Source of the DNA: Aureococcus anophagefferens
Lineage: Eukaryota > Sar > Pelagophyceae > Pelagomonadales > Pelagomonadaceae
DNA: 64,000 bases
Assembly: GCF_000186865.1 (NCBI RefSeq)
Contig: NW_008705565.1
Coordinates: 404,440 to 468,439, forward strand
Direction: 5' to 3'
This document shows positions 1-64,000 of this stretch, in pieces. The notes beneath the pieces are model-generated. The model was not told the origin of the DNA. It ran no database searches and saw only the letters and a program-made list of their open reading frames with translations. The stretch's first letter is position 1. Every line of letters begins with the position of its first letter. Made by a program: the position numbers and the translations under genes.

Positions 1-3000
1 CCACGTACGGGCTTCGAGTGGGCGCCGACATGTACGGGTCGAACATGCTCGCGGGCGCCATCGACGAGCTCTACGTCTACACGAGCGCCCTGGACCGGGA
101 GGCGATCTCCGTGCTCTACGGGTCGGTGACGGCGCCCCCGACGAGCCTCCCGAGCCGTCCGCCGTCGGCGGTCCCGTCGTCGGTCCCGACGGCCGCGCCA
201 ACGCTGCTCCCGTCCTCGATTCCGAGCGCGCTGCCGAGCCCCGCGCCGACGCCGCTTCCCTCGTCGTTACCGGTGCGTCGGGCCGCGTCCCTTTCTTCTT
301 TGCGCGTTTCTGGTCGACTCCTCCCCCCCCTGCGCAGACGCCGACCCCTACGACTTCGCCGACGTCGACGCCGACAGAAGCCCCCACTCTCTCAGCGCCG
401 CCGACGGGCTCGAGCGCACCGTCAGCCGCGCCCACGTCGCGTCCTTCCTCGCAGCCTACGGGCAGCCACCCGCCCTCGGCGGCGCCGTCGCGACTTCCGA
501 CGCCTGCGCCCACGCCGCTGCCGAGCCCGGCGCCGTCGAGTCTACCCACGCCGCTTCCATCGGGACTTCCGAGCGCTGCGCCGTCGGCGGCTCCCTTCTC
601 GAAACCCAGCGCTCCACCGACGCCCACTCCTTCCTCGCCGCCATCCAGCGCGCCGTCGTCCTCGAGCGCTCCGACGCGCGCGCCGACCTCGCAGCCTTGG
701 CGGACGCCGACCTCCGAGCCGGCGGTCTACTCATCGCTCCCGACGCTCTCGAGAGTTCCGACCGCCTCGCCTACGCCAGGACCCTCGACGGGGACCCCGT
801 CGTCGACGCCGAGCGGCGCTCCGACGTCGAATCCCACGTCCGCGCCGACGGGGACCCCGTCGTCGACGCCGAGCGGCGCACCGACGTCGAACCCCACGTC
901 CGCGCCGACGGGGACCCCGTCGTCGACGCCGAGCGGCGCACCGACGTCGAACCCCACGTCCGCGCCGACGGGGACCCCGTCGTCGACGCCGAGCACCGCC
1001 TCTCCGACGAGCTCGCCGACGAGCGGTCCGACCGGACTGCCGACGATCACGCCGTCTCCGACGGTGGAGCCCTCGGACGCCCCCACGAGCGCCCCGACGA
1101 CGACGAAAGCTCCCACGACCCCCCCGACGGAGTCGCCGACGACGACCGCGCCGTCGCTCTCGCCCACGACCTCGATGCCGTCGTCGACGCCGACGGCCGG
1201 CCCGACCGAAGCGCCGACGACGAGCGCCCCCTCGCTCTCGCCGACGACGGCGGAGCCCTCGGACGCGCCGACGACCTCGGCGCCGTCGCTCAGCCCCCCG
1301 CCGTCGTGGACCTTTGGCGACACGATCCACGTCTTCGCGGGCATCGTCGTCGCGGACCTGGACGCGGCGGACCTGGACGCGCCGCTGGCGGCGGGCTTCG
1401 CGCGCGCGCTCGCGCGCGAGATTGCGCTCGTCGCGACGAGCGGCCAGGTCTCGGGCGTCGCGGCGGCGCCGTACGGCGAGCGGCGGCGCCTCGCGGGCGC
1501 GGGGCGGCGACTCGACGACGCGGCGCCCGCGCAGATCGACTTCGCGCTGAGCTTGACGACGGGCGGCTTCGACAGCGGCGCGTCGCTCCTCGCGTCGCTC
1601 GTCGACGACGTGCTCGGCGACGCGTCGTCCGGCCGCCTCGACGCGGCGCTCTGCGGCGAGGGCGCGGCGTTCTGCGGCGCGGCCGTCGACGTGAACCGCA
1701 CGGCCGCGGTCCTCGGCCGCGCGACGCTCTCGGCCACCGTCGCGCCGACGGCCGCGCCCTCGGAGGTCTACGACCGGCCCGGGCCGAGGACGTTCTCCGC
1801 GCGCGAGGACGCGGCCGTCGGCGACGTCGTCGGCACCGTCGCGGCGTCGCGGCCGGACCCGGCCGCGGCCTGGACGTTCTCCGGGGGCGATCCGCACTTC
1901 GCCGTCGCCGCCGACGGCGCCGTCTCCGTCGCGGCGCCCCTCGACTACGAGACGCGCCGCGCGTACCGCTTCGGCGTCGCAGCGGCGGGCGCGGAGCCGC
2001 TCGTCCTCAACGTCACCGTCCTCGTCGAAGACGCGAACGACGCGCCGACCGTCGCGGCCGCGCGCCTCGCGATCCGCGCGGAGGCCGCGGCGGGGACGTG
2101 CGTCGGCGCGGTCGCCGCCGCGGACGCGGACGCGAACCAGACGCTCGCGCTGAGCGTCGACGACGCCGGCTTCGCCGTGGATCCGGCGACCCACTTCTTG
2201 ACCGCGGCCCGGCGCGTCGGCGCGTCGCGCGGCGAGGTCCTCGCACTCGTCGTCGCCGCGGCCGACGACGGCCGGCCGAGGAAGACGGGCGCCGCGACGG
2301 TGCTCGTGCGCGTCCGGCCGCCGCGGCGCACGCCGCGCGTCGCGGCGCGGCGCCGCGCGGCGCTCGCGGCCGCGGGCGCGCTCGCGCTCGTCGCGGCCGC
2401 GGCGCGGTGCGCCTGGGTCTTCACCCGGACGCGGCGGCCCGCGGCGCCGCCGTCGGCCTCGCGGCGGCGCCTCGGCAGGCTCCGCGGCCTCGCGCTCTCG
2501 CGGGCCCGGCGCCCGGGCCGCGCGTTGCCCTCGGATCGCCGCCGCCTCCGGCGGCTCGCGGACCGCGCCGCGAGCTTCCTCGCGGCGTCCCCGAAGCGGA
2601 GGACGCGCGCGCACAGGGTCGCGCCGGCGGCGCGCTACGAAAAAGCCCCCGCGCCCGAGGCGTCGCTCCCCGCGGCGTTCCTGGCCCAGGTCCTCGAGGG
2701 CGCCGCGTCGCCGGCCGGGTCCGCGCCCGACGCCGCGAAGCGGCGCGCGCTCGGGCGCTGGTACCGCGTCGTGTCGCGCACGGCGCCGCGCGACTCCGAC
2801 GACGACTCGGACGACGGCGGCGGCGGCGCGGCGCCGGCGCCGCCGGGCCGCGCGACGCGCTCCGCCGCGGTCCAGCTCGCCGTCGTCGCGCTCGCGATCC
2901 CGCTCGTCGCCGCCGCGCGCGCCTGGTCGCCGTGCCCGGGCGAGGTCGCGGCGCTCTACGGGCCGGAGCTCGTCCCGCGCGTCGCGACGGCCTGGGCCCT

Positions 3001-6000
3001 CGTCCTGGGCCACGCGGCCTGGTCCCGGGCGCTCGGCGCGCGCCCGGCCTTCGCGGCGCACGCGGCCGCGGCCGCCGGCGCGCCCTGGCCGCCGCCCAAG
3101 GGCGCGGTCGCGGCGCTGCCCGCGCTCGTCGCGCTGCCGCTGCTCGTGCTCCGCGGCGACGCCGCGGACGACGTGGCCGGCGTCGGCGCGCGGCGCGCGT
3201 GGGATCGCGCGCCGGCGGCGAGCCGGCGCGACGTCATGGACCGCCTCGAGTGCTGCGGCTTCTGCGCGCCGGGCGACAGCGACGTGCCCTGCCCCCGGGC
3301 GCTCGCCGGCTGCGGCGCGGCCGTCGAGGACGCCGCGCTCGCCTGCGCGGGGCTCGCGACGGCCTGGGAGCTCGCGGCCGCGGCCGTCGTCGTCGCCGGC
3401 GCCGCGTGGGTCGCGCTGCGCGTCGCGCGCCTCCACGCGACCCCGGGCGCGCTCGCCGTCGGCGTCGCGGGGACCGTGCGCGCCGCGGGCGACCGCGTCG
3501 CCGTGGAGGCGCGCGCGTCGGATCGTGCGGGCTGCGCCGTCGAGGCCGCGGTCGGGATCCTCCTGCGGGACGCGGCGGACGACGGCGGCTACAGCGTCGA
3601 CCTGGTCCTGACGTCCCCGACGCCCTTTGCGGAGTACGCGCGCGCGGTGCGGCTCGACCTCGCGGAGCGGATCCGTGCGCGCGCGCCGAACGCGCGCCCC
3701 GGAGACGTCGGCGACGTCGCGCGGCAGCTCGGTGTCGAGCGTCTCGCGGCCGTCGCCGTCTGCGGCGGCTCGACGAAGGTGCTCCTCCGCTGCGTCGCGC
3801 CGGAGCGGCGGGATCTCGACGACCTCGTGCGGCGGCTCAAGCCCGTGGCCTGGCGAGGCGGCCGCGCGACGCTCGAGGCCTCGGCGCCGCCGAGGCGGCG
3901 TGGCGTCGCCATTTCCTACCCCGACGCGTCCTTCGTACCGCGCGCCGCGGGCACCTACGAGGTCCGGGCGACGAGGGGACGCGCCAGGAGCGCGCCCGTC
4001 GTCGTGACGGTCGCGGCCGGAACACCCCATCGCGTCGTCCTGCTCGCGGGAGGCTTCGGCTTCGACCGCGCGGCCTCCTTCGGGGACCCGCCCGTCGTCG
4101 GCGTCGTCGATGCCTTCGGCAACGTGTGCGCGGACCTGTCGGCGACGGTCGTCTTCAGGATGCTGCCCCGCGCGTACGCGGACGCCGTCGCCTCGCTCGA
4201 GGTCTCGCTGGACCGCGGCGTCGCCGACGCGGTCGGCCGCGCCTTCTCCGAGGAGGTCGAAGACGGAACCTACGAGCTCGAAGTCTCGGTCGCGGGCGTC
4301 GATGACGTGGCGCCGGCGCGGAGTCGCGTCGTCGTCTTCGACGCGGCGCGGCGCGCGAGGCGCTTCGCGGCCGCCGCGACGCTCGTCGCCGGCGAGTGGC
4401 GCAAGCGCCGCGCGCGAGAGGCGAGGGCGAGGCTGCGCAAGCGCCGCTTCGTCGCGACGATCGCAGCCAAGGCCGCCGCGTTCGCGCGGCGCGCGGCCAG
4501 GGCCGCGGACCGCGCGCGGGTCGAGGGGCTCCGGCGCCGCTGGGAGGCGTGGGCGTCTCGAGCGGCCTCGAGGGCCCGCGCGCGGCGCCGGCTCCAGCGC
4601 TGGGCGCGCGACGTCGCCGCAAAGCGGGCGCGCCTCGAGCTCTACCGGCGACGGCTCCTGCGGCGGGTCCTGGAACGAGCCGTCGCGCACGTCGAGTGGC
4701 GCGAGATGGAGGAGTCGGGCGAGCTCCGCGAGCTCTCGCGCGCGACTCTCGACCGCGTCGTCTCCGCCGTGGAGGCGCGCGCGGCGCGCGAGGCGGGCCT
4801 CCGGCGCTGCCTCCGCGTCGCGGCCGCCGTTTCCGGGCGCGCGCTCAGCCGGGCGCTCGCGACCTGGAAGCAGCGAGTGATGGAGGAGTCGGACGAGCTC
4901 CGCGAGCTCTCGCGCGCGACTCTCGACCGCGTCGTCTCCGCCGTGGAGGCGCGCGCGGCGCGCGAGGCGGGCCTCCGGCGCTGCCTCCGCGTCGCGGCCG
5001 CCGTTTCCGGGCGCGCGCTCAGCCGGGCGCTCGCGACCTGGAAGCAGCGAGTGATGGAGGAGTCGGACGAGCTCCGCGAGCTCTCGCGCGCGACTCTCGA
5101 CCGCGTCGTCTCCGCCGTGGAGGCGCGCGCGGCGCGCGAGGCGGGCCTCCGGCGCTGCCTCCGCGTCGCGGCCTCCGTTTCCGGGCGCGCGCTCAGCCGG
5201 GCGCTCGCGACCTGGAAGCAGCGAGGCGAGGCGAGTCCCGAAGTGTCGGCGATGCTCGAGCGCCTCGTTCACGCCGTGGAGCTTCGCGCCGTGGAGCTCC
5301 GCGCTCGGGCCACCGCGCTGCGTCGCTGCCTCGGCAGGACCCGCATCGCGCTCCTCCGTTTGGCCCTGCAGGGCCTCGCGGCGCGAGCGGCGCGCGCGAC
5401 GGCCGAACGAGAGCGGGCGCGCGTCGACGCGCCCGCGGACGTCGTCGGTCTCCGAGCCGAGGTGTCGCGCCTCGCCGCGACGCCAAATCCTTCCGATGCC
5501 GACCGCGCGGCGCTCGCAGCGGCGCTCGCGGCGCTCGCGACGCGCACCAAGGCGTGGGTCCTCGCGGAGTGGCGTCGAACGGCGAGCCTCCGGAGCGTCG
5601 CGGCTCTCGAGCGGAAGCTCGCCGCCGCCGAGGCTCGCGTCGCCGCGGCGGAGGCGCGGGAGGACGACTCCGGGGCGACGATCGCCGGCCTCGAGGCCGA
5701 GCTCGCGGCCGCGCGCCGCGTGCTCGCGAACGAGCGCGCGCTCTTCCGGGCGAGACTCGCGGCCAAGGCCGCGCTCGTCGTGTGCCGCGACGACGACGAC
5801 GACTGGCTCGCGCGCGCGGCGTCGGCCCTCGCGGCCGCCGACGACCGCGACGCGGTCGACGCCGCCAGCGCGAAACGTCGCCTCGCGGCGCGCCTCGCGG
5901 AGCTGGCGGCGGCGCGAGCCGCGGTCGCGGACGGGTCCGCCGCGCCGGGCGCCGCCGAGGGCGCGCGCCGAGCCCTGGAGGACGCGCTCGTCGAAGCTGA

Positions 6001-9000
6001 GGCGCTGGCCTCCGACCGCCGCGCCGCTGCGGCCGAGGGCGCCGGGGCCCGGGCGCGCGGGCGCCTCGCGGACCGCGTCGCCCGGCGCCGCGCCGCGAGG
6101 GACCGCGCCGCGAGAGTCTACGAGGACGCCGTGGGGGCCTTCGGCCGCCTTGAGGCCGTCGCCGCGGTCGGGGGCGACGTCGATGCCGCCGCCACCCAGG
6201 AGCTCGCCTTCGACAGCGTCGTGGAGCCGGCGGACGACGCCGCGGCGGGCGACGTCCGCGCGGCCGCTGCCGCCGACGCCGAGCAGCGCGCCGCGGACGA
6301 CGGCGCCGCGGCCGAGGCCTGCGCGGGCGCCGAGGCGGCGCTCGGCGGCGACGCGGAGGCGGGGGCGCCCGCGGACGCGCACGGCGCGGCGGAGCTCGGC
6401 GCCTTCCTCGCGGCGGGCCGGCGCGAGGCGGGGGCGCTCTTCGACGCGGAGCGCGTCGCGCACGCGGCGTCGAAGGCCGACGCGGCTCGCTTCGACTCGG
6501 CGCGCCGCGGCGTGCGGGAGCGCCTCGCGGAGCGGCGGCGGCGCCTCGCGGAGCGCAATAACGAGTCGAGCGACGGCGACGGCGTCCGCGACGCCGCGGT
6601 CGAGGCGCAGAGGCTCATCGCGTCGTTCGAGGACGAGGCGACGCGGCTCGACGCCAAGCGGGGCGACGCGCTCGACCGCGCGCGGCGGCGGTCGCGCGCG
6701 CGGGCGACGGGCAGGCGGGAGCGGCGGGCGAGGGCCGCGGAGCTCCGCCGCGGCTGCGCGGAGGCCGCGGAGGCCGCCGAGGTCCGCGACGTCGTGTCGC
6801 GCCGGGTCCACGCGGAGCGGCTGAGCCTCGCGCGCGGAGGCGCCTTCGAGATCGAACTCGTCCGCATGGCCATGGAGGACGCGACCGCGGCGCACGCGCG
6901 CGACATGGAGCGCCTCGCGCGCCGCGCGGCCGTCCTCGACGCGGCGGTCGCGGCCGAGGCCTCGGCCGAGGCCGAGGGCTTCGAGCGGTGCATCGACGCG
7001 CTGACGGCCGCTGCCACCGCCCCCCTCGGTCCCTTGCCGGACGGCGCGAGCCGCGAGTCGGCTCGTCGAGGCGCTACCGTCGTCGCGCGCCTCTGGCGCG
7101 GCCGGAGCGCCCGGCGCGGCGCCGGACGTGTGCGCGCGGAGCGCGCGAGGATTCGGGCCGCCGAGGTCGCTCAGCGCTTTTTCGCGCGGCGCGCCGCACG
7201 GCGGCGTCGTGCTGCGCTCGTGGCGCAGCGCGTCTGGCGTGGAACTCTGGAGCGGCGCGCCCGACGGCGAGAAACGGAAGCCGCCGTCGTCCAGCGCGCG
7301 TATCGCTCGGCCGTCGCGCGGCGAGCGCTCGCGGCGAGGCGGCTGGACCGCGCGGCGCGCTTCCTGCGCGACTTCTTCGCGTTCGCCAAGTACCGCAACG
7401 ATGCGCTGGAAGCCGCAGAGCTGCTGCAATCGCGCGTCCGCGGCCGCCGGGCCAGGCGGAGCTTCGAGATCGCCCTACGACGCGATCGCGCGGCGCGAAA
7501 GACCCAGCGCGCCGCGAGAGCGAGGCTGAGGATCCGCGGGAGGGATGTGCTACCTGTCCAGCGCGTCTGGCGCGTCGCCCTCGCGATCCGGGAGCGGCGC
7601 CGACGATTCGAGAACCGGCGGCGGCGCCGAGCGTCGACGAAGCTTCAGGCGATGAGGCGAAAGGTGCGTGGGATGTGTGTAGCCGCGACGCGGCGGCGCT
7701 CCGTGGCCTCGTTCCAGGCCTCGGCGCGCGCGGGCATCGCGCGGCGGCGCGCGGCGGCGCGCTACAAGGTGGTGTCGGCGGTCGTCGCCGTCGACGTCGC
7801 GCCCGTGGAGACGGTCGTCGCGGGCGTCGCCTTCGAGGCGTTCCTGCGCCTCTGGAACGCGGACGGCCGGCCCTGTGTCGGAACGAGGCGTTGCCGCGTG
7901 GCGCTCGAGGCCGGCAACTTTTCTGCCGCTTACGAAATCGAAGGCGGTTCCGTCGTCGCGCTGAAAGATGTCGCGCCGACGGTCGCCGGAGACGTGATTC
8001 TGTCGGTTGCTGTGACCGTGGAAGGCGCTGAAATCGCGGCCGAGACATCTGTCACGGTCGAAGCCGCTGCGCCGGCTGATCTCATCGTCGCGGCATTGCG
8101 CTCGGAGGCGTTTGGAGGCGAGCCGTTCCGGCCTTTCGGCGCGATGAAAGCAGTCGACGCGTTCGGGAATGTGGTCGGTCTCGACGGTGAGGTGCACATC
8201 CTCGCCGGCGATGAGGTGCTCGGAAAAGCTCCGCTCGTCGGGGGATATTGCTCGAGCGACGTGCTGGTTTGTTTGGAAAGAGCCGGGGACTACGAGCTCT
8301 CGGCTCGCGTCGTCGACGTCGCGCTCGCGTCCGGAAAGGTTCGCGTGGCTGTCCGCGTCGGGCCACCGGCGGCCCTTGATGTTCGCGTCGTCGAAACGAG
8401 CTGCATCGCCGGCGCGGGCCTACCAGTCTGGGTCAGCGTCGTCGACGCGGGGCGCAACGTCGTGCACGAGTCGGAGCTGGACGTCCAAGTCGTCGCGAGC
8501 GAGCGCGGCGCGGTCCGCATCGACTTCTCCGTGACCTGCGTCGATGGCATCGCGACGGTGTCGAACGGGTCTTTGGCCGCGCTCACGGCCGCTGGCGAGT
8601 ACACGATCGCGTTCTCTTCAGAGGGCATCGCCGGCGCGGACGTGGGAGTCGTCGTGGTTCCCGGGGAACCGCGGGCGTTCGCCGTCGACGCGGGCGACGG
8701 CCGCGCCGGTCTACCGCTGAAGGACAGTGCGCCTCGCATCAGAGCCGTCGATGCCTACGGCAACACGGCCTTCCCTCGCCTTGAACCTGTTCGGGTCCGC
8801 TGTCTCGCGCTCGGCGAGGTGGGGCCGAGCGTCGTCGCGGCGACCGTGTACTTGATGGACGGCACCGGGGCTGTGGACCCATCAACGGTGATCTCATCAT
8901 CGGCAGTGGCCGGAACCTACCGTTTTTTTGCTTCAACGTCACGCATCGAGGGCGTGAGTGGCGCTGTCACCGTCCGCGCCGGCCCGCCTGCTCGCCTCGT

Positions 9001-9943
9001 CTTCTTGGTCTGGCCACAGCGCGAGGAATACGCCGGTGCACTCATCAACCAGCAGCCCGAGATCGAAATTGTTGATCTTGGTGGAAATCGATGCGTGGAT
9101 GTCGTGGACACGGTGCGTTTCGTATTCGAGAGCGATGGACTCCTTGTTTCGGCCATCGAGACTCAGTGCGTTGCAGGAGTGGCCGCCGCCGAGGACGCGT
9201 TCCTCGCCCGTGAACCGGGCTCCTATCGCTTCGTCGCGACGCTTGGAGAATTGGAGTGCGTCTCGCCCTGCTTCGACGTCGCGCCGCGCGCGGGGTTGAT
9301 GGAAGTCAGACGCCAGCTCGCGGCCACGACGACGGCTTTCAAGTCCGAGCTCAAAGTCGTCTCGACCGAACGGGATGCTCTTCGTGACGCCGAGGCGGCA
9401 CTGAAGCTTGCGTTTGACGAGCTCCTGGCTGAGAAGAATGCGCTCGCGGCGAGGCTCAAGGAAGAGGTCGACGCGAATGCTACGCTCGTGGTCGGCCGCG
9501 CGAGGATTGCTGCCGCATCTGCTAAAAGACACGAAGAGACTGTTCGCGAAATGCTCCTCGAAAGTCAAAGCCAGCGACGCACTGGTGATGGGCCAGTTCA
9601 TTCTGCCAGCAAAGCCCGTGTCATGCGGCAGGCCTACGCACCTCCGCCTCCTCGGCATCCACGATCCGAAGTTCCGAGGTCTCCGCTGCCACTGACGCAG
9701 CTTCCTGGCGACACGACGACGCCTGGCCCTTCCCGGCGGCCTAGCTCGGCTTTGACGCAGCTTCCTGGCGACACGACGACGCCTGGCCCTTCCCGGCGGC
9801 CTAGCTCGGCTTTGGAACGCGCATCACGCGCCTACTCGAGCTCGCGACGCGCGCCTGTTCGCGCGCGCTCCAATTCCGTCCGCGCCGCCTCGCATGACCC
9901 CGATAGACCCCCGGCGACGCGGCAGCAGTTGTTCAAGGAATGA
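1..9943 (+). CDS. Giant multidomain adhesion-like membrane protein, 5' truncated
   Basis: About 3,290 residues lie in the window; the start is off the left edge. Exon 1 ends at 272, a 65-nt GT-AG intron follows, and exon 2 (338-9943) is open throughout. The order is: the end of a LamG/concanavalin-like domain (3-125); a Pro/Ser/Thr mucin-like stalk (126-1310); an unassigned globular stretch; two cadherin-like repeats (about 1770-2330, with a DANDAP calcium motif); a membrane segment (about 2350-2430); three further hydrophobic segments, a CCG motif at 3251 and a last hydrophobic segment (about 3340-3430), which together resemble a tetraspanin; filamin/Ig-like repeats (3900-4340); Arg-rich helices and a 58-residue triple repeat; coiled coil; several IQ motifs (7090-7680); about five more filamin-like repeats with VDAFGN-type turns (7760-9270); and a coiled-coil tail. 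I infer a cell-surface receptor or linker binding calmodulin or centrin. Two fused gene models cannot be excluded, but the frame never breaks. Confidence 0.72.
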   Translation, partial: HVRASSGRRHVRVEHARGRHRRALRLHERPGPGGDLRALRVGDGAPDEPPEPSAVGGPVVGPDGRANAAPVLDSERAAEPRADAASLVVTGASGRVPFFFARFWSTPPPPAQTPTPTTSPTSTPTEAPTLSAPPTGSSAPSAAPTSRPSSQPTGSHPPSAAPSRLPTPAPTPLPSPAPSSLPTPLPSGLPSAAPSAAPFSKPSAPPTPTPSSPPSSAPSSSSAPTRAPTSQPWRTPTSEPAVYSSLPTLSRVPTASPTPGPSTGTPSSTPSGAPTSNPTSAPTGTPSSTPSGAPTSNPTSAPTGTPSSTPSGAPTSNPTSAPTGTPSSTPSTASPTSSPTSGPTGLPTITPSPTVEPSDAPTSAPTTTKAPTTPPTESPTTTAPSLSPTTSMPSSTPTAGPTEAPTTSAPSLSPTTAEPSDAPTTSAPSLSPPPSWTFGDTIHVFAGIVVADLDAADLDAPLAAGFARALAREIALVATSGQVSGVAAAPYGERRRLAGAGRRLDDAAPAQIDFALSLTTGGFDSGASLLASLVDDVLGDASSGRLDAALCGEGAAFCGAAVDVNRTAAVLGRATLSATVAPTAAPSEVYDRPGPRTFSAREDAAVGDVVGTVAASRPDPAAAWTFSGGDPHFAVAADGAVSVAAPLDYETRRAYRFGVAAAGAEPLVLNVTVLVEDANDAPTVAAARLAIRAEAAAGTCVGAVAAADADANQTLALSVDDAGFAVDPATHFLTAARRVGASRGEVLALVVAAADDGRPRKTGAATVLVRVRPPRRTPRVAARRRAALAAAGALALVAAAARCAWVFTRTRRPAAPPSASRRRLGRLRGLALSRARRPGRALPSDRRRLRRLADRAASFLAASPKRRTRAHRVAPAARYEKAPAPEASLPAAFLAQVLEGAASPAGSAPDAAKRRALGRWYRVVSRTAPRDSDDDSDDGGGGAAPAPPGRATRSAAVQLAVVALAIPLVAAARAWSPCPGEVAALYGPELVPRVATAWALVLGHAAWSRALGARPAFAAHAAAAAGAPWPPPKGAVAALPALVALPLLVLRGDAADDVAGVGARRAWDRAPAASRRDVMDRLECCGFCAPGDSDVPCPRALAGCGAAVEDAALACAGLATAWELAAAAVVVAGAAWVALRVARLHATPGALAVGVAGTVRAAGDRVAVEARASDRAGCAVEAAVGILLRDAADDGGYSVDLVLTSPTPFAEYARAVRLDLAERIRARAPNARPGDVGDVARQLGVERLAAVAVCGGSTKVLLRCVAPERRDLDDLVRRLKPVAWRGGRATLEASAPPRRRGVAISYPDASFVPRAAGTYEVRATRGRARSAPVVVTVAAGTPHRVVLLAGGFGFDRAASFGDPPVVGVVDAFGNVCADLSATVVFRMLPRAYADAVASLEVSLDRGVADAVGRAFSEEVEDGTYELEVSVAGVDDVAPARSRVVVFDAARRARRFAAAATLVAGEWRKRRAREARARLRKRRFVATIAAKAAAFARRAARAADRARVEGLRRRWEAWASRAASRARARRRLQRWARDVAAKRARLELYRRRLLRRVLERAVAHVEWREMEESGELRELSRATLDRVVSAVEARAAREAGLRRCLRVAAAVSGRALSRALATWKQRVMEESDELRELSRATLDRVVSAVEARAAREAGLRRCLRVAAAVSGRALSRALATWKQRVMEESDELRELSRATLDRVVSAVEARAAREAGLRRCLRVAASVSGRALSRALATWKQRGEASPEVSAMLERLVHAVELRAVELRARATALRRCLGRTRIALLRLALQGLAARAARATAERERARVDAPADVVGLRAEVSRLAATPNPSDADRAALAAALAALATRTKAWVLAEWRRTASLRSVAALERKLAAAEARVAAAEAREDDSGATIAGLEAELAAARRVLANERALFRARLAAKAALVVCRDDDDDWLARAASALAAADDRDAVDAASAKRRLAARLAELAAARAAVADGSAAPGAAEGARRALEDALVEAEALASDRRAAAAEGAGARARGRLADRVARRRAARDRAARVYEDAVGAFGRLEAVAAVGGDVDAAATQELAFDSVVEPADDAAAGDVRAAAAADAEQRAADDGAAAEACAGAEAALGGDAEAGAPADAHGAAELGAFLAAGRREAGALFDAERVAHAASKADAARFDSARRGVRERLAERRRRLAERNNESSDGDGVRDAAVEAQRLIASFEDEATRLDAKRGDALDRARRRSRARATGRRERRARAAELRRGCAEAAEAAEVRDVVSRRVHAERLSLARGGAFEIELVRMAMEDATAAHARDMERLARRAAVLDAAVAAEASAEAEGFERCIDALTAAATAPLGPLPDGASRESARRGATVVARLWRGRSARRGAGRVRAERARIRAAEVAQRFFARRAARRRRAALVAQRVWRGTLERRARRRETEAAVVQRAYRSAVARRALAARRLDRAARFLRDFFAFAKYRNDALEAAELLQSRVRGRRARRSFEIALRRDRAARKTQRAARARLRIRGRDVLPVQRVWRVALAIRERRRRFENRRRRRASTKLQAMRRKVRGMCVAATRRRSVASFQASARAGIARRRAAARYKVVSAVVAVDVAPVETVVAGVAFEAFLRLWNADGRPCVGTRRCRVALEAGNFSAAYEIEGGSVVALKDVAPTVAGDVILSVAVTVEGAEIAAETSVTVEAAAPADLIVAALRSEAFGGEPFRPFGAMKAVDAFGNVVGLDGEVHILAGDEVLGKAPLVGGYCSSDVLVCLERAGDYELSARVVDVALASGKVRVAVRVGPPAALDVRVVETSCIAGAGLPVWVSVVDAGRNVVHESELDVQVVASERGAVRIDFSVTCVDGIATVSNGSLAALTAAGEYTIAFSSEGIAGADVGVVVVPGEPRAFAVDAGDGRAGLPLKDSAPRIRAVDAYGNTAFPRLEPVRVRCLALGEVGPSVVAATVYLMDGTGAVDPSTVISSSAVAGTYRFFASTSRIEGVSGAVTVRAGPPARLVFLVWPQREEYAGALINQQPEIEIVDLGGNRCVDVVDTVRFVFESDGLLVSAIETQCVAGVAAAEDAFLAREPGSYRFVATLGELECVSPCFDVAPRAGLMEVRRQLAATTTAFKSELKVVSTERDALRDAEAALKLAFDELLAEKNALAARLKEEVDANATLVVGRARIAAASAKRHEETVREMLLESQSQRRTGDGPVHSASKARVMRQAYAPPPPRHPRSEVPRSPLPLTQLPGDTTTPGPSRRPSSALTQLPGDTTTPGPSRRPSSALERASRAYSSSRRAPVRARSNSVRAASHDPDRPPATRQQLFKE
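273..337 (+). other. Short GT-AG intron in the giant adhesion-like gene
   Basis: The Pro/Ser/Thr stalk reads in one frame up to 272 and resumes in another frame at 338. The segment between starts GTGCGT, has a pyrimidine-rich run before TGCGCAG, and joins the two frames in phase 0 with no stop. At 65 nt it is one of the shortest introns in the window, equal to the ClpR intron at 35508-35572. Confidence 0.8.
790..994 (+). repeat. 60-bp coding tandem repeat in the mucin-like stalk
   Basis: Units begin at 790, 850, 910 and 970; the last is partial. Each unit encodes 20 residues of Gly/Thr/Pro/Ser, with the pattern GTPSSTPSGAPTSNPTSAPT. The copies are almost identical at DNA level, so copy number probably varies between strains. 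It lies wholly inside exon 2 of the giant gene and keeps frame. Confidence 0.9.
4706..5227 (+). repeat. 174-bp coding tandem repeat, three copies
   Basis: Near-identical units start at 4706, 4880 and 5054. Each encodes 58 residues that begin MEES(G/D)ELRELSRATL and end with an LATWKQR helix, reminiscent of the Trp-ending helices of Sfi1-type centrin-binding repeats. Identity is high enough to suggest recent amplification. The array sits in the cytoplasmic helical region of the giant gene. Confidence 0.9.
9693..9812 (+). repeat. 60-bp coding tandem repeat, two copies
   Basis: Two exact 60-bp copies (9693-9752 and 9753-9812) encode LTQLPGDTTTPGPSRRPSSA twice near the C terminus of the giant protein. 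The region is Pro/Ser/Thr-rich and probably disordered. Confidence 0.9.
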
Positions 9944-10106
9944 TGATTGTGAGTGTTTGATAAGGCATGTTTCGGAGCGTCACGGCTTCCGAGGCCTTTG
10001 CCGGCCTGCCAACTGACCAGTGCGCCGCAGTCGACGCGCTAGCTATCTGGTCTGCCCGGCAACTCCGGCTTCACGTTGCCTCGCTCTCGCGGCGCGGCGC
10101 CGGACG

Positions 10107-13100
10107 ATGGGAGTCGTGCGGGCAGCCCTCTGCCTGGCAACAACGGCGGCAGCCCTCGACGGCCTCTTCCCGGCGCCGCTCGAGGCGCGGCACCGGCGCA
10201 TCCACGACGACGTGGCGCGCCTCGCCGCCGACGGCGGCGCCGGCGAGCTCGAGGTCGCCTGCTTGAAACGCCTCGCCCTGCTCCGCGCGCTCGTCGCGGA
10301 AGACAACGTGACCGCCGCCGTGGACCTGTCGCTGGCGCTCGGCGCCTCGGCGCGCTTCGGGAGCTGCGGCCGCGACGCGCCGCACGTCGGCGAGGCGCAG
10401 GTCCTCGTACGGGTCGCTTCGCATCGGGCCGCCGGCGGCTCGAACGCGACCGCCAGGGTCCGCGTCGACAAAGACTGGCTGGCGGCGTCGCCGAAGCGGT
10501 TCCGCGTGAGCGGCGACGAGCCGGTGGTCGGCTTCGCCCTCGACGGTGTTTTCCACGCCGTCGCCGCGCCCATGCGCTGCGAGGCCTCCGGCGACGGCGG
10601 CGCCGCGTGCGACGGCGGCCGCGGCGCCGAGCGCTTCCCGTCGACGGCCGCGGCGCACGAGGCGGCGCGCAACGCGACGAAGCGGGCGAAGCGGGGCAGG
10701 CGGCCGTCGCGGTTCGCCGACACGGACGACGACTACGTCAAAGGCACGGCGACGATCCTCATCATCCCCGCGTGCCCGAGCGACGTGACCTGCGCCGACG
10801 AATGGGACGGCATCGCCGCGTCGGTCGGCATCGGGACGTACGTGGACAACCTCGTGGACGCGCTCAACGGGTACCTCGACGAGAACTCGTACGGCCAGTT
10901 CCAGCTCGACGCGACGGTGACTCCGACGATGCAGCTCGCGTACTCGTCGTCGTCCTGCGGCTCCACGGACCCGCTGGGCTACTACTACGGCGACGCCTAC
11001 GCCCTCGACAGCATGGCCTTCGCCGCCGCCGAGGCCTACGACGCGACCTACGCCATGGGGAACTACGACTACTACGCGATCCTGCCGCAGTACTGCAGCG
11101 GCTGGGGCTGGCTCGGCATCGCCTTCGTCGGCGTCCCGGGCGCGGTGTTGAATTTGTTGGCCTACGACTACGACGCGGCCTTCGCGCACGAGCTGGGCCA
11201 CAACTTCGGGGCCTACCACGCGAGCTTCGACGACGCGGAGGGCGCGCGCGGCGCCGTGGCCTGGTGGGACGACGGCTCGAGCGACTGGGTCGAGTACGCG
11301 AACCCCTACACGGTCATGGGCAGCGGCGCCATCTCCCCGTCGGACACGTCGCCCCACTACCTGGGCGTGGGCAAGGTCATCTTCGACTGGATCGCCGAAT
11401 CCGACGTCGAGAGCGTGGAGCCGCACGACGCGAACGACGACGGCGCGTGCGCGCCGTGCGGGCCCTTTTCGCTCCAGGCCATCGACGACGGGTCCTGGGC
11501 GAGCGGCGTCCCGGGGCTGCTGGAGATCGCGACGGCGACGGCCGACCGCTACCTCTTCGTCGAGTACCGGTCCCAGTTCTCCGGCGCGCTCCTCACGTGG
11601 TCCGACGTCCGGGGGACGTCGTCGACGACGGGCAACTACGGCAACACGCTCCTCCTCGACGGCCACCCGTCGACGACGTCCTACGCCGACGCGGTCCTCG
11701 GCCTCGGCGAGGAGGTCGTCGTCGACCTGGGCACGCAGGCGAACCAGGGCGTCCGCTGGGCCACCGTGACCGTCGGCTCGTCGCTCACGTCGTCGGGCCA
11801 CCTCGAAATCACCGTGAGCGCGTCGGACACGAAGGCGCCGACGGCCATGGAGGCGAACGCGGACCCGGCCTTCATGGCGGGGTTCATCCTCTACGTCTCC
11901 GAGGAAACGACGCGGGACTGCTACGTGCTCACGGTCGGCGACGCGCTCCACAAAACGGGCACGCAGAGTCCGACGCACGAGGGCTGCTACGCGGGCGCGG
12001 GCGCGTCCAGCGGCTGGACCCTTCTGGGAACCTACAAGCACACGGTCAACGAGACGCAGTTCTTCGCCGACGGCGACGCCGCGGGCTGCAACGCCACGGC
12101 GTTGCTCGTCGAGAGCCACGCGCCGGCCGCGAGCAACGTCACGGCCGTCGCGACGGGGACGGCCTGCGTTTTGGCCCTCGTGATCACGGGCCCCCTCGAC
12201 AGCGAGCTCTGGCCCGCCGCGTTGGGCGACTACGCCCTCTGGGCGCCGTCGGTCATGCCGACGCCCCTGCCGTCGACGGGACGGCCGAGCGGCCTGCCGA
12301 CGTCGACGCCGACGGAGGTGCTCCGCTGCCCCGAGAACTGGTACGGCCGCGGGCTCCACGACGAGTGCTACGAGTGCCCCGCGGGCACCTACACGGAGAA
12401 CGACGAGGGCGGCCTCGAGCTCGACGACTGCATCTCGTGCACGGCCGGCCGCTACAACGCGGACGAGGCGGGCGAGGGCTGCCCGCTCTGCCCCCGGGGC
12501 ACGTACTCGGCGACGGACGCCGCGGCCATGGGCCTGAACTGCACGGCCTGCGGCCTGTCGACGGACGCGGACCCCGGCGCGTCGTCCTGTTCGTCCTGCG
12601 CGGCGGGGCGGGCCGCGCTCTTCGGCTACGCGGACTGCGTGTCCTGCTCGTTGGACGACGACTCGGAGTGCCCCGACGGGCCCCTCGGCGGCACGTGCTC
12701 GAACCGCGGCGACTGCACCTTCGGCGCCTGCGTCTGCGACGCCTGCGCGTCCGGCGCGGACTGCTCCGTCGACGCCTGTGGGACGCAGAGCGGCGGCGGC
12801 GTCGGGGTGACGCTCGCGACGTCCGTCTTCGCGTTCCGCGAGGGCGAGGTCGCCAACGTCACCGTCGACGTCGCGCGCGTGTTGGGCCTCTCGGGCGCGG
12901 AGACGGCGACGCTGAGCGTGGCGTCGTCGACCACGGCCGACGCGCGCGACTACGACGCGGCCTTGTTCCCCCTGACGGCGTCCCTCGCGGACGGGGACGC
13001 GCTCGCGTCCGTCGTCGTGCCGCTCCGGAACGGGACCTGGGGGTCCGCGTCCAAGGTCGCGGGCGGCGGCTGCCGGAAGCTCGTCCTGGAACTCGCGTCG

Positions 13101-14594
13101 TCGGGGCTCACCGTCGTCGACGGGCGCAACCTCGACGGCCTGCGCACGAACGCGACGATCTACGTCTACGACGACGACGTGAACGCCACGGACCCGGACG
13201 ACGCCTCGAAGCGGGAGCGCGCGGCCGCGTGCGCGGCGCTGGCGCCCGCGGCCGCGTCGGACGTCGGCGCGGACGCCGTCGACTCGCAGGCGGCCCTCGC
13301 GGGCCTCGTCCAGGGCTTCTGGCTCGACGAGGCGACGGGCTGGGCCGCGGCGGACCTCTGGTCCGCGGAGGTCGTCGGCCGGCCGTCGCCCTACGGCGGC
13401 GCCGAGGCCGGCGTCTTGCTCCTGAACAAGACCTGCGAGGACTCGAGCTCCTGGTACAAGGCGACGACGCCGTCGCGGGACTGCTCCTGGGTGGGCGACG
13501 ACGCGACGCAGCGCTGCGCGAACGCCAAGTCCATCGGCGGCGTCTACGCGCGCGTCGGCTGCCCGCGGACCTGCGGCGAGTGCGCCTGCGACGGCAAGCC
13601 CGCGGCGACCCTGGGCCTGCGCTGGCGGCCCAACGTGGACCTCGACGGCATGTTCGCGCCGGTCGTGCTCCGGGGCTGGTCCAAGACGAACAATTCCGAC
13701 GGGAACTGGAAGATGACCTTCGACCTCCACGACGGCGACACCTGGGCGAGCCAGCTCAGCGTGCCCTTCTCCGCGGGCGACGACGAGTGGGCCTACGCGG
13801 CGAAGACCTGGCGGCCCGACACGCCGGACCTCCGGAACGTCCGCGTCGCCCTGCACGCGCCCTGCGCGGCGCTGACGCACACGGGCGGGCCGACGCAGTT
13901 CGCCTTCGTCGGCGCGTTCTTCGACCCGAAGCTCTCCTGCAAGTGCGGCACGAAGCACTACCTGAAGAACGCGAACGGGAACCGGGAGAAGTGCCAGTAC
14001 TGCCCCGCGGCGTCCTACTGCGTCGACTCCGTGCGCTACCGGTGCCCCGAGGGCGAGATGAGCTTCGGCGGCTCCACGGCCTGCGAGCCCTGCCGCAAGG
14101 GCTACGTCTGCGAAAACGGCATCGGCGTCGTCTGCGAGGGCACGTCGGACTTTAGCGACAACATCGCCGCGGACGGCCACTGCGACGCGGCCTGCCCCGC
14201 GGGCTTCGAGTGCCGCGCGGGCGTCGCCACGGGCTGCGCGCCCGGCAAGTACGCGCCGGAGAGCCGCGTCGTGCCGGACCACATGCACGACTGCATCCCC
14301 TGCGACCCGGGCTACTTCGCGAACGAGACGAACTCGACGGCCTGCCACCCGTGCCCCGCGGGGAAGACCTCGAAGCTCGGCGAGGCGACGTGCTTCGACT
14401 GCGCCGCGGGCGAGTTCGTCCGGCGCGGCGCCTACCCCTGCGCGTCCTGCCCCGCGGGGACCTGGTCGCCCGCGGGCGCGGGCGCCTGCACGAACTGCAC
14501 CGCGGGGCGCTACGCGGCCGAGGTCGGCACGAACGTCGCGTGCTACGCGTGCAACGGGTCCACGGCCGAGGCCGCGACGAGTTGTGGGGCGTAA
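10107..14594 (+). CDS. Secreted metzincin protease (M11/gametolysin-like) with Cys-rich repeats
   Basis: This protein has 1,495 residues. The ATG at 10107 is chosen because it starts a hydrophobic signal peptide ending near ALDG; frame upstream of it looks non-coding. The zinc motif HELGHNFGAYH (residues 361-371) fits HExxHxxGxxH, and a Met-turn candidate (YTVMGSG) follows near residue 404, as in metzincins that cleave cell-wall or matrix glycoproteins. After the catalytic part come a Ser/Pro linker, ephrin-receptor-like Cys repeats (CxxCPxGTY pattern, 12330-12640), an EGF-like segment (12680-12780), a Calx-beta-like domain (12800-13190), a ShKT-like six-Cys module (about 13430-13590) and more Cys repeats to the end. 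The stop falls inside a Cys repeat just where GTAAGG could act as a splice donor, so a further 3' exon is possible. Confidence 0.85.
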   Translation: MGVVRAALCLATTAAALDGLFPAPLEARHRRIHDDVARLAADGGAGELEVACLKRLALLRALVAEDNVTAAVDLSLALGASARFGSCGRDAPHVGEAQVLVRVASHRAAGGSNATARVRVDKDWLAASPKRFRVSGDEPVVGFALDGVFHAVAAPMRCEASGDGGAACDGGRGAERFPSTAAAHEAARNATKRAKRGRRPSRFADTDDDYVKGTATILIIPACPSDVTCADEWDGIAASVGIGTYVDNLVDALNGYLDENSYGQFQLDATVTPTMQLAYSSSSCGSTDPLGYYYGDAYALDSMAFAAAEAYDATYAMGNYDYYAILPQYCSGWGWLGIAFVGVPGAVLNLLAYDYDAAFAHELGHNFGAYHASFDDAEGARGAVAWWDDGSSDWVEYANPYTVMGSGAISPSDTSPHYLGVGKVIFDWIAESDVESVEPHDANDDGACAPCGPFSLQAIDDGSWASGVPGLLEIATATADRYLFVEYRSQFSGALLTWSDVRGTSSTTGNYGNTLLLDGHPSTTSYADAVLGLGEEVVVDLGTQANQGVRWATVTVGSSLTSSGHLEITVSASDTKAPTAMEANADPAFMAGFILYVSEETTRDCYVLTVGDALHKTGTQSPTHEGCYAGAGASSGWTLLGTYKHTVNETQFFADGDAAGCNATALLVESHAPAASNVTAVATGTACVLALVITGPLDSELWPAALGDYALWAPSVMPTPLPSTGRPSGLPTSTPTEVLRCPENWYGRGLHDECYECPAGTYTENDEGGLELDDCISCTAGRYNADEAGEGCPLCPRGTYSATDAAAMGLNCTACGLSTDADPGASSCSSCAAGRAALFGYADCVSCSLDDDSECPDGPLGGTCSNRGDCTFGACVCDACASGADCSVDACGTQSGGGVGVTLATSVFAFREGEVANVTVDVARVLGLSGAETATLSVASSTTADARDYDAALFPLTASLADGDALASVVVPLRNGTWGSASKVAGGGCRKLVLELASSGLTVVDGRNLDGLRTNATIYVYDDDVNATDPDDASKRERAAACAALAPAAASDVGADAVDSQAALAGLVQGFWLDEATGWAAADLWSAEVVGRPSPYGGAEAGVLLLNKTCEDSSSWYKATTPSRDCSWVGDDATQRCANAKSIGGVYARVGCPRTCGECACDGKPAATLGLRWRPNVDLDGMFAPVVLRGWSKTNNSDGNWKMTFDLHDGDTWASQLSVPFSAGDDEWAYAAKTWRPDTPDLRNVRVALHAPCAALTHTGGPTQFAFVGAFFDPKLSCKCGTKHYLKNANGNREKCQYCPAASYCVDSVRYRCPEGEMSFGGSTACEPCRKGYVCENGIGVVCEGTSDFSDNIAADGHCDAACPAGFECRAGVATGCAPGKYAPESRVVPDHMHDCIPCDPGYFANETNSTACHPCPAGKTSKLGEATCFDCAAGEFVRRGAYPCASCPAGTWSPAGAGACTNCTAGRYAAEVGTNVACYACNGSTAEAATSCGA

Positions 14595-14813
14595 GGGAAA
14601 TTTTCTTTTAGTGGAGCTGAGGTTTGATCACTTCAAGGACTACTTCACTTACTACTTTGAACAGCGAGCGAAGCGAGCGGAGTGGCAACAGTGTGATAAT
14701 CAGAGCCTCAAGCTGCGCGCCGTCCCTTGCATCGGCCGCGTCGGGCGTCCCTTGCATCGTCGGCGTCGGGCGGCGTCCTTGCGACTCATTGTTGCTAGCC
14801 CACGTCGATTCCC

Positions 14814-15902
14814 ATGGCATCGTCATCAAACGGTGGCTACGGCGGCACGGCGGCGCACTCGCCGCCGCGCACGCAGCACGTCGCCGTCGAGATGCGCTCG
14901 CCGCTCCGGGTGCAGGTCTACGAGGAGGCGTCGGGCCTCGCGCCGCCGCCGCCGGTGGACGCCGCCGAGAGCGCCGTCATGCGTCGGTCCCTCGAGGCGA
15001 ACGTCGTGCTCTCCGCCGCCAAGGCCGTCGTCGCGGCGCAATCCGGGTCGCTCGCGGTGCTCGCGTCGCTGCTCGACTCCGCGCTCGACCTCGTCTCGCA
15101 GCTCGTGCTCGTCGCGACGGCGGCGGCCGCGAAGAACCGCGCGGGCGGCGACTACCCCGCGGGCCGCGCGCGGCTCGAGCCCGTCGGCGTCGTCGTCTGC
15201 GCGATGCTCATGGGCCTCTCGGCCGCGTTCGTGCTCCTCGCCGCCGCGCAGCAGCTCGCGGCGCTCGCGCGGGGCGACGCCGCCGACGTGGACGTGAGCC
15301 TCGCGAACGGCGCGACCATGGCCGTCGCCGTGCTCTGGAAGGCCGCGCTCTACGCCTGGATCGCCGTGCGGCACGACGCGCTCGTCCGGTCGCACCCGGC
15401 CGTCGCCGCGGTGAACCAGGACCACTTCAACGACGTGCTGTCGAACGTCGTCGCGCTCGGCGCGGCGGTCCTCGCGGCGCGCTACGGCCTGGCCTACGCG
15501 GACCCCGTCGGCGCCATCGGCATCTCGCTCTACATCGCGTACTCGTGGCTCGAGACGGGCATCGAGCAGGTGCAGCACCTCGTCGGCCGATCCGCGGATC
15601 CGGCCTTCCTCGAGGAGCTCCGGGCCTGCGCGGGCGCCTACTCGGACGCCATGCAGTGCGACATCGTCCGCGCCTACCACTTCGGGCCGCGCTATTTGGT
15701 GGAGCTCGAGATGGTCATGGACGCGGGGACCCCGCTCAAGGTCTCGCACGATTTGGCGCTCGACCTCCAGCAGCGCGTCGAGGCCATCGCCGACGTCGAG
15801 CGCGCCTTCGTCCACGTCGACTACGACTTCCGCGACGTCGACGAGCACGACGTCTCGAGCTGGTCGCCGGGCCACCCCGGCGCGAAGCCCGCGCTCCTCT
15901 AA
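14814..15902 (+). CDS. Cation diffusion facilitator, manganese-type (MTP-like)
   Basis: This 362-residue CDF antiporter moves divalent metal out of the cytosol in exchange for protons. The start at 14814 gives a Ser/Gly-rich cytosolic tail, then about six membrane helices. The metal-site motifs are DSALD in helix 2 (within LASLLDSALDLVSQ) and DHFND in helix 5. The DxxxD form at both places is the pattern of the Mn-CDF clade; Zn transporters usually carry HxxxD. The C-terminal cytosolic domain (about residue 255 on) has the usual ferredoxin-like beta/alpha pattern. It is intronless. It converges with the REEP-like gene, with only 34 bp between the two stop codons. Confidence 0.87.
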   Translation: MASSSNGGYGGTAAHSPPRTQHVAVEMRSPLRVQVYEEASGLAPPPPVDAAESAVMRRSLEANVVLSAAKAVVAAQSGSLAVLASLLDSALDLVSQLVLVATAAAAKNRAGGDYPAGRARLEPVGVVVCAMLMGLSAAFVLLAAAQQLAALARGDAADVDVSLANGATMAVAVLWKAALYAWIAVRHDALVRSHPAVAAVNQDHFNDVLSNVVALGAAVLAARYGLAYADPVGAIGISLYIAYSWLETGIEQVQHLVGRSADPAFLEELRACAGAYSDAMQCDIVRAYHFGPRYLVELEMVMDAGTPLKVSHDLALDLQQRVEAIADVERAFVHVDYDFRDVDEHDVSSWSPGHPGAKPALL

Positions 15903-15936
15903 ACCCGATCGCCCGCGCGGCGCCCGACGTCGCCCC

Positions 15937-18213
15937 TTAGCTCGGCGCGAGGCGCATGGTCGCCGTGAGCCGGCCCGTGACGCGGCCCCCGCTCTTGAGG
16001 GCGAGGTTCTCGAGCTTGACGGGCCCGCCGTGCATGAGGATGCAGACCTTGACGCGCGCCTCGCCGAGTTTCGCGTCCGCGGCGAACGCGCGGTAGGCCC
16101 AGACCTGGACGAGCACCTCGAGGAAGGCGGCCTCGGGGTTGTGCCACTTGCCCTGGTCGTCGACGCCGCCGCCGAGGAGCTTGAGCTCGAGGTCCGCGTC
16201 CCACGCGCCGTCCGCGGCCCCCCGCCGCTCCGACACGGCGGACGCGAGCGCGGCCCCCTCGAAGTGGCCCAGAAAGCTCTCGACGACGGTGAGGGCGCGC
16301 ACGGCGGCGACGAGGCGGTCCCGCAGCGCCGCGAGCGCCGCGACGAGCCGCGCGGCGAGCCCCGGCGCGGCGGCCGCGTCGCCCTCGCTCTCGCTCGACA
16401 GCGACCGCGACCGCGGGTGCTTGGGCGACGCGAGCAGCTTCTGGTACTTGGGCGTCTTGATGCGCCGGTGGAGCGTGCGGTCCGGCGTGCTCTGCGACGT
16501 CCGCAGCTCCGCGAGGCCGATGTCCGCGACGCGCGCCGACGCGATATCGCCGAGGGCGCTGTGGCGCCGCGCGCGCCGCGCGTCGTTCTCGAACTTGAGC
16601 ACGGGCGGCGCCTCGCCGTCGCCGTCGTCGCCGTCGGCCCGGCGCATGAGGTGCATCTCGCAGTAGCACTGCTGGCTGCCGTCCGCGAGCGCGGCCTTCA
16701 GCAAATCGTCGCCCGACGCGGACCGGCGGAGCGGCCGCGGCGCGTCCGCGGGCGCCGCGGCGGGCTCGAAGGCGAGGTCCGTGACGCCGTGGACGCGCGC
16801 GTAGAGGAAGGCGAACTCGTCCTTGTCCCACAGCGCGACGAGCGCGTCGCGCGCGAGCGGGCCAAAGTCGTCGCGGACGGCCGCCTCGTACGCGGCGCCG
16901 AGGCTCGTGCGGTTCGCGTAGTCCGCGACGACGGCGAGCGCCCCGAAGGACGCCTGCTCCTCGAGCTTGCTCACGGCCGTCTCCTCCGCGCGCGCGCGCC
17001 GCTCCGCGTACGTCTCCGTGCTCACGTCCTCGTGCAGGTACCGGAGCAGGAAGAGCGGGCCCATGCGCTTGCGCCAGATGGAGCTGTGGGCGACGCGGTA
17101 GCGCAACCGCCGCAGCTTCCGGTAGAGCACCTCGGCGCCGTCGAAGTAGGTGATGAAGAGCACGACCGCGAGCTTCGCGTGGTAGTAGTACGCGAGTCTC
17201 GACAGGATCACGACGAGCACGCGCTCCGCGAGCGTGCAGAGCACGAAGACGATCCAGAACGTGAGCATGAGCTTGTCGTCGTCGCCGCCGTTCGTCTCGA
17301 TGGCCCGCACGCTCCGCAGGATGCCCACGAGCAGCACGAGCACCGCGGACGCGCGCTCGCTGAACTTGGACGCCGCGGAGCCCGGCGGCTGCACGCAGAA
17401 GACGGGCGACGCGCCGGGCTCGCCGCACTTGGGCTGGTGCGCGAGCGCGCCGACGAGCGCGCCGGCGTGCCGCGAGAGCTGCGACTGGTACTTGCCCCAG
17501 AGCTCGAGGCCCGGGTGGAGCTCGCACCGCGCGAGGCCGGGGACGACGTTCGCGACGAAGGCCGGCGCGGAGCCCGCCTTCGTGCAGAGGCCCTTGGGCG
17601 CGCAGGCGCGCTCGGCCTTGTCCCAGGCGCAGGTCACGTCGCCGCCGCCGAGCGCGCCGCCCAAACTCCCGTCGGGCAGCTCGTCCGCGCAGAGCTGCGC
17701 GGCGACGCAGGGGTAGTGCGACGACGTCGCGATGGCCTCGACGATGGACTCGCAGGTCCGCACGCACTTGCCCATGCCGAAGGGGCAGAGCTCGCCGCAG
17801 TCGATGTCCTCGGGCGAGTTGCTGTCGAACTTGAGGATGAGGCCGATGATCGTGTCGCAGAGCTCGCACGCGACGCGGCTCTTCTCCTCGCTGTCGCCGC
17901 GCCACGCCGCGACCTGGGCCTTGGCCAGGCGCCAGGACAGGCCCACGATCTGCTTGTAGGTCTGCACGTTCGCCGCGAAGGCGAAGCTGCTCCAGACGAC
18001 GATCCAGGGGCCGCTCGGCACCCAGTTCCCGCTGAGGATGTTGCCGAGCACGAAGTTCACGGGCCAGAGCGCGACCCTGGCGACCCGGCGCACGACCCGG
18101 ACCTCGCGGCTGCCGAGGAGCGCGCGCAGGATCGAGCCGGCCCGGCCGACGGCGACGCGCCAGGGCGGGGCCGCGGCGGCGAGCTCGGCGACGGCGAAGA
18201 GCGGCTGCGGCAT
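15937..18213 (-). CDS. TB2/DP1/HVA22 (REEP-like) membrane protein with a saposin-like segment
   Basis: This single-exon protein has 758 residues. The central part (roughly residues 280-380) holds the TB2/DP1/HVA22 signature: an RAIE start, LTFWIVF, then YYHAKL and a second hydrophobic hairpin ending YRKLRRL. Family members are ER hairpin proteins that curve tubules and recruit cargo or microtubules. Before it, around residues 115-180, six cysteines occur in a saposin-B-like layout (CELC...C...C...C, then PCVAAQLC), which would be lumenal. A basic, Ser-rich linker and a C-terminal beta-rich segment of unknown type follow. REEP proteins are usually 180-250 residues, so this is an extended form. 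It is divergent from the secreted-protein gene to its right. Confidence 0.75.
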   Translation of the reverse strand: MPQPLFAVAELAAAAPPWRVAVGRAGSILRALLGSREVRVVRRVARVALWPVNFVLGNILSGNWVPSGPWIVVWSSFAFAANVQTYKQIVGLSWRLAKAQVAAWRGDSEEKSRVACELCDTIIGLILKFDSNSPEDIDCGELCPFGMGKCVRTCESIVEAIATSSHYPCVAAQLCADELPDGSLGGALGGGDVTCAWDKAERACAPKGLCTKAGSAPAFVANVVPGLARCELHPGLELWGKYQSQLSRHAGALVGALAHQPKCGEPGASPVFCVQPPGSAASKFSERASAVLVLLVGILRSVRAIETNGGDDDKLMLTFWIVFVLCTLAERVLVVILSRLAYYYHAKLAVVLFITYFDGAEVLYRKLRRLRYRVAHSSIWRKRMGPLFLLRYLHEDVSTETYAERRARAEETAVSKLEEQASFGALAVVADYANRTSLGAAYEAAVRDDFGPLARDALVALWDKDEFAFLYARVHGVTDLAFEPAAAPADAPRPLRRSASGDDLLKAALADGSQQCYCEMHLMRRADGDDGDGEAPPVLKFENDARRARRHSALGDIASARVADIGLAELRTSQSTPDRTLHRRIKTPKYQKLLASPKHPRSRSLSSESEGDAAAAPGLAARLVAALAALRDRLVAAVRALTVVESFLGHFEGAALASAVSERRGAADGAWDADLELKLLGGGVDDQGKWHNPEAAFLEVLVQVWAYRAFAADAKLGEARVKVCILMHGGPVKLENLALKSGGRVTGRLTATMRLAPS

Positions 18214-18393
18214 GTCTCGCTAGCGGCGCGGCGCTAGATTGGCGCACTGTCTGGCCTCCCGGCCGCGCTCTAGTGGATTGTCGGCTGCGCCTTGACCATA
18301 CGCTTGATGCAATCCAAGGCTGGCCTGGAGGCTGCTTTGGCCTCACCTTTGCCACTCGATTCAGCGAGTGGTTTTGTTGAAGCCACGAGGTCA

Positions 18394-18453
18394 AGCATGG
18401 CAACCGCGTCAATGCGTTCAACAAGCATGGCAAGCGCGTCAATGCGTTCAACC
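18394..18453 (+). repeat. 30-bp duplication carrying alternative start codons
   Basis: Two 30-bp copies (18394-18423 and 18424-18453) differ at two or three positions. Each carries two in-frame ATGs and encodes a Met/Ala/Ser/Thr stretch just ahead of the signal peptide of the secreted protein. Confidence 0.8.
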
Positions 18454-19038
18454 AGCCGCCTCGCGGTCGCCGTCCTGCTCGCCGTAGCAACGACGACGTC
18501 CGCGCAGGGCTCCGGCTCCTTCGACGTCACGAACGTGCTGTGCCTCGAGGCCTTCGCCTGCAGCGCCGACGCGAGCCTGCCGCGCTGCATCACGTTGACC
18601 GCCGCGCCGTCGAAGGCGGACCTGGCGAAGCACGAGCTGCCGCCGGGCATGCCGTTCACGCAGGTCATGGGCGTGCTGCCCTACGACGTCGCGGGGCTCA
18701 AACAGCACCTCGGCACCGTCTTCTCCGACGCGGCGACGGGCTCCGGCGGCGTGAAGCTCGTCGTCGGCGGCAGCTGGTCCAAGGACGAGGCGCGGTCCAT
18801 CAAGAGCCAGTTCCCCAACGTGCCCAAGGGCACGCGCCGCGACATGCACGACGACGGCAGGACGCACGACGCCACCGTGGCGAAGCTCGCGCAATTCGCG
18901 CTCGAGCTCGAGGGCCAGAAGCTCGGCGTCGCGGACAACCAAAACTTCTTCGGCGACGTCATGTACCTCTTCCAGAAGGACACGCAGGACGCCTACGCCG
19001 CCGCGCAGCTCGCGGGGAACTTGCGGGGCGATTTGTAA
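18397..19038 (+). CDS. Small secreted protein of unknown function
   Basis: The frame contains four in-frame ATGs at 18397, 18412, 18427 and 18442; the last starts the best signal peptide (MRSTSRLAVAVLL...TSAQG). The first of the four is listed because a 30-bp duplication carries them; the mature protein is the same. About 175 residues follow the signal. Four cysteines lie near the mature N terminus (CLEAFAC...C), and the rest is a mixed alpha/beta region with no family I recognise. It converges with the BRO1 gene, 86 bp away. Confidence 0.65.
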   Translation: MATASMRSTSMASASMRSTSRLAVAVLLAVATTTSAQGSGSFDVTNVLCLEAFACSADASLPRCITLTAAPSKADLAKHELPPGMPFTQVMGVLPYDVAGLKQHLGTVFSDAATGSGGVKLVVGGSWSKDEARSIKSQFPNVPKGTRRDMHDDGRTHDATVAKLAQFALELEGQKLGVADNQNFFGDVMYLFQKDTQDAYAAAQLAGNLRGDL

Positions 19039-19124
19039 GAGATGGAGTTGCCTCGAGGCTCGAGCCGTGCCGTCTAGACGCGACCACGAGGAACGGGTGG
19101 CTCGTCGAGGCAAAGAGATGTAGT

Positions 19125-21281
19125 TTAGAACGGGTTCGGCGGCGCGGACGGGCCCTGCTGCGCCAGGGACCGCGCGAACGCCTCGTCGCGGGCCTCTTGC
19201 TGCCGGCGCTCCTCGTCGAGCTGGATGCGCAGCTGCTGGGCGACGCGGAGGTCGTCGGCCTCGGACGGCGGCGGCGCCGCGTTCTCCGCGGCGAGGCGCC
19301 GCGCGAGCGCCGCGTCCGCGTCGGCGCCCGGGGCCGCCGCGGGCCGCGCGGCGGCGCAGATGGCGCAGGCGGCGGCGGTGAGCTCGTTGTTGAAGGTGCA
19401 CTGGGGGCAGGTCCAAAAGGCCGCGGCCCCGGCGGCCGGCGGCGCGGGCGGCGGCGCGGTCCGCGGCGGCGCGGGCGCGGCCGGCGGCGCCGCCGGCGGC
19501 GGCGCGGCCGGCGCGGGCTTGCCCGTGTAGACGTCGACGTGGTCCGCGTCCTCGGTGCCGTCGAGCGGCCGCGCCTGGAAGAAGGAGTCGATCGTCGACT
19601 CCGGGTGCTGCGACGCGACGACGGTCGCCGCGTCGGCCCTGGGGTCGTCCCCCGCCGGGAGCGCGACGTCGCCGCGGAGCGCGACGAGGAACTTGTCGCC
19701 GCCGAAGACCTTGCGCGGCACCGTGGCTTTCACCTGCGTGCCGTCGGGGCCCCGGACCCAGAGCGCGTCGCCCGGGCCGAAGCCCGTCGGGCACGTGACC
19801 TCGAGGAACGACGCCTGCTCCGCGGCGAGCCGCTTCTTCTCTTCCTCCGCGGCGGCCGCGGCCTCCGCGTCGGCCCGCGCCCGCGCCTCGGCGCGCGCGG
19901 CGTCGTCCGCGACCCGCTGGATGTCCTCCGCCTCCCGCCGCGCGGCCGCGACGGCCGCGAAGCGCTCGGGGTCGAAGAGCTCCAGCTTCGGGTCGTCGTC
20001 CGGGGGCTCCGCGAAGGGCGGAAAGGGGCCCGGCCGCGGCGCCCGGTCCGTCGGCTTGCTCAGCGTGAGCGGCGCGTCGGCGACGAGCGTCGCCGGCACG
20101 GACGCGAAGTAGATGGTCCGGTTGTCGCGGTCGTAGGCCTCGTGGGCCCTGGCCGCGACGGCGTCGAGGCCCGGCGCCTTCGCGGAGCCCAGCGCGCCGC
20201 CGGCGAGCGCGTACGCGCTCCGCGTCGCCTCCGTGAGGTCCGGGTAGGCGGCGTGGTCGTGGCCGCCCCAGCCGCCCTTCGTGCCGGCGTCGCGCAGCGC
20301 CGCGAAGCGCCGCTCGGCGCGCGCCGCGAACGCGACGGCGTCGCCGGGCCGCTCGGCCGCGGCCGCGACGCGCGCCCGCAACAAGTCGCCGACCGCGAAG
20401 CCCGCGAGCGACGCCGCCGCCAGGTTCGCCGCCATTTGCCTGTCCTGGGGCTCGACGGCGGCGACGGCGGCGCCCTCGGCGGCCGCCGCGCCGTCGGCGA
20501 GGCGCGGCGCGACGGCCGCGGGTTTCGCGCCCGCCGCGAGCTCGCGCGCGAGCGCCTTGGCCACGGCGAGCCGGTCCGCGGCGCCGAGGCACGCCGACTT
20601 GAGCGCCGCGGCGACGTCCGCCGCGAGCTCGCGCGGCGGGTCGTAGCGCTCGAAGGGCGCGCCGGCGGCCGCGGCGACGCCCGCCCAGCACCCCGCGGCC
20701 TCGCGCAGCGCGGCCGACGCGCGCACGAGCGGCCCGCCGTCCGCGGCGAGGTCCCCGAGCTTGAGCGCGCCGCCCGCGAGCGTGCGCGCCGCGCCGGCGG
20801 AAAAGGCCCAGGCCGCCGTCGCGAGGCACATGGCCGCGTCGACGCGGCAGCCCGCGGCCGCGGCCGCCGCGAGGCGCGGCGCGCCGGCGGACTCGAGCGT
20901 CGCGTGGCCCGTGCGCCAGCAGAGGCCCGGGAACCCCGTCGTCCAGGACACGGTCACGGGGCCGTCGAGGCGGCAGTGCCTGGCGACGCCGGCGTCGAGC
21001 GCGGCGCCGAGGAACGCGACGGCGCGCCAGGCCGCGACGGCCGACGCCGCCGCCGCGAGCGCCGCGGCCGCGTCGCCCCGCTCCCGCTTGTCCCGCGCCA
21101 CGGCGGCCTTGAGCGTGATGAGGGCGTGGTCCGCGGCGCGACAGGCCGAAAGGAGGTCGTCGGAGCAGCACGGGGCCAGGGCCTGGGCGTAGGAGAAGTC
21201 GCAGCGCTCGGGGAGCTGTTTCGGCTCCTGGAGCCAGCACAGCGTCTTCACGAGAGCTGCCTCGTGCAGGATTTCGGCCAT
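19125..21281 (-). CDS. BRO1-domain protein with NZF-type zinc finger (ALIX-like, ESCRT)
   Basis: This protein has 718 residues from the Met at 21281. An in-frame Met at 21371 would add 30 residues that do not look like a BRO1 start. The first 430 residues or so read as a BRO1 domain, an alpha-solenoid that binds CHMP4/Snf7 of ESCRT-III. An Ala/Glu-rich coiled coil (about 440-515) and a small beta module follow, then a Pro/Ala linker. Next comes WTCPQCTFNN...CAIC, a RanBP2/NZF finger with the Thr-Phe pair that contacts ubiquitin in known NZFs. The tail has helices resembling ubiquitin-interacting motifs (DEAFARSLAQ). I infer an endosomal adaptor that senses ubiquitinated cargo. The gene lies downstream of the coiled-coil gene on the same strand. 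Confidence 0.75.
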   Translation of the reverse strand: MAEILHEAALVKTLCWLQEPKQLPERCDFSYAQALAPCCSDDLLSACRAADHALITLKAAVARDKRERGDAAAALAAAASAVAAWRAVAFLGAALDAGVARHCRLDGPVTVSWTTGFPGLCWRTGHATLESAGAPRLAAAAAAGCRVDAAMCLATAAWAFSAGAARTLAGGALKLGDLAADGGPLVRASAALREAAGCWAGVAAAAGAPFERYDPPRELAADVAAALKSACLGAADRLAVAKALARELAAGAKPAAVAPRLADGAAAAEGAAVAAVEPQDRQMAANLAAASLAGFAVGDLLRARVAAAAERPGDAVAFAARAERRFAALRDAGTKGGWGGHDHAAYPDLTEATRSAYALAGGALGSAKAPGLDAVAARAHEAYDRDNRTIYFASVPATLVADAPLTLSKPTDRAPRPGPFPPFAEPPDDDPKLELFDPERFAAVAAARREAEDIQRVADDAARAEARARADAEAAAAAEEEKKRLAAEQASFLEVTCPTGFGPGDALWVRGPDGTQVKATVPRKVFGGDKFLVALRGDVALPAGDDPRADAATVVASQHPESTIDSFFQARPLDGTEDADHVDVYTGKPAPAAPPPAAPPAAPAPPRTAPPPAPPAAGAAAFWTCPQCTFNNELTAAACAICAAARPAAAPGADADAALARRLAAENAAPPPSEADDLRVAQQLRIQLDEERRQQEARDEAFARSLAQQGPSAPPNPF

Positions 21282-21405
21282 CGCTTCCTGGGCGTACGGC
21301 GGAGGCGCGGCGTCCGCTCGACACAGGGGAACGCTGGCGCTCTCTCCACAAGCTCTTCGCCGAACGCTCATTGGCTGCCTCCCCCGACGCCGCGTAGGCT
21401 CCGCG

Positions 21406-21602
21406 TTATCGTTTCGGCTTGAGGCGCGAGTCGTGGACGGGCACCTGGGGCACGTCCATGCCCTCGGGGTACTGGGGCCCGAGCTCCTGGGGCTTGAGCT
21501 TGGACTCGGCGACGGCCTTGCGCTTGATCTGCTTCCGCGGCGCGGGCGCCTCGCGGCCGATCTTGTTGAGGTTGACGTGCTTCTTCTTGGGCTTCGCCGG
21601 CG

Positions 21603-21640
<38 letters not shown>

Positions 21641-23519
21641 CCGGCGCCCGCGGCGTTGGCGCGCTCGTTGTCCATGCCCGGCGCGAGGTCCGCGAAGACG
21701 CCGAACGCGTCGAGCTCGTCCGCGTCCTTCTGGCGCTGGAGCTCCTTGGCGACGAGGCCCTGCTCCGTGATGAGGCGCTCCTGCTCGCGCGCGTAGGCCT
21801 CCTGGCCCTTCTTGACGCGGATCTTCGTGACGTTGAACGCGACGTTCTTCATCACCAGCTTGCCGACGGCCTTCTTGAACTTCGCGCGGCCCGCGGCCGC
21901 GGCCTCGACCTGGGCCTCGGACGGCGCCGGCGCCGCCGCCGCGGCGTCGCCGCCGCTCGGCGCCGGCGCGTGGCTGTCTTTGGGGGGCGGTTTGATGGGC
22001 GAGAACGCGCCGAAGTTGAAGAGGCCGCGGAGCGGCGTCGACGGCGCCGCGGCGTCGGGGCCCCGCGACGTCTTCGGCCGCTCCATCGTGCGGAAGCCCA
22101 GCCGGATCTGCTGCGCGACCTTGGCGCCCAATTTCGCCGGGCTCAGGTTGCGGATGCGGTCCTCGACGGACACGCTCTCGCGCCGGTCCTTGATGACCGC
22201 GACCGTGTCGCGGCCGCCCATGCCCTGGAGCGCGGAGTCGAGCGTCGCCTCCATGAGCTTCGCCGCGGACCGCGGCGTCAGCGGCGCGTCCTCGTCGCGC
22301 TCCGGCTCCTCCTCCGGCGCGCCCTCGCCGCCGTCGCCGTCGCCGTCGCCGCTCCCCAGGATGCCCGCGGCGCTCAGGCGCCGCGTGAGGATCTGCGACG
22401 CGCGCCGCAGGCCCTCGCCGATGGCCGACGGCCGCGTCTTGGCCTCCTTCATCTTGTTCTTGAAGCGGTTCCGGAGCAGGTGCTTCTCGCGGCGCTTCTT
22501 CTCGTTGAGCGCCGAGAGCTTCGAGTCCGTCCAGCGGATGATGTGGCGCTGGAGCTCGAAGTTCTCCCGGCCGTTGAGGTCGCGGCCCTGGGCCTTGAGG
22601 CGCGCCTTGCGCCGCTCGAGGCGCTCCATGCCGTCGGGCTTGTCGGGCACGGGGTCGCCCTTGCCGTCGCGGCCGTAGTACGAGTCCTGCCGCAGCCGCA
22701 TGCGCTTCACCTGCTTGTCGCGGATCGCCGCCTTCTCCGCGAGCACCTCCCGGGCGTGGACGGCGTCGATGGTGTCGCCGGGGTCCTCCGAGGGCGGCGC
22801 GGGGTCGTTCTTGCGCCATCGGTGCCGCGTGCGGTCGACGACCTCGATGGACTCCGCGACCTCGTGGTGGTACGCCGCGAGGCTCGGCGCCTTGTCGCCG
22901 CCGCCGGCCATGCGCCGCCGGCTGTAGGCGAGCATGTAGGGCAGCACGTTCTCCTGCATCTTGTCCGTCTTCTCCGCGTCCACGGCGACGCGGAGCTCGT
23001 CGAGCGTCGCGCGCCGCCTCGCCATCTCGCCGCGCCACTCCCCCAAACTCCGCCCGATGGCGTCGGGCGCGACGCGCCAGGGCGACTTGTCGCCCTCGGC
23101 CGTGAGCACGCGCCCGGACCGCTGGATGCGCTGGTGCATCTGCAGCGGCTCCTTCTTGAGCCGCACGCCGACCTCGACGTCCTGCTTGCCTGGGGAGGGG
23201 CGGGGTCCGATATGGTGGGTCAAACGAGCGGTGGGTCAAACGAGCGATAAACTCTCGCTGCGAACGCGCCTCTCTTTTTTCGCGCGGCGGGTCGGACGAG
23301 CGATCGACTCTCGGCGCTCTCCGGCGCGGTCGTGGCGACGCGACGGCGAACGCGTCCGCGCCGCCGCTCGCCGGGGTCGCCGCGCATCTTCATGGCCTCT
23401 TGCAGCGTCTTCGGCTTGCTCTTGTGCCCAAAGCCCGTGCGCACGCGCACCTCCTCGTGCTTCTCCGCGACGTGCGCGTGCGTCGGCATGGGCGCCACGT
23501 GATACGTCGACGCCGGCAT
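21406..23519 (-). CDS. Basic coiled-coil protein of unknown function, two exons
   Basis: I do not recognise the family. Exon 1 (23519 down to 23372) begins MPASTYHVAPMPTH and exon 2 (23189-21406) resumes at KQDVEV. Joining them in phase 1 gives 643 residues without a stop. The acceptor CCCCTCCCCAG is clear, but the donor that keeps frame is GCGAGC, making a GC-AG intron of 182 nt; a GT donor a few codons downstream (C|GTCGCG) is an alternative. The protein is rich in Arg, Lys and Glu, with long predicted helices, a Gly/Asp run encoded by a CGTCGC repeat (21603-21640) and a Lys-rich tail. There is no signal peptide or membrane segment. A cytoskeletal or ciliary role is possible but not shown. 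Confidence 0.65.
23215..23246 (-). repeat. 16-bp direct repeat in the GC-AG intron
   Basis: Two exact adjacent 16-bp copies (23215-23230 and 23231-23246) lie near the 3' end of the coiled-coil gene's intron. Weaker related copies (GGGTCNNACGAGCGAT..ACTCTCG) occur at 23233-23257 and 23286-23312. Confidence 0.75.
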
Positions 23520-24686
23520 CGTGTCGAGTTTTAGGTTCGGCTCAGGACCAACCCCTTTGTACCGCCTTGGCTACCGGGCTACGAAGCCGCCGAGGGTGCC
23601 CATGGCACCCCCGACACACGATGCGGCCGCGCGGCCCGACGGGACGTCGGAGTGCTGCCCCGCCTCTTAATCGAGAGAGCAGTTGTGGTGGATACAACTG
23701 CATCTTGCAGCATCTCAGCGCATTGCCTCTCGGCGATCGGGCCTGCGCGGCGAGGCATCGCCTCGCAGCAACACAGCAGCGCCGACGCCGCCGCCGCGCT
23801 GCCGCAGCCTCCACCGGAGCCGCGCGACGCGCGCGCGCGACCGCAGAAGCGATCCCCGCCGCCGCGCCGGGCCCGTCCTCACCGCGCTCGCGCAGCCTCC
23901 TCCCGTGCGCCGCCGCGTCCGCGCCTCGTGTCTTCGTTCTCGTCGCGCGTGCCAATGACTTAAACCCTACGGCGATCCCAACGGCGGCCGGGCCGCGACG
24001 CGCATGCGTCGCCGCGAGGCGGCGGGTGCCGCGGCGCGGTCCGAACGCCCGCGGAGCCGGCTCCAGAAGGACACCGTCCGCTGTGGACTACTACTATCCC
24101 ACACACCCATAGAAGCTGAGGCTCGAGCGAGAGACGCCGTCGTCTCTCCGAATCGAAACACCCCCGCGCGATGACGAATGTTACAATGACCAATCCGAAC
24201 CGCGGTCCAAAACGGCCCATGCGTGTGGAAAATCGATTATCTCTGTGGTTCCGAGCGCTTAGGTTTCTTTGCTTGCGTTCGGGCGCGTAGCTCATCCTGG
24301 AGGAGCCCCCCGTCGTCGCCTACATGCTAGAACGTGCCGCGGCGAGATCGCTTCGCGCTCCCTCCTACGCTCCGCGGGACTCGCGCCGCGGACGCGACCC
24401 GCTCTGCACTCCGCGCTCTACGCGACCCGTGCTACGTCCCTCGCGACCCGCTCTGCACTACGCGCACTACGCAGCCCGTTCCACATCCCTCGCGCTGCGA
24501 GACGCCGCAGAAAGTCGCACCCGCCCGGTCGACGAGGTCGAGGAACGCCCCCTAAGCGCCTGCGAGCGATTCTATCACCCGACCTTGGGGCTCACAACGC
24601 CCCGCTGGTGCCGAAAGGCCCGGCGTCTCGCGTAGCTGGGTGGCGTCATGTTACAGGGAGGGCGTGCGGGCGGTCTTGGCGCGCGC
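23520..24686. other. 1.2-kb stretch without a recognisable gene
   Basis: Frames here are short, low in complexity and match nothing I know. Base composition is less GC-rich than the flanking genes, especially at 24105-24270. I looked for tRNA, 5S and spliceosomal RNA landmarks and saw none. The stretch holds the upstream region of the coiled-coil gene and the downstream region of cytochrome c6, plus a 49-bp imperfect tandem repeat. Confidence 0.55.
24393..24490. repeat. 49-bp imperfect tandem repeat, intergenic
   Basis: Two copies (24393-24441 and 24442-24490) both start CGCGACCCG and end TCCCT, with about a fifth of positions different. It lies about 200 bp downstream of the cytochrome c6 stop codon. 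Confidence 0.7.
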
Positions 24687-25320
24687 CTACTCGTCCCACT
24701 TGTCGCCGTTGGCCTGGTCGATGACGTAGGCCGCGACGTCGCCGATCTCCTCGTCGGAGAGGCGGCCGCCGAAGGCGGGCATCGCGTTCTTGCCGTTCGT
24801 CACCTGGGTCACGACCGACGACTCCTTGCGGCCGCCCGTGAGGTACGAGTCGAGCGCCTCCTTGCGGAGCGTCTTCTCCGCGGCGATGACGTTGTTGCCG
24901 CCGGCGTGGCACGCGGCGCAGTTGCCCGCGAAGATGGTCGCGCCGGACTCGACGTCGCCCTGCGACGGCGCGCGGAAGTGAGCCACGGCTGGCGACGCGG
25001 ACGGCGCGCGGAAATCAGGACGAGCTGGAGCGACGAAACGCGAGCGCGCGCGCTGGGGCGAGGCGCGCGAGGGGTCGCGTTGGCGGACGCCGCGGACACA
25101 CGGCGAAGGCGGCCGTGGGCGCGAAGACCGCGGACGCGCCGAGGATCGCGGCGGCGACCTACGGAACGGGCGACAATGAGAACATCTGCCGCAGTCCGGC
25201 GACCGTCGATGCGCGCACCTGGGACTTCGTGGCGGCGAGCTCCGTGGGCGCGCGCGCCGAGTGGGAGGGCGCCTGGAAGGCGGCGGCGCCGGCGACGAGG
25301 AGCGAGAGGGAGAGCTTCAT
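24687..25320 (-). CDS. petJ: Plastid cytochrome c6, three exons
   Basis: This soluble thylakoid-lumen haem protein carries electrons from cytochrome b6f to photosystem I. Exon 1 (25320-25219) encodes MKLSLSLLVAGAAAFQAP...: an ER signal with the AAAF|QAP cleavage motif of red-derived plastids plus the transit peptide. Exon 2 (25158-25102) encodes 19 residues, a hydrophobic lumen signal ending AAFA. Exon 3 (24959-24687) starts at the mature protein, GDVESG. Introns are 60 nt (25159-25218) and 142 nt (24960-25101), both GT-AG and phase 0. The mature 90 residues hold haem site CAACH and axial methionine in NAMPAF, the normal length for c6. The total is 143 residues. It is divergent from the ChaN-like gene. 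Confidence 0.93.
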
Positions 25321-25782
25321 TTTGTTGATGTGCGGAGGGCTCTGGATCGTCGAAGGCTGTGACTGCGCTGGTGATGACGGCTCGCACAGGAGCCCGCCGG
25401 CCGCCGCGCCTGCCGAAGCCGACATGCGGAGTACGCCGTCGTGGCGCGAGCTCGGTAGTTCAGAAGATGCGTGGGCTGTAATCGCGACGTCTCCCGCCAT
25501 CCGCTGCCCGCGCGCCCGCGCCAACCGCGCGCGAGCCGCGAGCAAGCGGAACACTCGCCTCGGCGCTCGACGAGCCGCCGCGACCGGGTCTAAGCGCGAT
25601 ACTGAGGGCGGTTATGCCGCGCGCTGTACGCTGCGCGTGCCTTGAACGACGTAACAGCAACAAAGCATCAACACCTTCAAGCTGCAGTTTTGGCCACATC
25701 CAGCTCGCACGCTTCGCAGTGTTCGCCTCGTGCTGCCAACACCTTCCTCGTCCGCTGGCACATCAACAACCCGCGGAAGACC
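25321..25782. other. Divergent intergenic region, cytochrome c6 / ChaN-like gene
   Basis: These 462 bp separate two divergently transcribed genes with plastid-type leaders. The part nearest the ChaN-like gene (25620-25760) is less GC-rich. I see no TATA box or repeat that I would call a regulatory site. Confidence 0.45.
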
Positions 25783-26946
25783 ATGCGCGCGGCGCTGCTG
25801 CAGCTCGCGGCCTGCCTCGCGCTCGCCTCCTCGCTCACCTTCTCGCGGCGCAACATCTTCAAAGGCGGCGTGGCGCTCGCGTCGACGACGCTGGCGCCCG
25901 AACCGAGCGCAGCCGCATCAACCGTCAACGCGGGCGTGCTCTACGACACGCACAGCGGCATGTCCATGCCGGCCTCGCCCGAGATGCTGACGAAGCTCGT
26001 GGACACGGCCGTGCTCGGGCCCATCCGCAAGACGCGCGGCGTGCTCTGCGTCGCGGAGCGCCACGACTCGTTCGACCACCACCTCGCGCAGCTCCGGTCC
26101 ATCAAGACGCTCACGGCCGCCGTGAAGCGGCGCGACGAGAGCGCGCGCGTGGCCGTGGGCCTCGAGGCCTTCCAGCGGACGCACCAGGTCTGGCTCGACC
26201 GCTTCGTGAACGCGCGGGCCGCCGGCGACGGGACTTACGACTTCGACTTCGAGGACCTGCTCAAGGCCGTGTCCTGGGACACGACCTGGGGCTACGACCC
26301 CTACCACTACCTGCCCATCCTCGACCACGCGCGGAAGACGCGCACGCGGCTCGTGGGCCTGAGCCCGCCGCCGGAGCTCCTGTCGCTCGTCGAGCACAAG
26401 GGCGTCGAGGCCGTCTCCGGCGACCCCGTCTGCTCCAAGTTCCTGCCCGAGGGCGGCGTCGACGACGCCCTGGGCGGCGCGGCGCGGCGCAAGCGCACGC
26501 TCGACGGCATGGCCGCGAAGAAGGGCTGCGACGAGGCGCGCGTCGTCGACGTCCAGAACTTCCGCGACGAGTACATGTCCGAGTCCGTCGCGATGCACTA
26601 CGAGACCTTCCAGAAGGACGCCATCGACAGGGACGTCCAGCGCGACGGCTGGCTCGTCGTGCTCGCGGGGTCGCGCCACGTCGCGCACCGCGACGGCATG
26701 CCGCACCGCATCGCGCGGCGCGTCGCCGCGAAGACGAACGACGACTCGCGGAGCGACGCGGTCTACCGGGGCGTCCACACGATCATCCCCGAGGTCCTCG
26801 ACTTCCCCGTCGAGGCCCGCAAGTTCCCCTCGACGGACTACGGCGACTACGTCTGGTACATGCCGCGGAGGCCCGACTTCGACCCGAAAATCGTCAACAA
26901 CGCGCCGCGGCCGCCGCCGGCCGCGCCCGCGCACCGGCCCTCGTAA
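25783..26946 (+). CDS. ChaN-like haem-binding family protein, probably thylakoid-targeted
   Basis: This protein has 387 residues from the ATG at 25783, chosen because it starts a hydrophobic leader (MRAALLQLAACLALASS). The leader is followed by SRRNIFKGGVALA, a twin-arginine signal, and an Ala-rich cleavage region (AAAST). That double layout suits import across the plastid membranes and then Tat export to the thylakoid lumen. The body fits the Cofac_haem_bdg (ChaN/DUF399) family: an AERHDSFDHH segment near residue 90, the conserved histidine pair, and a GSRHVAHRDGMPHRI motif near the end. In bacteria ChaN binds haem at an outer membrane; the plant and algal plastid members have no settled role. 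The gene is intronless and ends 180 bp from the convergent O-fucosyltransferase. Confidence 0.75.
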   Translation: MRAALLQLAACLALASSLTFSRRNIFKGGVALASTTLAPEPSAAASTVNAGVLYDTHSGMSMPASPEMLTKLVDTAVLGPIRKTRGVLCVAERHDSFDHHLAQLRSIKTLTAAVKRRDESARVAVGLEAFQRTHQVWLDRFVNARAAGDGTYDFDFEDLLKAVSWDTTWGYDPYHYLPILDHARKTRTRLVGLSPPPELLSLVEHKGVEAVSGDPVCSKFLPEGGVDDALGGAARRKRTLDGMAAKKGCDEARVVDVQNFRDEYMSESVAMHYETFQKDAIDRDVQRDGWLVVLAGSRHVAHRDGMPHRIARRVAAKTNDDSRSDAVYRGVHTIIPEVLDFPVEARKFPSTDYGDYVWYMPRRPDFDPKIVNNAPRPPPAAPAHRPS

Positions 26947-27126
26947 TTCCCCCCTGTGTTTGTTTTGCCGATGGTGTGCTCGTTTCCGCGGCCCGCTGCT
27001 GGTGGGGGCGCGACGCGTACGAGTTCAGCTGCCAAGCTCGCGAGGGCGCGCGCGCGCCGGGCGCTCGTGGCCGCTTGCCACGCGCCGCCGCCGGAGCGGC
27101 CCGCGCGTGACTAGTTCCCAAATTAC

Positions 27127-28797
27127 TCACCCGGGCGCGTCGTCGATGAGCTCGAAGGCCGTCGGCCACTCGCGCCACCAGGCCGCGCCGCCCGCGGGCG
27201 GCGAGGGCTTGGCGAAGGCGTCGCGGTACTCGGGCAGGACGTAGAAGGTCGCGTTGCGCTTGCCGCGGTAGCCGCGGACGCGCGTGATGTAGCCCGTGAA
27301 CGTGGACCACCACGTGCCCAGGAAGACGTCCGCCGCGGCCGCGACGAGCTGCTCGACCATGCCCGCCCAGTTCGGGTCCGCGTCGAGGGCCGCCTTGACG
27401 GCCCCGAGCTCCAGGACGTCGCTCAGGAAGACGAGGTCGTAGCCCGCCGCCGCGAGGGGACCGAACCACGCGCGGTCGCCCTCGTCCGTGGCGACGTAGA
27501 CGACGGCCGCGCCCGCGGGCTTCGCCTTGGCGTCGAGCGCGGCGGCGACGACGCCCGCGTCGACCTTGGCGGCCTTGAACTGGAAGTCGCCGCGGCGCAC
27601 GTGCGCCGCGGCCCAGGGCCGGCCTCCCGCGCGCGCGGCGAGGAAGTCGACGACGGCCGCGGCCGCGCACTGGATCTCGGCCCTATACCGCAGCTCGTCG
27701 CGCGCGACGCGCCGCGCCGCGCGGCCGCGGTCCGCCGTCGCCCAGCGCATGAAGGTGTAGTAGTGCGTCAGGAAGCGGAGGTCGCGCTTCGCGTCCGTCG
27801 CGAAGTGGATTGTGGTGGAGTTTGCGGTCGCGTCCGCGTCGACGTCGACGACGCGGCGGCCCTTGGCGTGGCGCGCGATGGACGCGGCCTGGGCCGCACC
27901 CGGCGCGCCGTAGCGCGAGCCCAGCAGCAGAAAGTCCACGCGCGGCCGCCACTCCGCGGTCGCGCCGAGGCGCCGGAGCGCCGCCGTGAGGCCGTCGCAC
28001 TTCTTGCCGGCCGCGCAGCCGTCGACGGTCGGCCGGCCCGTGCGCAGCTCGAGGTACTTCTCCATGGTGATCACGCCGCCGCCCTTGGCGATGAGCTCGA
28101 GGTCGTAGAAGTCGAAGGGGCCGTGCGCGCGCCCTCGGTTCGACACGAGGTAGAGCCGCTGCGCCGGCGGGAGCACGAGCGTGCGGCCCGTGGACCAGGC
28201 GAAGAGCGCCGCCGTCTCCATGCCCATGCGGATGTTGTTCCAGCCGCCGTGGTCCGGCTCGAAGGTCACGAAGCGGCCGTCGCTCGCCGGCTCGCCTGCC
28301 GTCCGCCGCCGGAGCGCGCGCCGCGCGGCCGAGCCCGCGCCCGCGCGCCAGTAGCGCGCGCTCGCGCAGTCCCGCGGCGCCGGCGCCGGCGTCGCCGCCG
28401 GCGGCGCGGGCACCGCCGCGGGCCGCGGCGGCCACGCGGCCGCGAGCGCGGCGGCCGGCGGGCCGTGGCCGACGTCGTCCTCGGGCGTGACCTCGTCCGT
28501 CGGGTCGTTCTTGATCTGCTCCACGGTCTCGCGCCAGAGGTTCGCCGTCTCCTCGAACATGGCCGCCGCGTCGGCGCCGAGAGCCTGCACGGCGTCGCCG
28601 ACGAAGTGCTCGCGCCGCCGCAGGTGGTGCATGACCTCGCGGCCGCCGGCGCCGCTGTGGTAGCTGTGCGAGCTGATGAAGAGCACGGACCCGCCGACGG
28701 AGAGCGCGACGAGGAACTTTATAAAAAGAGGGGGACCTTGTGCGGCCTTGTGCGGCTGCAGCGCTGCCGACGGCGAGGCCGGCCGCGAGGACGCCAT
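27127..28797 (-). CDS. O-fucosyltransferase-like type II membrane protein
   Basis: This 556-residue single-exon protein has a short cytosolic tail and one signal-anchor helix (FLVALSVGGSVLFIS, about residues 27-43). A stem with Ala/Pro-rich linker leads to a catalytic region (about 170 on) that opens with GGWNNIRMGMETA, the N-terminal block of GDP-fucose O-fucosyltransferases. HVRRGDF near residue 410 is the HxRxGD nucleotide-sugar motif. C-terminal conserved acidic/Trp-rich segments (LGTWWSTFTGYI) follow. A Golgi or ER enzyme that fucosylates Ser/Thr is the likely role; the acceptor cannot be told. It is divergent from the RING gene across a repeat-filled 396-bp gap. Confidence 0.8.
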   Translation of the reverse strand: MASSRPASPSAALQPHKAAQGPPLFIKFLVALSVGGSVLFISSHSYHSGAGGREVMHHLRRREHFVGDAVQALGADAAAMFEETANLWRETVEQIKNDPTDEVTPEDDVGHGPPAAALAAAWPPRPAAVPAPPAATPAPAPRDCASARYWRAGAGSAARRALRRRTAGEPASDGRFVTFEPDHGGWNNIRMGMETAALFAWSTGRTLVLPPAQRLYLVSNRGRAHGPFDFYDLELIAKGGGVITMEKYLELRTGRPTVDGCAAGKKCDGLTAALRRLGATAEWRPRVDFLLLGSRYGAPGAAQAASIARHAKGRRVVDVDADATANSTTIHFATDAKRDLRFLTHYYTFMRWATADRGRAARRVARDELRYRAEIQCAAAAVVDFLAARAGGRPWAAAHVRRGDFQFKAAKVDAGVVAAALDAKAKPAGAAVVYVATDEGDRAWFGPLAAAGYDLVFLSDVLELGAVKAALDADPNWAGMVEQLVAAAADVFLGTWWSTFTGYITRVRGYRGKRNATFYVLPEYRDAFAKPSPPAGGAAWWREWPTAFELIDDAPG

Positions 28798-28950
28798 CGG
28801 CCGCGCTGGGCTGAGCCAAAGTTGAGTTTCAACTTGAAGTCGGCTCGGACTCGAGGACTCGGTCTGGGTGCCAGAGCGGGGGGCCTGGCATCGCAGGTGA
28901 CGGAGGCCAACCGCGGGTCAGAAACCGCGGTGGGGCCCTCTTCGCCCCGT

Positions 28951-29176
28951 CCGCCACCGCCGGGACCGCGGGGCTGCGCCCGGGCAGCGTCCGGAACCCC
29001 AAGGCGCGCGCGCGCGGGAACCCGCGGCTGACGCGACGCGCGAGGCGGCGCCTCCGCCACCGCCGGGACCGCGGGGCTGCGCCCGGGCGGCGCGCACGCA
29101 CGGGAGCCCGCGGCTGACGCGACGCGCGAGGCGGCGCCTCCCGCCACCGCCGGGACCGCGGGGCTGCGCCCGGGCA
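28951..29176. repeat. 36-bp repeat, three copies, in the divergent promoter region
   Basis: Three almost identical units (28951-28986, 29054-29089 and 29141-29176) start CCGCCACCGCCGGGACCGCG and are spaced 103 and 87 bp apart. The spacers between them also resemble each other, both containing GCTGACGCGACGCGCGAGG. The array fills most of the gap between the fucosyltransferase and RING genes and ends 17 bp before the RING start codon, so it probably forms the RING 5' UTR and promoter. Confidence 0.88.
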
Positions 29177-29193
29177 GCCGGAAGAGCGAAATC

Positions 29194-30324
29194 ATGGAGA
29201 AGATCGACACGGAGCTCCTGGACGACGCCAACGCGCGGGTGAGATTCGCCTGCGTCATCTGCGCCGATCTGCTCCACGAGCCGACGTCCGTGTGCGTCCA
29301 AGGGCACCCGTTCTGCTCCGACTGCATCGCCAAGCACCTGACGAGGAAGTCGGAATGCCCGACCTGCCGCCGGCCCGCGACCCCAGCCACGAGGCTCCTG
29401 CCCTTTGAGGAGATCATGCTCGAGGCGACGATGCGGTGCAAGCACGCGGCGAGGCGCGAAGATGACGCCGAGCCCCCGACGAAGCGGGCCAAGGGCCTCG
29501 AGCCCTGCCCCTGGCGCGGCATCGTGGGCGAATACCGCGCCCACCTCGCGGGAGAGTGCCCGCTGGAACCGGTCGTCTGCCCCGTGTGCTCCGAAACGGT
29601 GGCGCATCGCTGCCTCCTCGGCCAGCACGAGCCCGTCTGCCTGCACCCGTGCCCCCATTTCGGCTGCGGGCACCGAGCGACGCGCGCCGATATGGCGACG
29701 CACCTGGTCGAACACGCGGCGACGCACGCGCTGACTGCGGCCACGAAGATCGCGGAGCTCGAATCGAAGACGTCGGAGCTCGAGGGCAAACTGGAATATT
29801 TACGCGACTGGACGCGCGTCAAGTTCGTTTGGCGTCCTCTGGCCAAAGACATCTTCAAAGCGCATGAGCCGGACAGCGCATTCTTCTCTGCATCTTTCTT
29901 AGTTTGGCCCGGATTTCGACTCCAGATATCGGCTAAAGACGTGCCGGAGACGATAGGTGACCCCGAAGGCACCGCTTACCGATTCTGCATGCGCAACCAA
30001 CTCGACAAGATTCCCTCGAGATGGCATGGCAGATTATTCATGCTTCCTACTACGAATCGCACGGGTCGAACGCTCTCGTATGGAAGCCGGGATCACCCAA
30101 ATCGCTTTCCATTCCAAGAAGAGAAACACTGGTCAGTATATGTTGAGAATCGCTTCACGGAAGCGCAAATTCGGGGCTTGACGCATGAAGATGGGAAACT
30201 TGCCATCAATGCCGAACTGTGGGTCAAAGATGAGTTCTCTGAGGTCTTCAGTGCACCTACCATCAACCTATCCTTGTCATCGGACATGCCGGTGGCGGAT
30301 CTGCTCGGTATCGGCAGAGAGTGA
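29194..30324 (+). CDS. RING / TRAF-type zinc finger protein (putative E3 ubiquitin ligase)
   Basis: This protein has 376 residues and no intron. A C3HC4 RING spans about residues 20-60 (CVIC...HPFCSDC...CPTC). Two TRAF-type zinc fingers follow (about 100-170, with CPWRG...H..C and CPHFGCGHRA...H). A short heptad coiled coil (about 178-200) and a C-terminal 160-residue region resembling the TRAF/MATH beta-sandwich complete it. The order RING, TRAF fingers, coil, TRAF-C is that of TRAF proteins, which trimerise and ubiquitinate signalling partners. From about 29790 codons become less GC-rich than in the first half, so the two halves may have different histories. It converges with the NSF-like gene, with 71 bp between stops. 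Confidence 0.83.
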   Translation: MEKIDTELLDDANARVRFACVICADLLHEPTSVCVQGHPFCSDCIAKHLTRKSECPTCRRPATPATRLLPFEEIMLEATMRCKHAARREDDAEPPTKRAKGLEPCPWRGIVGEYRAHLAGECPLEPVVCPVCSETVAHRCLLGQHEPVCLHPCPHFGCGHRATRADMATHLVEHAATHALTAATKIAELESKTSELEGKLEYLRDWTRVKFVWRPLAKDIFKAHEPDSAFFSASFLVWPGFRLQISAKDVPETIGDPEGTAYRFCMRNQLDKIPSRWHGRLFMLPTTNRTGRTLSYGSRDHPNRFPFQEEKHWSVYVENRFTEAQIRGLTHEDGKLAINAELWVKDEFSEVFSAPTINLSLSSDMPVADLLGIGRE

Positions 30325-30390
30325 AAGTCTCAGAAAGGGCACCCCCTCCCCGCTCCCATAGACACGTAACCAGCTATTCACGCGGCTTAG

Positions 30391-30448
30391 GTCAGTCAGT
30401 CGGTCGGTCGGTCGTCGTCGTCGTCGTCGTCGTCGCGCGCGCGCGGGC
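30391..30448. repeat. GTC/GTCG microsatellite and CG run at the 3' end of the AAA+ gene
   Basis: GTCA and GTCG units grade into a (GTC)n tract, then a CG run. On the minus strand the tract encodes the Asp-rich tail (eight consecutive Asp) of the NSF-like ATPase and overlaps its stop codon. Slippage here would change the tail length. Confidence 0.85.
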
Positions 30449-32417
30449 GATTCGAACCCGGCGTGCCCGCGTCGCGGTGGTACGCGTCTGGGTCCCGGAG
30501 CGCGCGACGGTAGTCGTAGGGGCCGTAGTTGTCCATCGAGTTCCAGCTCACGCTCGCGCCGCTCGCGCCGTCGCGCTGGCGCGCGAAGATCTGCTTCGCC
30601 ATGTCGAGCGTCGCGTCGAGCTCGCCGGATCCCTCCTGGAGGCCGCGGAGCCGCGCGCGGCCGTCTCCGCCGAGGGGCCGCCCCGGCTCGACGGCGACCT
30701 TGACGACGTCCTCGACGGCGACCTCGGCGACGTCCTCGGCGGCGGGCGCGTCGTCGACGGTCCACGCGAGCTCGAGCGTGGACCGGCGGACGTCGTCGAC
30801 AGCGCGGTCGAAGTCGCCGCCGTCGACGGTGCAGGCCGTGACGTCCTCGGACTTGACGGAGCGGTCGAGCGCGCGGGACACGGCCGCGCGGACGACGGCG
30901 GCCATGGCCGCGCCCGAGAAGCCGTCCGTGCGCGCGGCGACGTCGGCGACCCAGGCGTCGTAGGTCGCGTCGTCGACGACGTCGAGCGCGCAGGCGTCCT
31001 CGGGTTGCGGCGGCGCGTCCTCCTCGGGCGGCGGCGGCGCGCCGCCGAGGCGGAGCCGGCCCGAGGACCGCATCTTCTCCGCGTGGATCCTGAGCACGGA
31101 CCGGCGGCCGCGCTCGTCGGGCCGCGGCACCTCGACGTGGACCTCGAGGCGGCCCGGCCGGAGCACGGCGTCGTCGACGAGCTCGCGGCGGTTCGTCAGC
31201 GCGAGGACGAACGTCGGCACGGGCAACTCCGACACGCCGTCCATGAGCGCGAGGAGCTGGTTCACGACGGAGTCGCGCGTCGACGTGTCCGACGTCTTGC
31301 CGTCGGAGCGCTGCCGCGCGATGGCGTCGAACTCGTCGAGGAGGATGACGTGGAGCTCGTTGGCCTCGGCGACCATGTGCACGTCCGGCGCGTCGCCGAC
31401 GCGCGGCTCGACCTTGGGCGGATTCGTGAAGAGCTCGCGGAGCTGCGCCTCGGAGCTCCCGACGTACTTGTCCATGATCTCCGGCCCGGACACGACCGTG
31501 ACCGCGCGGCGGCTCAGGCCCTTGGCGAGGCGCGCCGCGAGGTAGCTCTTGCCGCAGCCCGGCGGCCCGTAGAGGAGCACGCCCTTGAGCCGCTCCGCGC
31601 CGAGCTCGTCGAGCAGGGCCGCCGGCGCGCAGAGCGGCGTCCAGACGCGGCGCCGGATCTCCTCGAGGGCCGCGTCGAGGCCGCCGATGTCCGCGACGAC
31701 GTCGGCCCACTTGGCCGGGTCGAGCGACCGGTACTCCGCCGCGGCCTTGGCCGCGGACTCGCGCGCCTCGAACCACTTGCTCTTCGCCGCCTGCTTCGCC
31801 TGGGCGTCCTTGGCGAGGAGCGCGGGCTGGGACCGCGCCTTCTCCAGGTTCTCCTGCGTCGCCTTGACCAGGCGCTGCTGGAAGTCGTCCTCGCGCTTCT
31901 TCGCGACGTCCTCGAGCCGCTTCTTCTCCGCGTCGAGGTCCGCCCGCGCCCGCTTCTTCGCGACGCGGCCGTCGAGGTGGCCCGCCATGGACGCCGACGC
32001 CGTCCACTGCTTGTGGAAGAAGTTCCAGTTGGCCATGGACACGTCCTCGTCGTTCCCCGAGTCGACGGCGGCCTTGAGCTCGTCGAGCGCCTCGGGCGTC
32101 AGCGGCACGTTGCGGTTGAAGAGCTGCTCGAAGGCCAGCGCGAAGCCCTGGAAATCCAGCGACGCCTCGCGGTCCGGGGGCACGCCGCACATGACGCAGA
32201 GCGCCTCGAACGTGTCGCTCGGGCTCCCGAGGTCGGGCTCCGCGGCCTTGATCTTTTTGGGCTTCCGCAGCTCGTTGCGCTCCGCCGCCTCCGTCGACGC
32301 GGAATTCGTGATGCGGAACACGGGCGCGAACCCGGGCCGCGCGCGCCGGAGGCTCGAGCGCGGTGCGCAGGACTGCAAGGCGGAGGCCGTCGCGAGAAGC
32401 AACCAGGCTGCCTTCAT
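30396..32417 (-). CDS. Single-domain NSF-like AAA+ ATPase with signal peptide
   Basis: This protein has 673 residues from Met 32417, which starts a hydrophobic leader (MKAAWLLLATASALQS). A Lys/Glu-rich coiled coil leads into one AAA+ module: Walker A GPPGCGKS, a GPEIMDKYVG segment, Walker B ILLDEFDAI, and a second region of homology ALTNRRELVDDAVLRPGRLE carrying the arginine fingers. These match the D1 domain of NSF closely (NSF has GPQILDKYVG and LLRPGRLE), but there is no D2 and no NSF N domain. A leader on an NSF-type ATPase is unusual; ER, periplastid or plastid location is possible. The C terminus carries the DGRARLRGL...LDATLD motif shared with the next gene, and an Asp run. Confidence 0.8.
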   Translation of the reverse strand: MKAAWLLLATASALQSCAPRSSLRRARPGFAPVFRITNSASTEAAERNELRKPKKIKAAEPDLGSPSDTFEALCVMCGVPPDREASLDFQGFALAFEQLFNRNVPLTPEALDELKAAVDSGNDEDVSMANWNFFHKQWTASASMAGHLDGRVAKKRARADLDAEKKRLEDVAKKREDDFQQRLVKATQENLEKARSQPALLAKDAQAKQAAKSKWFEARESAAKAAAEYRSLDPAKWADVVADIGGLDAALEEIRRRVWTPLCAPAALLDELGAERLKGVLLYGPPGCGKSYLAARLAKGLSRRAVTVVSGPEIMDKYVGSSEAQLRELFTNPPKVEPRVGDAPDVHMVAEANELHVILLDEFDAIARQRSDGKTSDTSTRDSVVNQLLALMDGVSELPVPTFVLALTNRRELVDDAVLRPGRLEVHVEVPRPDERGRRSVLRIHAEKMRSSGRLRLGGAPPPPEEDAPPQPEDACALDVVDDATYDAWVADVAARTDGFSGAAMAAVVRAAVSRALDRSVKSEDVTACTVDGGDFDRAVDDVRRSTLELAWTVDDAPAAEDVAEVAVEDVVKVAVEPGRPLGGDGRARLRGLQEGSGELDATLDMAKQIFARQRDGASGASVSWNSMDNYGPYDYRRALRDPDAYHRDAGTPGSNRPRARDDDDDDDDRPTD
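30604..30665 (-). repeat. Shared C-terminal motif, copy in the AAA+ gene
   Basis: This encodes DGRARLRGLQEGSGELDATLD. It is almost the same, at DNA as well as protein level, as 32741-32799 in the neighbouring gene: 18 bp identical, a variable middle of different length, then 26 bp identical. Confidence 0.9.
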
Positions 32418-32661
32418 CGCAAATGTCAAGGAGCGTTGCGTAGGTGCAAGCCGAGCAGCAAAACCGAGGGCGTCGGGTCGCGCCTGCGACGACGAGAGTG
32501 GTGCACGCGCCGACGACGCACTTCGAGGAGGCCTGTTGCGCGGCATCATTGGCTACTTGAGCCCTTGCCTAACCCACGCGACTCGACGCCTGACTCGTCT
32601 GGACTCGTCCTGAACGAGTCCTGAACGACCGCACCGCCAACTCCCATTCGAAGAAGGAATC

Positions 32662-35238
32662 TTAGACCCCGCCCTTGTCGAGGGCCTCGCCGCGGACGGC
32701 CTTGCGCAGGGTCTTGACGCGGGCGAGGCGCTCCCGGTTGTCGAGCGTCGCGTCGAGCGCGCCGGAGTCCTCGAGGCCGCGGAGCCGCGCGCGGCCGTCG
32801 CTGAGGCGGTCCCGGGCGCCGCGGGGCCGGCCCGGCTCGTCGGGGGCGTACGCGAAGGGCTCGTCGGGGACGTACGCGAAGTCGCCGAGCTCGCCCGGCG
32901 CCGTGCGGCTGAGGCGGTCGACGCGCGAGGACCGGACGTTGTGGAGCGACGCGGACGCGGAGAAGTGGTGGTGGCTCGCGCGCGCGCGCGCGTCGGCGAC
33001 GGCGCTCACGGCCGCGGCGCCGTGGCCCGCGGAGACGAAGGCGCGCGACGTCCGGAGCGGCGGCGCGTCGTCGCGGCCGCAGCCGTCGCAGTCGCAGCCG
33101 TCGTCGTAGACCTCGACGTAGCGCTCGCGGGGCCCGACGGCGCAGGGCTCCTCGAGCATGTCGTCGTAGGTGAGGCGCGCCGCGGGCTCCTCGAGGAAGC
33201 GGTCGATGGCCTCGTCGGTGGCGAGGCGGTAGTCCGCGCCGCGCCGCTCCGCGTCCGCGAGCTCCGGGCAGAGCGTCGCCGGGTGCGGCTCGTAGGCGCA
33301 GTCGCTGCCGAGGTCGTCGTCGCCGCCGAAGAGGTCGAGGCGCGTCGTCGCGCGGGCCTCGGCCTCGTCCATGCGCCGCTCGAACTCCTTGTCGCTCGCC
33401 TCGCGCGCCTCCTTCTTCTCGCGCGCCTCCTTCTCCTCCTCCGTCTCGAGGCCCGTCACGTCCGGGTCGTCGCCGGGCTTCGTCGCCTCGTCCTTGCCGA
33501 CCATGACCTTGCAGCCGAGCCGCTTCTGCATGAGGCCCAGCGCGAGGTCGAGCTCCGCCTGGACGTTGTGCGACGCGTCCGCCAGCGTGTACTCGGGCTC
33601 GGGCGCCGGCGGCGGCGCGCAGGGGTCCGGCGCCATGCGGTTCATGGGCACGGGCGGGTGGCCGCCGCAGGGGTCGTGGCAGCGCGCCTGGCAGTGCTGC
33701 CAGGAGGCGTCGTGGCACCCGTGGTCGCCGCCGCCGCCGCCGCCGCCGCCGCAGCCGCCGCCGCAGCCGCCGCCGCAGCCGAAGGTCTCCGCGGCCTCGA
33801 GGAGCCGCAACGAGTGGGCCTCGCGCACCTCGCGCTCCATCTGCTGCCGCTCCGCGTCCTTCTCCTTCTGGAGGTCGTCCTGGAGCTTCTTCTCCGCGGC
33901 CTCCTTGGCCTGGTACATCTTGGTGAACGAGTAGAGCGCCGCGTCGAGGTGCTCGCTGATCTGGCCGAGGGTCTGGGGCGCGCCGCGGGGCGGGCCGACG
34001 CAGCCGTAGTCGCCGCAGCCGTAGCCGCCGCAGCCGTAGCCGCCGCCGCCGTAGCCGCCGCCGCCCGGGCCGGGGTCGTCGCCGTAGCGGACCGTGACGC
34101 CGTCGGCGCGGCACGGCGCGAGGTCCTCGGCGCCGAGGCGCTGCGTCATCGTCCCGATGGCCGCGTCGAGGTTCGACGCGATGTCCGCGAGCGTCGCCGT
34201 CGCCGGGTTCGGCGGCGGCGGCGCCGACGCGCGGCGCGACGCCGACGCGCGGAGCCGGCGCCTCGCGTCGGCGACGATGCCGTCCGACTCGTAGGCGTCG
34301 ACGCCGCCGGGGCACGTCGACGCGGCGACGTCGAAGTCGTCGACGGGCACGAGGCCGAAGTCGCCGAGGCCGCCGCCGAAGTCGCCGAGGTCGACCTGCT
34401 CTTCTATTCCGCCCATCGTCTCCGCGCGGCGCATGCGGCTCGCCCAGCCCGCGGCGCTCCGGCCGCCGGGCGCAGTCGACGCCAGCGGCGCGCTCGCCGA
34501 CCGGCCGCGGGCGGGCGCGTCCCAGTCGACGCCGTCGATGGCGTCGTCGTACTCCGGGCGCCACCGCGCGGACGGCGGCGCCGCGCGGCGCGGCGGCGGC
34601 GGCGACGGCGCCTCGAACTCCGCGGACGCGCGCGACCGCCGCTCGAGCTCCCGCCGCAGCAGCGCCTCGTCCTCGGCGGCGAGGGTCTTCTCGGCCTCGG
34701 CGGCGAGGGCCGCCGAGGACGAGGCCTCCGGGCGCCACCGCGCGGACGGCGGCGCCGCGCGGCGCGGCGGCGGCGGCGACGGCGCCTCGAACTCCGCGGA
34801 CGCGCGCGACCGCCGCTCGAGCTCCCGCCGCAGCAGCGCCTCGTCCTCGGCGGCGAGGGTCTTCTCGGCCTCGGCGGCGAGGGCCGCCGAGGACGAGGCC
34901 TCCGGGCGCCACCGCGCGGACGGCGGCGCCGCGCGGCGCGGCGGCGGCGGCGACGGCGCCTCGAACTCCGCGGACGCGCGCGACCGCCGCTCGAGCTCCC
35001 GCCGCAGCAGCGCCTCGTCCTCGGCGGCGAGGGCCGCCGCCCGCGCCTCGTCGCGGCCGAAGCGCTCCGGCGGCGCCTCGTAGCGGGGGCTCCGGGCCTC
35101 GCGGCGCGCCGCCGGCGGCCGGTCGGCCTTCCACCAGACCTCCTCGAGCTCCCCGGTGCCGATGCGCCGCTCCCGCTCCTCGGGCGCTGTCGGCGGCGCG
35201 TTACGGAACCGGTCGATGAGGGCGGCGGCGCTCGACAT
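32662..35238 (-). CDS. Repeat-rich coiled-coil protein of unknown function
   Basis: This protein has 858 residues; Met 35238 (MSSAAALIDRF) is the start. The N-terminal part carries three 58-residue repeats (EDEALLRREL...ARWRPEASSSAA). The middle has three helical units of the type LADIASNLDAAIGTMTQRLG, separated by Gly/Cys/Tyr runs (GYGCGGYGCGDYGC and a Cys/Gly tract near 33720-33780) and a coiled coil of Glu/Lys/Gln. The C terminus holds DGRARLRGLEDSGALDATLD, shared with the AAA+ gene on the same strand 244 bp downstream. There is no signal or membrane segment. Cys/Gly tracts could bind metal. I cannot name a family. It is divergent from ClpR across 138 bp. Confidence 0.68.
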   Translation of the reverse strand: MSSAAALIDRFRNAPPTAPEERERRIGTGELEEVWWKADRPPAARREARSPRYEAPPERFGRDEARAAALAAEDEALLRRELERRSRASAEFEAPSPPPPRRAAPPSARWRPEASSSAALAAEAEKTLAAEDEALLRRELERRSRASAEFEAPSPPPPRRAAPPSARWRPEASSSAALAAEAEKTLAAEDEALLRRELERRSRASAEFEAPSPPPPRRAAPPSARWRPEYDDAIDGVDWDAPARGRSASAPLASTAPGGRSAAGWASRMRRAETMGGIEEQVDLGDFGGGLGDFGLVPVDDFDVAASTCPGGVDAYESDGIVADARRRLRASASRRASAPPPPNPATATLADIASNLDAAIGTMTQRLGAEDLAPCRADGVTVRYGDDPGPGGGGYGGGGYGCGGYGCGDYGCVGPPRGAPQTLGQISEHLDAALYSFTKMYQAKEAAEKKLQDDLQKEKDAERQQMEREVREAHSLRLLEAAETFGCGGGCGGGCGGGGGGGGDHGCHDASWQHCQARCHDPCGGHPPVPMNRMAPDPCAPPPAPEPEYTLADASHNVQAELDLALGLMQKRLGCKVMVGKDEATKPGDDPDVTGLETEEEKEAREKKEAREASDKEFERRMDEAEARATTRLDLFGGDDDLGSDCAYEPHPATLCPELADAERRGADYRLATDEAIDRFLEEPAARLTYDDMLEEPCAVGPRERYVEVYDDGCDCDGCGRDDAPPLRTSRAFVSAGHGAAAVSAVADARARASHHHFSASASLHNVRSSRVDRLSRTAPGELGDFAYVPDEPFAYAPDEPGRPRGARDRLSDGRARLRGLEDSGALDATLDNRERLARVKTLRKAVRGEALDKGGV
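32741..32799 (-). repeat. Shared C-terminal motif, copy in the repeat-rich gene
   Basis: This is the second copy of the motif described at 30604-30665. It lies about 40 codons before the stop of its gene; in the AAA+ gene the copy lies about 70 codons before the stop. Confidence 0.9.
34553..35030 (-). repeat. 174-bp coding tandem repeat, about 2.75 copies
   Basis: Units begin (plus-strand coordinates) at 34553, 34727 and 34901 and are almost identical. Each encodes 58 residues: an acidic/basic helix followed by a Pro/Arg loop. The outermost unit diverges after about 130 bp. The period equals that of the unrelated array at 4706-5227. Confidence 0.9.
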
Positions 35239-35376
35239 CCCTCCCTTGTTGGCTGCCCCGCAGCTCTCGTTTGCGCGTCGATTCGTCAACCGCTGGACGG
35301 CAATATCCGCGGCGCCGCCGACCTCGCCGAAGGTGCAGTCGAGGCTCGCGGGAGATTGAGGTGCCGGCCAGCTAAT

Positions 35377-36215
35377 ATGCTCGCGGCGCGCCTGCTCGCC
35401 GTGGCCGCCCTGGCCTCGGCCCTCGTGAGCAAGCCGAATGCGCTGCGGCGCGTGCCCACGAAAGCGGCGCCGCGTACCGCGGAGCGACGACCCATGACGA
35501 TGATGCCGTGCCGCCCCGGCGCCCCGCCTAGCACTATGCGCCATTCACTCACGCCCCCGTCTCCGCGCGCAGGCAGGGCGTGCCGCAGGTGCCGTACCAG
35601 CCGCCCGGGAGCGACAGCCACATGTTCGTCGACATCTACCAGCGGCTCTACCGCGACCGCATCATGCTCGTGGGCAACTTCCTCGACGAGGAGCAGGCGA
35701 ATTCGCTCATCGCCGTGCTCCTCTACCTGCGCTTCGAGGACCCGAAGAAGCCCATCTCCATCTACTTCAACGTGCCCGGCGCGCTCATGAAGCCGTGCCT
35801 CGCCGTCTACGACACGCTGCAGACGCTCGAGTGCCCCGTGACGACGGTGAACCTGGGGCTGGCGACGGGCATGGGCGCGTTCCTCTGCGGCGCGGGCACG
35901 AAGGGCTGCCGCTACGCGCTGCCGAACGCGCGCTTCCTCATGCAGCGCACGGGCCTCGACGACCCGTTCCAGGGCCAGGCGTCGGACATCGGCCTCGTCG
36001 TCCGCGAGAACCTCCGCGACAACGACCGCATGGAGAAGGCGCTCGTCAAGATGACGGGCAACAGCATCGACGTCATCCACCAGGACATGAAGCGGGACTT
36101 CTACCTGAGCGCCCACGAGGCCGTCCAGTACGGCCTCATCGACAAGGTCCTCATCCCGCAGCCCAAGAACCTCGGCCGCGACAAGTTCTCCACGGGCCTC
36201 GGCCTCACGGTCTAG
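35377..36215 (+). CDS. clpR: ClpR-like, proteolytically inactive Clp subunit (plastid)
   Basis: This 257-residue protein has two exons. Exon 1 (35377-35507) encodes a leader (MLAARLLAVAALASALVSKPNA...) ending MTMMP. A 65-nt GT-AG intron (35508-35572, phase 2) follows. Exon 2 (35573-36215) begins QGVPQVPYQPPG, the start block of plastid Clp P/R subunits. The fold is ClpP, but the catalytic serine of the ASMGA motif is Gly (TGMGAF) and the histidine of the HQP motif is Gln (MQRTG), so the charge-relay system is lost. ClpR subunits mix with ClpP in the plastid protease ring and are structural. The leader suits bipartite plastid targeting. It converges with the YHYH gene. Confidence 0.9.
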
Positions 36216-36273
36216 GCATACCCCGCCGCGTCTTAGTACACTGCTGGGATCTGCCAAGTCGGGGCCGAGAAAT

Positions 36274-38824
36274 TTATGGGTTCAGCAGGCTCGCGCCTGG
36301 CTTCGCGGCCGCGTCGCTCGGGTGCACGCGTGGCGGCGCGCCCGCGCCGTTCCCCGCGTGGCCCGACCCGCGGAGGCTCGCGACGGCGAGCACCTTGGCC
36401 CGCAGCCGCCCGCCCGTGACATGGGGCGTGAGCTCGCCGTCGCTCTCGCGCGACATCGCGCGCGCGAGCTGGCGGCAGGACACGAGCTCGTCCTGGAGGC
36501 CCTGCGCGAGGCGGCTCGGGCTCTTGAGCTCGACGATCTGGTCGTAGAGCTTGCACGCGTCCTCGAGGTCGACGACGAAGAGGCCCTCGTGGGGCGCGTC
36601 GAGGTCCGCGATGAGGTACGAGCTCGCCGCGATCAACGCGACGGTCGCGAAGCAGAGCGCCGCGTTCAGGCCCTCGGACCCGCTCTGAATCAACAATATG
36701 CCGAAGAACATGCCGTTGCAGAGGAGGAGATTCAGCGCGTAGAGGCTCCAGTGGAGCGCGCGGCGCTCGAGCGCCGACCGCGCGTAGCGGCTCGTCGCCG
36801 TCTCGCCCGCGGCCTGTGTGGAAATCAAATCTTCAGCCCGACTTCAATGTGCGCGTATTTGAGAGTTTTGACGCAAGCTCTTCGGCTCTGCTTCGAGAAC
36901 TTGACGAGAGCGATCGATTCGTCCAAAAATCAGCCAAATCGACTTCGATTTGACCGAGCTCGATAATTTCAACGTTTGGTCGGGACGTCCCAAACCGGCG
37001 GTTGATTTTCTCACAGCCCGCGGCCTCGAGCGAGCTCTTGGCGATGTCGTTGTGGAACTCGCCGCAGTTGGCGGAGGCCTTCTCGAGCGCCGGGACGATG
37101 CTGTAGAGCTTGGCGAGCTGCTTCACGTCCGCGCAGCGGCCGACGGTGATCTCCTCGAGGAGGTGCTCCGCGTAGACGAAGAGGATGTCGAGGAGCTCCG
37201 TCTTCAACGAGAGCTGGTCGGCGCTCGCGGCCGAGAGCGCGGCGATGAGGAGGAACGTGCGGTGGAGGCCCGCGCACTCCGCCGCGAGGTGGGCCTGGAT
37301 CGCCGCGAGACGCTCGCTCGCGACGCTCAGCGTCTGCGCGAGCACGAGGCCGTAGACGAGGCCCGCGACGGAGAGGTAGGACGCCGCGGCGTCGTTCTGG
37401 TACGCGTCGGCCTTGTCGCCGTTGTTCCGGTAGATGGTCCGCATGAGGCGCGGCGCGCACGCGAGGAGCACGAGCGATCCGAGCGAGCTCAGCGCCGCCG
37501 TCGCCCACGGCGGCGGCCGCGCGCCGCGGAGCCGCCGGGCCAGGACGTCGTCGAAGGACCGCTTGATCGCGCCGCGGCCGCCCCAGAGCGCGCCGAGCAG
37601 GCAGGCGACGAAGAGCGCCGCGTAGACCGCGGGCAGCGCCGCGCCGCGGCCGCCGCGCGGGCACGGCGCCGGCGGGTCGAGCGCGCAGGCGCCCTCGCAG
37701 TACGCGCTCTCGAGGCCCCGGAGCAGGCAGCGCGCCGCGGTCATGGACGCGGCGACGGACCCGATCGCCGAGCCCCGGAGGCACGAAGGGGCGTAGGGCG
37801 GGTCCGGCGAGACGTGGTAGCGCCGGGTGGCAACGTCGAAGTTGCACGGGCCGAGCGTCGCGGAAGTCCGGAGCGCGCCCGACGCGTCGTAGGGCCCGAA
37901 GAGCGGGAAGCCGTCGAGCATGACGCCGACGCGCGGGCTCGGCGCGCCGGAGGCCGCCCAAGTAGCCGCGCCGAGCGTCGGTCGCGTCGCGTTGCCGAGC
38001 GCGCCCAAACTCCGCAGGAGGCAGAGCGGCGGGCCGTGGTAGTGGTGCCGGTGCGCGCGGTCCACGTGGCCGCCACACGCGTCGAACTCGAAGACCGTCG
38101 GCGCCGCGCCGTGGTCCGCGAAGAAGGGCACGCCGTTGACGGCGACGCCGATGGGGTCCCCGTAGGGGTGGTCGCTCGCGACGTACGTCGACCCCGCGCC
38201 GACCTCGGGCGCCGAGGGGACGACGTAGGCATAGCGGTGCTCCATGGGCGTGAAGATGCCGAGGGCGGACGCGTCCGCCGCGGTCGCTCCGGTCCCGCAG
38301 GCCGACCCGCAGCACGACGCGCCGCAGAGCCGCCGCCCGCAGGACGCGCCGCAGCAGCCGCCCGCGCAGGAGCTTCCCGAGCAACACGAGGCGCCGCACC
38401 CGCTCCCGGAGCACGAGGAACCGCCGCAGCACGACGAGGCGCCGCAGCTGCTCCCGGAGCACGAGGAACCGCCGCAGCACGAGGCGCCGCAGCTGCTTCC
38501 AGAGCAAGAGGAGCCGCAGGCGCTTCCGGAACAGCACGCGCCGCCGCAGCTGCCCGAGCAGCACGCGTCGCCGCAGCCCGCGCCGCAATCGCCGTACGAC
38601 GCGCTGGCCTTGACGAGAGGTCCTCCGAAGATCTCATGGTCCGGGCAGCCCGTGGCCTGTATCGAGAGGCTGCCCTTCGTCGACTGGACAAAGATGGAGT
38701 CCAGGAAGCAGAAATTGTTGGCGCGCGATGGCTCGTCGTCTGGACCACATATGCGCCCTAGAAGCGCCTTGGTTTGCGTCGACGGGCCCTCTTCGCACTT
38801 ATTTTGGGCGCCAGCGGAGCACAT
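36274..38824 (-). CDS. YHYH-domain / DUF4239 bestrophin-like membrane protein
   Basis: Exon A (38824-37025) and exon B (36813-36274) join in phase 0 to 779 residues. A Cys/Gly/Ser repeat region (about residues 80-165) precedes a YHYH domain with HRHHYHGP (near 265) and GVMLDGFPLFGPYD (near 315). A hydrophobic helix follows near 405. The second half is a DUF4239/bestrophin-like domain: YQNDAAASYLSVAGLVYGLVLA, a long helical loop, then after the intron two membrane helices (LNLLLCNGMFFGILLI and LCFATVALIAASSYL). The domain is split exactly by the introner-like intron. There is no signal peptide at the current start; a strong acceptor (CAATTACAG, minus strand near 38852) in frame upstream suggests another 5' exon, which I could not place. 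Confidence 0.75.
36814..37016 (-). mobile_element. Introner-like element acting as an intron
   Basis: This 203-bp element starts CTGTGTGGAAATCAA (plus strand) and ends TTGATTTTCTCACAG, an inverted repeat with 13 of 15 matches. Exact 8-bp direct repeats CCCGCGGC flank it (36806-36813 and 37017-37024). On the gene's strand the reading frame is restored only if the element plus one flanking copy is removed. The intron is then 37024 down to 36814, with a GC donor inside the upstream copy (GAG|GCCGCG) and an AG acceptor formed by the element's own CACAG end. The element is clearly less GC-rich than the exons. Introner elements with short inverted repeats and 8-bp duplications are known from Aureococcus; membership in that family is inference. 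Confidence 0.87.
38340..38590 (-). repeat. Cys/Gly/Ser-encoding repeat region
   Basis: Imperfect units of about 30-50 bp encode CGGSSCSGSSCGAS-type peptides in the N-terminal part of the YHYH protein. More than thirty cysteines fall within about 85 residues, so metal binding or disulphide cross-linking is plausible. Confidence 0.8.
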
Positions 38825-38891
38825 CGTGTGCCCGAAGCGAATTTGAAGCTGTAATTGAATAGAACATTACCATCAACGCTTTGCAAGCCGT

Positions 38892-39000
38892 GATGGGCAG
38901 CCCTTGTGCGCACCCGCGCTGAGCCTCAACGCGCTCGACTCATCAAGGCGACACGATGGGCAGCACTTGCGCGCACCCTTGCTGCTGAGCGCGCACTCGA
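38892..39000. repeat. 63-bp imperfect tandem duplication upstream of the glycosyltransferase
   Basis: Two copies start GATGGGCAG at 38892 and 38955 and both continue with a GCGCACCC...GCTGAGC segment. The array ends at the glycosyltransferase start codon and probably forms its 5' UTR. Confidence 0.7.
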
Positions 39001-40169
39001 TGCGCATCGCCATTCTCCTCGCAGCCCTGCCGAGCGCGGCGCCGTGGTGCCAGCACCGAGAGCGGGACGGACGCATCCTCGAGTGCCTGCGCGCCAAGAT
39101 CCCGGTGTTCACGCCCTTGGACGAGGTGCGCGCCTGCTTTGCGCCGTGCATGATCGCCGCCTACGGCTCCCTCGACGTGCCTGTCCCCGCGCGCGCGGCG
39201 GTCGTGCCCTCGCTGGCGCGCTACCGCGCCATGCTCGAGCTCGCGCCCTCGTGGCGCGTCTCGCCGAGCCACAAGCCGGGCCAGCGGTTGCGCGCGGCGA
39301 CCCGCGGGCTGCGCAACGTCGTCGTGCGCTGCCCCGCCGATAACTTCAACCTGTGCCTGCGGCCGGAGAACGCCGACGCCGACGCCGTGCTCGACCAGGT
39401 CGCCGCGAATCTCACGGGACGCGTCGCGTTCTGGCACATGGACGCCTTCAAGCTGTGGCCGCAGGAGGGCGGCGACGCGGCGACGCTGCGGCCGCTGCAC
39501 GGCGTCACCTACTATTCGACGAACCCGGCGTTCCATCGCCACGACGTCGTGCCCGCGCCGCTCGGCGTCCTCGACGCGCTCGTCGGCGGGCACCTCGCCA
39601 AATTCTCGTCGCGGAGGGTCGCGCCCAAGCCCGAGGAGGTCATCGACTGGGAGGCCGAGCTCCGGCCGATCTCGCTCGACGGCTGGCTCGGCCGGCGGCG
39701 GCTCCTGCACTGCGACAGCTACCGGATGCGCTGGGGCGGCGGCGGCCACAGCTACGGCCGCCAGCGCATGCTCGAGGCCTTCGAGGCGAGCGGCTTCGCC
39801 TGCGACCCGACGCCCGTGAACCACACGGCCTACGTCGCGGGGCTCCGCGAAGCCCAGTTCGTCGCGTGCCCGCGGGGCAACGGTATCCAGGTCTACCGCG
39901 TCTGGGAGGCGCTCCTGCTCGGCGCCGTCCCCATCGTGCTGCGGACCCACTTCCCGACGCACGACGCGCTCTACGCGAAGCTGCCGGTCGTGATGATAGG
40001 ACCCTCGACGGCGCGGCCGAAGTTCGACGCCTGGACCACGGTGACGCCCGACTTCCTCCGGCGCGAGCGGGCGCGCGTAGAGCGGCTCGCCCGCGAGAGC
40101 GCGTTCGACCTCGCCGGCGCGTTCCTCCCGTACTGGCTCGGGCGCCTCTTTAACGAGTCGCTGCCGTAG
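39000..40169 (+). CDS. Exostosin-like glycosyltransferase, secretory pathway
   Basis: This 389-residue protein has no intron. The ATG at 39000 is chosen because it opens a signal peptide (MRIAILLAALPSAAPW); an earlier in-frame ATG at 38904 lies inside the upstream duplication. The key block is FVACPRGNGIQVYRVWEALLLGAVPIVL (two segments around residue 285), the pattern FxxxPxGxGxxxxRxWEALxxGxVPIV of exostosin/GT47-like and related fucosyltransferase-like enzymes. Upstream, SYRMRWGG and YSTNPAFHRHD segments fit the nucleotide-sugar side of such proteins. There is no strong stem or anchor beyond the signal. Donor and acceptor are unknown. It converges with the unknown acidic-tail gene. Confidence 0.7.
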   Translation: MRIAILLAALPSAAPWCQHRERDGRILECLRAKIPVFTPLDEVRACFAPCMIAAYGSLDVPVPARAAVVPSLARYRAMLELAPSWRVSPSHKPGQRLRAATRGLRNVVVRCPADNFNLCLRPENADADAVLDQVAANLTGRVAFWHMDAFKLWPQEGGDAATLRPLHGVTYYSTNPAFHRHDVVPAPLGVLDALVGGHLAKFSSRRVAPKPEEVIDWEAELRPISLDGWLGRRRLLHCDSYRMRWGGGGHSYGRQRMLEAFEASGFACDPTPVNHTAYVAGLREAQFVACPRGNGIQVYRVWEALLLGAVPIVLRTHFPTHDALYAKLPVVMIGPSTARPKFDAWTTVTPDFLRRERARVERLARESAFDLAGAFLPYWLGRLFNESLP

Positions 40170-40284
40170 TAGACACGCATCACTACCACTGTACCAGGAC
40201 AGTTGTATCTCGCGCGATCAGTGAGCTAGTCGGCGGGCGTCGGCGGGTGACGCGACTTAGGGACCGGCCGGAGCTGGACGCTAG

Positions 40285-41703
40285 CTAGTCGGACTCCGAC
40301 TCGGAGTCGGAGTTGGACGCAAAGGAAGAGAAATCTGGCAGGGGTTTGGAGTGCTCGGTGATGAGAAGGGCGTTTGGCTCTCGCTTGTACTCCGGGGCCC
40401 AGCGCGCGCGATCGATGCATTTTTTGCGGAGCTTCATAAGCGGACTGAGAGGCGACTCCTCGTCTGACTCAAACTCTGGGTCGTGCCGATCGTACCGACA
40501 CGTGAGATCCTCGTCCCAGTCCCACATCTTCAGGATGTCCGACGGATGACAGAAGTTGCCATCCCGGCCCGTGTACTTGTCGAAATGGAGTTCTGTGTGG
40601 TCATGCCAATCATCTTCGTAAGAGACCTTCCACTGGACCTCGAGCACGCCTCGGCCGCCGTCGGCAAGCTGGAATTTTGCATTATCGAGATCCGCGACGA
40701 GCGTGCACGAGGCGAACTTCGGCGGCCGGTCATCATCCGGTCGATCAGAAAACTCAAGCTTCTCCCAGCGACCACAACTAAGCACTGGTTCGTAGCCGAC
40801 CTCATAGAGCTGCTGGCCTTGGCCATACACCAGACCGAAGTAGCGGCCGATCTGTCGCCAAGATTCCGGGATCGAAGTCACGGCGAGTGCGAGTTCGGAG
40901 ACGCTAAAGACAGAGCCGCTGAGAGCCGTGAAGGAGCGCTCCGTCGGGGCGAGCGCGAACTCGCCCATGACCTCGGCGCGATAATAATCATATGACTCGC
41001 CGTCGTAACCTTTTTCAGCGAGTGTACGCATGCGCCGCGTGGCGCCGCCCATCCATACGCCTTCTTCCTTGAGAACGCTCGACTTCACGGTGAGAGTCGC
41101 GCAGCCAATCAGACCTGGGAAATTGGCTTCCCACGGGAACAAGGGACTAAATGAGCCGTCTTGCTGGCCCATGTCGTTTTGCCAGTCGACTTCGTAGGCC
41201 TCGGGCGAAGCCGCGAGCAGCGTTAATGTTCGCCCGACGTCGGTCAGTCCCGGCGGGCCCGCCAGCGCCTCGCGGACGGCCGTCTCGAGAGCGTCGGGGC
41301 GCAGCGGCGGATCAAGTCTCGTGGACGATTCGCCGGCGCGAAAGTCATCGACCTCGCGACCGTGTCGCCAGCCTGGACCGAAGCTCTCGGGGTCAGGATT
41401 CTCCTCCCAGGCCTTGTTCTCCAACGCGTGGCGGGCGCGGATCGCCTCAAGGCTCTCGGCGGCGGCCAAGAAAGCATCGTCGCTCGTCCGCGCCGCGCGC
41501 CGCTCCGCTTCGCCCGGCAGAGCGAAGGCGAGCGCGAGAATATCGCGGACGATATCGCGCGGCACGCCGCGCCGCGACAGGCGGACGCCGACCGAGGCGT
41601 TGGCGGCGCGACAACACGGCAGCTCGAGGAGTGCCGAAGCCCGGCGGAGCCGTATCACAGCGACGTGCGTGCCCGTCGCCGAGGATGCTCCGGGGCTCAT
41701 CAT
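40285..41703 (-). CDS. Unknown protein with acidic Ser/Asp/Glu tail
   Basis: This 472-residue protein starts at Met 41703; the frame continues upstream but with Arg-rich, non-protein-like content. I do not recognise the family. The N terminus has a short helix (GVPRDIVRDILALAF) that resembles, weakly, an F-box first helix. The middle (about 130-400) is a beta-rich, Trp/Tyr/Phe-containing globular region with conserved-looking blocks (FSPLFPWEANFPG, YFGLVYGQGQQLYEVGYEP, VSYEDDWHDHTELHFDKY). The C terminus is Ser/Asp/Glu alternating, encoded by a TCCGAG-type repeat. It has lower GC than its neighbours (40300-41200), without introns. Confidence 0.62.
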   Translation of the reverse strand: MMSPGASSATGTHVAVIRLRRASALLELPCCRAANASVGVRLSRRGVPRDIVRDILALAFALPGEAERRAARTSDDAFLAAAESLEAIRARHALENKAWEENPDPESFGPGWRHGREVDDFRAGESSTRLDPPLRPDALETAVREALAGPPGLTDVGRTLTLLAASPEAYEVDWQNDMGQQDGSFSPLFPWEANFPGLIGCATLTVKSSVLKEEGVWMGGATRRMRTLAEKGYDGESYDYYRAEVMGEFALAPTERSFTALSGSVFSVSELALAVTSIPESWRQIGRYFGLVYGQGQQLYEVGYEPVLSCGRWEKLEFSDRPDDDRPPKFASCTLVADLDNAKFQLADGGRGVLEVQWKVSYEDDWHDHTELHFDKYTGRDGNFCHPSDILKMWDWDEDLTCRYDRHDPEFESDEESPLSPLMKLRKKCIDRARWAPEYKREPNALLITEHSKPLPDFSSFASNSDSESESD

Positions 41704-41916
41704 AGCGGCCGATCCCGCTCGCCGGCTCCGCCTCCTCCTGATGGCGCATTCGCGTCGCCGGTCCACCGTCGGCCTCGTATGCATCGCGGACGCGCTTCAT
41801 GGACGCTGTGGTCTTGTCGAACGTAGGGCGTAGGGCTCGCGAGCTTGTGGCCGGTGATCGCCAATGCCAGGCTGCGACACCTCTCCAGGCCTTCTTCACT
41901 ACATACTCGAAATAAC

Positions 41917-44900
41917 TTAGGACTTCTCCGCGCTGCCGAAGAAGACGGTGCCGTTCGTGAAGGGCACGAGGACGCGCTCGAGCGATGCGGTCGCGTTCGT
42001 GATCTCGGACTTGCCGCGGGGCGTCGCGTAGGCGTCCCCGGGCCCCGCGCCCGGCGCCGCGGGCCTCGCGGCGCGCCGCGCGCGCGCGCGGCGGTCCACG
42101 ACCTGGCGGTAGCGCTCGCGCTCGTAGGCCAGGTCCGCGACGGTGTCCACGGGCCGCGTGCGGCACGCCTTGTCGAACTGCGCGATCGCGCGGCTCGACG
42201 GCTCGAAGAACTCGAGCGGCGCCGCGCGGCGCGCCTTCGCGGGCGACGCGCGGGCCGCCGGCGCGCGGTGGAGGTAGGCGTGCTGCGTGATCGCCAGGGG
42301 CCCGACGGTGTGCGTGACCTTCTCGACGACGCCCTCGAAGAGCGCGGTCACCCGGAGCATGGGCATGCCGTGGAAGTAGATGGGCGTGCACTTGCCCTGC
42401 ACGAAGCGCCGCGTCGCGACGTCCTCGGACGCGCGCATGGCGAGGCGCCGCACGTTCCAGCGGTCCGCGACGAGGCCGACCCACGCGTCGAAGTGCGCCG
42501 CCAGCATCCGCCGCGCGTGCAGCCTCGGGACCGCGCGGGGCCGCGCGGGCGACGGCGACCGCGACCGCCGGCCTCGCTTCGACGACCCGAACCACTCGCC
42601 GAAGGTGCGCTCCGGCGAGTCGAGGACGCCGCCCGCGCGGCCCGCGACCTCGAGCGCGAGCTCGCTCTCGGCCTTGCGCCGCCACGTCGCCAGCGCGCGG
42701 CCCGCGTCCCGCATGTCCCAGCGCCGGAGCGCGCGCGCGCAGCGCCGCGCCGCCGCCTCCGCCGCGTCGAGGCGTTGTAGGAACGCTCTCCAGCGCCGGA
42801 GCGCGTCCGCGGCGCCGCGGTGCGCGATCTTCGCGAACGCGCGCGACACCATGCGGCACGCGCGGCCCGAGAGGCTGAGCCCGTCGAGGTAGGTGCGCCA
42901 GGCCCGCAGGGCCGCGCCGAGGTCGCGCCGCCGCCAGAGGTGGAGCGCGTGGACGAAGGCGCCGAGGGCCCTGGCCCGGGCCCCGGCGGCCGCGGCCGCC
43001 TCGCGCGCGCGCCGCGCCCAGACGTCGACGCCGAAGACCAGCTCCCGGCGCCGCATGCGTCTTACCACGAGCCGCATGGTCTCCTCGCGGCGGTGCAGCG
43101 CCCGGTGCGCCCCCAGCGCGTCGATCCAGGCGCGCCAGCCCGCGCCCAGCCGCTTCCGGAGCATGCGGCGGACCGTCCGCTCCGCCGCGGCCATCGCCGA
43201 CGAGAGCGTGACGCGCGTGGACCGCTGGGCCTCGGGCACGATCCGCTGCGCGCGCCAGTAGGCCTCCTGCGCGACCCAGACCTGGGCCTGCCAGAGCACC
43301 CAGGCCCGCAGCAGCGCGTCCCGGTCCTTGAGGAGCAGCCGCTTGAAGACGTGGAGCGCGGCGTCGTGGACGTCGCGCGCGCGATTCCCGAGCTCCCGCG
43401 CGGCGCTCCGCCACTGGCGCAGGGCCGGCGCCAACGCGTCCCGGCCGAAGCGCTTGACGGCGCGCGCCACGAGGCCCCGCAACCGCTTGCGCTCGGCGAC
43501 GTCGTCGACCCACGCGTTCAGCGCCGCGAGCAGGCCCCGGTGCCGGAGCCGCGCGGCGCAGCGCGCGACGATGCGCAGGTTGCGCGTGTGGCTGCTGTTC
43601 GCGCCGGACCAGACGAGCAACGCCTTGCGCAGCGCCCCGCTCCGCTTCCCGTCCAGGTCCCAGAACAGCACCTTGAGCCGGTGGTCGCGCTCGCGCCGCC
43701 GCCAGCCGGCGACCAGATCCTCGTCGCCGCGCTCGCGCGCGGCGCGGCGCCAGCGGCCCCAGGCGGCGGCCGCCGCGCGGTGCTTGAGGTGGCCCAGCGT
43801 CTTGAGGATCAGCGCCTCGGCGCGCCTCCGGTCCGCCGCGGCCTCGGCCCACGCGCGCCACGCGGCCGCGACGGCGCGGCGGCCGCGCTCCGCGAGGAGC
43901 CGCGCGGCGCGGCCGCAGGACTCGCGGCGCCGCAGGGCGTCGAGGCGCGCCTCCAGGTCCGCCTCGCGGGCCTCCCGCAGGAACGCGGCCCAGGACCGCC
44001 ACGCGAGCGCGAGGTTCCCGCGCGAGAGCGCCCGGAGCGCGCGGACCGCGACGCCCGCCGCGCCGCGGACGCGCCGCTCGTCCTCGACGGCGCGGCGCCA
44101 GGCGGACCAGGCGCCCCACTCCGCGGACCGCTGCCACCGGCCGAAGAGGCCGTCGAGCTTGACCATCGTGCGCTGGTGGAGGACCCACGACGTGAGGCCC
44201 GCGCGGAGCGCGCGCGCGTCCCGGTCCGAGAAGAGCCGCGCGACGTCGCGCGCGGCCCGCTCCCGGCGCGCCGCCGTCGCCCGCGCCTCGCCCGTGAAGC
44301 GCGCCCAGGTCTGCCAGCCGCGCCAGGCGTCGAAGCGGTCCAGGCGCCGCAGCGCGCGGAGCGGGTCGTGCGCGCAGCGGCCGAGGCGACCGAAGACGCC
44401 CTGCAGGCCCTGGTCCGCGCGCCGCGCGCCGGCGCCCCAGCGGCGGAAGCCCGCGTAGAGCGCGCCGCGCTGCATGCGCCGCAGGCACCGGTCCGCGAGC
44501 GCGAACGCGCGGTCCCGGCGCCGCCGCGCGGCCGCCGCGCGGCCGCCGTTCCGGAGCCACGTGTTCCACCCGACGAAGAGGCGCTTCCTCGCGAGGCCGT
44601 GGCAGCGGTGGTAGAGCGCCCGGCGGATGCGCACGAGGCGCACGGCGTCGCCGTCGGCGACGGACGACGCGCGGAGCGCCGCGACGCGGCGCTCGATCGT
44701 CTTCGCGACCCAGAGGCGCCACGCGAGCGACTGGGACCGGTGGAGCAGGTGCTTCACCGTGCGCCGCACGGTCGCCTCGACGGCCACGCACCGCGCGTCG
44801 ACCTCGAGCCAGCGGCGCCAGCCCGCCGCGACCGCGCAGGACAGCATGCGGCCGACGCACCGCAGCACCTTGCGATCCGCGGCTTTGAGGTCCGCGACGA

Positions 44901-47900
44901 CGCAGACCCACTGGCGCAGGGCGTCGTGGGCCGCGCGGTGGCACATGGTCACCAACACGCGCCGCATCGTCCCCTCCGCCGCGGCGCAGGCCCGCGCCTC
45001 GAGGTCCCACTGGCGGAACGCGGCCCAGAGTTTGCGATGCGCCATCCGCGACGCGACGCGGCGGCACCGCTCCTCGACGGCCTTCAACGCGCGCGCGTTG
45101 CAGGCCCACTCGTGGAACGCGGCGAACACGGCGAGATTCGCCATGCGCTTCAGCACCTTGCCGCACAACGCCTCCGCGCGCCGCTCCGACCTCGCGGTGA
45201 GGAGCCACGACCGGAACGCCGAGTGGGTCCTCCGGTGCGTCATCTTGAGGATCACGCGCACGCACTTGCGCTCGACGTCCCGCGCGCGCCGCGTCGCGTC
45301 GCGCCAGGACCGGAAGGCGCCCGCGGCCTTGCGGTGGCCGAGGCGGCCCACGGCCGCGCGGACGCGGCGCTTCTTCCTTTCGTGGTCGACGACGACGGCC
45401 TTCCACTGGCGCACGGCCGCCGCGAGCGCGTGCTTGCTCAGCTCGACGAGCACGTGGCGCATCTGGTGCTCCCTGGCGGCCTCCGCCGCCGTGGCCCGGC
45501 GCCACGCGTCGAAGCCCGCGGCGGACGCGCGGTGGCCCATCTTGCCCACGACCCGCTTCATCCGCCGCTCGCTCTCGAGGAAGTCCCGGATCTGGGCCGC
45601 CCACTGGCGCACGGCCCGGCTCTGGGCGCCGTGGTAGGCCCGGAGCAGCACGCGGCGCATCGTGTCGCGCTTGCCGTTCTCCTCGCGGACGAACGCGACC
45701 CAGCTCCGCCAGCGGCCGTGCGTCGCCCGGAGGTTCCGGTTCGACAGCAGCGCGGCCGCGCGGACGCAGGCCTGGGCCTCCTTCAGGCGCGCGAGCTCGC
45801 GGCTCTTGCCGTCGACGTAGAAGAGCCGCGCGGCGACGACCCAGCGGCGCCACGCGAGCGCCTCGGCCTTTTTCAACAGGCGTCCGGCGACCTTCGCGGC
45901 CAAAGCGACACCGCGGCGGCCCTCCTCGGACCGCGCGACGGCCTCGGCCCAGGACCGCCAGGCCGCGAGCTCGACGGCCCGCGTCCAGCGCTTCACGAGC
46001 CGCTCGCATTTGGCCGCCGCGCGCCGGTGGAGCACCCACGTGTGGAGCGCCGCGCGGAGCTTCCGCGCGTCCGCGCCGCGGAGCGACGCGAGCGCGCGCG
46101 ACGCGCCCCGGTGGCGCGCGTCGGCCGCGGCGCGCGCCAGGTCCGTGGCGGCCTTCCAGGTGCGCAGCCCCGTCCAGGCGCCGAGCTTGTCGAGGCGCTT
46201 CAGCGCGCGGAGCGGGTCGTGGGCGGACGTCGCGAGGCGCCCGAACATGGTCGTCCGCGCCTGCTCCGCCCGCAGCTTCGCCGACAGGGAGCTCGCCGAG
46301 TCCTCGAACATGACCGTCGACCAGGCGTGGAAGCCCCGGCTCAGCGAGCGGCTCTGGCAGCGGCGGAGCACGCGCTCGGCCATCTTGACGCCGACGGATC
46401 GCGCCGCGGTCGCGTGCCGCGACCGCGACGCGAAGGAGATCCAGCGCATGAGCCCCCGCATGGCGTCGAGCTTCGCCCGCGCCTCGGCGACCTGTAGAAT
46501 GGACCGGAGCCGCAACCGCTGGCCCTCGAAGCGCAGCGCCAGCGCGTGGAGCGCCTCCGTCGCCGCGCGCGCGGCCGCGCGCCAGGCCATCCAAGCGAGG
46601 TGGAGCGTGCGGTGCGACATGTGGCTCAGCGTCTTGACGACGATGGCCTCGGCGCGCCGCCGGTCGCGCACGGCCTCGGCCCAGCGCCGCAGGCCCGCCG
46701 CGAGCGCGCGGTCGCCCTGGCGCAGGACGAGCCGCGCGGCGCGCGCGCACGCGCGGCTCCGCGTGAGGTCCCGCACGTGCGCCTCGCGACTCGCCACCTC
46801 CGCCGCCGCGAGGAAGCCGACCCAGGTGTGCAGCGCGCGCGCGAGGTCCCGCCGCGCGAGCTGGCGGAGCGCGCGGAGCGCGAGCGCGCCCGCGCGGTCG
46901 CGGTCCAAAGCGCGCATATAGACGTCGACCCAGGCGGAGAAGCCCGCGGCCTGCTTGCTGTGCGTCCAGCGACCAAAAAGATGGTCGAGCCGGACCATCG
47001 TGCGCTGGTGGAGGCGCCACGAGAGCCAGCCCGCGCGCCGCTTCCGCGCGTCGCCGTCCGCGAAGAGGCGGAGCACGACGTCGCAGGCCGCTCGTTGCCG
47101 TTCTGCTAGAGCGCGGAGCTCCGCCGTCGCCAAGACCCAGGTGCGCCAGCCCGTCCACGCGTCGAGGGCGTTGAGGCGCCGCAGCGCGCGCACGGGGTCG
47201 TGGACGCAGCGGCCGATGCGCCGGAGCACGTCGAGCCGGTCCCGCTTCTCGCTGCCCACGGCCCGCACCCACTGGCGCAGGCCCTTGGCCAGGCCCCGCG
47301 CCACGAGCTTGCGCAGGCAGCGGTCCGACACGGCGCACGCGCGCTCCTGGCTCGCGCGCCACTCCGCCAACAAATTCCCGTGCCGCAGCCACGTGCTAAA
47401 GGCCAGCGCCACGAGGCGCCGCCCCTTGCTGTGGCACCGATTGTAGACGGCGCGCGTCATGCGGTGGTGGCGCACCTTGGCGCTCTCGCGCACGGCCGAC
47501 GCGTGGATCGACAGGACCCGGAGCTCCACGACTCTCCCGTGCCACGCGCGCCACGCCTGGGACGCCGCCCGGTGGAGCATGTGCTTGAGCACGCGCACGA
47601 CCGTGGCCTCGGCGTCGGCGAGGCGCGCCACCTGGGCGACCCACTGGTTCCAGCCCGCCGCGGCGAACGCGTTGAGCACGTGCTTTAATACCCTTGTCAT
47701 CTTCCGCTCGACGTCCGCGCTCCGCCGGAACACGTAGACCCAGCGCCGCCAGCCCGCGGCCTCCATGGACGCGAGCATCTTCAGGAGCGCCCGCGTCATC
47801 GTCGCCTCCTTGGCTCGCTCGGCCGCGACGACGGCGGCCCACTGGCGGACGGCCTCGTTCGCCTTGCGGTGCGACATCTTCGACAGCGCGCGCCGCATGC

Positions 47901-50900
47901 GCGCCTCGAGCCGCGCCTCGCCGCGCGCCGTCGCGGCCCAGCGGCGGAAGGCGCCGGCGGCCTTGCGGTGCGTGAGCTTGCCGAGCGCCCGGCGCATCTT
48001 CCGCTCGACGTCGCGGAGGCATTCGCACGCGGCGCGCCACGCGCGGAACGCGGCCGCGATGTGGCGGTGCGACAGCCGGAGCACGACGCGCCGCGTCTTG
48101 AGCTCGACGTCCGCCGCGCGGCGGTTCGCCAGGACCCACTGGCGCAGGGCCGCCGCGGTCCGCCGGTGCGCGAAGCGCCCCAGGACCGCGCGCGTCGAGC
48201 GCTCGACGCGGCGGTCGCTCTCGAGCGCCGCGAGCCACTGGGCCAGGGCGGCGGCCAACGCGCGGTGGGACACGCGCAGGATCACCCTCTCCATCTTGCG
48301 CTCGTTGGCGAGGGCCACGCGTACGGCGAAGGTCCAGCGGCGGAGCGCGGCCGCGTGGCGGCGGTGGCTCATCTTGAGCAGCGCCGCGCGCAGCAGGTCG
48401 TCGACGCGGTCGAGGTGCGCGACGACGGCGGCCCAGCGCATGAGTGCCAGGGCCGCCGCGCGGTGGCCCATGCGCCCGAGGCACCGGAGCACCCTGGCCT
48501 CGCCTCTGAGCGCGGCCGCGACGACGTTGCGCCACTGCGTCCAGGCGAGGCCCGCGGACCGGTGCTCCATGCGCCGCAGGGTCTTGCCGATCTTGGCCTC
48601 GGCGCGGCGCTCGAAGCGCTGGACGTCGACCCACTGGCGCATCGCGGCGCCGGCCGCGCGGTGCGACAGACGACGCACGAACCGCGCCATCTTCCGCTCG
48701 CCGGCGCGCCGCTCCGCGGCCTTGGCGGCCCAGACGTCGAAGGCGGCCCAGAGCTTGATGTGGGCCATGCGGCAGACGACGCGCAGCACCCTGGCCTCGA
48801 GCCGCGCGGCGGACCGGTGGACGGAGGCCCACTGGCGGAACGCGGCCGCGGCCGCGCGGTTCGAGAGCTTGCCCAGGACGCGGAACACCTTCGTCTCCAG
48901 CTGCGACGCGAAGGCCTCGACGAGCTTCCACTGGTTCAGCGCCGCGACGAGTCGGCGGTGCGACATGCGCGACAGCACGCGCCGCACGCGCGACTCGACG
49001 CGGCGCAGCGACCGGTCGACGAACGCCCAGCGGCGGAAGCCCGCGGCCGCCGCGCGGTGGACCATCTTCAGGAGCACGTGGAGCACGCGCTGCTCCAGCA
49101 GCCGCTCCTTCTTGCAGGCGTCGAACCACGCGCGGAACGCGCGCGCCTGCGCGCGATGGCCGAGCTTGCCGAGCACGCGGAGCACGCTCCGCTCCGCGCC
49201 GCGGTCCGCGTCGACGAAGGCCCGCCACTTGCCAAAGCCCCCGGCCGCCGCGCGGTGGCCCAGGCGTAGGATGACGCGGACCATCTTCGCCTCGAGCGCG
49301 GCCCCGGCGCGCGCCGCGCGCGCCCAGGTGCCGAAACCCGCGGCCGTCGCCCGGTGCCGGAGCTTCGACACGACCTTGAGGATCTTCCGCCGCGACGCCG
49401 TCGCCGCCCGCGCGGCCCGCGCCCACTGCGTCGTCGCCGTCGCGAGCGCCGCGTGGAGGCACCGGAGGATCACGCGGCGCATCTTCGCGCGCCGCGCCTT
49501 CTCGGACCGCGCCGCCGAGGCCCACGCGCGCCAGCGGCCGTTGAGGGCGCGCAGGCTCGCGTCCCGGAAGAGCTTGACGGCCTTGAGCAGGCCCTCGCGC
49601 CGGGCCCGGTGGCCCAGGCCCGCCGCGCGCCGCTCCTCGAGCCACGCGCGGCGCGCGAGCTCCCACGCGCGCCACGCGGCCGCGACCTCGACCTTCTTCA
49701 TGCGGCCCAGGGCCTTGGCGACGAGCGCCGCCGCGTCTTTCAGGCATTTCCGCGCGCGGCCGTGGTCCCGCCAGGTGCGCACGCCCGCCGCGAGCTTCGA
49801 GGCCTTCCATCGCGCGACGAGCTTCTGGACCCGCCGCGACGCGTCGCGACGCGCGCGCCACGAGGCCATGCCCCGCCGCAGCCAGCGCGTCTCCACGGAG
49901 GTCATGGCCCGGAGCGCGCCCTTGGCCATGCGCGCGGCGGAGACCTCCGCGTCGCGGAGCGCGGCGAAGTTCTCCTTCCAGGTCCGGACCGCGGGCCAGA
50001 CGTCGAGGCGCTCGAGCCGCTTCAGCGCGCGGAGCGGGTCGTGGACGGACGTGGCGATGCGCGCGAAGAGGTCGTTGCGCCGCGATTGGGCCTCGAGGCG
50101 CGCGAGCAGCGACCGCTCGCTGTCCGTCTTGAGCACGTCCTTCCAGGTGTGGACCGCCGCGGCGAGGCGCCGCCGCGACGCGCGGCGGATGGCCCGGTCG
50201 ACCATGGTCGCGGACCGGCTCTTGTTCCGCCCGTCGCGGTCCGCGTCGGCGGCCTTTTGCGCGAAGAGGCGCCAGGTGCCGAGGGCCGGCGCGACCTTGG
50301 AGTGGCGGAAGCGCAGCGTCGCGTGCTTGAGCGCGGACCGCAGCCGCTTCCGCTCGCCGACGTGGCCGACCCAGGCGTTCCAGGCGCGGTGCTCGAGGGC
50401 GCGCAGGAAGCGCAGGCGGCACTTCATGGCCGCGGCCTCGGCGCGCCGCTTCGCGACGAGAGCCTCGGCCTCGCGGCGGATCGCGGCGTCGCGGTGCAGG
50501 CGCCAGCTCCGGAGCGCGGGCCCGAGCGCGCCCTGCGTCAGCCGCAGGACGCAGCGGCGCACGAGGCCGCGCAGCCGCTTCCGTTCGGCGGCGAAGGCCC
50601 GCCAGCCCGCGTAGGCTCTTCCCGTCGCGTGGTTCGCGAGGCGCCGGCGGCACCGGTCGACGACGGCCGCGCGCCGTCGCTCGAGCCGCGCGTCCTTCGA
50701 AAGCCTCGCCGTCGCGCCGCGCCAGGTCCGCAGGCCGCGCTGGAGGGTCGCGCGGCTCCAGACGACGACGCCGCGCTGGAGCAGCGACCGTAGCTTCGCG
50801 TGGTTCGCCGTCGACGCTCGCCATCGGTCGACGGCGCGGCCGGCGCGCGACCGCGCGAGGCGCCGCTTTACGCGCTCGAGGCCCCGGGCCCGGTGCACGA

Positions 50901-52104
50901 GGAGCCGCCACCGGGCCCAGCCCCGGCCGAGCGCGCCGCCGGACCAGCGCTTCGCCACGCGGCCGACGAGGAGCGCGGCCTGCGCCTTCGACGCCTCGGC
51001 GACGCGCGATCGCCGCGCGTTCGCGGCCCAGGCCTTGAGCGCGACGCGGCTCCGGACGGCGTGGCCCCGCTCCAGGGCGCGGCGGACGGCTCCCAGCCCC
51101 CGCACGAGCGCGAAGCGGTTCCGCTCCTCGACGACGGCGCGGCTCCGCCACGTCGACAGCGACGCCGCGAGCACCTGGCGCCACTGGCGGCGCCACGCGC
51201 GGCTCACGAGGCCGATGCCCCGCACGCAGCCCTCCGCGTCGATGTTCGACCGCGTGATGCCCACGTGCCAGACGCGCAGCGCGTGCCGCAGGCCGCGCTC
51301 GCGCTTCTCCTTGAAGCGGTAGCGGACGACCGTCGCGACGATCCGACCCCGTCGCTCGGCCGTGAGCCCGACGGCGACCTTGTGCTGGGCCTCGCGCCAG
51401 GACTTTTCGCGGTGCTCGTGGTGCTTCTGCTGGCGCGCGAGCTCCCGCGCGTGGTGCTCGCGCGTCTCCTCGTGGCGCCGGCCGTTGTACATGGCCACCG
51501 ACAGCACGTGGAACGCGCGGCTGAGTTTCTTCGTGATGTACCAGGAGCGCAGGAGCGACTTGATGCGGAAGGCGGCGCTCGCCTTCTTCTCCGACTGGGT
51601 GGACCGGTGCTTCTCCTTCCAGTTGTGGTGCTCGTGCTTCATGAACTCCAACGCGACCGACGACACGTGGTGCGCCTCGCGCGCCTCCGCGTCCGTGAGG
51701 TGCTCCTTGTGGCGGAAGCGGTCGACCTCGCGCTCGAGATCCTCGAAGAGGCGGAGCTGCTCGAGGTCGCTGAGCTGCGACCCGGACGTGAGGCCCTCGA
51801 TGATGTTGTCGACGCGCCGCTTGCCCGACGTCGCGTCGTCGAGCGCGTTCCGCCGCCGCGGCGCGCGGCGCGCGCCGGCGCGGTGCGGCGACGGCGCGGA
51901 CCGGTAGGGCGTCCCCGTGGCCGGCGCGGCGCGCTCCCGGGCCGACGCGCTGCGCCGCGGCGTCCGCTCCTCGTAGACGGCGCCGGCGCTGCGCGGCGCC
52001 TCGCGCGCGGTCTTTCTCGCCGAGGCTGGAGACTTGCCGACGCGGCTGTCGTTCTGCTCGAAGTACTCCTCGAAGCTCAGCGGACGATCCATGCGCTCCA
52101 CCAT
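41917..52104 (-). CDS. Giant Sfi1-like (centrin-binding repeat) protein
   Basis: This protein has 3,395 residues in one uninterrupted 10.2-kb exon; Met 52104 or Met 52092 is the start. A short acidic N terminus (SFEEYFEQND) and a Ser/Arg linker precede some 75-90 tandem helices of about 32-36 residues with the pattern of Sfi1 repeats: Ala/Leu-rich, then LxxW(R/K/A) as in AFRxWxxA. Sfi1 repeats form one long helix that binds centrin and templates spindle-pole or basal-body duplication. Landmark blocks with HDP(L/V)RAL(K/R)RL occur four times (about 50038, 47197, 46215 and 44366) and show a higher-order duplication. The last 250 residues are not repeats. Known Sfi1 proteins are about 950-1,250 residues, so this one is unusually long. 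Confidence 0.82.
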   Translation of the reverse strand: MVERMDRPLSFEEYFEQNDSRVGKSPASARKTAREAPRSAGAVYEERTPRRSASARERAAPATGTPYRSAPSPHRAGARRAPRRRNALDDATSGKRRVDNIIEGLTSGSQLSDLEQLRLFEDLEREVDRFRHKEHLTDAEAREAHHVSSVALEFMKHEHHNWKEKHRSTQSEKKASAAFRIKSLLRSWYITKKLSRAFHVLSVAMYNGRRHEETREHHARELARQQKHHEHREKSWREAQHKVAVGLTAERRGRIVATVVRYRFKEKRERGLRHALRVWHVGITRSNIDAEGCVRGIGLVSRAWRRQWRQVLAASLSTWRSRAVVEERNRFALVRGLGAVRRALERGHAVRSRVALKAWAANARRSRVAEASKAQAALLVGRVAKRWSGGALGRGWARWRLLVHRARGLERVKRRLARSRAGRAVDRWRASTANHAKLRSLLQRGVVVWSRATLQRGLRTWRGATARLSKDARLERRRAAVVDRCRRRLANHATGRAYAGWRAFAAERKRLRGLVRRCVLRLTQGALGPALRSWRLHRDAAIRREAEALVAKRRAEAAAMKCRLRFLRALEHRAWNAWVGHVGERKRLRSALKHATLRFRHSKVAPALGTWRLFAQKAADADRDGRNKSRSATMVDRAIRRASRRRLAAAVHTWKDVLKTDSERSLLARLEAQSRRNDLFARIATSVHDPLRALKRLERLDVWPAVRTWKENFAALRDAEVSAARMAKGALRAMTSVETRWLRRGMASWRARRDASRRVQKLVARWKASKLAAGVRTWRDHGRARKCLKDAAALVAKALGRMKKVEVAAAWRAWELARRAWLEERRAAGLGHRARREGLLKAVKLFRDASLRALNGRWRAWASAARSEKARRAKMRRVILRCLHAALATATTQWARAARAATASRRKILKVVSKLRHRATAAGFGTWARAARAGAALEAKMVRVILRLGHRAAAGGFGKWRAFVDADRGAERSVLRVLGKLGHRAQARAFRAWFDACKKERLLEQRVLHVLLKMVHRAAAAGFRRWAFVDRSLRRVESRVRRVLSRMSHRRLVAALNQWKLVEAFASQLETKVFRVLGKLSNRAAAAAFRQWASVHRSAARLEARVLRVVCRMAHIKLWAAFDVWAAKAAERRAGERKMARFVRRLSHRAAGAAMRQWVDVQRFERRAEAKIGKTLRRMEHRSAGLAWTQWRNVVAAALRGEARVLRCLGRMGHRAAALALMRWAAVVAHLDRVDDLLRAALLKMSHRRHAAALRRWTFAVRVALANERKMERVILRVSHRALAAALAQWLAALESDRRVERSTRAVLGRFAHRRTAAALRQWVLANRRAADVELKTRRVVLRLSHRHIAAAFRAWRAACECLRDVERKMRRALGKLTHRKAAGAFRRWAATARGEARLEARMRRALSKMSHRKANEAVRQWAAVVAAERAKEATMTRALLKMLASMEAAGWRRWVYVFRRSADVERKMTRVLKHVLNAFAAAGWNQWVAQVARLADAEATVVRVLKHMLHRAASQAWRAWHGRVVELRVLSIHASAVRESAKVRHHRMTRAVYNRCHSKGRRLVALAFSTWLRHGNLLAEWRASQERACAVSDRCLRKLVARGLAKGLRQWVRAVGSEKRDRLDVLRRIGRCVHDPVRALRRLNALDAWTGWRTWVLATAELRALAERQRAACDVVLRLFADGDARKRRAGWLSWRLHQRTMVRLDHLFGRWTHSKQAAGFSAWVDVYMRALDRDRAGALALRALRQLARRDLARALHTWVGFLAAAEVASREAHVRDLTRSRACARAARLVLRQGDRALAAGLRRWAEAVRDRRRAEAIVVKTLSHMSHRTLHLAWMAWRAAARAATEALHALALRFEGQRLRLRSILQVAEARAKLDAMRGLMRWISFASRSRHATAARSVGVKMAERVLRRCQSRSLSRGFHAWSTVMFEDSASSLSAKLRAEQARTTMFGRLATSAHDPLRALKRLDKLGAWTGLRTWKAATDLARAAADARHRGASRALASLRGADARKLRAALHTWVLHRRAAAKCERLVKRWTRAVELAAWRSWAEAVARSEEGRRGVALAAKVAGRLLKKAEALAWRRWVVAARLFYVDGKSRELARLKEAQACVRAAALLSNRNLRATHGRWRSWVAFVREENGKRDTMRRVLLRAYHGAQSRAVRQWAAQIRDFLESERRMKRVVGKMGHRASAAGFDAWRRATAAEAAREHQMRHVLVELSKHALAAAVRQWKAVVVDHERKKRRVRAAVGRLGHRKAAGAFRSWRDATRRARDVERKCVRVILKMTHRRTHSAFRSWLLTARSERRAEALCGKVLKRMANLAVFAAFHEWACNARALKAVEERCRRVASRMAHRKLWAAFRQWDLEARACAAAEGTMRRVLVTMCHRAAHDALRQWVCVVADLKAADRKVLRCVGRMLSCAVAAGWRRWLEVDARCVAVEATVRRTVKHLLHRSQSLAWRLWVAKTIERRVAALRASSVADGDAVRLVRIRRALYHRCHGLARKRLFVGWNTWLRNGGRAAAARRRRDRAFALADRCLRRMQRGALYAGFRRWGAGARRADQGLQGVFGRLGRCAHDPLRALRRLDRFDAWRGWQTWARFTGEARATAARRERAARDVARLFSDRDARALRAGLTSWVLHQRTMVKLDGLFGRWQRSAEWGAWSAWRRAVEDERRVRGAAGVAVRALRALSRGNLALAWRSWAAFLREAREADLEARLDALRRRESCGRAARLLAERGRRAVAAAWRAWAEAAADRRRAEALILKTLGHLKHRAAAAAWGRWRRAARERGDEDLVAGWRRRERDHRLKVLFWDLDGKRSGALRKALLVWSGANSSHTRNLRIVARCAARLRHRGLLAALNAWVDDVAERKRLRGLVARAVKRFGRDALAPALRQWRSAARELGNRARDVHDAALHVFKRLLLKDRDALLRAWVLWQAQVWVAQEAYWRAQRIVPEAQRSTRVTLSSAMAAAERTVRRMLRKRLGAGWRAWIDALGAHRALHRREETMRLVVRRMRRRELVFGVDVWARRAREAAAAAGARARALGAFVHALHLWRRRDLGAALRAWRTYLDGLSLSGRACRMVSRAFAKIAHRGAADALRRWRAFLQRLDAAEAAARRCARALRRWDMRDAGRALATWRRKAESELALEVAGRAGGVLDSPERTFGEWFGSSKRGRRSRSPSPARPRAVPRLHARRMLAAHFDAWVGLVADRWNVRRLAMRASEDVATRRFVQGKCTPIYFHGMPMLRVTALFEGVVEKVTHTVGPLAITQHAYLHRAPAARASPAKARRAAPLEFFEPSSRAIAQFDKACRTRPVDTVADLAYERERYRQVVDRRARARRAARPAAPGAGPGDAYATPRGKSEITNATASLERVLVPFTNGTVFFGSAEKS

Positions 52105-52490
52105 GCGCGGCAGCTACGGCTCCACCATGACCTTCCTGTTGCTGCCACCGGAGTGGATCACGGAGAGCGTCGAGCGGCGCGCTGTAAAACAGCCCGCTGG
52201 GGGCAGCCAACTCGGGCTTCATCCTTCATCAGGCCAAAGAAGCCTTGTTTGAAGCGATGACGCAGTCGAGGCGAAGCACAAAAACCTGCGTCGATAGCCC
52301 CGCTCTGACCAACTGCGTCGCCCCCGCTGCGCCGACGCCGTCGTCTACCTCACGCAGGACAGCCTCGTCCTGAACCGGCCGCCGCTCGCGTACCCGCCGC
52401 CGCCGTCGCTCAACGCGACGCGCATCTACGCCTCGATAATCGCGCGGAGCGCCCGCATCGCACGTCGCCTCGCGCTTTGGCCCGCGCGCC
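52105..52490. other. Divergent intergenic region with a possible coding remnant
   Basis: These 386 bp lie between the divergent Sfi1-like and ABC genes. At about 52340-52450 the plus strand reads as a protein-like segment (DAVVYLTQDSLVLNRPP, then NATRIYAS) with the codon bias of real genes but no start and no continuation. It could be a lost exon or a gene relic. I see no clear TATA box. Confidence 0.4.
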
Positions 52491-55400
52491 ATGAAGCGCA
52501 ACTCGAGCGACCTCAAGGAACAGCGCGAGCTGCAGCTCGTCGCCCTGGAAGAGGTGGCCAAGGCCAAGGAGGTGCCCTGCCCCGAGGACCGCGCGTCTTG
52601 CTGGAGCCGCGCGACCCTGAGCTTCCTGACGCCGCTGCTCGGCAAGGGCGTCGACATCACGCTCCGGGACATCGGCCGGCCGAAGCAGAGCGACGTCGCG
52701 GCCGAGGTGTCGGCGCGGTTCCAGCGGACCTGGGCGCCCGCCGTCGCCAGGTACGACGCGGCCAAGGCCGGCGGCGCCGCGTCCCCGAAGGTCCCGGACC
52801 TCTTCACGTCCCAGCTGCGCGCCATCGACGGCGGCCTCTGCCGGTTCCTCTTCGCGTGCGTCTGCTTCTTCGCGGAGGGCCTGCTCCAGCTCGTGCCCGT
52901 CCTGTGCCTCCGCGTGCTCGTGCTCCACTTCGAGCAGAACGACGAGGACCTGCTGAGCACGCGCGCCCAGTGGACCATCGTCGCGGCGCTCTACCTCGCG
53001 CCGTCGCTCGGGTCGCTCGCGCGCGCGCGCTACGACACGGAGATGGTCCACGTGGGCTGCCAGATGTACAGCGCCTGCTCCCTCGCGCTCTACGAGAAGG
53101 CCCTGCGGCTCTCGCCGACGGCGCGGGGCGACTACGAGGCGGGCAAGATCGTCACGCTCTTCACGGTCGACGCGTTCAGCGTGCAGAAGCTGCTCCTCTT
53201 CATCGGCATCCTCTTCAGCGGCCCCATCATCATCGTGCTCTGCCTCTACTTCATCTACCAGCTCGTCGGCGAGGCCATGTGGATCGGTTTGGGGTTCATG
53301 ATCGTCTGCGTGCCGCTCCAGGTCGCGATCTTCATCCCGTTCTTGGCCCTCCAGAAGGCCTACCTCAAGGCCGCGGACGAGCGCGTCAAGCTCATGAACG
53401 AGGTGCTCGGCGGCGTGCGCGTCGTCAAGTTCCTCGCCTGGGAGCGGCCCTTCCTCGAGAAGATCACGGCGCTCCGCGCCGTCGAGTCGAAGATCCTCTG
53501 GAAGCAGTCGAAGATCATCTCCGTCGGCTTCGCCGTCGTCATGCTCGGCGCGCCCATCTTCCAGCCCGTGCTCATCTTCGCCTACTACACGCAGAAGATG
53601 GGCCGCGAGCTCGACAGCTCGACGGCCTTTGCGACTTTGAGCCTCTTCTCGCTCCTGCGGCTGCCGCTCGCGTTCCTGCCCTTCTGCCTCATCCAGTTCC
53701 TCACGTACCAGGTCTCCGCGAAGCGCATGGCCGCCTTCCTCACGCAGCCCGAGCTCGACGAGCGCAAGGGCGGCGCGAACGGCGCCGCGCTCGCCATCGA
53801 GGACGGCACGTTCGCGTGGTCGACGAAGCCGCCCGTCCGCGACGAGAAGGATGATGACGACGAGGACGCGGGGCTCAAAGACGGCAAGAAGACAAAGCCC
53901 AAGAAGAAGAAGAAGCCCAAGAAGGCCGCGATCGTCGACCCGGAGAACCCGCCGGAGCCGCTGCCGCTCGCGCTCGAGCGCATCGACCTGGCCGTCGCGC
54001 CCGGCCAGCTCGTCGGCGTCGTCGGCCCCGTGGGCAGCGGCAAGTCGAGCCTGCTCGCGGCCATCGCCGGCGAGATGGAGACCATCGCCGGCGCGTCCAA
54101 GCTCGCGCCGGGCGCCGTCGCCTTCTGCGCGCAGGTGCCCTGGGTGCTCAACGCGACGGTCCGCGACAACGTGCTCTTCGGCGCGGACTTTGACGGCGAC
54201 CGCTTCGCGGCCTGCGTGCGGCGCTGCGCGCTGGCCGACGACCTGGCGCAGCTCCCGGGGGGCGCGCTCTGCGAGATCGGCGAGCGCGGCATCAACGTCT
54301 CGGGCGGCCAGAAGGCGCGGATCTCGCTCGCGCGCGCGGCCTACAGCGACTGCGCCGTCGTGCTCCTCGACGACCCGCTCAGCGCCGTCGACGCCCACGT
54401 GGCCCTGCACCTCTTCGACGAGTGCATCGCGGGCGGCGCGGGCGCGCCCGGGTCGCTCGGCGGGCGCACGCGCGTCCTCGTGACGCACCACGCCAAGGTG
54501 CTGCCCCGCTGCGACGTCGTCGTCGTCGTCAAGGACGGGCGCATCGTCGCCAAGGGCACCTACGACGAGCTCGCGGCCCGGGGCGTCGACATGGGCGAGC
54601 TGACGGTCGAGGAGCAGCCCGAGGAGGTCAAGGACGTCCAAGTCGCGACGAAACTCATCCGCGACGACGAGCCCGTGCTCGTCGAGGCGACGGGCCTCGA
54701 CGCCGTCGTCGCCGAGGCCGTCGAGGCCGACGTCGCGGCCCACGCGCTCCACGAGGACGAGGAGCTCGAAGGGCTGCACGCGGCGGAGCAGCGCCAGCTC
54801 CGCGAGGGCGCGCTCGTCAAGGACGAGAAGACGGCGGAGGGTTTGGTGTCGAACATGACCTGGATCGTCTTCGCGAAGGCCGGCGGCTCCGTCTGGCTCG
54901 TCGTCGCGTTGACGGTCATGGTCGCGGGCCGCGCGTCGGAGATCGGCGGCCAGTTCTTCCTCGCGCGGTGGACGTCGAACCACAAGGACCCGAACCAGTC
55001 GACGGTCATGGACTTCGTCTACTACTACCTCTACTACGCCCTGGGGGCCGTCATCGCGCTCGCGATCCGCGCCCTGGTCCTCGCGTACCACCGCATCAAG
55101 GCCGCGTCCGCGCTCCACGCGACGGTCGTCGAGCGCGTGCTCTTCGCGCCGACGGCCTTCTTCGACGTCACGCCCGTGGGGCGCATCCTCAACCGCTTCT
55201 CGGGGGACATGCTCACGTTAGACACGGAGCTTTCCCGGAACATGTCCGAATTCTGCGGCATCGCGATGTACGTCGTCGGCGCGATCGTCGCGCTCTGCGC
55301 GGCGACGAAGGGCCTGTTCCTCGCGTTGTTCGTCCCCATGGGCTACGCCTACCGCTGCATCGACCGGCGCTTCCGCACGTCGTCGACGCAGATCGCGCGG

Positions 55401-56675
55401 CTCGCGAAACTGGCGCGGTCGCCCGTCATCGCGGACTTCTCGGAGATCCTCAACGGCGTGGCGACGGTGCGCGCCTACGACGCCGTGAAGCGCTTCGAGG
55501 ATCGGTTGCGGAGCCGTCTAGATGCGTTGGCGGCCTGCGTGGTCCTCGAGCAGCTCTGCTACAACTGGTTGAGCGTGCGTTTGGACCAGCTCGCGGCGGT
55601 GTCGTCCGCGGCCGTCGCGGCTTTAGCCGTCGGCACGCAGGGCGGCTTCATGAACGCGGGCTTCCTCGGCCTGGCGTTGATGTCGACCATCGAGGTCACG
55701 GGCTTCCTCAAGAACGCCGTGCGCCTGTCGTCGCTCCTCGCGTCGAACATGGCGTCCGTCGAGCGCCTCGGCGAGTACGGCGACTGCTTCCGGGGCCCCG
55801 GCGAGGCGCCCGACGACCCGCCGCCCCTCGTGCCCGCGGAGGCCTGCGAGGTCGTCGCGAAGCGCATGGACCCGCCGCCGGACTGCTGGGCGCCGACGAA
55901 GGGCGCCGTGACCTTCAAGGGCGCGCGGATGCGCTACCGCGACGGGCCTTTGGTGCTCAAGGGCATCGACGTCGAGATCCCCGGCGGCGCGCACGTCGGC
56001 GTCGTCGGCCGCACGGGCAGCGGCAAGTCGTCGCTGACCGCGGCGCTCTTCCGCGTCGTGGAGCTGTGCGGCGGGTCGTGCGAGATCGACGGCGCCGACG
56101 CGGCGGCGCTCGGGCTCCGCGAGCTCCGGCGGGGCCTCTTCATCATCCCCCAGGACCCCATCCTCTTCTCCGCGTCGCTGCGCTTCAACGTCGACCCCTT
56201 CGACGAGTACACGGAGCACGAGGTCAAGGACGCGCTCGAGCGCGCGGAGCTCGGACCGTTCGTCGCGTCGCTCACGAACGGTTTGGACGAGCTCCTCCAG
56301 GAGGGCGGCTCGAACCTGAGCGTGGGCCAGCGCCAGCTCGTCTGCATCGCGCGGGCCCTGCTCCGCAAGCCCAAGATCCTCGTCCTCGACGAGGCGACGG
56401 CGTCCATCGACAACGAGACCGACGCGGCGATCCAGAAGCAGATCCGCACGAACTTCAAGGCCTCGACGACGATCACCATCGCGCACCGCCTCCACACGAT
56501 CCTCGACTCGGACCTCGTCCTCGTCCTCGACGACGGCCACGTCCTCGAGTTCGACGCGCCCAAAGCGCTCCTCGCGAAGGACGGCTCCGCCTTCAAGGCC
56601 CTCGTCGACTCCGCGAAGCTCAAGCACTCCTCCTCCTCGAACCTCCTCGCCCTCGCCATGGCCGAGGAGCAGTAA
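52491..56675 (+). CDS. ABCC/MRP-type full ABC transporter
   Basis: This 1,394-residue intronless protein has layout TMD1-NBD1-TMD2-NBD2 without the extra N-terminal TMD0 of long MRPs. The start at 52491 gives the SCWSRATLSFLTPLL block typical of ABCC N termini. TMD1 covers about residues 110-420. A charged Asp/Lys insertion (about 455-480) precedes NBD1, which has Walker A GPVGSGKSS (about 512), signature NVSGGQK (about 602) and Walker B VVLLDDPLSAVDAH. TMD2 covers about 785-1095. NBD2 has Walker A GRTGSGKSS (about 1173), signature LSVGQRQ (about 1276) and Walker B ILVLDEATASID. The degenerate NBD1 (Asp after Walker B) and canonical NBD2 (Glu) are normal for ABCC. It is probably a vacuolar or plasma-membrane exporter of organic anions or glutathione conjugates. 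Confidence 0.93.
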   Translation: MKRNSSDLKEQRELQLVALEEVAKAKEVPCPEDRASCWSRATLSFLTPLLGKGVDITLRDIGRPKQSDVAAEVSARFQRTWAPAVARYDAAKAGGAASPKVPDLFTSQLRAIDGGLCRFLFACVCFFAEGLLQLVPVLCLRVLVLHFEQNDEDLLSTRAQWTIVAALYLAPSLGSLARARYDTEMVHVGCQMYSACSLALYEKALRLSPTARGDYEAGKIVTLFTVDAFSVQKLLLFIGILFSGPIIIVLCLYFIYQLVGEAMWIGLGFMIVCVPLQVAIFIPFLALQKAYLKAADERVKLMNEVLGGVRVVKFLAWERPFLEKITALRAVESKILWKQSKIISVGFAVVMLGAPIFQPVLIFAYYTQKMGRELDSSTAFATLSLFSLLRLPLAFLPFCLIQFLTYQVSAKRMAAFLTQPELDERKGGANGAALAIEDGTFAWSTKPPVRDEKDDDDEDAGLKDGKKTKPKKKKKPKKAAIVDPENPPEPLPLALERIDLAVAPGQLVGVVGPVGSGKSSLLAAIAGEMETIAGASKLAPGAVAFCAQVPWVLNATVRDNVLFGADFDGDRFAACVRRCALADDLAQLPGGALCEIGERGINVSGGQKARISLARAAYSDCAVVLLDDPLSAVDAHVALHLFDECIAGGAGAPGSLGGRTRVLVTHHAKVLPRCDVVVVVKDGRIVAKGTYDELAARGVDMGELTVEEQPEEVKDVQVATKLIRDDEPVLVEATGLDAVVAEAVEADVAAHALHEDEELEGLHAAEQRQLREGALVKDEKTAEGLVSNMTWIVFAKAGGSVWLVVALTVMVAGRASEIGGQFFLARWTSNHKDPNQSTVMDFVYYYLYYALGAVIALAIRALVLAYHRIKAASALHATVVERVLFAPTAFFDVTPVGRILNRFSGDMLTLDTELSRNMSEFCGIAMYVVGAIVALCAATKGLFLALFVPMGYAYRCIDRRFRTSSTQIARLAKLARSPVIADFSEILNGVATVRAYDAVKRFEDRLRSRLDALAACVVLEQLCYNWLSVRLDQLAAVSSAAVAALAVGTQGGFMNAGFLGLALMSTIEVTGFLKNAVRLSSLLASNMASVERLGEYGDCFRGPGEAPDDPPPLVPAEACEVVAKRMDPPPDCWAPTKGAVTFKGARMRYRDGPLVLKGIDVEIPGGAHVGVVGRTGSGKSSLTAALFRVVELCGGSCEIDGADAAALGLRELRRGLFIIPQDPILFSASLRFNVDPFDEYTEHEVKDALERAELGPFVASLTNGLDELLQEGGSNLSVGQRQLVCIARALLRKPKILVLDEATASIDNETDAAIQKQIRTNFKASTTITIAHRLHTILDSDLVLVLDDGHVLEFDAPKALLAKDGSAFKALVDSAKLKHSSSSNLLALAMAEEQ

Positions 56676-56767
56676 GGAGACGAGGAGCAGTAAGGAGGCT
56701 CGCATGCGTCGGTAGCAGGCTCGTCGCGTTTAGGGACCCCGCGACCGCGCGGGGCGGGCCGCGCGGC

Positions 56768-57333
56768 CTAGCGGCGGCACCAGCAGCCCGTCGCCTCGCG
56801 CCGCCGGGCCCCGCCGTCGTTCGTCGAGTCGGCGAAGACCTTGCGCGGCGCGGCGAGGGGCGTCGCGAGCGCCGCCGTCGTGTCGACGAGCGCGACGATC
56901 TTGTGGTGCGTCGCGCCCTCGAGCATGCCCGCGGTGAACTTGAGCGTCACGCCGTAGTCCGCCGCCGTCGCGCGGAGCATGGCCTTGACCTCCTGGCGCA
57001 GCCGCGTGTCCGCGTGGCCCAGCATGATCTCCTGCGACGTCCCGCAGCTTTGCAGGTGACGCCGGTAGCCGGGGCGCTCGAGGAGCTGCGCGAGCGACGC
57101 CGCGACGTTCGAGACGCCGTCGGCCTCGTCGAGCACGACGCCTGCGGTTCGCGATGCGATGCGGTTCGCGATGCGATGCGATGCGCGTGCTTCGATCGAC
57201 GCGCGCGCGATCGATGCCGTCGACGCGACGCGCGCGGCGCGAGCGCGCGGTCGTGGGATGTGGGCTGCGATGGCTCTGTCGAGCGGCGGGGCGCGAATGA
57301 ATCGAGACACGCCGCGGCGCGCCGACTTGGCAT
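56768..57333 (-). CDS. Small protein of unknown function, probable two exons
   Basis: Exon 2 (57141-56768) is protein-like: VVLDEADGVSNVAASLAQLL..., a segment with HLQSCGTSQEIMLGHADTRL, and a Cys/Arg C terminus. The acceptor is CGAACCGCAG. The best start I can find is a 7-nt first exon at 57333-57327 (ATGCCAA) with donor GTCGGC; it joins in phase 1 to give MPSVVLDEADG and a 126-residue protein. A first exon of this size is rare, so the 5' end is uncertain. The intron (57142-57326) contains a repeated GCATCGCATCGCGAACC unit. No family is recognised. It converges with the ABC gene, with 92 bp between stops. Confidence 0.45.
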
Positions 57334-57618
57334 TGTGCGCGTCGTGGCGTCATGGGCTTAAGCGGGCTGAACGCCGTCGGCGGCGGCGGCGGCGGCGCGC
57401 TGGATGGGCTCTGGACGTCCATTGCCAACGTCTTGCCTCGACTCGAGCTCGCGAGCCCGACCTCGCGAGCTCGTCTCGCCACTGATTCGCTCGCGTTTCT
57501 CTCTCGTTTCGATACCTGCGTCGACGCCTCTGCGCCGATCCCGCCAGTTTCGCCAGTGCTGGGCTGTTGTCCGAAGCATAGTCATCCACCACGCCAAGCG
57601 TGACCACTCAAAACAACA

Positions 57619-58107
57619 ATGTCGAAGGTCCAGGTCGTCGTCAAGACGGCGGAAGCGGTGAGTTTCTGTAAGTCGCGCAGACGCGAGAGACGCGCGCGCG
57701 ACGCGATACGGATCGCCGCACACAATGCTCGCGCGACGCACAACGCGGATCGCCGCATCGCCCCGGGGATATCCGCGACGCGATCCGAACTCGCCGTCCC
57801 GACGTAGGTCAACAAGATGGGCGAACGCATCGGCGTCATGAAGACGCTCGACGACGGCACGAAGGTACAGGAGAACGACAACGGGACGTCGATCCAGATC
57901 TGCAAGGACGGCACGCGCATCCAGACGAACACCGACGGCATCATCATCCAGACGAACCCCGACGGCTCGAAGATCCAGCGCAACCCGGACGGCAAGCAGA
58001 TCGACACGTCCGCCGACGGCATGACCCAGATCCAGACGAACCCCGACGGGACGCAGATCAAACTCAAATCGTGCTCGACCTGCGGCCTCTGCGGTGACTG
58101 CGAGTGA
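57619..58107 (+). CDS. Small DG-repeat protein (TCP10/CPAP G-box-like), two exons
   Basis: Exon 1 (57619-57657) encodes MSKVQVVVKTAEA; the donor GTGAGT is consensus. Exon 2 (57808-58107) starts VNKMGERIG after GACGTAG. The product has 112 residues. Most of it consists of seven or so units of 9-11 residues with DG turns and alternating Ile/Gln (DGTRIQTN, DGSKIQRNPDG), as in the G-box single beta-sheet of the T-complex protein 10/CPAP C-terminal domain. A Cys-rich tail (CSTCGLCGDC) follows. CPAP G-boxes bind STIL in centriole assembly; here only a free-standing sheet is seen, so the partner is unknown. It converges with the next gene. Confidence 0.78.
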
Positions 58108-58244
58108 GGAGGCGCGCGCGCACACCGGAAGGAACACAAGAGTCGTAAGTCCGCGCGCGGCGCCGTCGACGGGGTATGTCCGCGGGGGCGAGGGAGCGGC
58201 CCCGACGCGCGACGGCGGCCGACGCGCCGGCGCTGCCGAGGCAC

Positions 58245-58755
58245 CTAGGGATGGTGCTCGAGGAGGTGGCCCTGCGCGACGCACTCGGCGAAGTCCGCGT
58301 CCCAGCCGCCGAGCGCGTAGAACTGCGTGCGCCTGCGCGAAACAAGTTCCCACGACGACGACACGAGAAACGACACGGAACGCCCGCGTCTTCGCGTGCT
58401 TGTAGGCCTCGTAGCGGTCCCACGCGCGCGAGCCGGCGCGCTTCGGGTTGGACGCCGCGAGCGAGATGGGCGTGTCCGCGTAGCCGCCGAGCCAGCCCAG
58501 GGCCCCGGCGACGGAGCTCAGGACGTCCGTCTTCCGCGCGGACTTGGGCGCGGCCTTGGGCGCGTCCTCGTCGCCCCAATCGCGCGTCCGCTTCTTCCCC
58601 TTGGTCGTCTCGTGGACGAGGCAGCTGTCGATGTCGATTACTAAACCGTCGCGGCTGCTGCTCTTCTGCTGCGCCGCCTTCGCCGGCGACTTCGCCGCCG
58701 ACTTGCGCCGCGGCTTGGTCACGTTGTGGGCCGCGCCCCGAAGCACCGACGACAT
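58245..58755 (-). CDS. Small protein with a DxD motif, unknown, probable two exons
   Basis: Exon 1 (58755-58375) encodes MSSVLRGAAHNVTKPRRK, a basic Ala/Lys/Ser segment, then DGLVIDIDSCLVHET, which recalls the first motif of HAD-type phosphatases such as NLI/FCP1 (DLDETLVH) but lacks the Glu-Thr and the rest of the domain. A Lys/Arg and Asp segment and SRAWDRYEAYKHAKTRAF follow. Exon 2 (58322-58245) reads FYALGGWDADFAECVAQGHLLEHHP and stops. A 52-nt intron (58323-58374, GTCGTT...CACGCAG) keeps frame. The product has 152 residues. Exon boundaries are tentative because several GT and AG sites are close together. Confidence 0.5.
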
Positions 58756-59156
58756 GCCCAGACTCGAGTCTGCAACGGGTTCAATGAAAACGCGCGCTAT
58801 CGCAGCGGCGGCGCGCCGAGCGGCGCAGCGAACTCGACGGCGGCGCCGCGACACACGTCGCGCGGGCAATTCGCGCAGGCAAAAAAAAGAGCCAAGGACG
58901 CACACGAGAGAGAACGAGAGGTGTTTTGTCTTAATATGCGAATCAGGGGGCGCGCCCCGCCCCGGAGAGGAGCGCGCGCCCCCGGCGATTCGACTCCGGG
59001 TGATACGGGCGGATGGGCGGCCCGCCGACCAGCGGCCGGGGGCCCACGTGATTTTTTTTTGTCGGATGGAGTGCCGCCGCCGTACGAGGTCGGCGGCCGA
59101 GACGTCGAACGCGAAAGTGCGCGGGCTGCTCGCGCGCGCGGCCTCCGCGGAGCGCG
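58756..59156. other. 401-bp gap, no gene seen
   Basis: The gap lies between two minus-strand genes. It holds short A and T runs (A9 near 58882, T9 near 59052) and otherwise GC-rich DNA with no convincing frame. It probably contains the promoter of the DxD gene and the 3' UTR of the channel gene. Confidence 0.5.
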
Positions 59157-60980
59157 CTAGCTCGTGGAGACGGAGGCGAGGTCCGAGTTCCCCTGCGACG
59201 GATCCGCGCCCGCGGGCCGCCCCAGCGCCGACACGATGCGCCGGATCTGCGCGGCGAGGTCGTCGCGCTCCAGCGTCGCGCAGTGCGCGAGCAGCTCGTC
59301 GGCGACGACGTTCAGCGCCCGCTTCGCGGCGACGCACTCGCGGTCGACGACGGACCGTCGCGGGCTCAGGGACCGCGGGCTGATGGGGCCGGCCTTGAGC
59401 GCGGGCGGCGCGCCGCCGCCCGACGGCGCGGGGCTCGAGACCAGCGTGTGCATCTTGAGCGAGAGTACGTCGTGGGCGCGGCTCAACGCCGCCTGGTCCC
59501 GCGCCACGACCTTGAGCTCGCTGGCGATCTGGTTCGCGAGCGCGCTCAGGTTCGGGTGCGGCCGCGGTCGTCGCCGCAGGTCGACGACGTCCGTGGACCC
59601 GTCGGGCGCGCCGTAGCCCGGCCGCCGGAAGTCGGACGACTCGTGGTCCAGGTCCGATTTCGTGTCCTCGCGCTCGATGCGCGCGGCGTCGGCCGCGGAC
59701 GCGGGGAACTGCGCGCCGCCCGGCGGCGCGTCGTCGCCGTCCTTCTTCTCGCCCTCGGGCGTCACGGCCGCGTTCCGCTGGAGGCTCGCGCGGCCCGTCG
59801 CGTAGAGGATCGTGCGCCCGATGCTGTTGAGCGTGCTCAGCGTGCCCCGGGGCTTCTCCGGCTCGGGCTCGGGCTCGGGGGATTCGCCCTCCTCCTCGTC
59901 CTCGATGTCGTCGAGGAGCAGGCGCTCCGCGCCGCCCTGGTCCTTGAAGACGAGGTTCACGAACTCCTCGAGGCGGATCTCGCCCTTCTGGTCGTAGTCG
60001 ATGGCGTTCCACAACGCGAACATGCGGTGGCTGCTGAGCTTGATCTCCATCTTGACCAGCGCCGTCTGGAACTCGTCGTAGTCCAAACTGCCGGAGCCGT
60101 CCATGTCGAGCGCGCGGAACGAGTCCTCGATGTCCGCCCGCTTGATGGAGAAGGCCTGGAAGTGCTCCTTCAGCTTCTCGACGAAGATGACCTTGTCCTT
60201 CTCGTCCCAGACGCGGCAGAAGTTGTTGCCGACGATCGCGTAGATCATCGCCATGTCGAAGATGCCGATGAACATGGCCATGCCCGTCATGATCTTGCCC
60301 TCGACGGTCATGGGGTAGACGTCGCCGAAGCCCACGGTCAGGAAGGTCACGACCATGAACCAGATCGTGTGGACCACGGATCCGAAGTGCTGCGACTTCT
60401 TCTCCGCGTCGCGCTCCGTCGGCTTGCCGTCCTCGATGACGAAGAGGAAGGTGCCGCACATGACCACGGCGACGAAGAGGAAGAAGAAGGGCGCCGCCAG
60501 CGCGCTGCTCGAGTCGCGCAGGGCGTGGACGATGACGATGGACCCGTCGTAGCGCCGCGTGAGCTTCAGCAGCCGGAGCATGCGGAGCGCCTTGAACATC
60601 TCCTTGACCTTCTTGACCATCTTCGTGTTGCCCGAGCCCCGGTCGAAGCGCAGGCCCCGCTTGTTGACGACGAGCTTGTATTTGAAGCAGAGGCCCACCC
60701 AGTAGGGCATGACGCTCAGGATGTCGAAGACGATGTACAGATCCGCGGCCTGCCAGATCGTCTCCGCGATGGAGAGGCGCAGCATGATCTCCGTCGTGAA
60801 GATGATGTTGAAGACGACCTCCATCTGGTTCATGGCCTTGTTCAGGGGCCGGTTCCGGTTGTACGGCGGCGTCTCCTTGAGGATGAGCACGATGACGCTG
60901 AGCACGATGAGGCTCACCATGACGAAGGTGCAGATCGCCGCGGCCTGCGAGCTCGACGGGTCGTCGAGGAACTGGTGCAC
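59157..60980 (-). CDS. Voltage-gated K+ channel-like protein with EF-hands
   Basis: The clear reading frame gives 607 residues. Counting from 60980: S1 16-35, S2 52-72, S3 80-100, a basic S4 near 128-145 (RMLRLLKLTRR), S5 162-183, pore helix and selectivity filter TVGFGDVYP (214-223), and S6 230-255. The filter is the K+ type with Phe for the usual Tyr. Two EF-hands follow (DMDGSGSLDYDE at 292-303; a weaker DYDQKGEIRLEE near 340), so Ca2+ probably tunes gating. The C-terminal 250 residues are disordered and charged. The listed start is a GTG, so the true start lies upstream. A Gly/Ala/Glu-rich frame from Met 61209 runs toward it but in another frame; no single intron was convincing. Confidence 0.85.
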   Translation of the reverse strand: MHQFLDDPSSSQAAAICTFVMVSLIVLSVIVLILKETPPYNRNRPLNKAMNQMEVVFNIIFTTEIMLRLSIAETIWQAADLYIVFDILSVMPYWVGLCFKYKLVVNKRGLRFDRGSGNTKMVKKVKEMFKALRMLRLLKLTRRYDGSIVIVHALRDSSSALAAPFFFLFVAVVMCGTFLFVIEDGKPTERDAEKKSQHFGSVVHTIWFMVVTFLTVGFGDVYPMTVEGKIMTGMAMFIGIFDMAMIYAIVGNNFCRVWDEKDKVIFVEKLKEHFQAFSIKRADIEDSFRALDMDGSGSLDYDEFQTALVKMEIKLSSHRMFALWNAIDYDQKGEIRLEEFVNLVFKDQGGAERLLLDDIEDEEEGESPEPEPEPEKPRGTLSTLNSIGRTILYATGRASLQRNAAVTPEGEKKDGDDAPPGGAQFPASAADAARIEREDTKSDLDHESSDFRRPGYGAPDGSTDVVDLRRRPRPHPNLSALANQIASELKVVARDQAALSRAHDVLSLKMHTLVSSPAPSGGGAPPALKAGPISPRSLSPRRSVVDRECVAAKRALNVVADELLAHCATLERDDLAAQIRRIVSALGRPAGADPSQGNSDLASVSTS

Positions 60981-61340
60981 GGCTCGCGCCCTCAGCGCCC
61001 GCCGAGGCGCCGTCCTCGGAGCTCAGCTTCCCCTCGGCGCTCTCGTCGTCGCCCCCGCCCTCCGCGCTGCTCGGGGCGCCGCCCGCCGACCCGCCGCTCC
61101 CCCGTCGTCGCCTGCCGCGCCGCGCGCCGTCGGCATTCGCCTCCGCGACGGCCGCGCCCTCGCGGAGCCGGGGCCCGCGGGTCGCGACGACCAGGGACGC
61201 CTCGTCCATCCTCGACCGAAAGCGCACAGCCTAGAACAGGGGGCCCCGGCCCGCGACCGCCACCCCGGGCGCCGCCTCCTGGTTCCTTAGAGGTTGGACC
61301 AGCGCGGAGCGCCAGACAATCGAGTAGTTGTGTGGAGGGG

Positions 61341-61350
61341 ATTTATATAT
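61341..61350 (-). promoter_or_regulatory. Possible TATA box of the channel gene
   Basis: ATATATAAAT on the minus strand lies 132 bp upstream of Met 61209 in an otherwise GC-rich region. It is one of very few A/T-only 10-mers in the window. Its position fits a TATA element with a 5' UTR of about 100 nt, but this is position and composition only. Confidence 0.35.
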
Positions 61351-61473
61351 CCGCAACGTGTCAACGCTGGCGGCAAGCCGAACCTTGAACTTCGACGATT
61401 AATTCGACGAGCTCCGACGCGGCGCAGATCTGGGACCGCGGCCGCAGCCAGCGGAACGTAAGTACAAAGCCAC

Positions 61474-62493
61474 TTACTCCGCGATGCCGTCCGCGAGCGC
61501 GGGAGGCGCGGGCGGCGCCGGCGGCGTCGCGTCGCCGTCGACGCCTTCCTCCGGCTCCTCGGCGCCGCGGACGCGCGGCTCCGCCGCGGGCAGGGCCGCC
61601 TCCTCGTCGGCGAGGCGCTGCGCTCGGAGCCGCGCCGCCCGCCGCTCGCGCTCGACGCGCTCCGTCTGCTCCGCGCGGTCGTCGCCGAAGCCCCGGAGCG
61701 CGTCCGTGCGCTGGCGCTCCGCGTCCTGCTTCCGCGCCAACGCCAACGCCCGGTGCTTCTTCTCCGTCGCGTCGCGCGTCGCCCGCGCGACGGCGCGGTC
61801 GCGCAAGCCGCGCTCGCGCGCGTCGTCCATGGCCTTCTCCGTCGCCGTCCGCGCGTCCGCCGCGGCCGGGTCGACGCGGGGCGTCGCCGCGAGCGCCGCG
61901 CGCGGCGCGAGGCCCGCGGCGGCGAGCGTTTGATCCAGCAGCGCGTCGGTGTCGAACTTCACCGGCGGCCGCGTCGTGGCCAGCACGTAGGGGCCGCCCC
62001 TGGGCGCGTACGCGTCGACGTACTTGCCGGCGTCGCGCACGGTCTCGCCCGCGCGGAACGCCGCGCGCATCGTCGCGCCGCTCGGGAGCGTGATCTTCAG
62101 CTCCGCGGCCCTGATCAGCGGGGTCGCGGCGAAGGCGCGGCACCAGTCGGCGCACGCGCCGAGGAACGCCGCCTCGCCGGGTCGTCGTGCGAGCTCGACC
62201 TTGGGCTCGATCTCGGCCGTCGTCTTGAAGCCGACGTGGCCGAGGAGCTCGCGGCCGCCGGGCCGCGCCAAGATGCGCGTGCTCAGCGCCTTGGACGCGG
62301 CGCGCAGCGACCGGTATTTGTGCTCCTCGGGAGACGCGGCGATGTTCTCGACGATCTTCGCCACGAGGTCCAGGCAGTCCGCCAGGTCTTTCTGCTGGTT
62401 CAGCGCGAGCGTGCGCACGACGCGCTCGTCCTCGCGCCACACCGGCGCGTCGTCTGGCTGCACCGGCGCGTCGTCTGGCTGGAGCGCGCTCAT
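61474..62493 (-). CDS. PUB and UBX domain protein (UBXN6-like, CDC48 cofactor)
   Basis: This protein has 339 residues from Met 62493 (MSALQPDDAPV); frame upstream looks non-coding. A PUB domain covers about residues 25-100 (LADCLDLVAKIVENIAASPEEHKYRSLR and on); such domains bind the C-terminal tail of CDC48/p97. A UBX-like ubiquitin fold follows (about 120-200: TLPSGATMRAAF...TTRPPVKFD), then a long charged coiled coil and a Pro/Glu tail. PUB plus UBX is the combination of UBXN6/UBXD1, which works with CDC48 in endosomal and autophagic sorting. The linear order here (PUB then UBX then coil) resembles it. Intronless. Confidence 0.78.
   Translation of the reverse strand: MSALQPDDAPVQPDDAPVWREDERVVRTLALNQQKDLADCLDLVAKIVENIAASPEEHKYRSLRAASKALSTRILARPGGRELLGHVGFKTTAEIEPKVELARRPGEAAFLGACADWCRAFAATPLIRAAELKITLPSGATMRAAFRAGETVRDAGKYVDAYAPRGGPYVLATTRPPVKFDTDALLDQTLAAAGLAPRAALAATPRVDPAAADARTATEKAMDDARERGLRDRAVARATRDATEKKHRALALARKQDAERQRTDALRGFGDDRAEQTERVERERRAARLRAQRLADEEAALPAAEPRVRGAEEPEEGVDGDATPPAPPAPPALADGIAE
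62441..62481 (-). repeat. 21-bp coding duplication
   Basis: Two 21-bp copies (62441-62461 and 62462-62481, the second one base short in identity) encode QPDDAPV twice at the N terminus of the PUB-UBX protein. Confidence 0.85.
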
Positions 62494-62815
62494 GCTCTCT
62501 GTGGTGGTCGACTTCTCCGCAGTGGCAATTTGCGTCGGCGCGAAGGGCGCTGCGCGCGCACGCCTCCGAGCCGCCCTCTCGAGGCCTTGATGAACTCGAG
62601 CAACCGGCGCGCAGGTCCTTCCGCAGCGCGCCCTCAAGTTGCTGCGACGAGTCGCCGTCCCTACGCGCTGCTGGAAAACCGCGCCCCGCGGGACGCACGC
62701 AGGACTCTCTCTCTCTCGCAGTCGCCTCATCCGGCAGCGCGACCTAAGCGCCACAGCACAGCCAACGAGAAACGTCCAGGGACCCGTCGTTAGGCGGCGC
62801 GCGACGGCGGGGCGC
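62494..62815. other. 322-bp gap upstream of the PUB-UBX gene
   Basis: The gap lies between two minus-strand genes: 5' region of the PUB-UBX gene on its left and 3' UTR of the light-harvesting gene on its right. A CTCTCTCT run occurs at 62706-62714. No gene or RNA seen. Confidence 0.5.
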
Positions 62816-63442
62816 CTAGAAGGGCACGACCTTGGTGGTCATGAGCTGGGTGACGGGCCCGAGGCCCGTGAGCTGGTCCGTGACGAGCATGCCCATGATG
62901 CCCATCATGGCGAGGCGGCCGTTCTTGAGCTCGCTCTTGAGCTTGTCGGCCTTCTCCGCGGGGTCGCTGTAGCGGCGGAAGAAGACGCCGCCGACGTCGC
63001 CCGGGGCCTTGGCCGGGTCCTGCTTGAAGACCGTCGTCTCCATGACGCCGATGAAGAAGATCATCTGCACCCAGCCGGCGATGGGCACGCTGTTGGGGTT
63101 GCCGTGCGTCGCCGCGAGCCCGGTCGGCACGTTCTCGAACTTGATGCCCTCGGACGGGCTCAGCACGCCGGGGAGCGTGAGCTTGAGGTCGTTGTAGAGG
63201 TAGCCCACCGTCGCGAGCATCGCGACGCGGCCGTGCTTGATCTCCACGCATCGCCACCGGTAGAGCCGGTCCGTGTCCTTCGACAGGCCCAGCGGGTCCC
63301 AGAGCCCCGCCGTCTCGATGTCGGCGCCGATGTAGTCCTCGATGCCAGCGGCGTGCAGCTGCGGCGCCGGCGCCGACGGCGCGACGCCGAGGAAGGCGGC
63401 CGCCGTGGCCAGGATCGTGGACGCGATAATAAGCTTGACCAT
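62816..63442 (-). CDS. Fucoxanthin-chlorophyll a/c-binding light-harvesting protein
   Basis: This protein has 208 residues from Met 63442, which opens the bipartite leader MVKLIIASTILATAAAFLGVAPSAP with the AAAF|L motif of red-derived plastids. The mature protein is an LHC: helix 1 carries EIKHGRVAMLATVGYL (chlorophyll-ligand Glu and the ion-pair Arg), a middle hydrophobic helix is MIFFIGVMETTV, and helix 3 carries ELKNGRLAMMGIMGMLV. The spacing and Gly/Met-rich helices match FCP proteins of stramenopiles. It delivers excitation to the photosystems in the thylakoid membrane. Single exon. It is divergent from the PLAC8-like gene across 133 bp. Confidence 0.94.
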   Translation of the reverse strand: MVKLIIASTILATAAAFLGVAPSAPAPQLHAAGIEDYIGADIETAGLWDPLGLSKDTDRLYRWRCVEIKHGRVAMLATVGYLYNDLKLTLPGVLSPSEGIKFENVPTGLAATHGNPNSVPIAGWVQMIFFIGVMETTVFKQDPAKAPGDVGGVFFRRYSDPAEKADKLKSELKNGRLAMMGIMGMLVTDQLTGLGPVTQLMTTKVVPF

Positions 63443-63575
63443 GTTGACTAAAAACCAGGCCCGATCCGGGTCAAGGAGCCGGTGTTTGCCCTCAGCCCAT
63501 TTGTGGGTGCAGCAGCCCATCTTGCTCACGCCAGCCAATCTCGTCCTCCATCGACCGCCGCCGCATCCTTTCGCC

Positions 63576-64000
63576 ATGGCGTGTACCGCGTGCTGCTTCT
63601 GCTTCTCCGGCGACCCCCTCGGGGAGGACGACTTCCAGGGCAAGCGCGGCGGCCAGTACGGCAAGTTCGCGAACCACCGGGAAAAGTTCCAGATTTCCAT
63701 GGGCGACGCGCCCATCAAGAACTGCTTCCCCTGCTGCCTCGCCGCGTTGCCCTGCACGTTCGTCTGCGCGGCGCCCGCGTCCGACGCCTCGAGCGCCCCG
63801 TGGAATTTTTGGCCAAAAAAGTTCGCGGAGACGCGCGACGTCGCCGCCGAAAACGAAACGCGCGTCTTTTCCCCCCAGGCATGCAGCACCACATGCGCTA
63901 CAAGGTCCTGAACCACATCGCGCCCGGCAGCGGCTGGGACAACTACGTCTGCTGCCAGGGCTACACGGGGCCGCGCGGCTCCGCGCCTCGAGCGACGGGC
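63576..64000 (+). CDS. PLAC8-like Cys-rich protein, 3' end outside the window
   Basis: Exon 1 starts at 63576 (MACTACCFCFSGDPLG) and contains CFPCCLAALPCTFVC, a Cys-rich hydrophobic stretch. A later frame reads HHMRYKVLNHIAPGSGWDNYVCCQGYTGP to the window edge; Arg...Val-Leu followed by YxCCQGY is the C-terminal block of PLAC8 proteins. The two lie in different frames, joined by an A/T-rich intron ending TTTTCCCCCCAG (63874) or at the nearby CATGCAG (63881). I could not settle the donor: no GT site fits well, and GC sites at 63760-63775 are possible. PLAC8 proteins affect metal tolerance and cell size in plants; function here is unknown. Confidence 0.62.

Follow-up and report, generated by a model that had tools for sequence, protein, structure and literature searches.

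Introners of Micromonas pusilla and Aureococcus anophagefferens are said to arise by a mechanism set out in 2016 by Huff, Zilberman and Roy (reportedly in Nature 538:533), in which a non-autonomous transposon carries one splice site and co-opts the other from its target duplication. The kind of introner described below is already known, and its mechanism is in print for A. anophagefferens. The present locus appears to follow the same mechanism as the A. anophagefferens introners of that study, the likeness being one of description.

Gozashti et al. 2022 (PMC9860276) count introners among the leading explanations for genome-wide gain of spliceosomal introns, and section 7 of that paper describes families in which the 3′ splice site is carried and the 5′ splice site is taken from the duplication. 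As excerpted from the same paper, the introners of Symbiodinium microadriaticum have terminal inverted repeats (TIRs), carry the 3′ site and obtain the 5′ site from the duplication; the splice-site scheme and the TIRs are alike in the present family, but the duplication is 4 bp there and 8 bp here. Aureococcus sp. family 4, again as given in the relevant part of PMC9860276, shares the 8-bp duplication and the genus name. In contrast to the window family, however, it is described there as carrying both splice sites and as adding 12 bp to the transcript, whereas nothing would be added here. The range of GC donors across introner families is 0–50% in the portion of that paper dealing with donors; the 42 of 64 putative GC donors found here lie above it, a comparison that serves as a pointer only, because the sample is non-random.

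For Aureococcus introners, an excerpt of PMC9481584 gives a characteristic length of around 210 bp, to be set beside the 211 nt of element plus repeat at the present locus, and the pertinent passage of PMC7789003 reports direct repeats and TIRs of constant length. The latter passage also covers the introner elements of Amoebophrya, which are bounded by direct and inverted repeats as the present element is. They differ in their non-canonical splice motifs, direct repeats of 3–5 nt and a proposed hairpin, whereas the element described here would use GY-AG boundaries and shows no excess folding. Insertion of introners in both orientations, as stated in an excerpt of PMC10228655, is common to the published introners and the window family (33:31). 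The genome of A. anophagefferens CCMP1851 is listed with 49.9 Mb and 70.5% GC in the part of PMC11237714 concerned.

The window, the whole 64,000-nucleotide stretch of A. anophagefferens DNA that was analysed, presents a clean introner case (Table 1). Judged from its sequence features, the element is very probably a non-autonomous, MITE-like DNA transposon with TIRs that has turned into a spliceosomal intron of a YHYH/Bestrophin-like gene. The host gene lies on the minus strand and extends from at least 38245 to a stop codon at 36274–36276; its start may lie further upstream than 38245. The introner element, also on the minus strand, has a GC content of 48% in a window that averages about 73% (64–82% over 2-kb stretches). 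It is bounded by an exact 8-bp direct repeat, CCCGCGGC, and ends in 15-bp TIRs that match at 13 of 15 positions. A sequence-only reading of this DNA had described a 203-bp insert with such termini and such repeats, and the present analysis confirmed its coordinates. In gene-sense order the site reads CTCGAG GCCGCGGG CTGTGAGAAAATCA...TTTCCACACAG GCCGCGGG CGAGACGG, and the ends of the family consensus are CTGTGTGGAAATCAA and TTGATTTCCACACAG. As the element is too small to hold a transposase gene, it is taken to be non-autonomous.

Table 1 Features of the introner locus and its host gene, in window coordinates.
Feature	Position	Strand	Remarks
Upstream coding exon	37025..38245	-	ATG (MEHRY...); encodes the YHYH domain and the initial portion of the Bestrophin-like one; coding phase -1
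Upstream (gene-sense) copy of the target duplication	37017..37024	-	GCCGCGGG on the minus strand; first two bases GC, the putative 5′ splice site
Introner element, 203 bp	36814..37016	-	Homologous copies in the genome; length 203 in 61/86 copies
Gene-sense 5′ terminal inverted repeat	37002..37016	-	CTGTGAGAAAATCAA on the minus strand; family consensus CTGTGTGGAAATCAA
Gene-sense 3′ terminal inverted repeat	36814..36828	-	TTGATTTCCACACAG on the minus strand; last two bases the putative acceptor AG
Downstream copy of the target duplication	36806..36813	-	Would persist after splicing as exonic GCCGCGGG
Downstream coding exon (contains the stop and the downstream repeat)	36274..36813	-	Rest of the Bestrophin-like domain; coding phase -0

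The proposed series of events starts with a transposase acting in trans, which would have cut the target in a staggered way and thereby produced an 8-bp repeat on each side of the element. Each TIR ends outward in ...CACAG, so that an AG acceptor would be offered on either strand; both orientations do occur, as the counts given below show. The dinucleotide that opens the upstream repeat copy, GC at this locus, would serve as the 5′ splice site. An intron of 211 nt, composed of the upstream repeat and the element (203+8), would then run from the start of this repeat to the terminal AG, and its removal would restore the host frame and protein exactly. The predicted junction, CTCGAG/GCCGCGGGCGAGACG, takes out 36814–37024, and GAG/GCCGCGGGCGAG is the junction predicted without use of the GTGAGA donor that is discussed below. 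Insertions whose target began without GY on the sense strand would have been lost to selection, as suggested by the contrast between sense and antisense strands.

The window was scanned for exact 8-bp repeats with 150–250 bp between the copies and with ends that match at 12 or more of 15 positions. Six sites were returned, namely the introner (13/15), four sites in a 174-bp tandem repeat (34573 and 34747, 14/15; 34686 and 34703, 12/15) and a site at 3061 (12/15). The pattern alone is therefore not unique, and the five other places lend some colour to the idea that the paired repeats at the present locus arose by chance in GC-rich sequence and not through a mobile element. The copies of the family elsewhere show that the introner is no accident. 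In the 49.05 Mb of genome searched (86 contigs, with the window on contig 5), an internal 28-mer with at most 2 mismatches was found at 600 forward and 606 reverse places, 1206 together, and a more conserved internal 22-mer at 1480 and 1471 places, 2951 together; the reversed controls gave 0+0 in both searches. The first look had yielded 1753 candidates. The 40 that were scored all align nearly end to end, and the 39 besides the window copy are 86–92% identical to it. There are well over a thousand copies in the genome, and their 8-bp duplications are locus-specific; a chance origin, refuted by this copy number, has a probability that is practically nil.

A sample of 85 loci was drawn from these copies in three parts: the 30 closest to the window copy, which is counted among them; 25 of 25 that show a particular end pattern; and the 30 that head the list of 1206 places. 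Incomplete core matches (seven), places represented more than once and copies lying too close to a locus end were dropped, which left 86 copies. The sample is non-random, and some of the 86 copies may be segmental duplicates of each other. Two of them (L009 and L017) have the same repeat and the same length, and each has a neighbour of 99.5% identity. Comparison of left and right flanks revealed 85–93% identity at eight positions, compared with 31–51% in shuffled pairs, and background values outside these positions. The target duplication is perfect in 55 of the 86 copies and matches in at least 7 of 8 positions in 75; its size is fixed at 8 bp and its sequence differs from locus to locus. A genome search for copies with related termini and 8-bp duplications had been suggested in the sequence-only reading as a check, and the 1206 places and 55/86 perfect duplications bear it out on this point.

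Frames were called flank by flank with a codon model (third-position GC 97%) whose training set, the window plus these very flanks, overlapped with what it scored. Clear coding on one strand was seen on both sides of 67 of the 86 copies, while 17 had one clear flank, 1 had neither and 1 was spoiled by N. After removal of the element and one repeat, the two flanks were in frame in 64 of the 67 copies (chance would give one third). The three exceptions (L002, L040 and L056) look like cases of a boundary placed off by one, since displacement by a single base brings the repeat back, perfectly in L002 and L056 and with 7/8 matches in L040. Among the 64 in-frame copies, gene and element point the same way in 31 and opposite ways in 33. 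The restored frames and the 8-bp duplications uphold the earlier view of the insert as a transposon that acts as an intron.

The dinucleotide at the start of the upstream repeat in these 64 copies is GC in 42, GT in 21 and GA in 1. A GY donor is thus available in 63 of 64 copies, in comparison with 20% GY in the flanking exons (15.8% GC, 4.3% GT), and when these repeats are read on the antisense strand, only 17 of 64 begin with GY. Given that a transposase is blind to the strand of the gene, the excess of GY on the sense strand presumably reflects the survival of spliceable insertions. Relative to the exons, GT is somewhat enriched among the GY donors (21/63, P=0.03). Repeat positions 3–8 exhibit no strong donor consensus in the 64 copies, and none is visible at +3 to +6. 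GC donors exceed GT donors two to one in a set without a +3 to +6 consensus, which suggests that the information content of the 5′ splice site may be very low in A. anophagefferens, and the family statistics give an indication of how permissive this site may be.

At the gene-sense 3′ end, all 64 copies retain the terminal AG, whereas its mirror image at the 5′ end is retained in 53 (Fisher P=6e-4; the 11 discordant copies all point in one direction). The same repeat is present at both ends of the element, so that the idle end serves as a control for the working end. Conservation of the AG at the working end, with decay at the idle one, is what selection for an acceptor predicts. Together with the excess of GY on the sense strand, this asymmetry would amount to a sign of splicing that can be read without transcripts. 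The earlier proposal that the AG comes from the end of the element and the GC donor from duplicated host DNA fits the family as a whole, with GY in 63/64 and AG in 64/64 copies. In Figure 5 of PMC3488318, which plots branch-point strength against acceptor strength, A. anophagefferens is described as a clear outlier, a position that might stem from the presence of one common terminal repeat in thousands of introns.

Two further elements of the intron were considered and rejected. For the motif TTGAT in the terminal repeat there is no evidence of a guarded branch point, its frequency being about equal at both ends (53 vs 54 of 66). An RNA hairpin is likewise dismissed as a splicing aid, as the 211-nt intron has a z value of 0.06 and its folding is equalled or bettered by 98 of 200 shuffles; in the predicted fold of the intron, the terminal repeats are unpaired with each other.

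Within the host gene, the coding phase switches between about 37065 and 36765, where the 203-bp stretch of 48% GC sits. Removal of the element and one repeat gives ...KSSLEAAGETATSRYARS..., and the Pfam profile PF14023 (Bestrophin-like), once named DUF4239, is split by the element at profile positions 103 and 153. The insert is thus located inside this domain, as had been stated earlier. A protein search with residues 440–720 of the joined protein found one match among the 8000 candidates scored. This ENA entry of 586 amino acids, P0001, is identical to the joined protein at 570 of 586 positions (97%), aligns gaplessly and has the same start Met and the same end. It crosses the junction as SSLEAAGETATS, with no gap across SSLEAAG/ETATS, and its continuous PF14023 domain scores 68.4 bits, compared with 30.9 + 32.0 for the two halves in the window gene. 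P0001 could stem either from a spliced transcript or from an allele without the insert, and the joined reading is supported both ways. In the viral contigs searched, there was no relative of P0001 and no match to the introner core; one terminal match in these contigs was taken for chance.

If the element is retained, the frame stops inside it, 63 codons past the predicted junction, and the rest of the domain is lost. Such an outcome would suit a decayed, unspliced insertion that has broken this allele, the likeness to an intron being a property of the family only. Both exons nevertheless keep strong coding statistics, in different phases, the near-identity to P0001 continues downstream of the site, and the terminal AG and GY donor of the window copy are intact, all of which makes a broken allele highly improbable.

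The choice of splice sites was explored with the 96 GY..AG pairs that lie no more than 60 nt from the junctions. The exact uninterrupted protein results from one pair of the 96, which joins the start of the repeat with the end of the element, and 31 other pairs hold an open frame to the same stop, with residues added or lost. The sequence-only reading had asserted that only removal of the insert and one repeat restores the frame. With respect to the exact protein this is correct, but the word "only" does not hold for an open frame.

Two differences in the 5′ TIR of the window copy (37002–37016, minus strand) turn CTGTGTGG into CTGTGAGA and thereby generate the string GTGAGA at an offset of 10 nt within the intron. 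The minus-strand sequence of the window copy is CTGTGAGAAAATC where the consensus has CTGTGTGGAAATC, and neither of the two differences is seen again at this end in the remaining rows of a 66-row set. The gain of this GTRAG-like site raises the question of whether the element, although a true introner, has had its splicing shifted wholly or partly to its own GTGAGA donor and a nearby AG. A pair formed by GTGAGA and CTGAAG, the latter situated 17 nt upstream of the terminal AG, would indeed keep the frame and add 9 residues. However, the pair of GTGAGA with the terminal AG is absent from the in-frame pairs, the family-wide constraint falls on the terminal AG, and P0001 is without the 9 extra residues, though it may represent an empty-site allele. 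A shift of this kind is very unlikely, and splicing from the repeat start to the terminal AG is the preferred reading.

The window copy differs from the family consensus by 7.4%; values across the 86 copies run from 3.0 to 23.6%, with a median of 9.4%, and the nearest neighbour of the window copy among them is 92.1% identical to it. The window copy is an ordinary member of the family and not a fresh one. A recent birth, which the near-perfect ends had earlier been thought to suggest, is unsupported by a distance of 7.4%.

Domain searches and screening of end matches did not find an autonomous partner in the genome. The hAT dimerisation domain PF05699 had 0 genome matches, with an equally silent control, and the MULE domain PF10551 had 0, with a control that responded in 3 of 14 cases. 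Searches for a KDZ-type domain (control silent), an IS1595-type domain and a P-type GTP-binding domain (control silent) each gave 0 genome matches as well. Where the control stayed silent, such a zero does not prove absence. The screen for end matches covered exact terminal repeats followed by G or T, as distinct from inexact repeats or those followed by A or C; the 12 places with such a repeat all proved to be short elements of 147–208 bp from end to end.

A single P-type RNase H domain match above the cut-off, with a silent control, was obtained in the genome, at locus L099 on contig 25, and the 4.4 kb of flank searched around it contain no introner ends. The P-type transposase-like piece occupies L099 positions 3059–4100 and 4279–4389 (about 177958–179288 of contig 25). 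The P-type frame of 3059–4100 contains seven TAG stops and no TAA or TGA, which may reflect recoding, decay or foreign origin. A piece resembling the interior of the introner adjoins the P-type locus (score 44, compared with at most 22 in 60 shuffles), and an AT-rich stretch unlike the window lies beside the P-type piece.

P elements make 8-bp duplications. The duplication of the present family is of the same size, which makes the P superfamily a lead and no more. A broader proposal would regard the TIR as a two-way 3′ splice module for which the 5′ site needs only GY at the right spot, so that about one fifth of coding insertions might splice at once, in either orientation, and would name a now-relict P-superfamily transposase as the mobiliser. 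In this full form the proposal is unlikely.

As to the remainder of the window, no Rfam match reached the gathering score anywhere in it, and the 22-nt family core, with up to 3 mismatches, was found nowhere in the window beyond the introner copy itself, the other low-GC islands included. Two such islands without the introner core are situated at 14561–14720 and 29821–30290. The former is placed between two coding stretches of the same phase and could represent either a conventional intron or the border of a gene. Three tandem copies with a period of 174 bp occur at two places, 34552–35073 (86–100% alike) and 4676–5225 (93%), and the repeat at 34552–35073 falls within long open frames. A diverged repeat at 47837–49184, with copies spaced by multiples of 99 bp (33 residues), lies inside a minus-strand coding stretch at about 42–51 kb, and related copies to its left are spaced irregularly.
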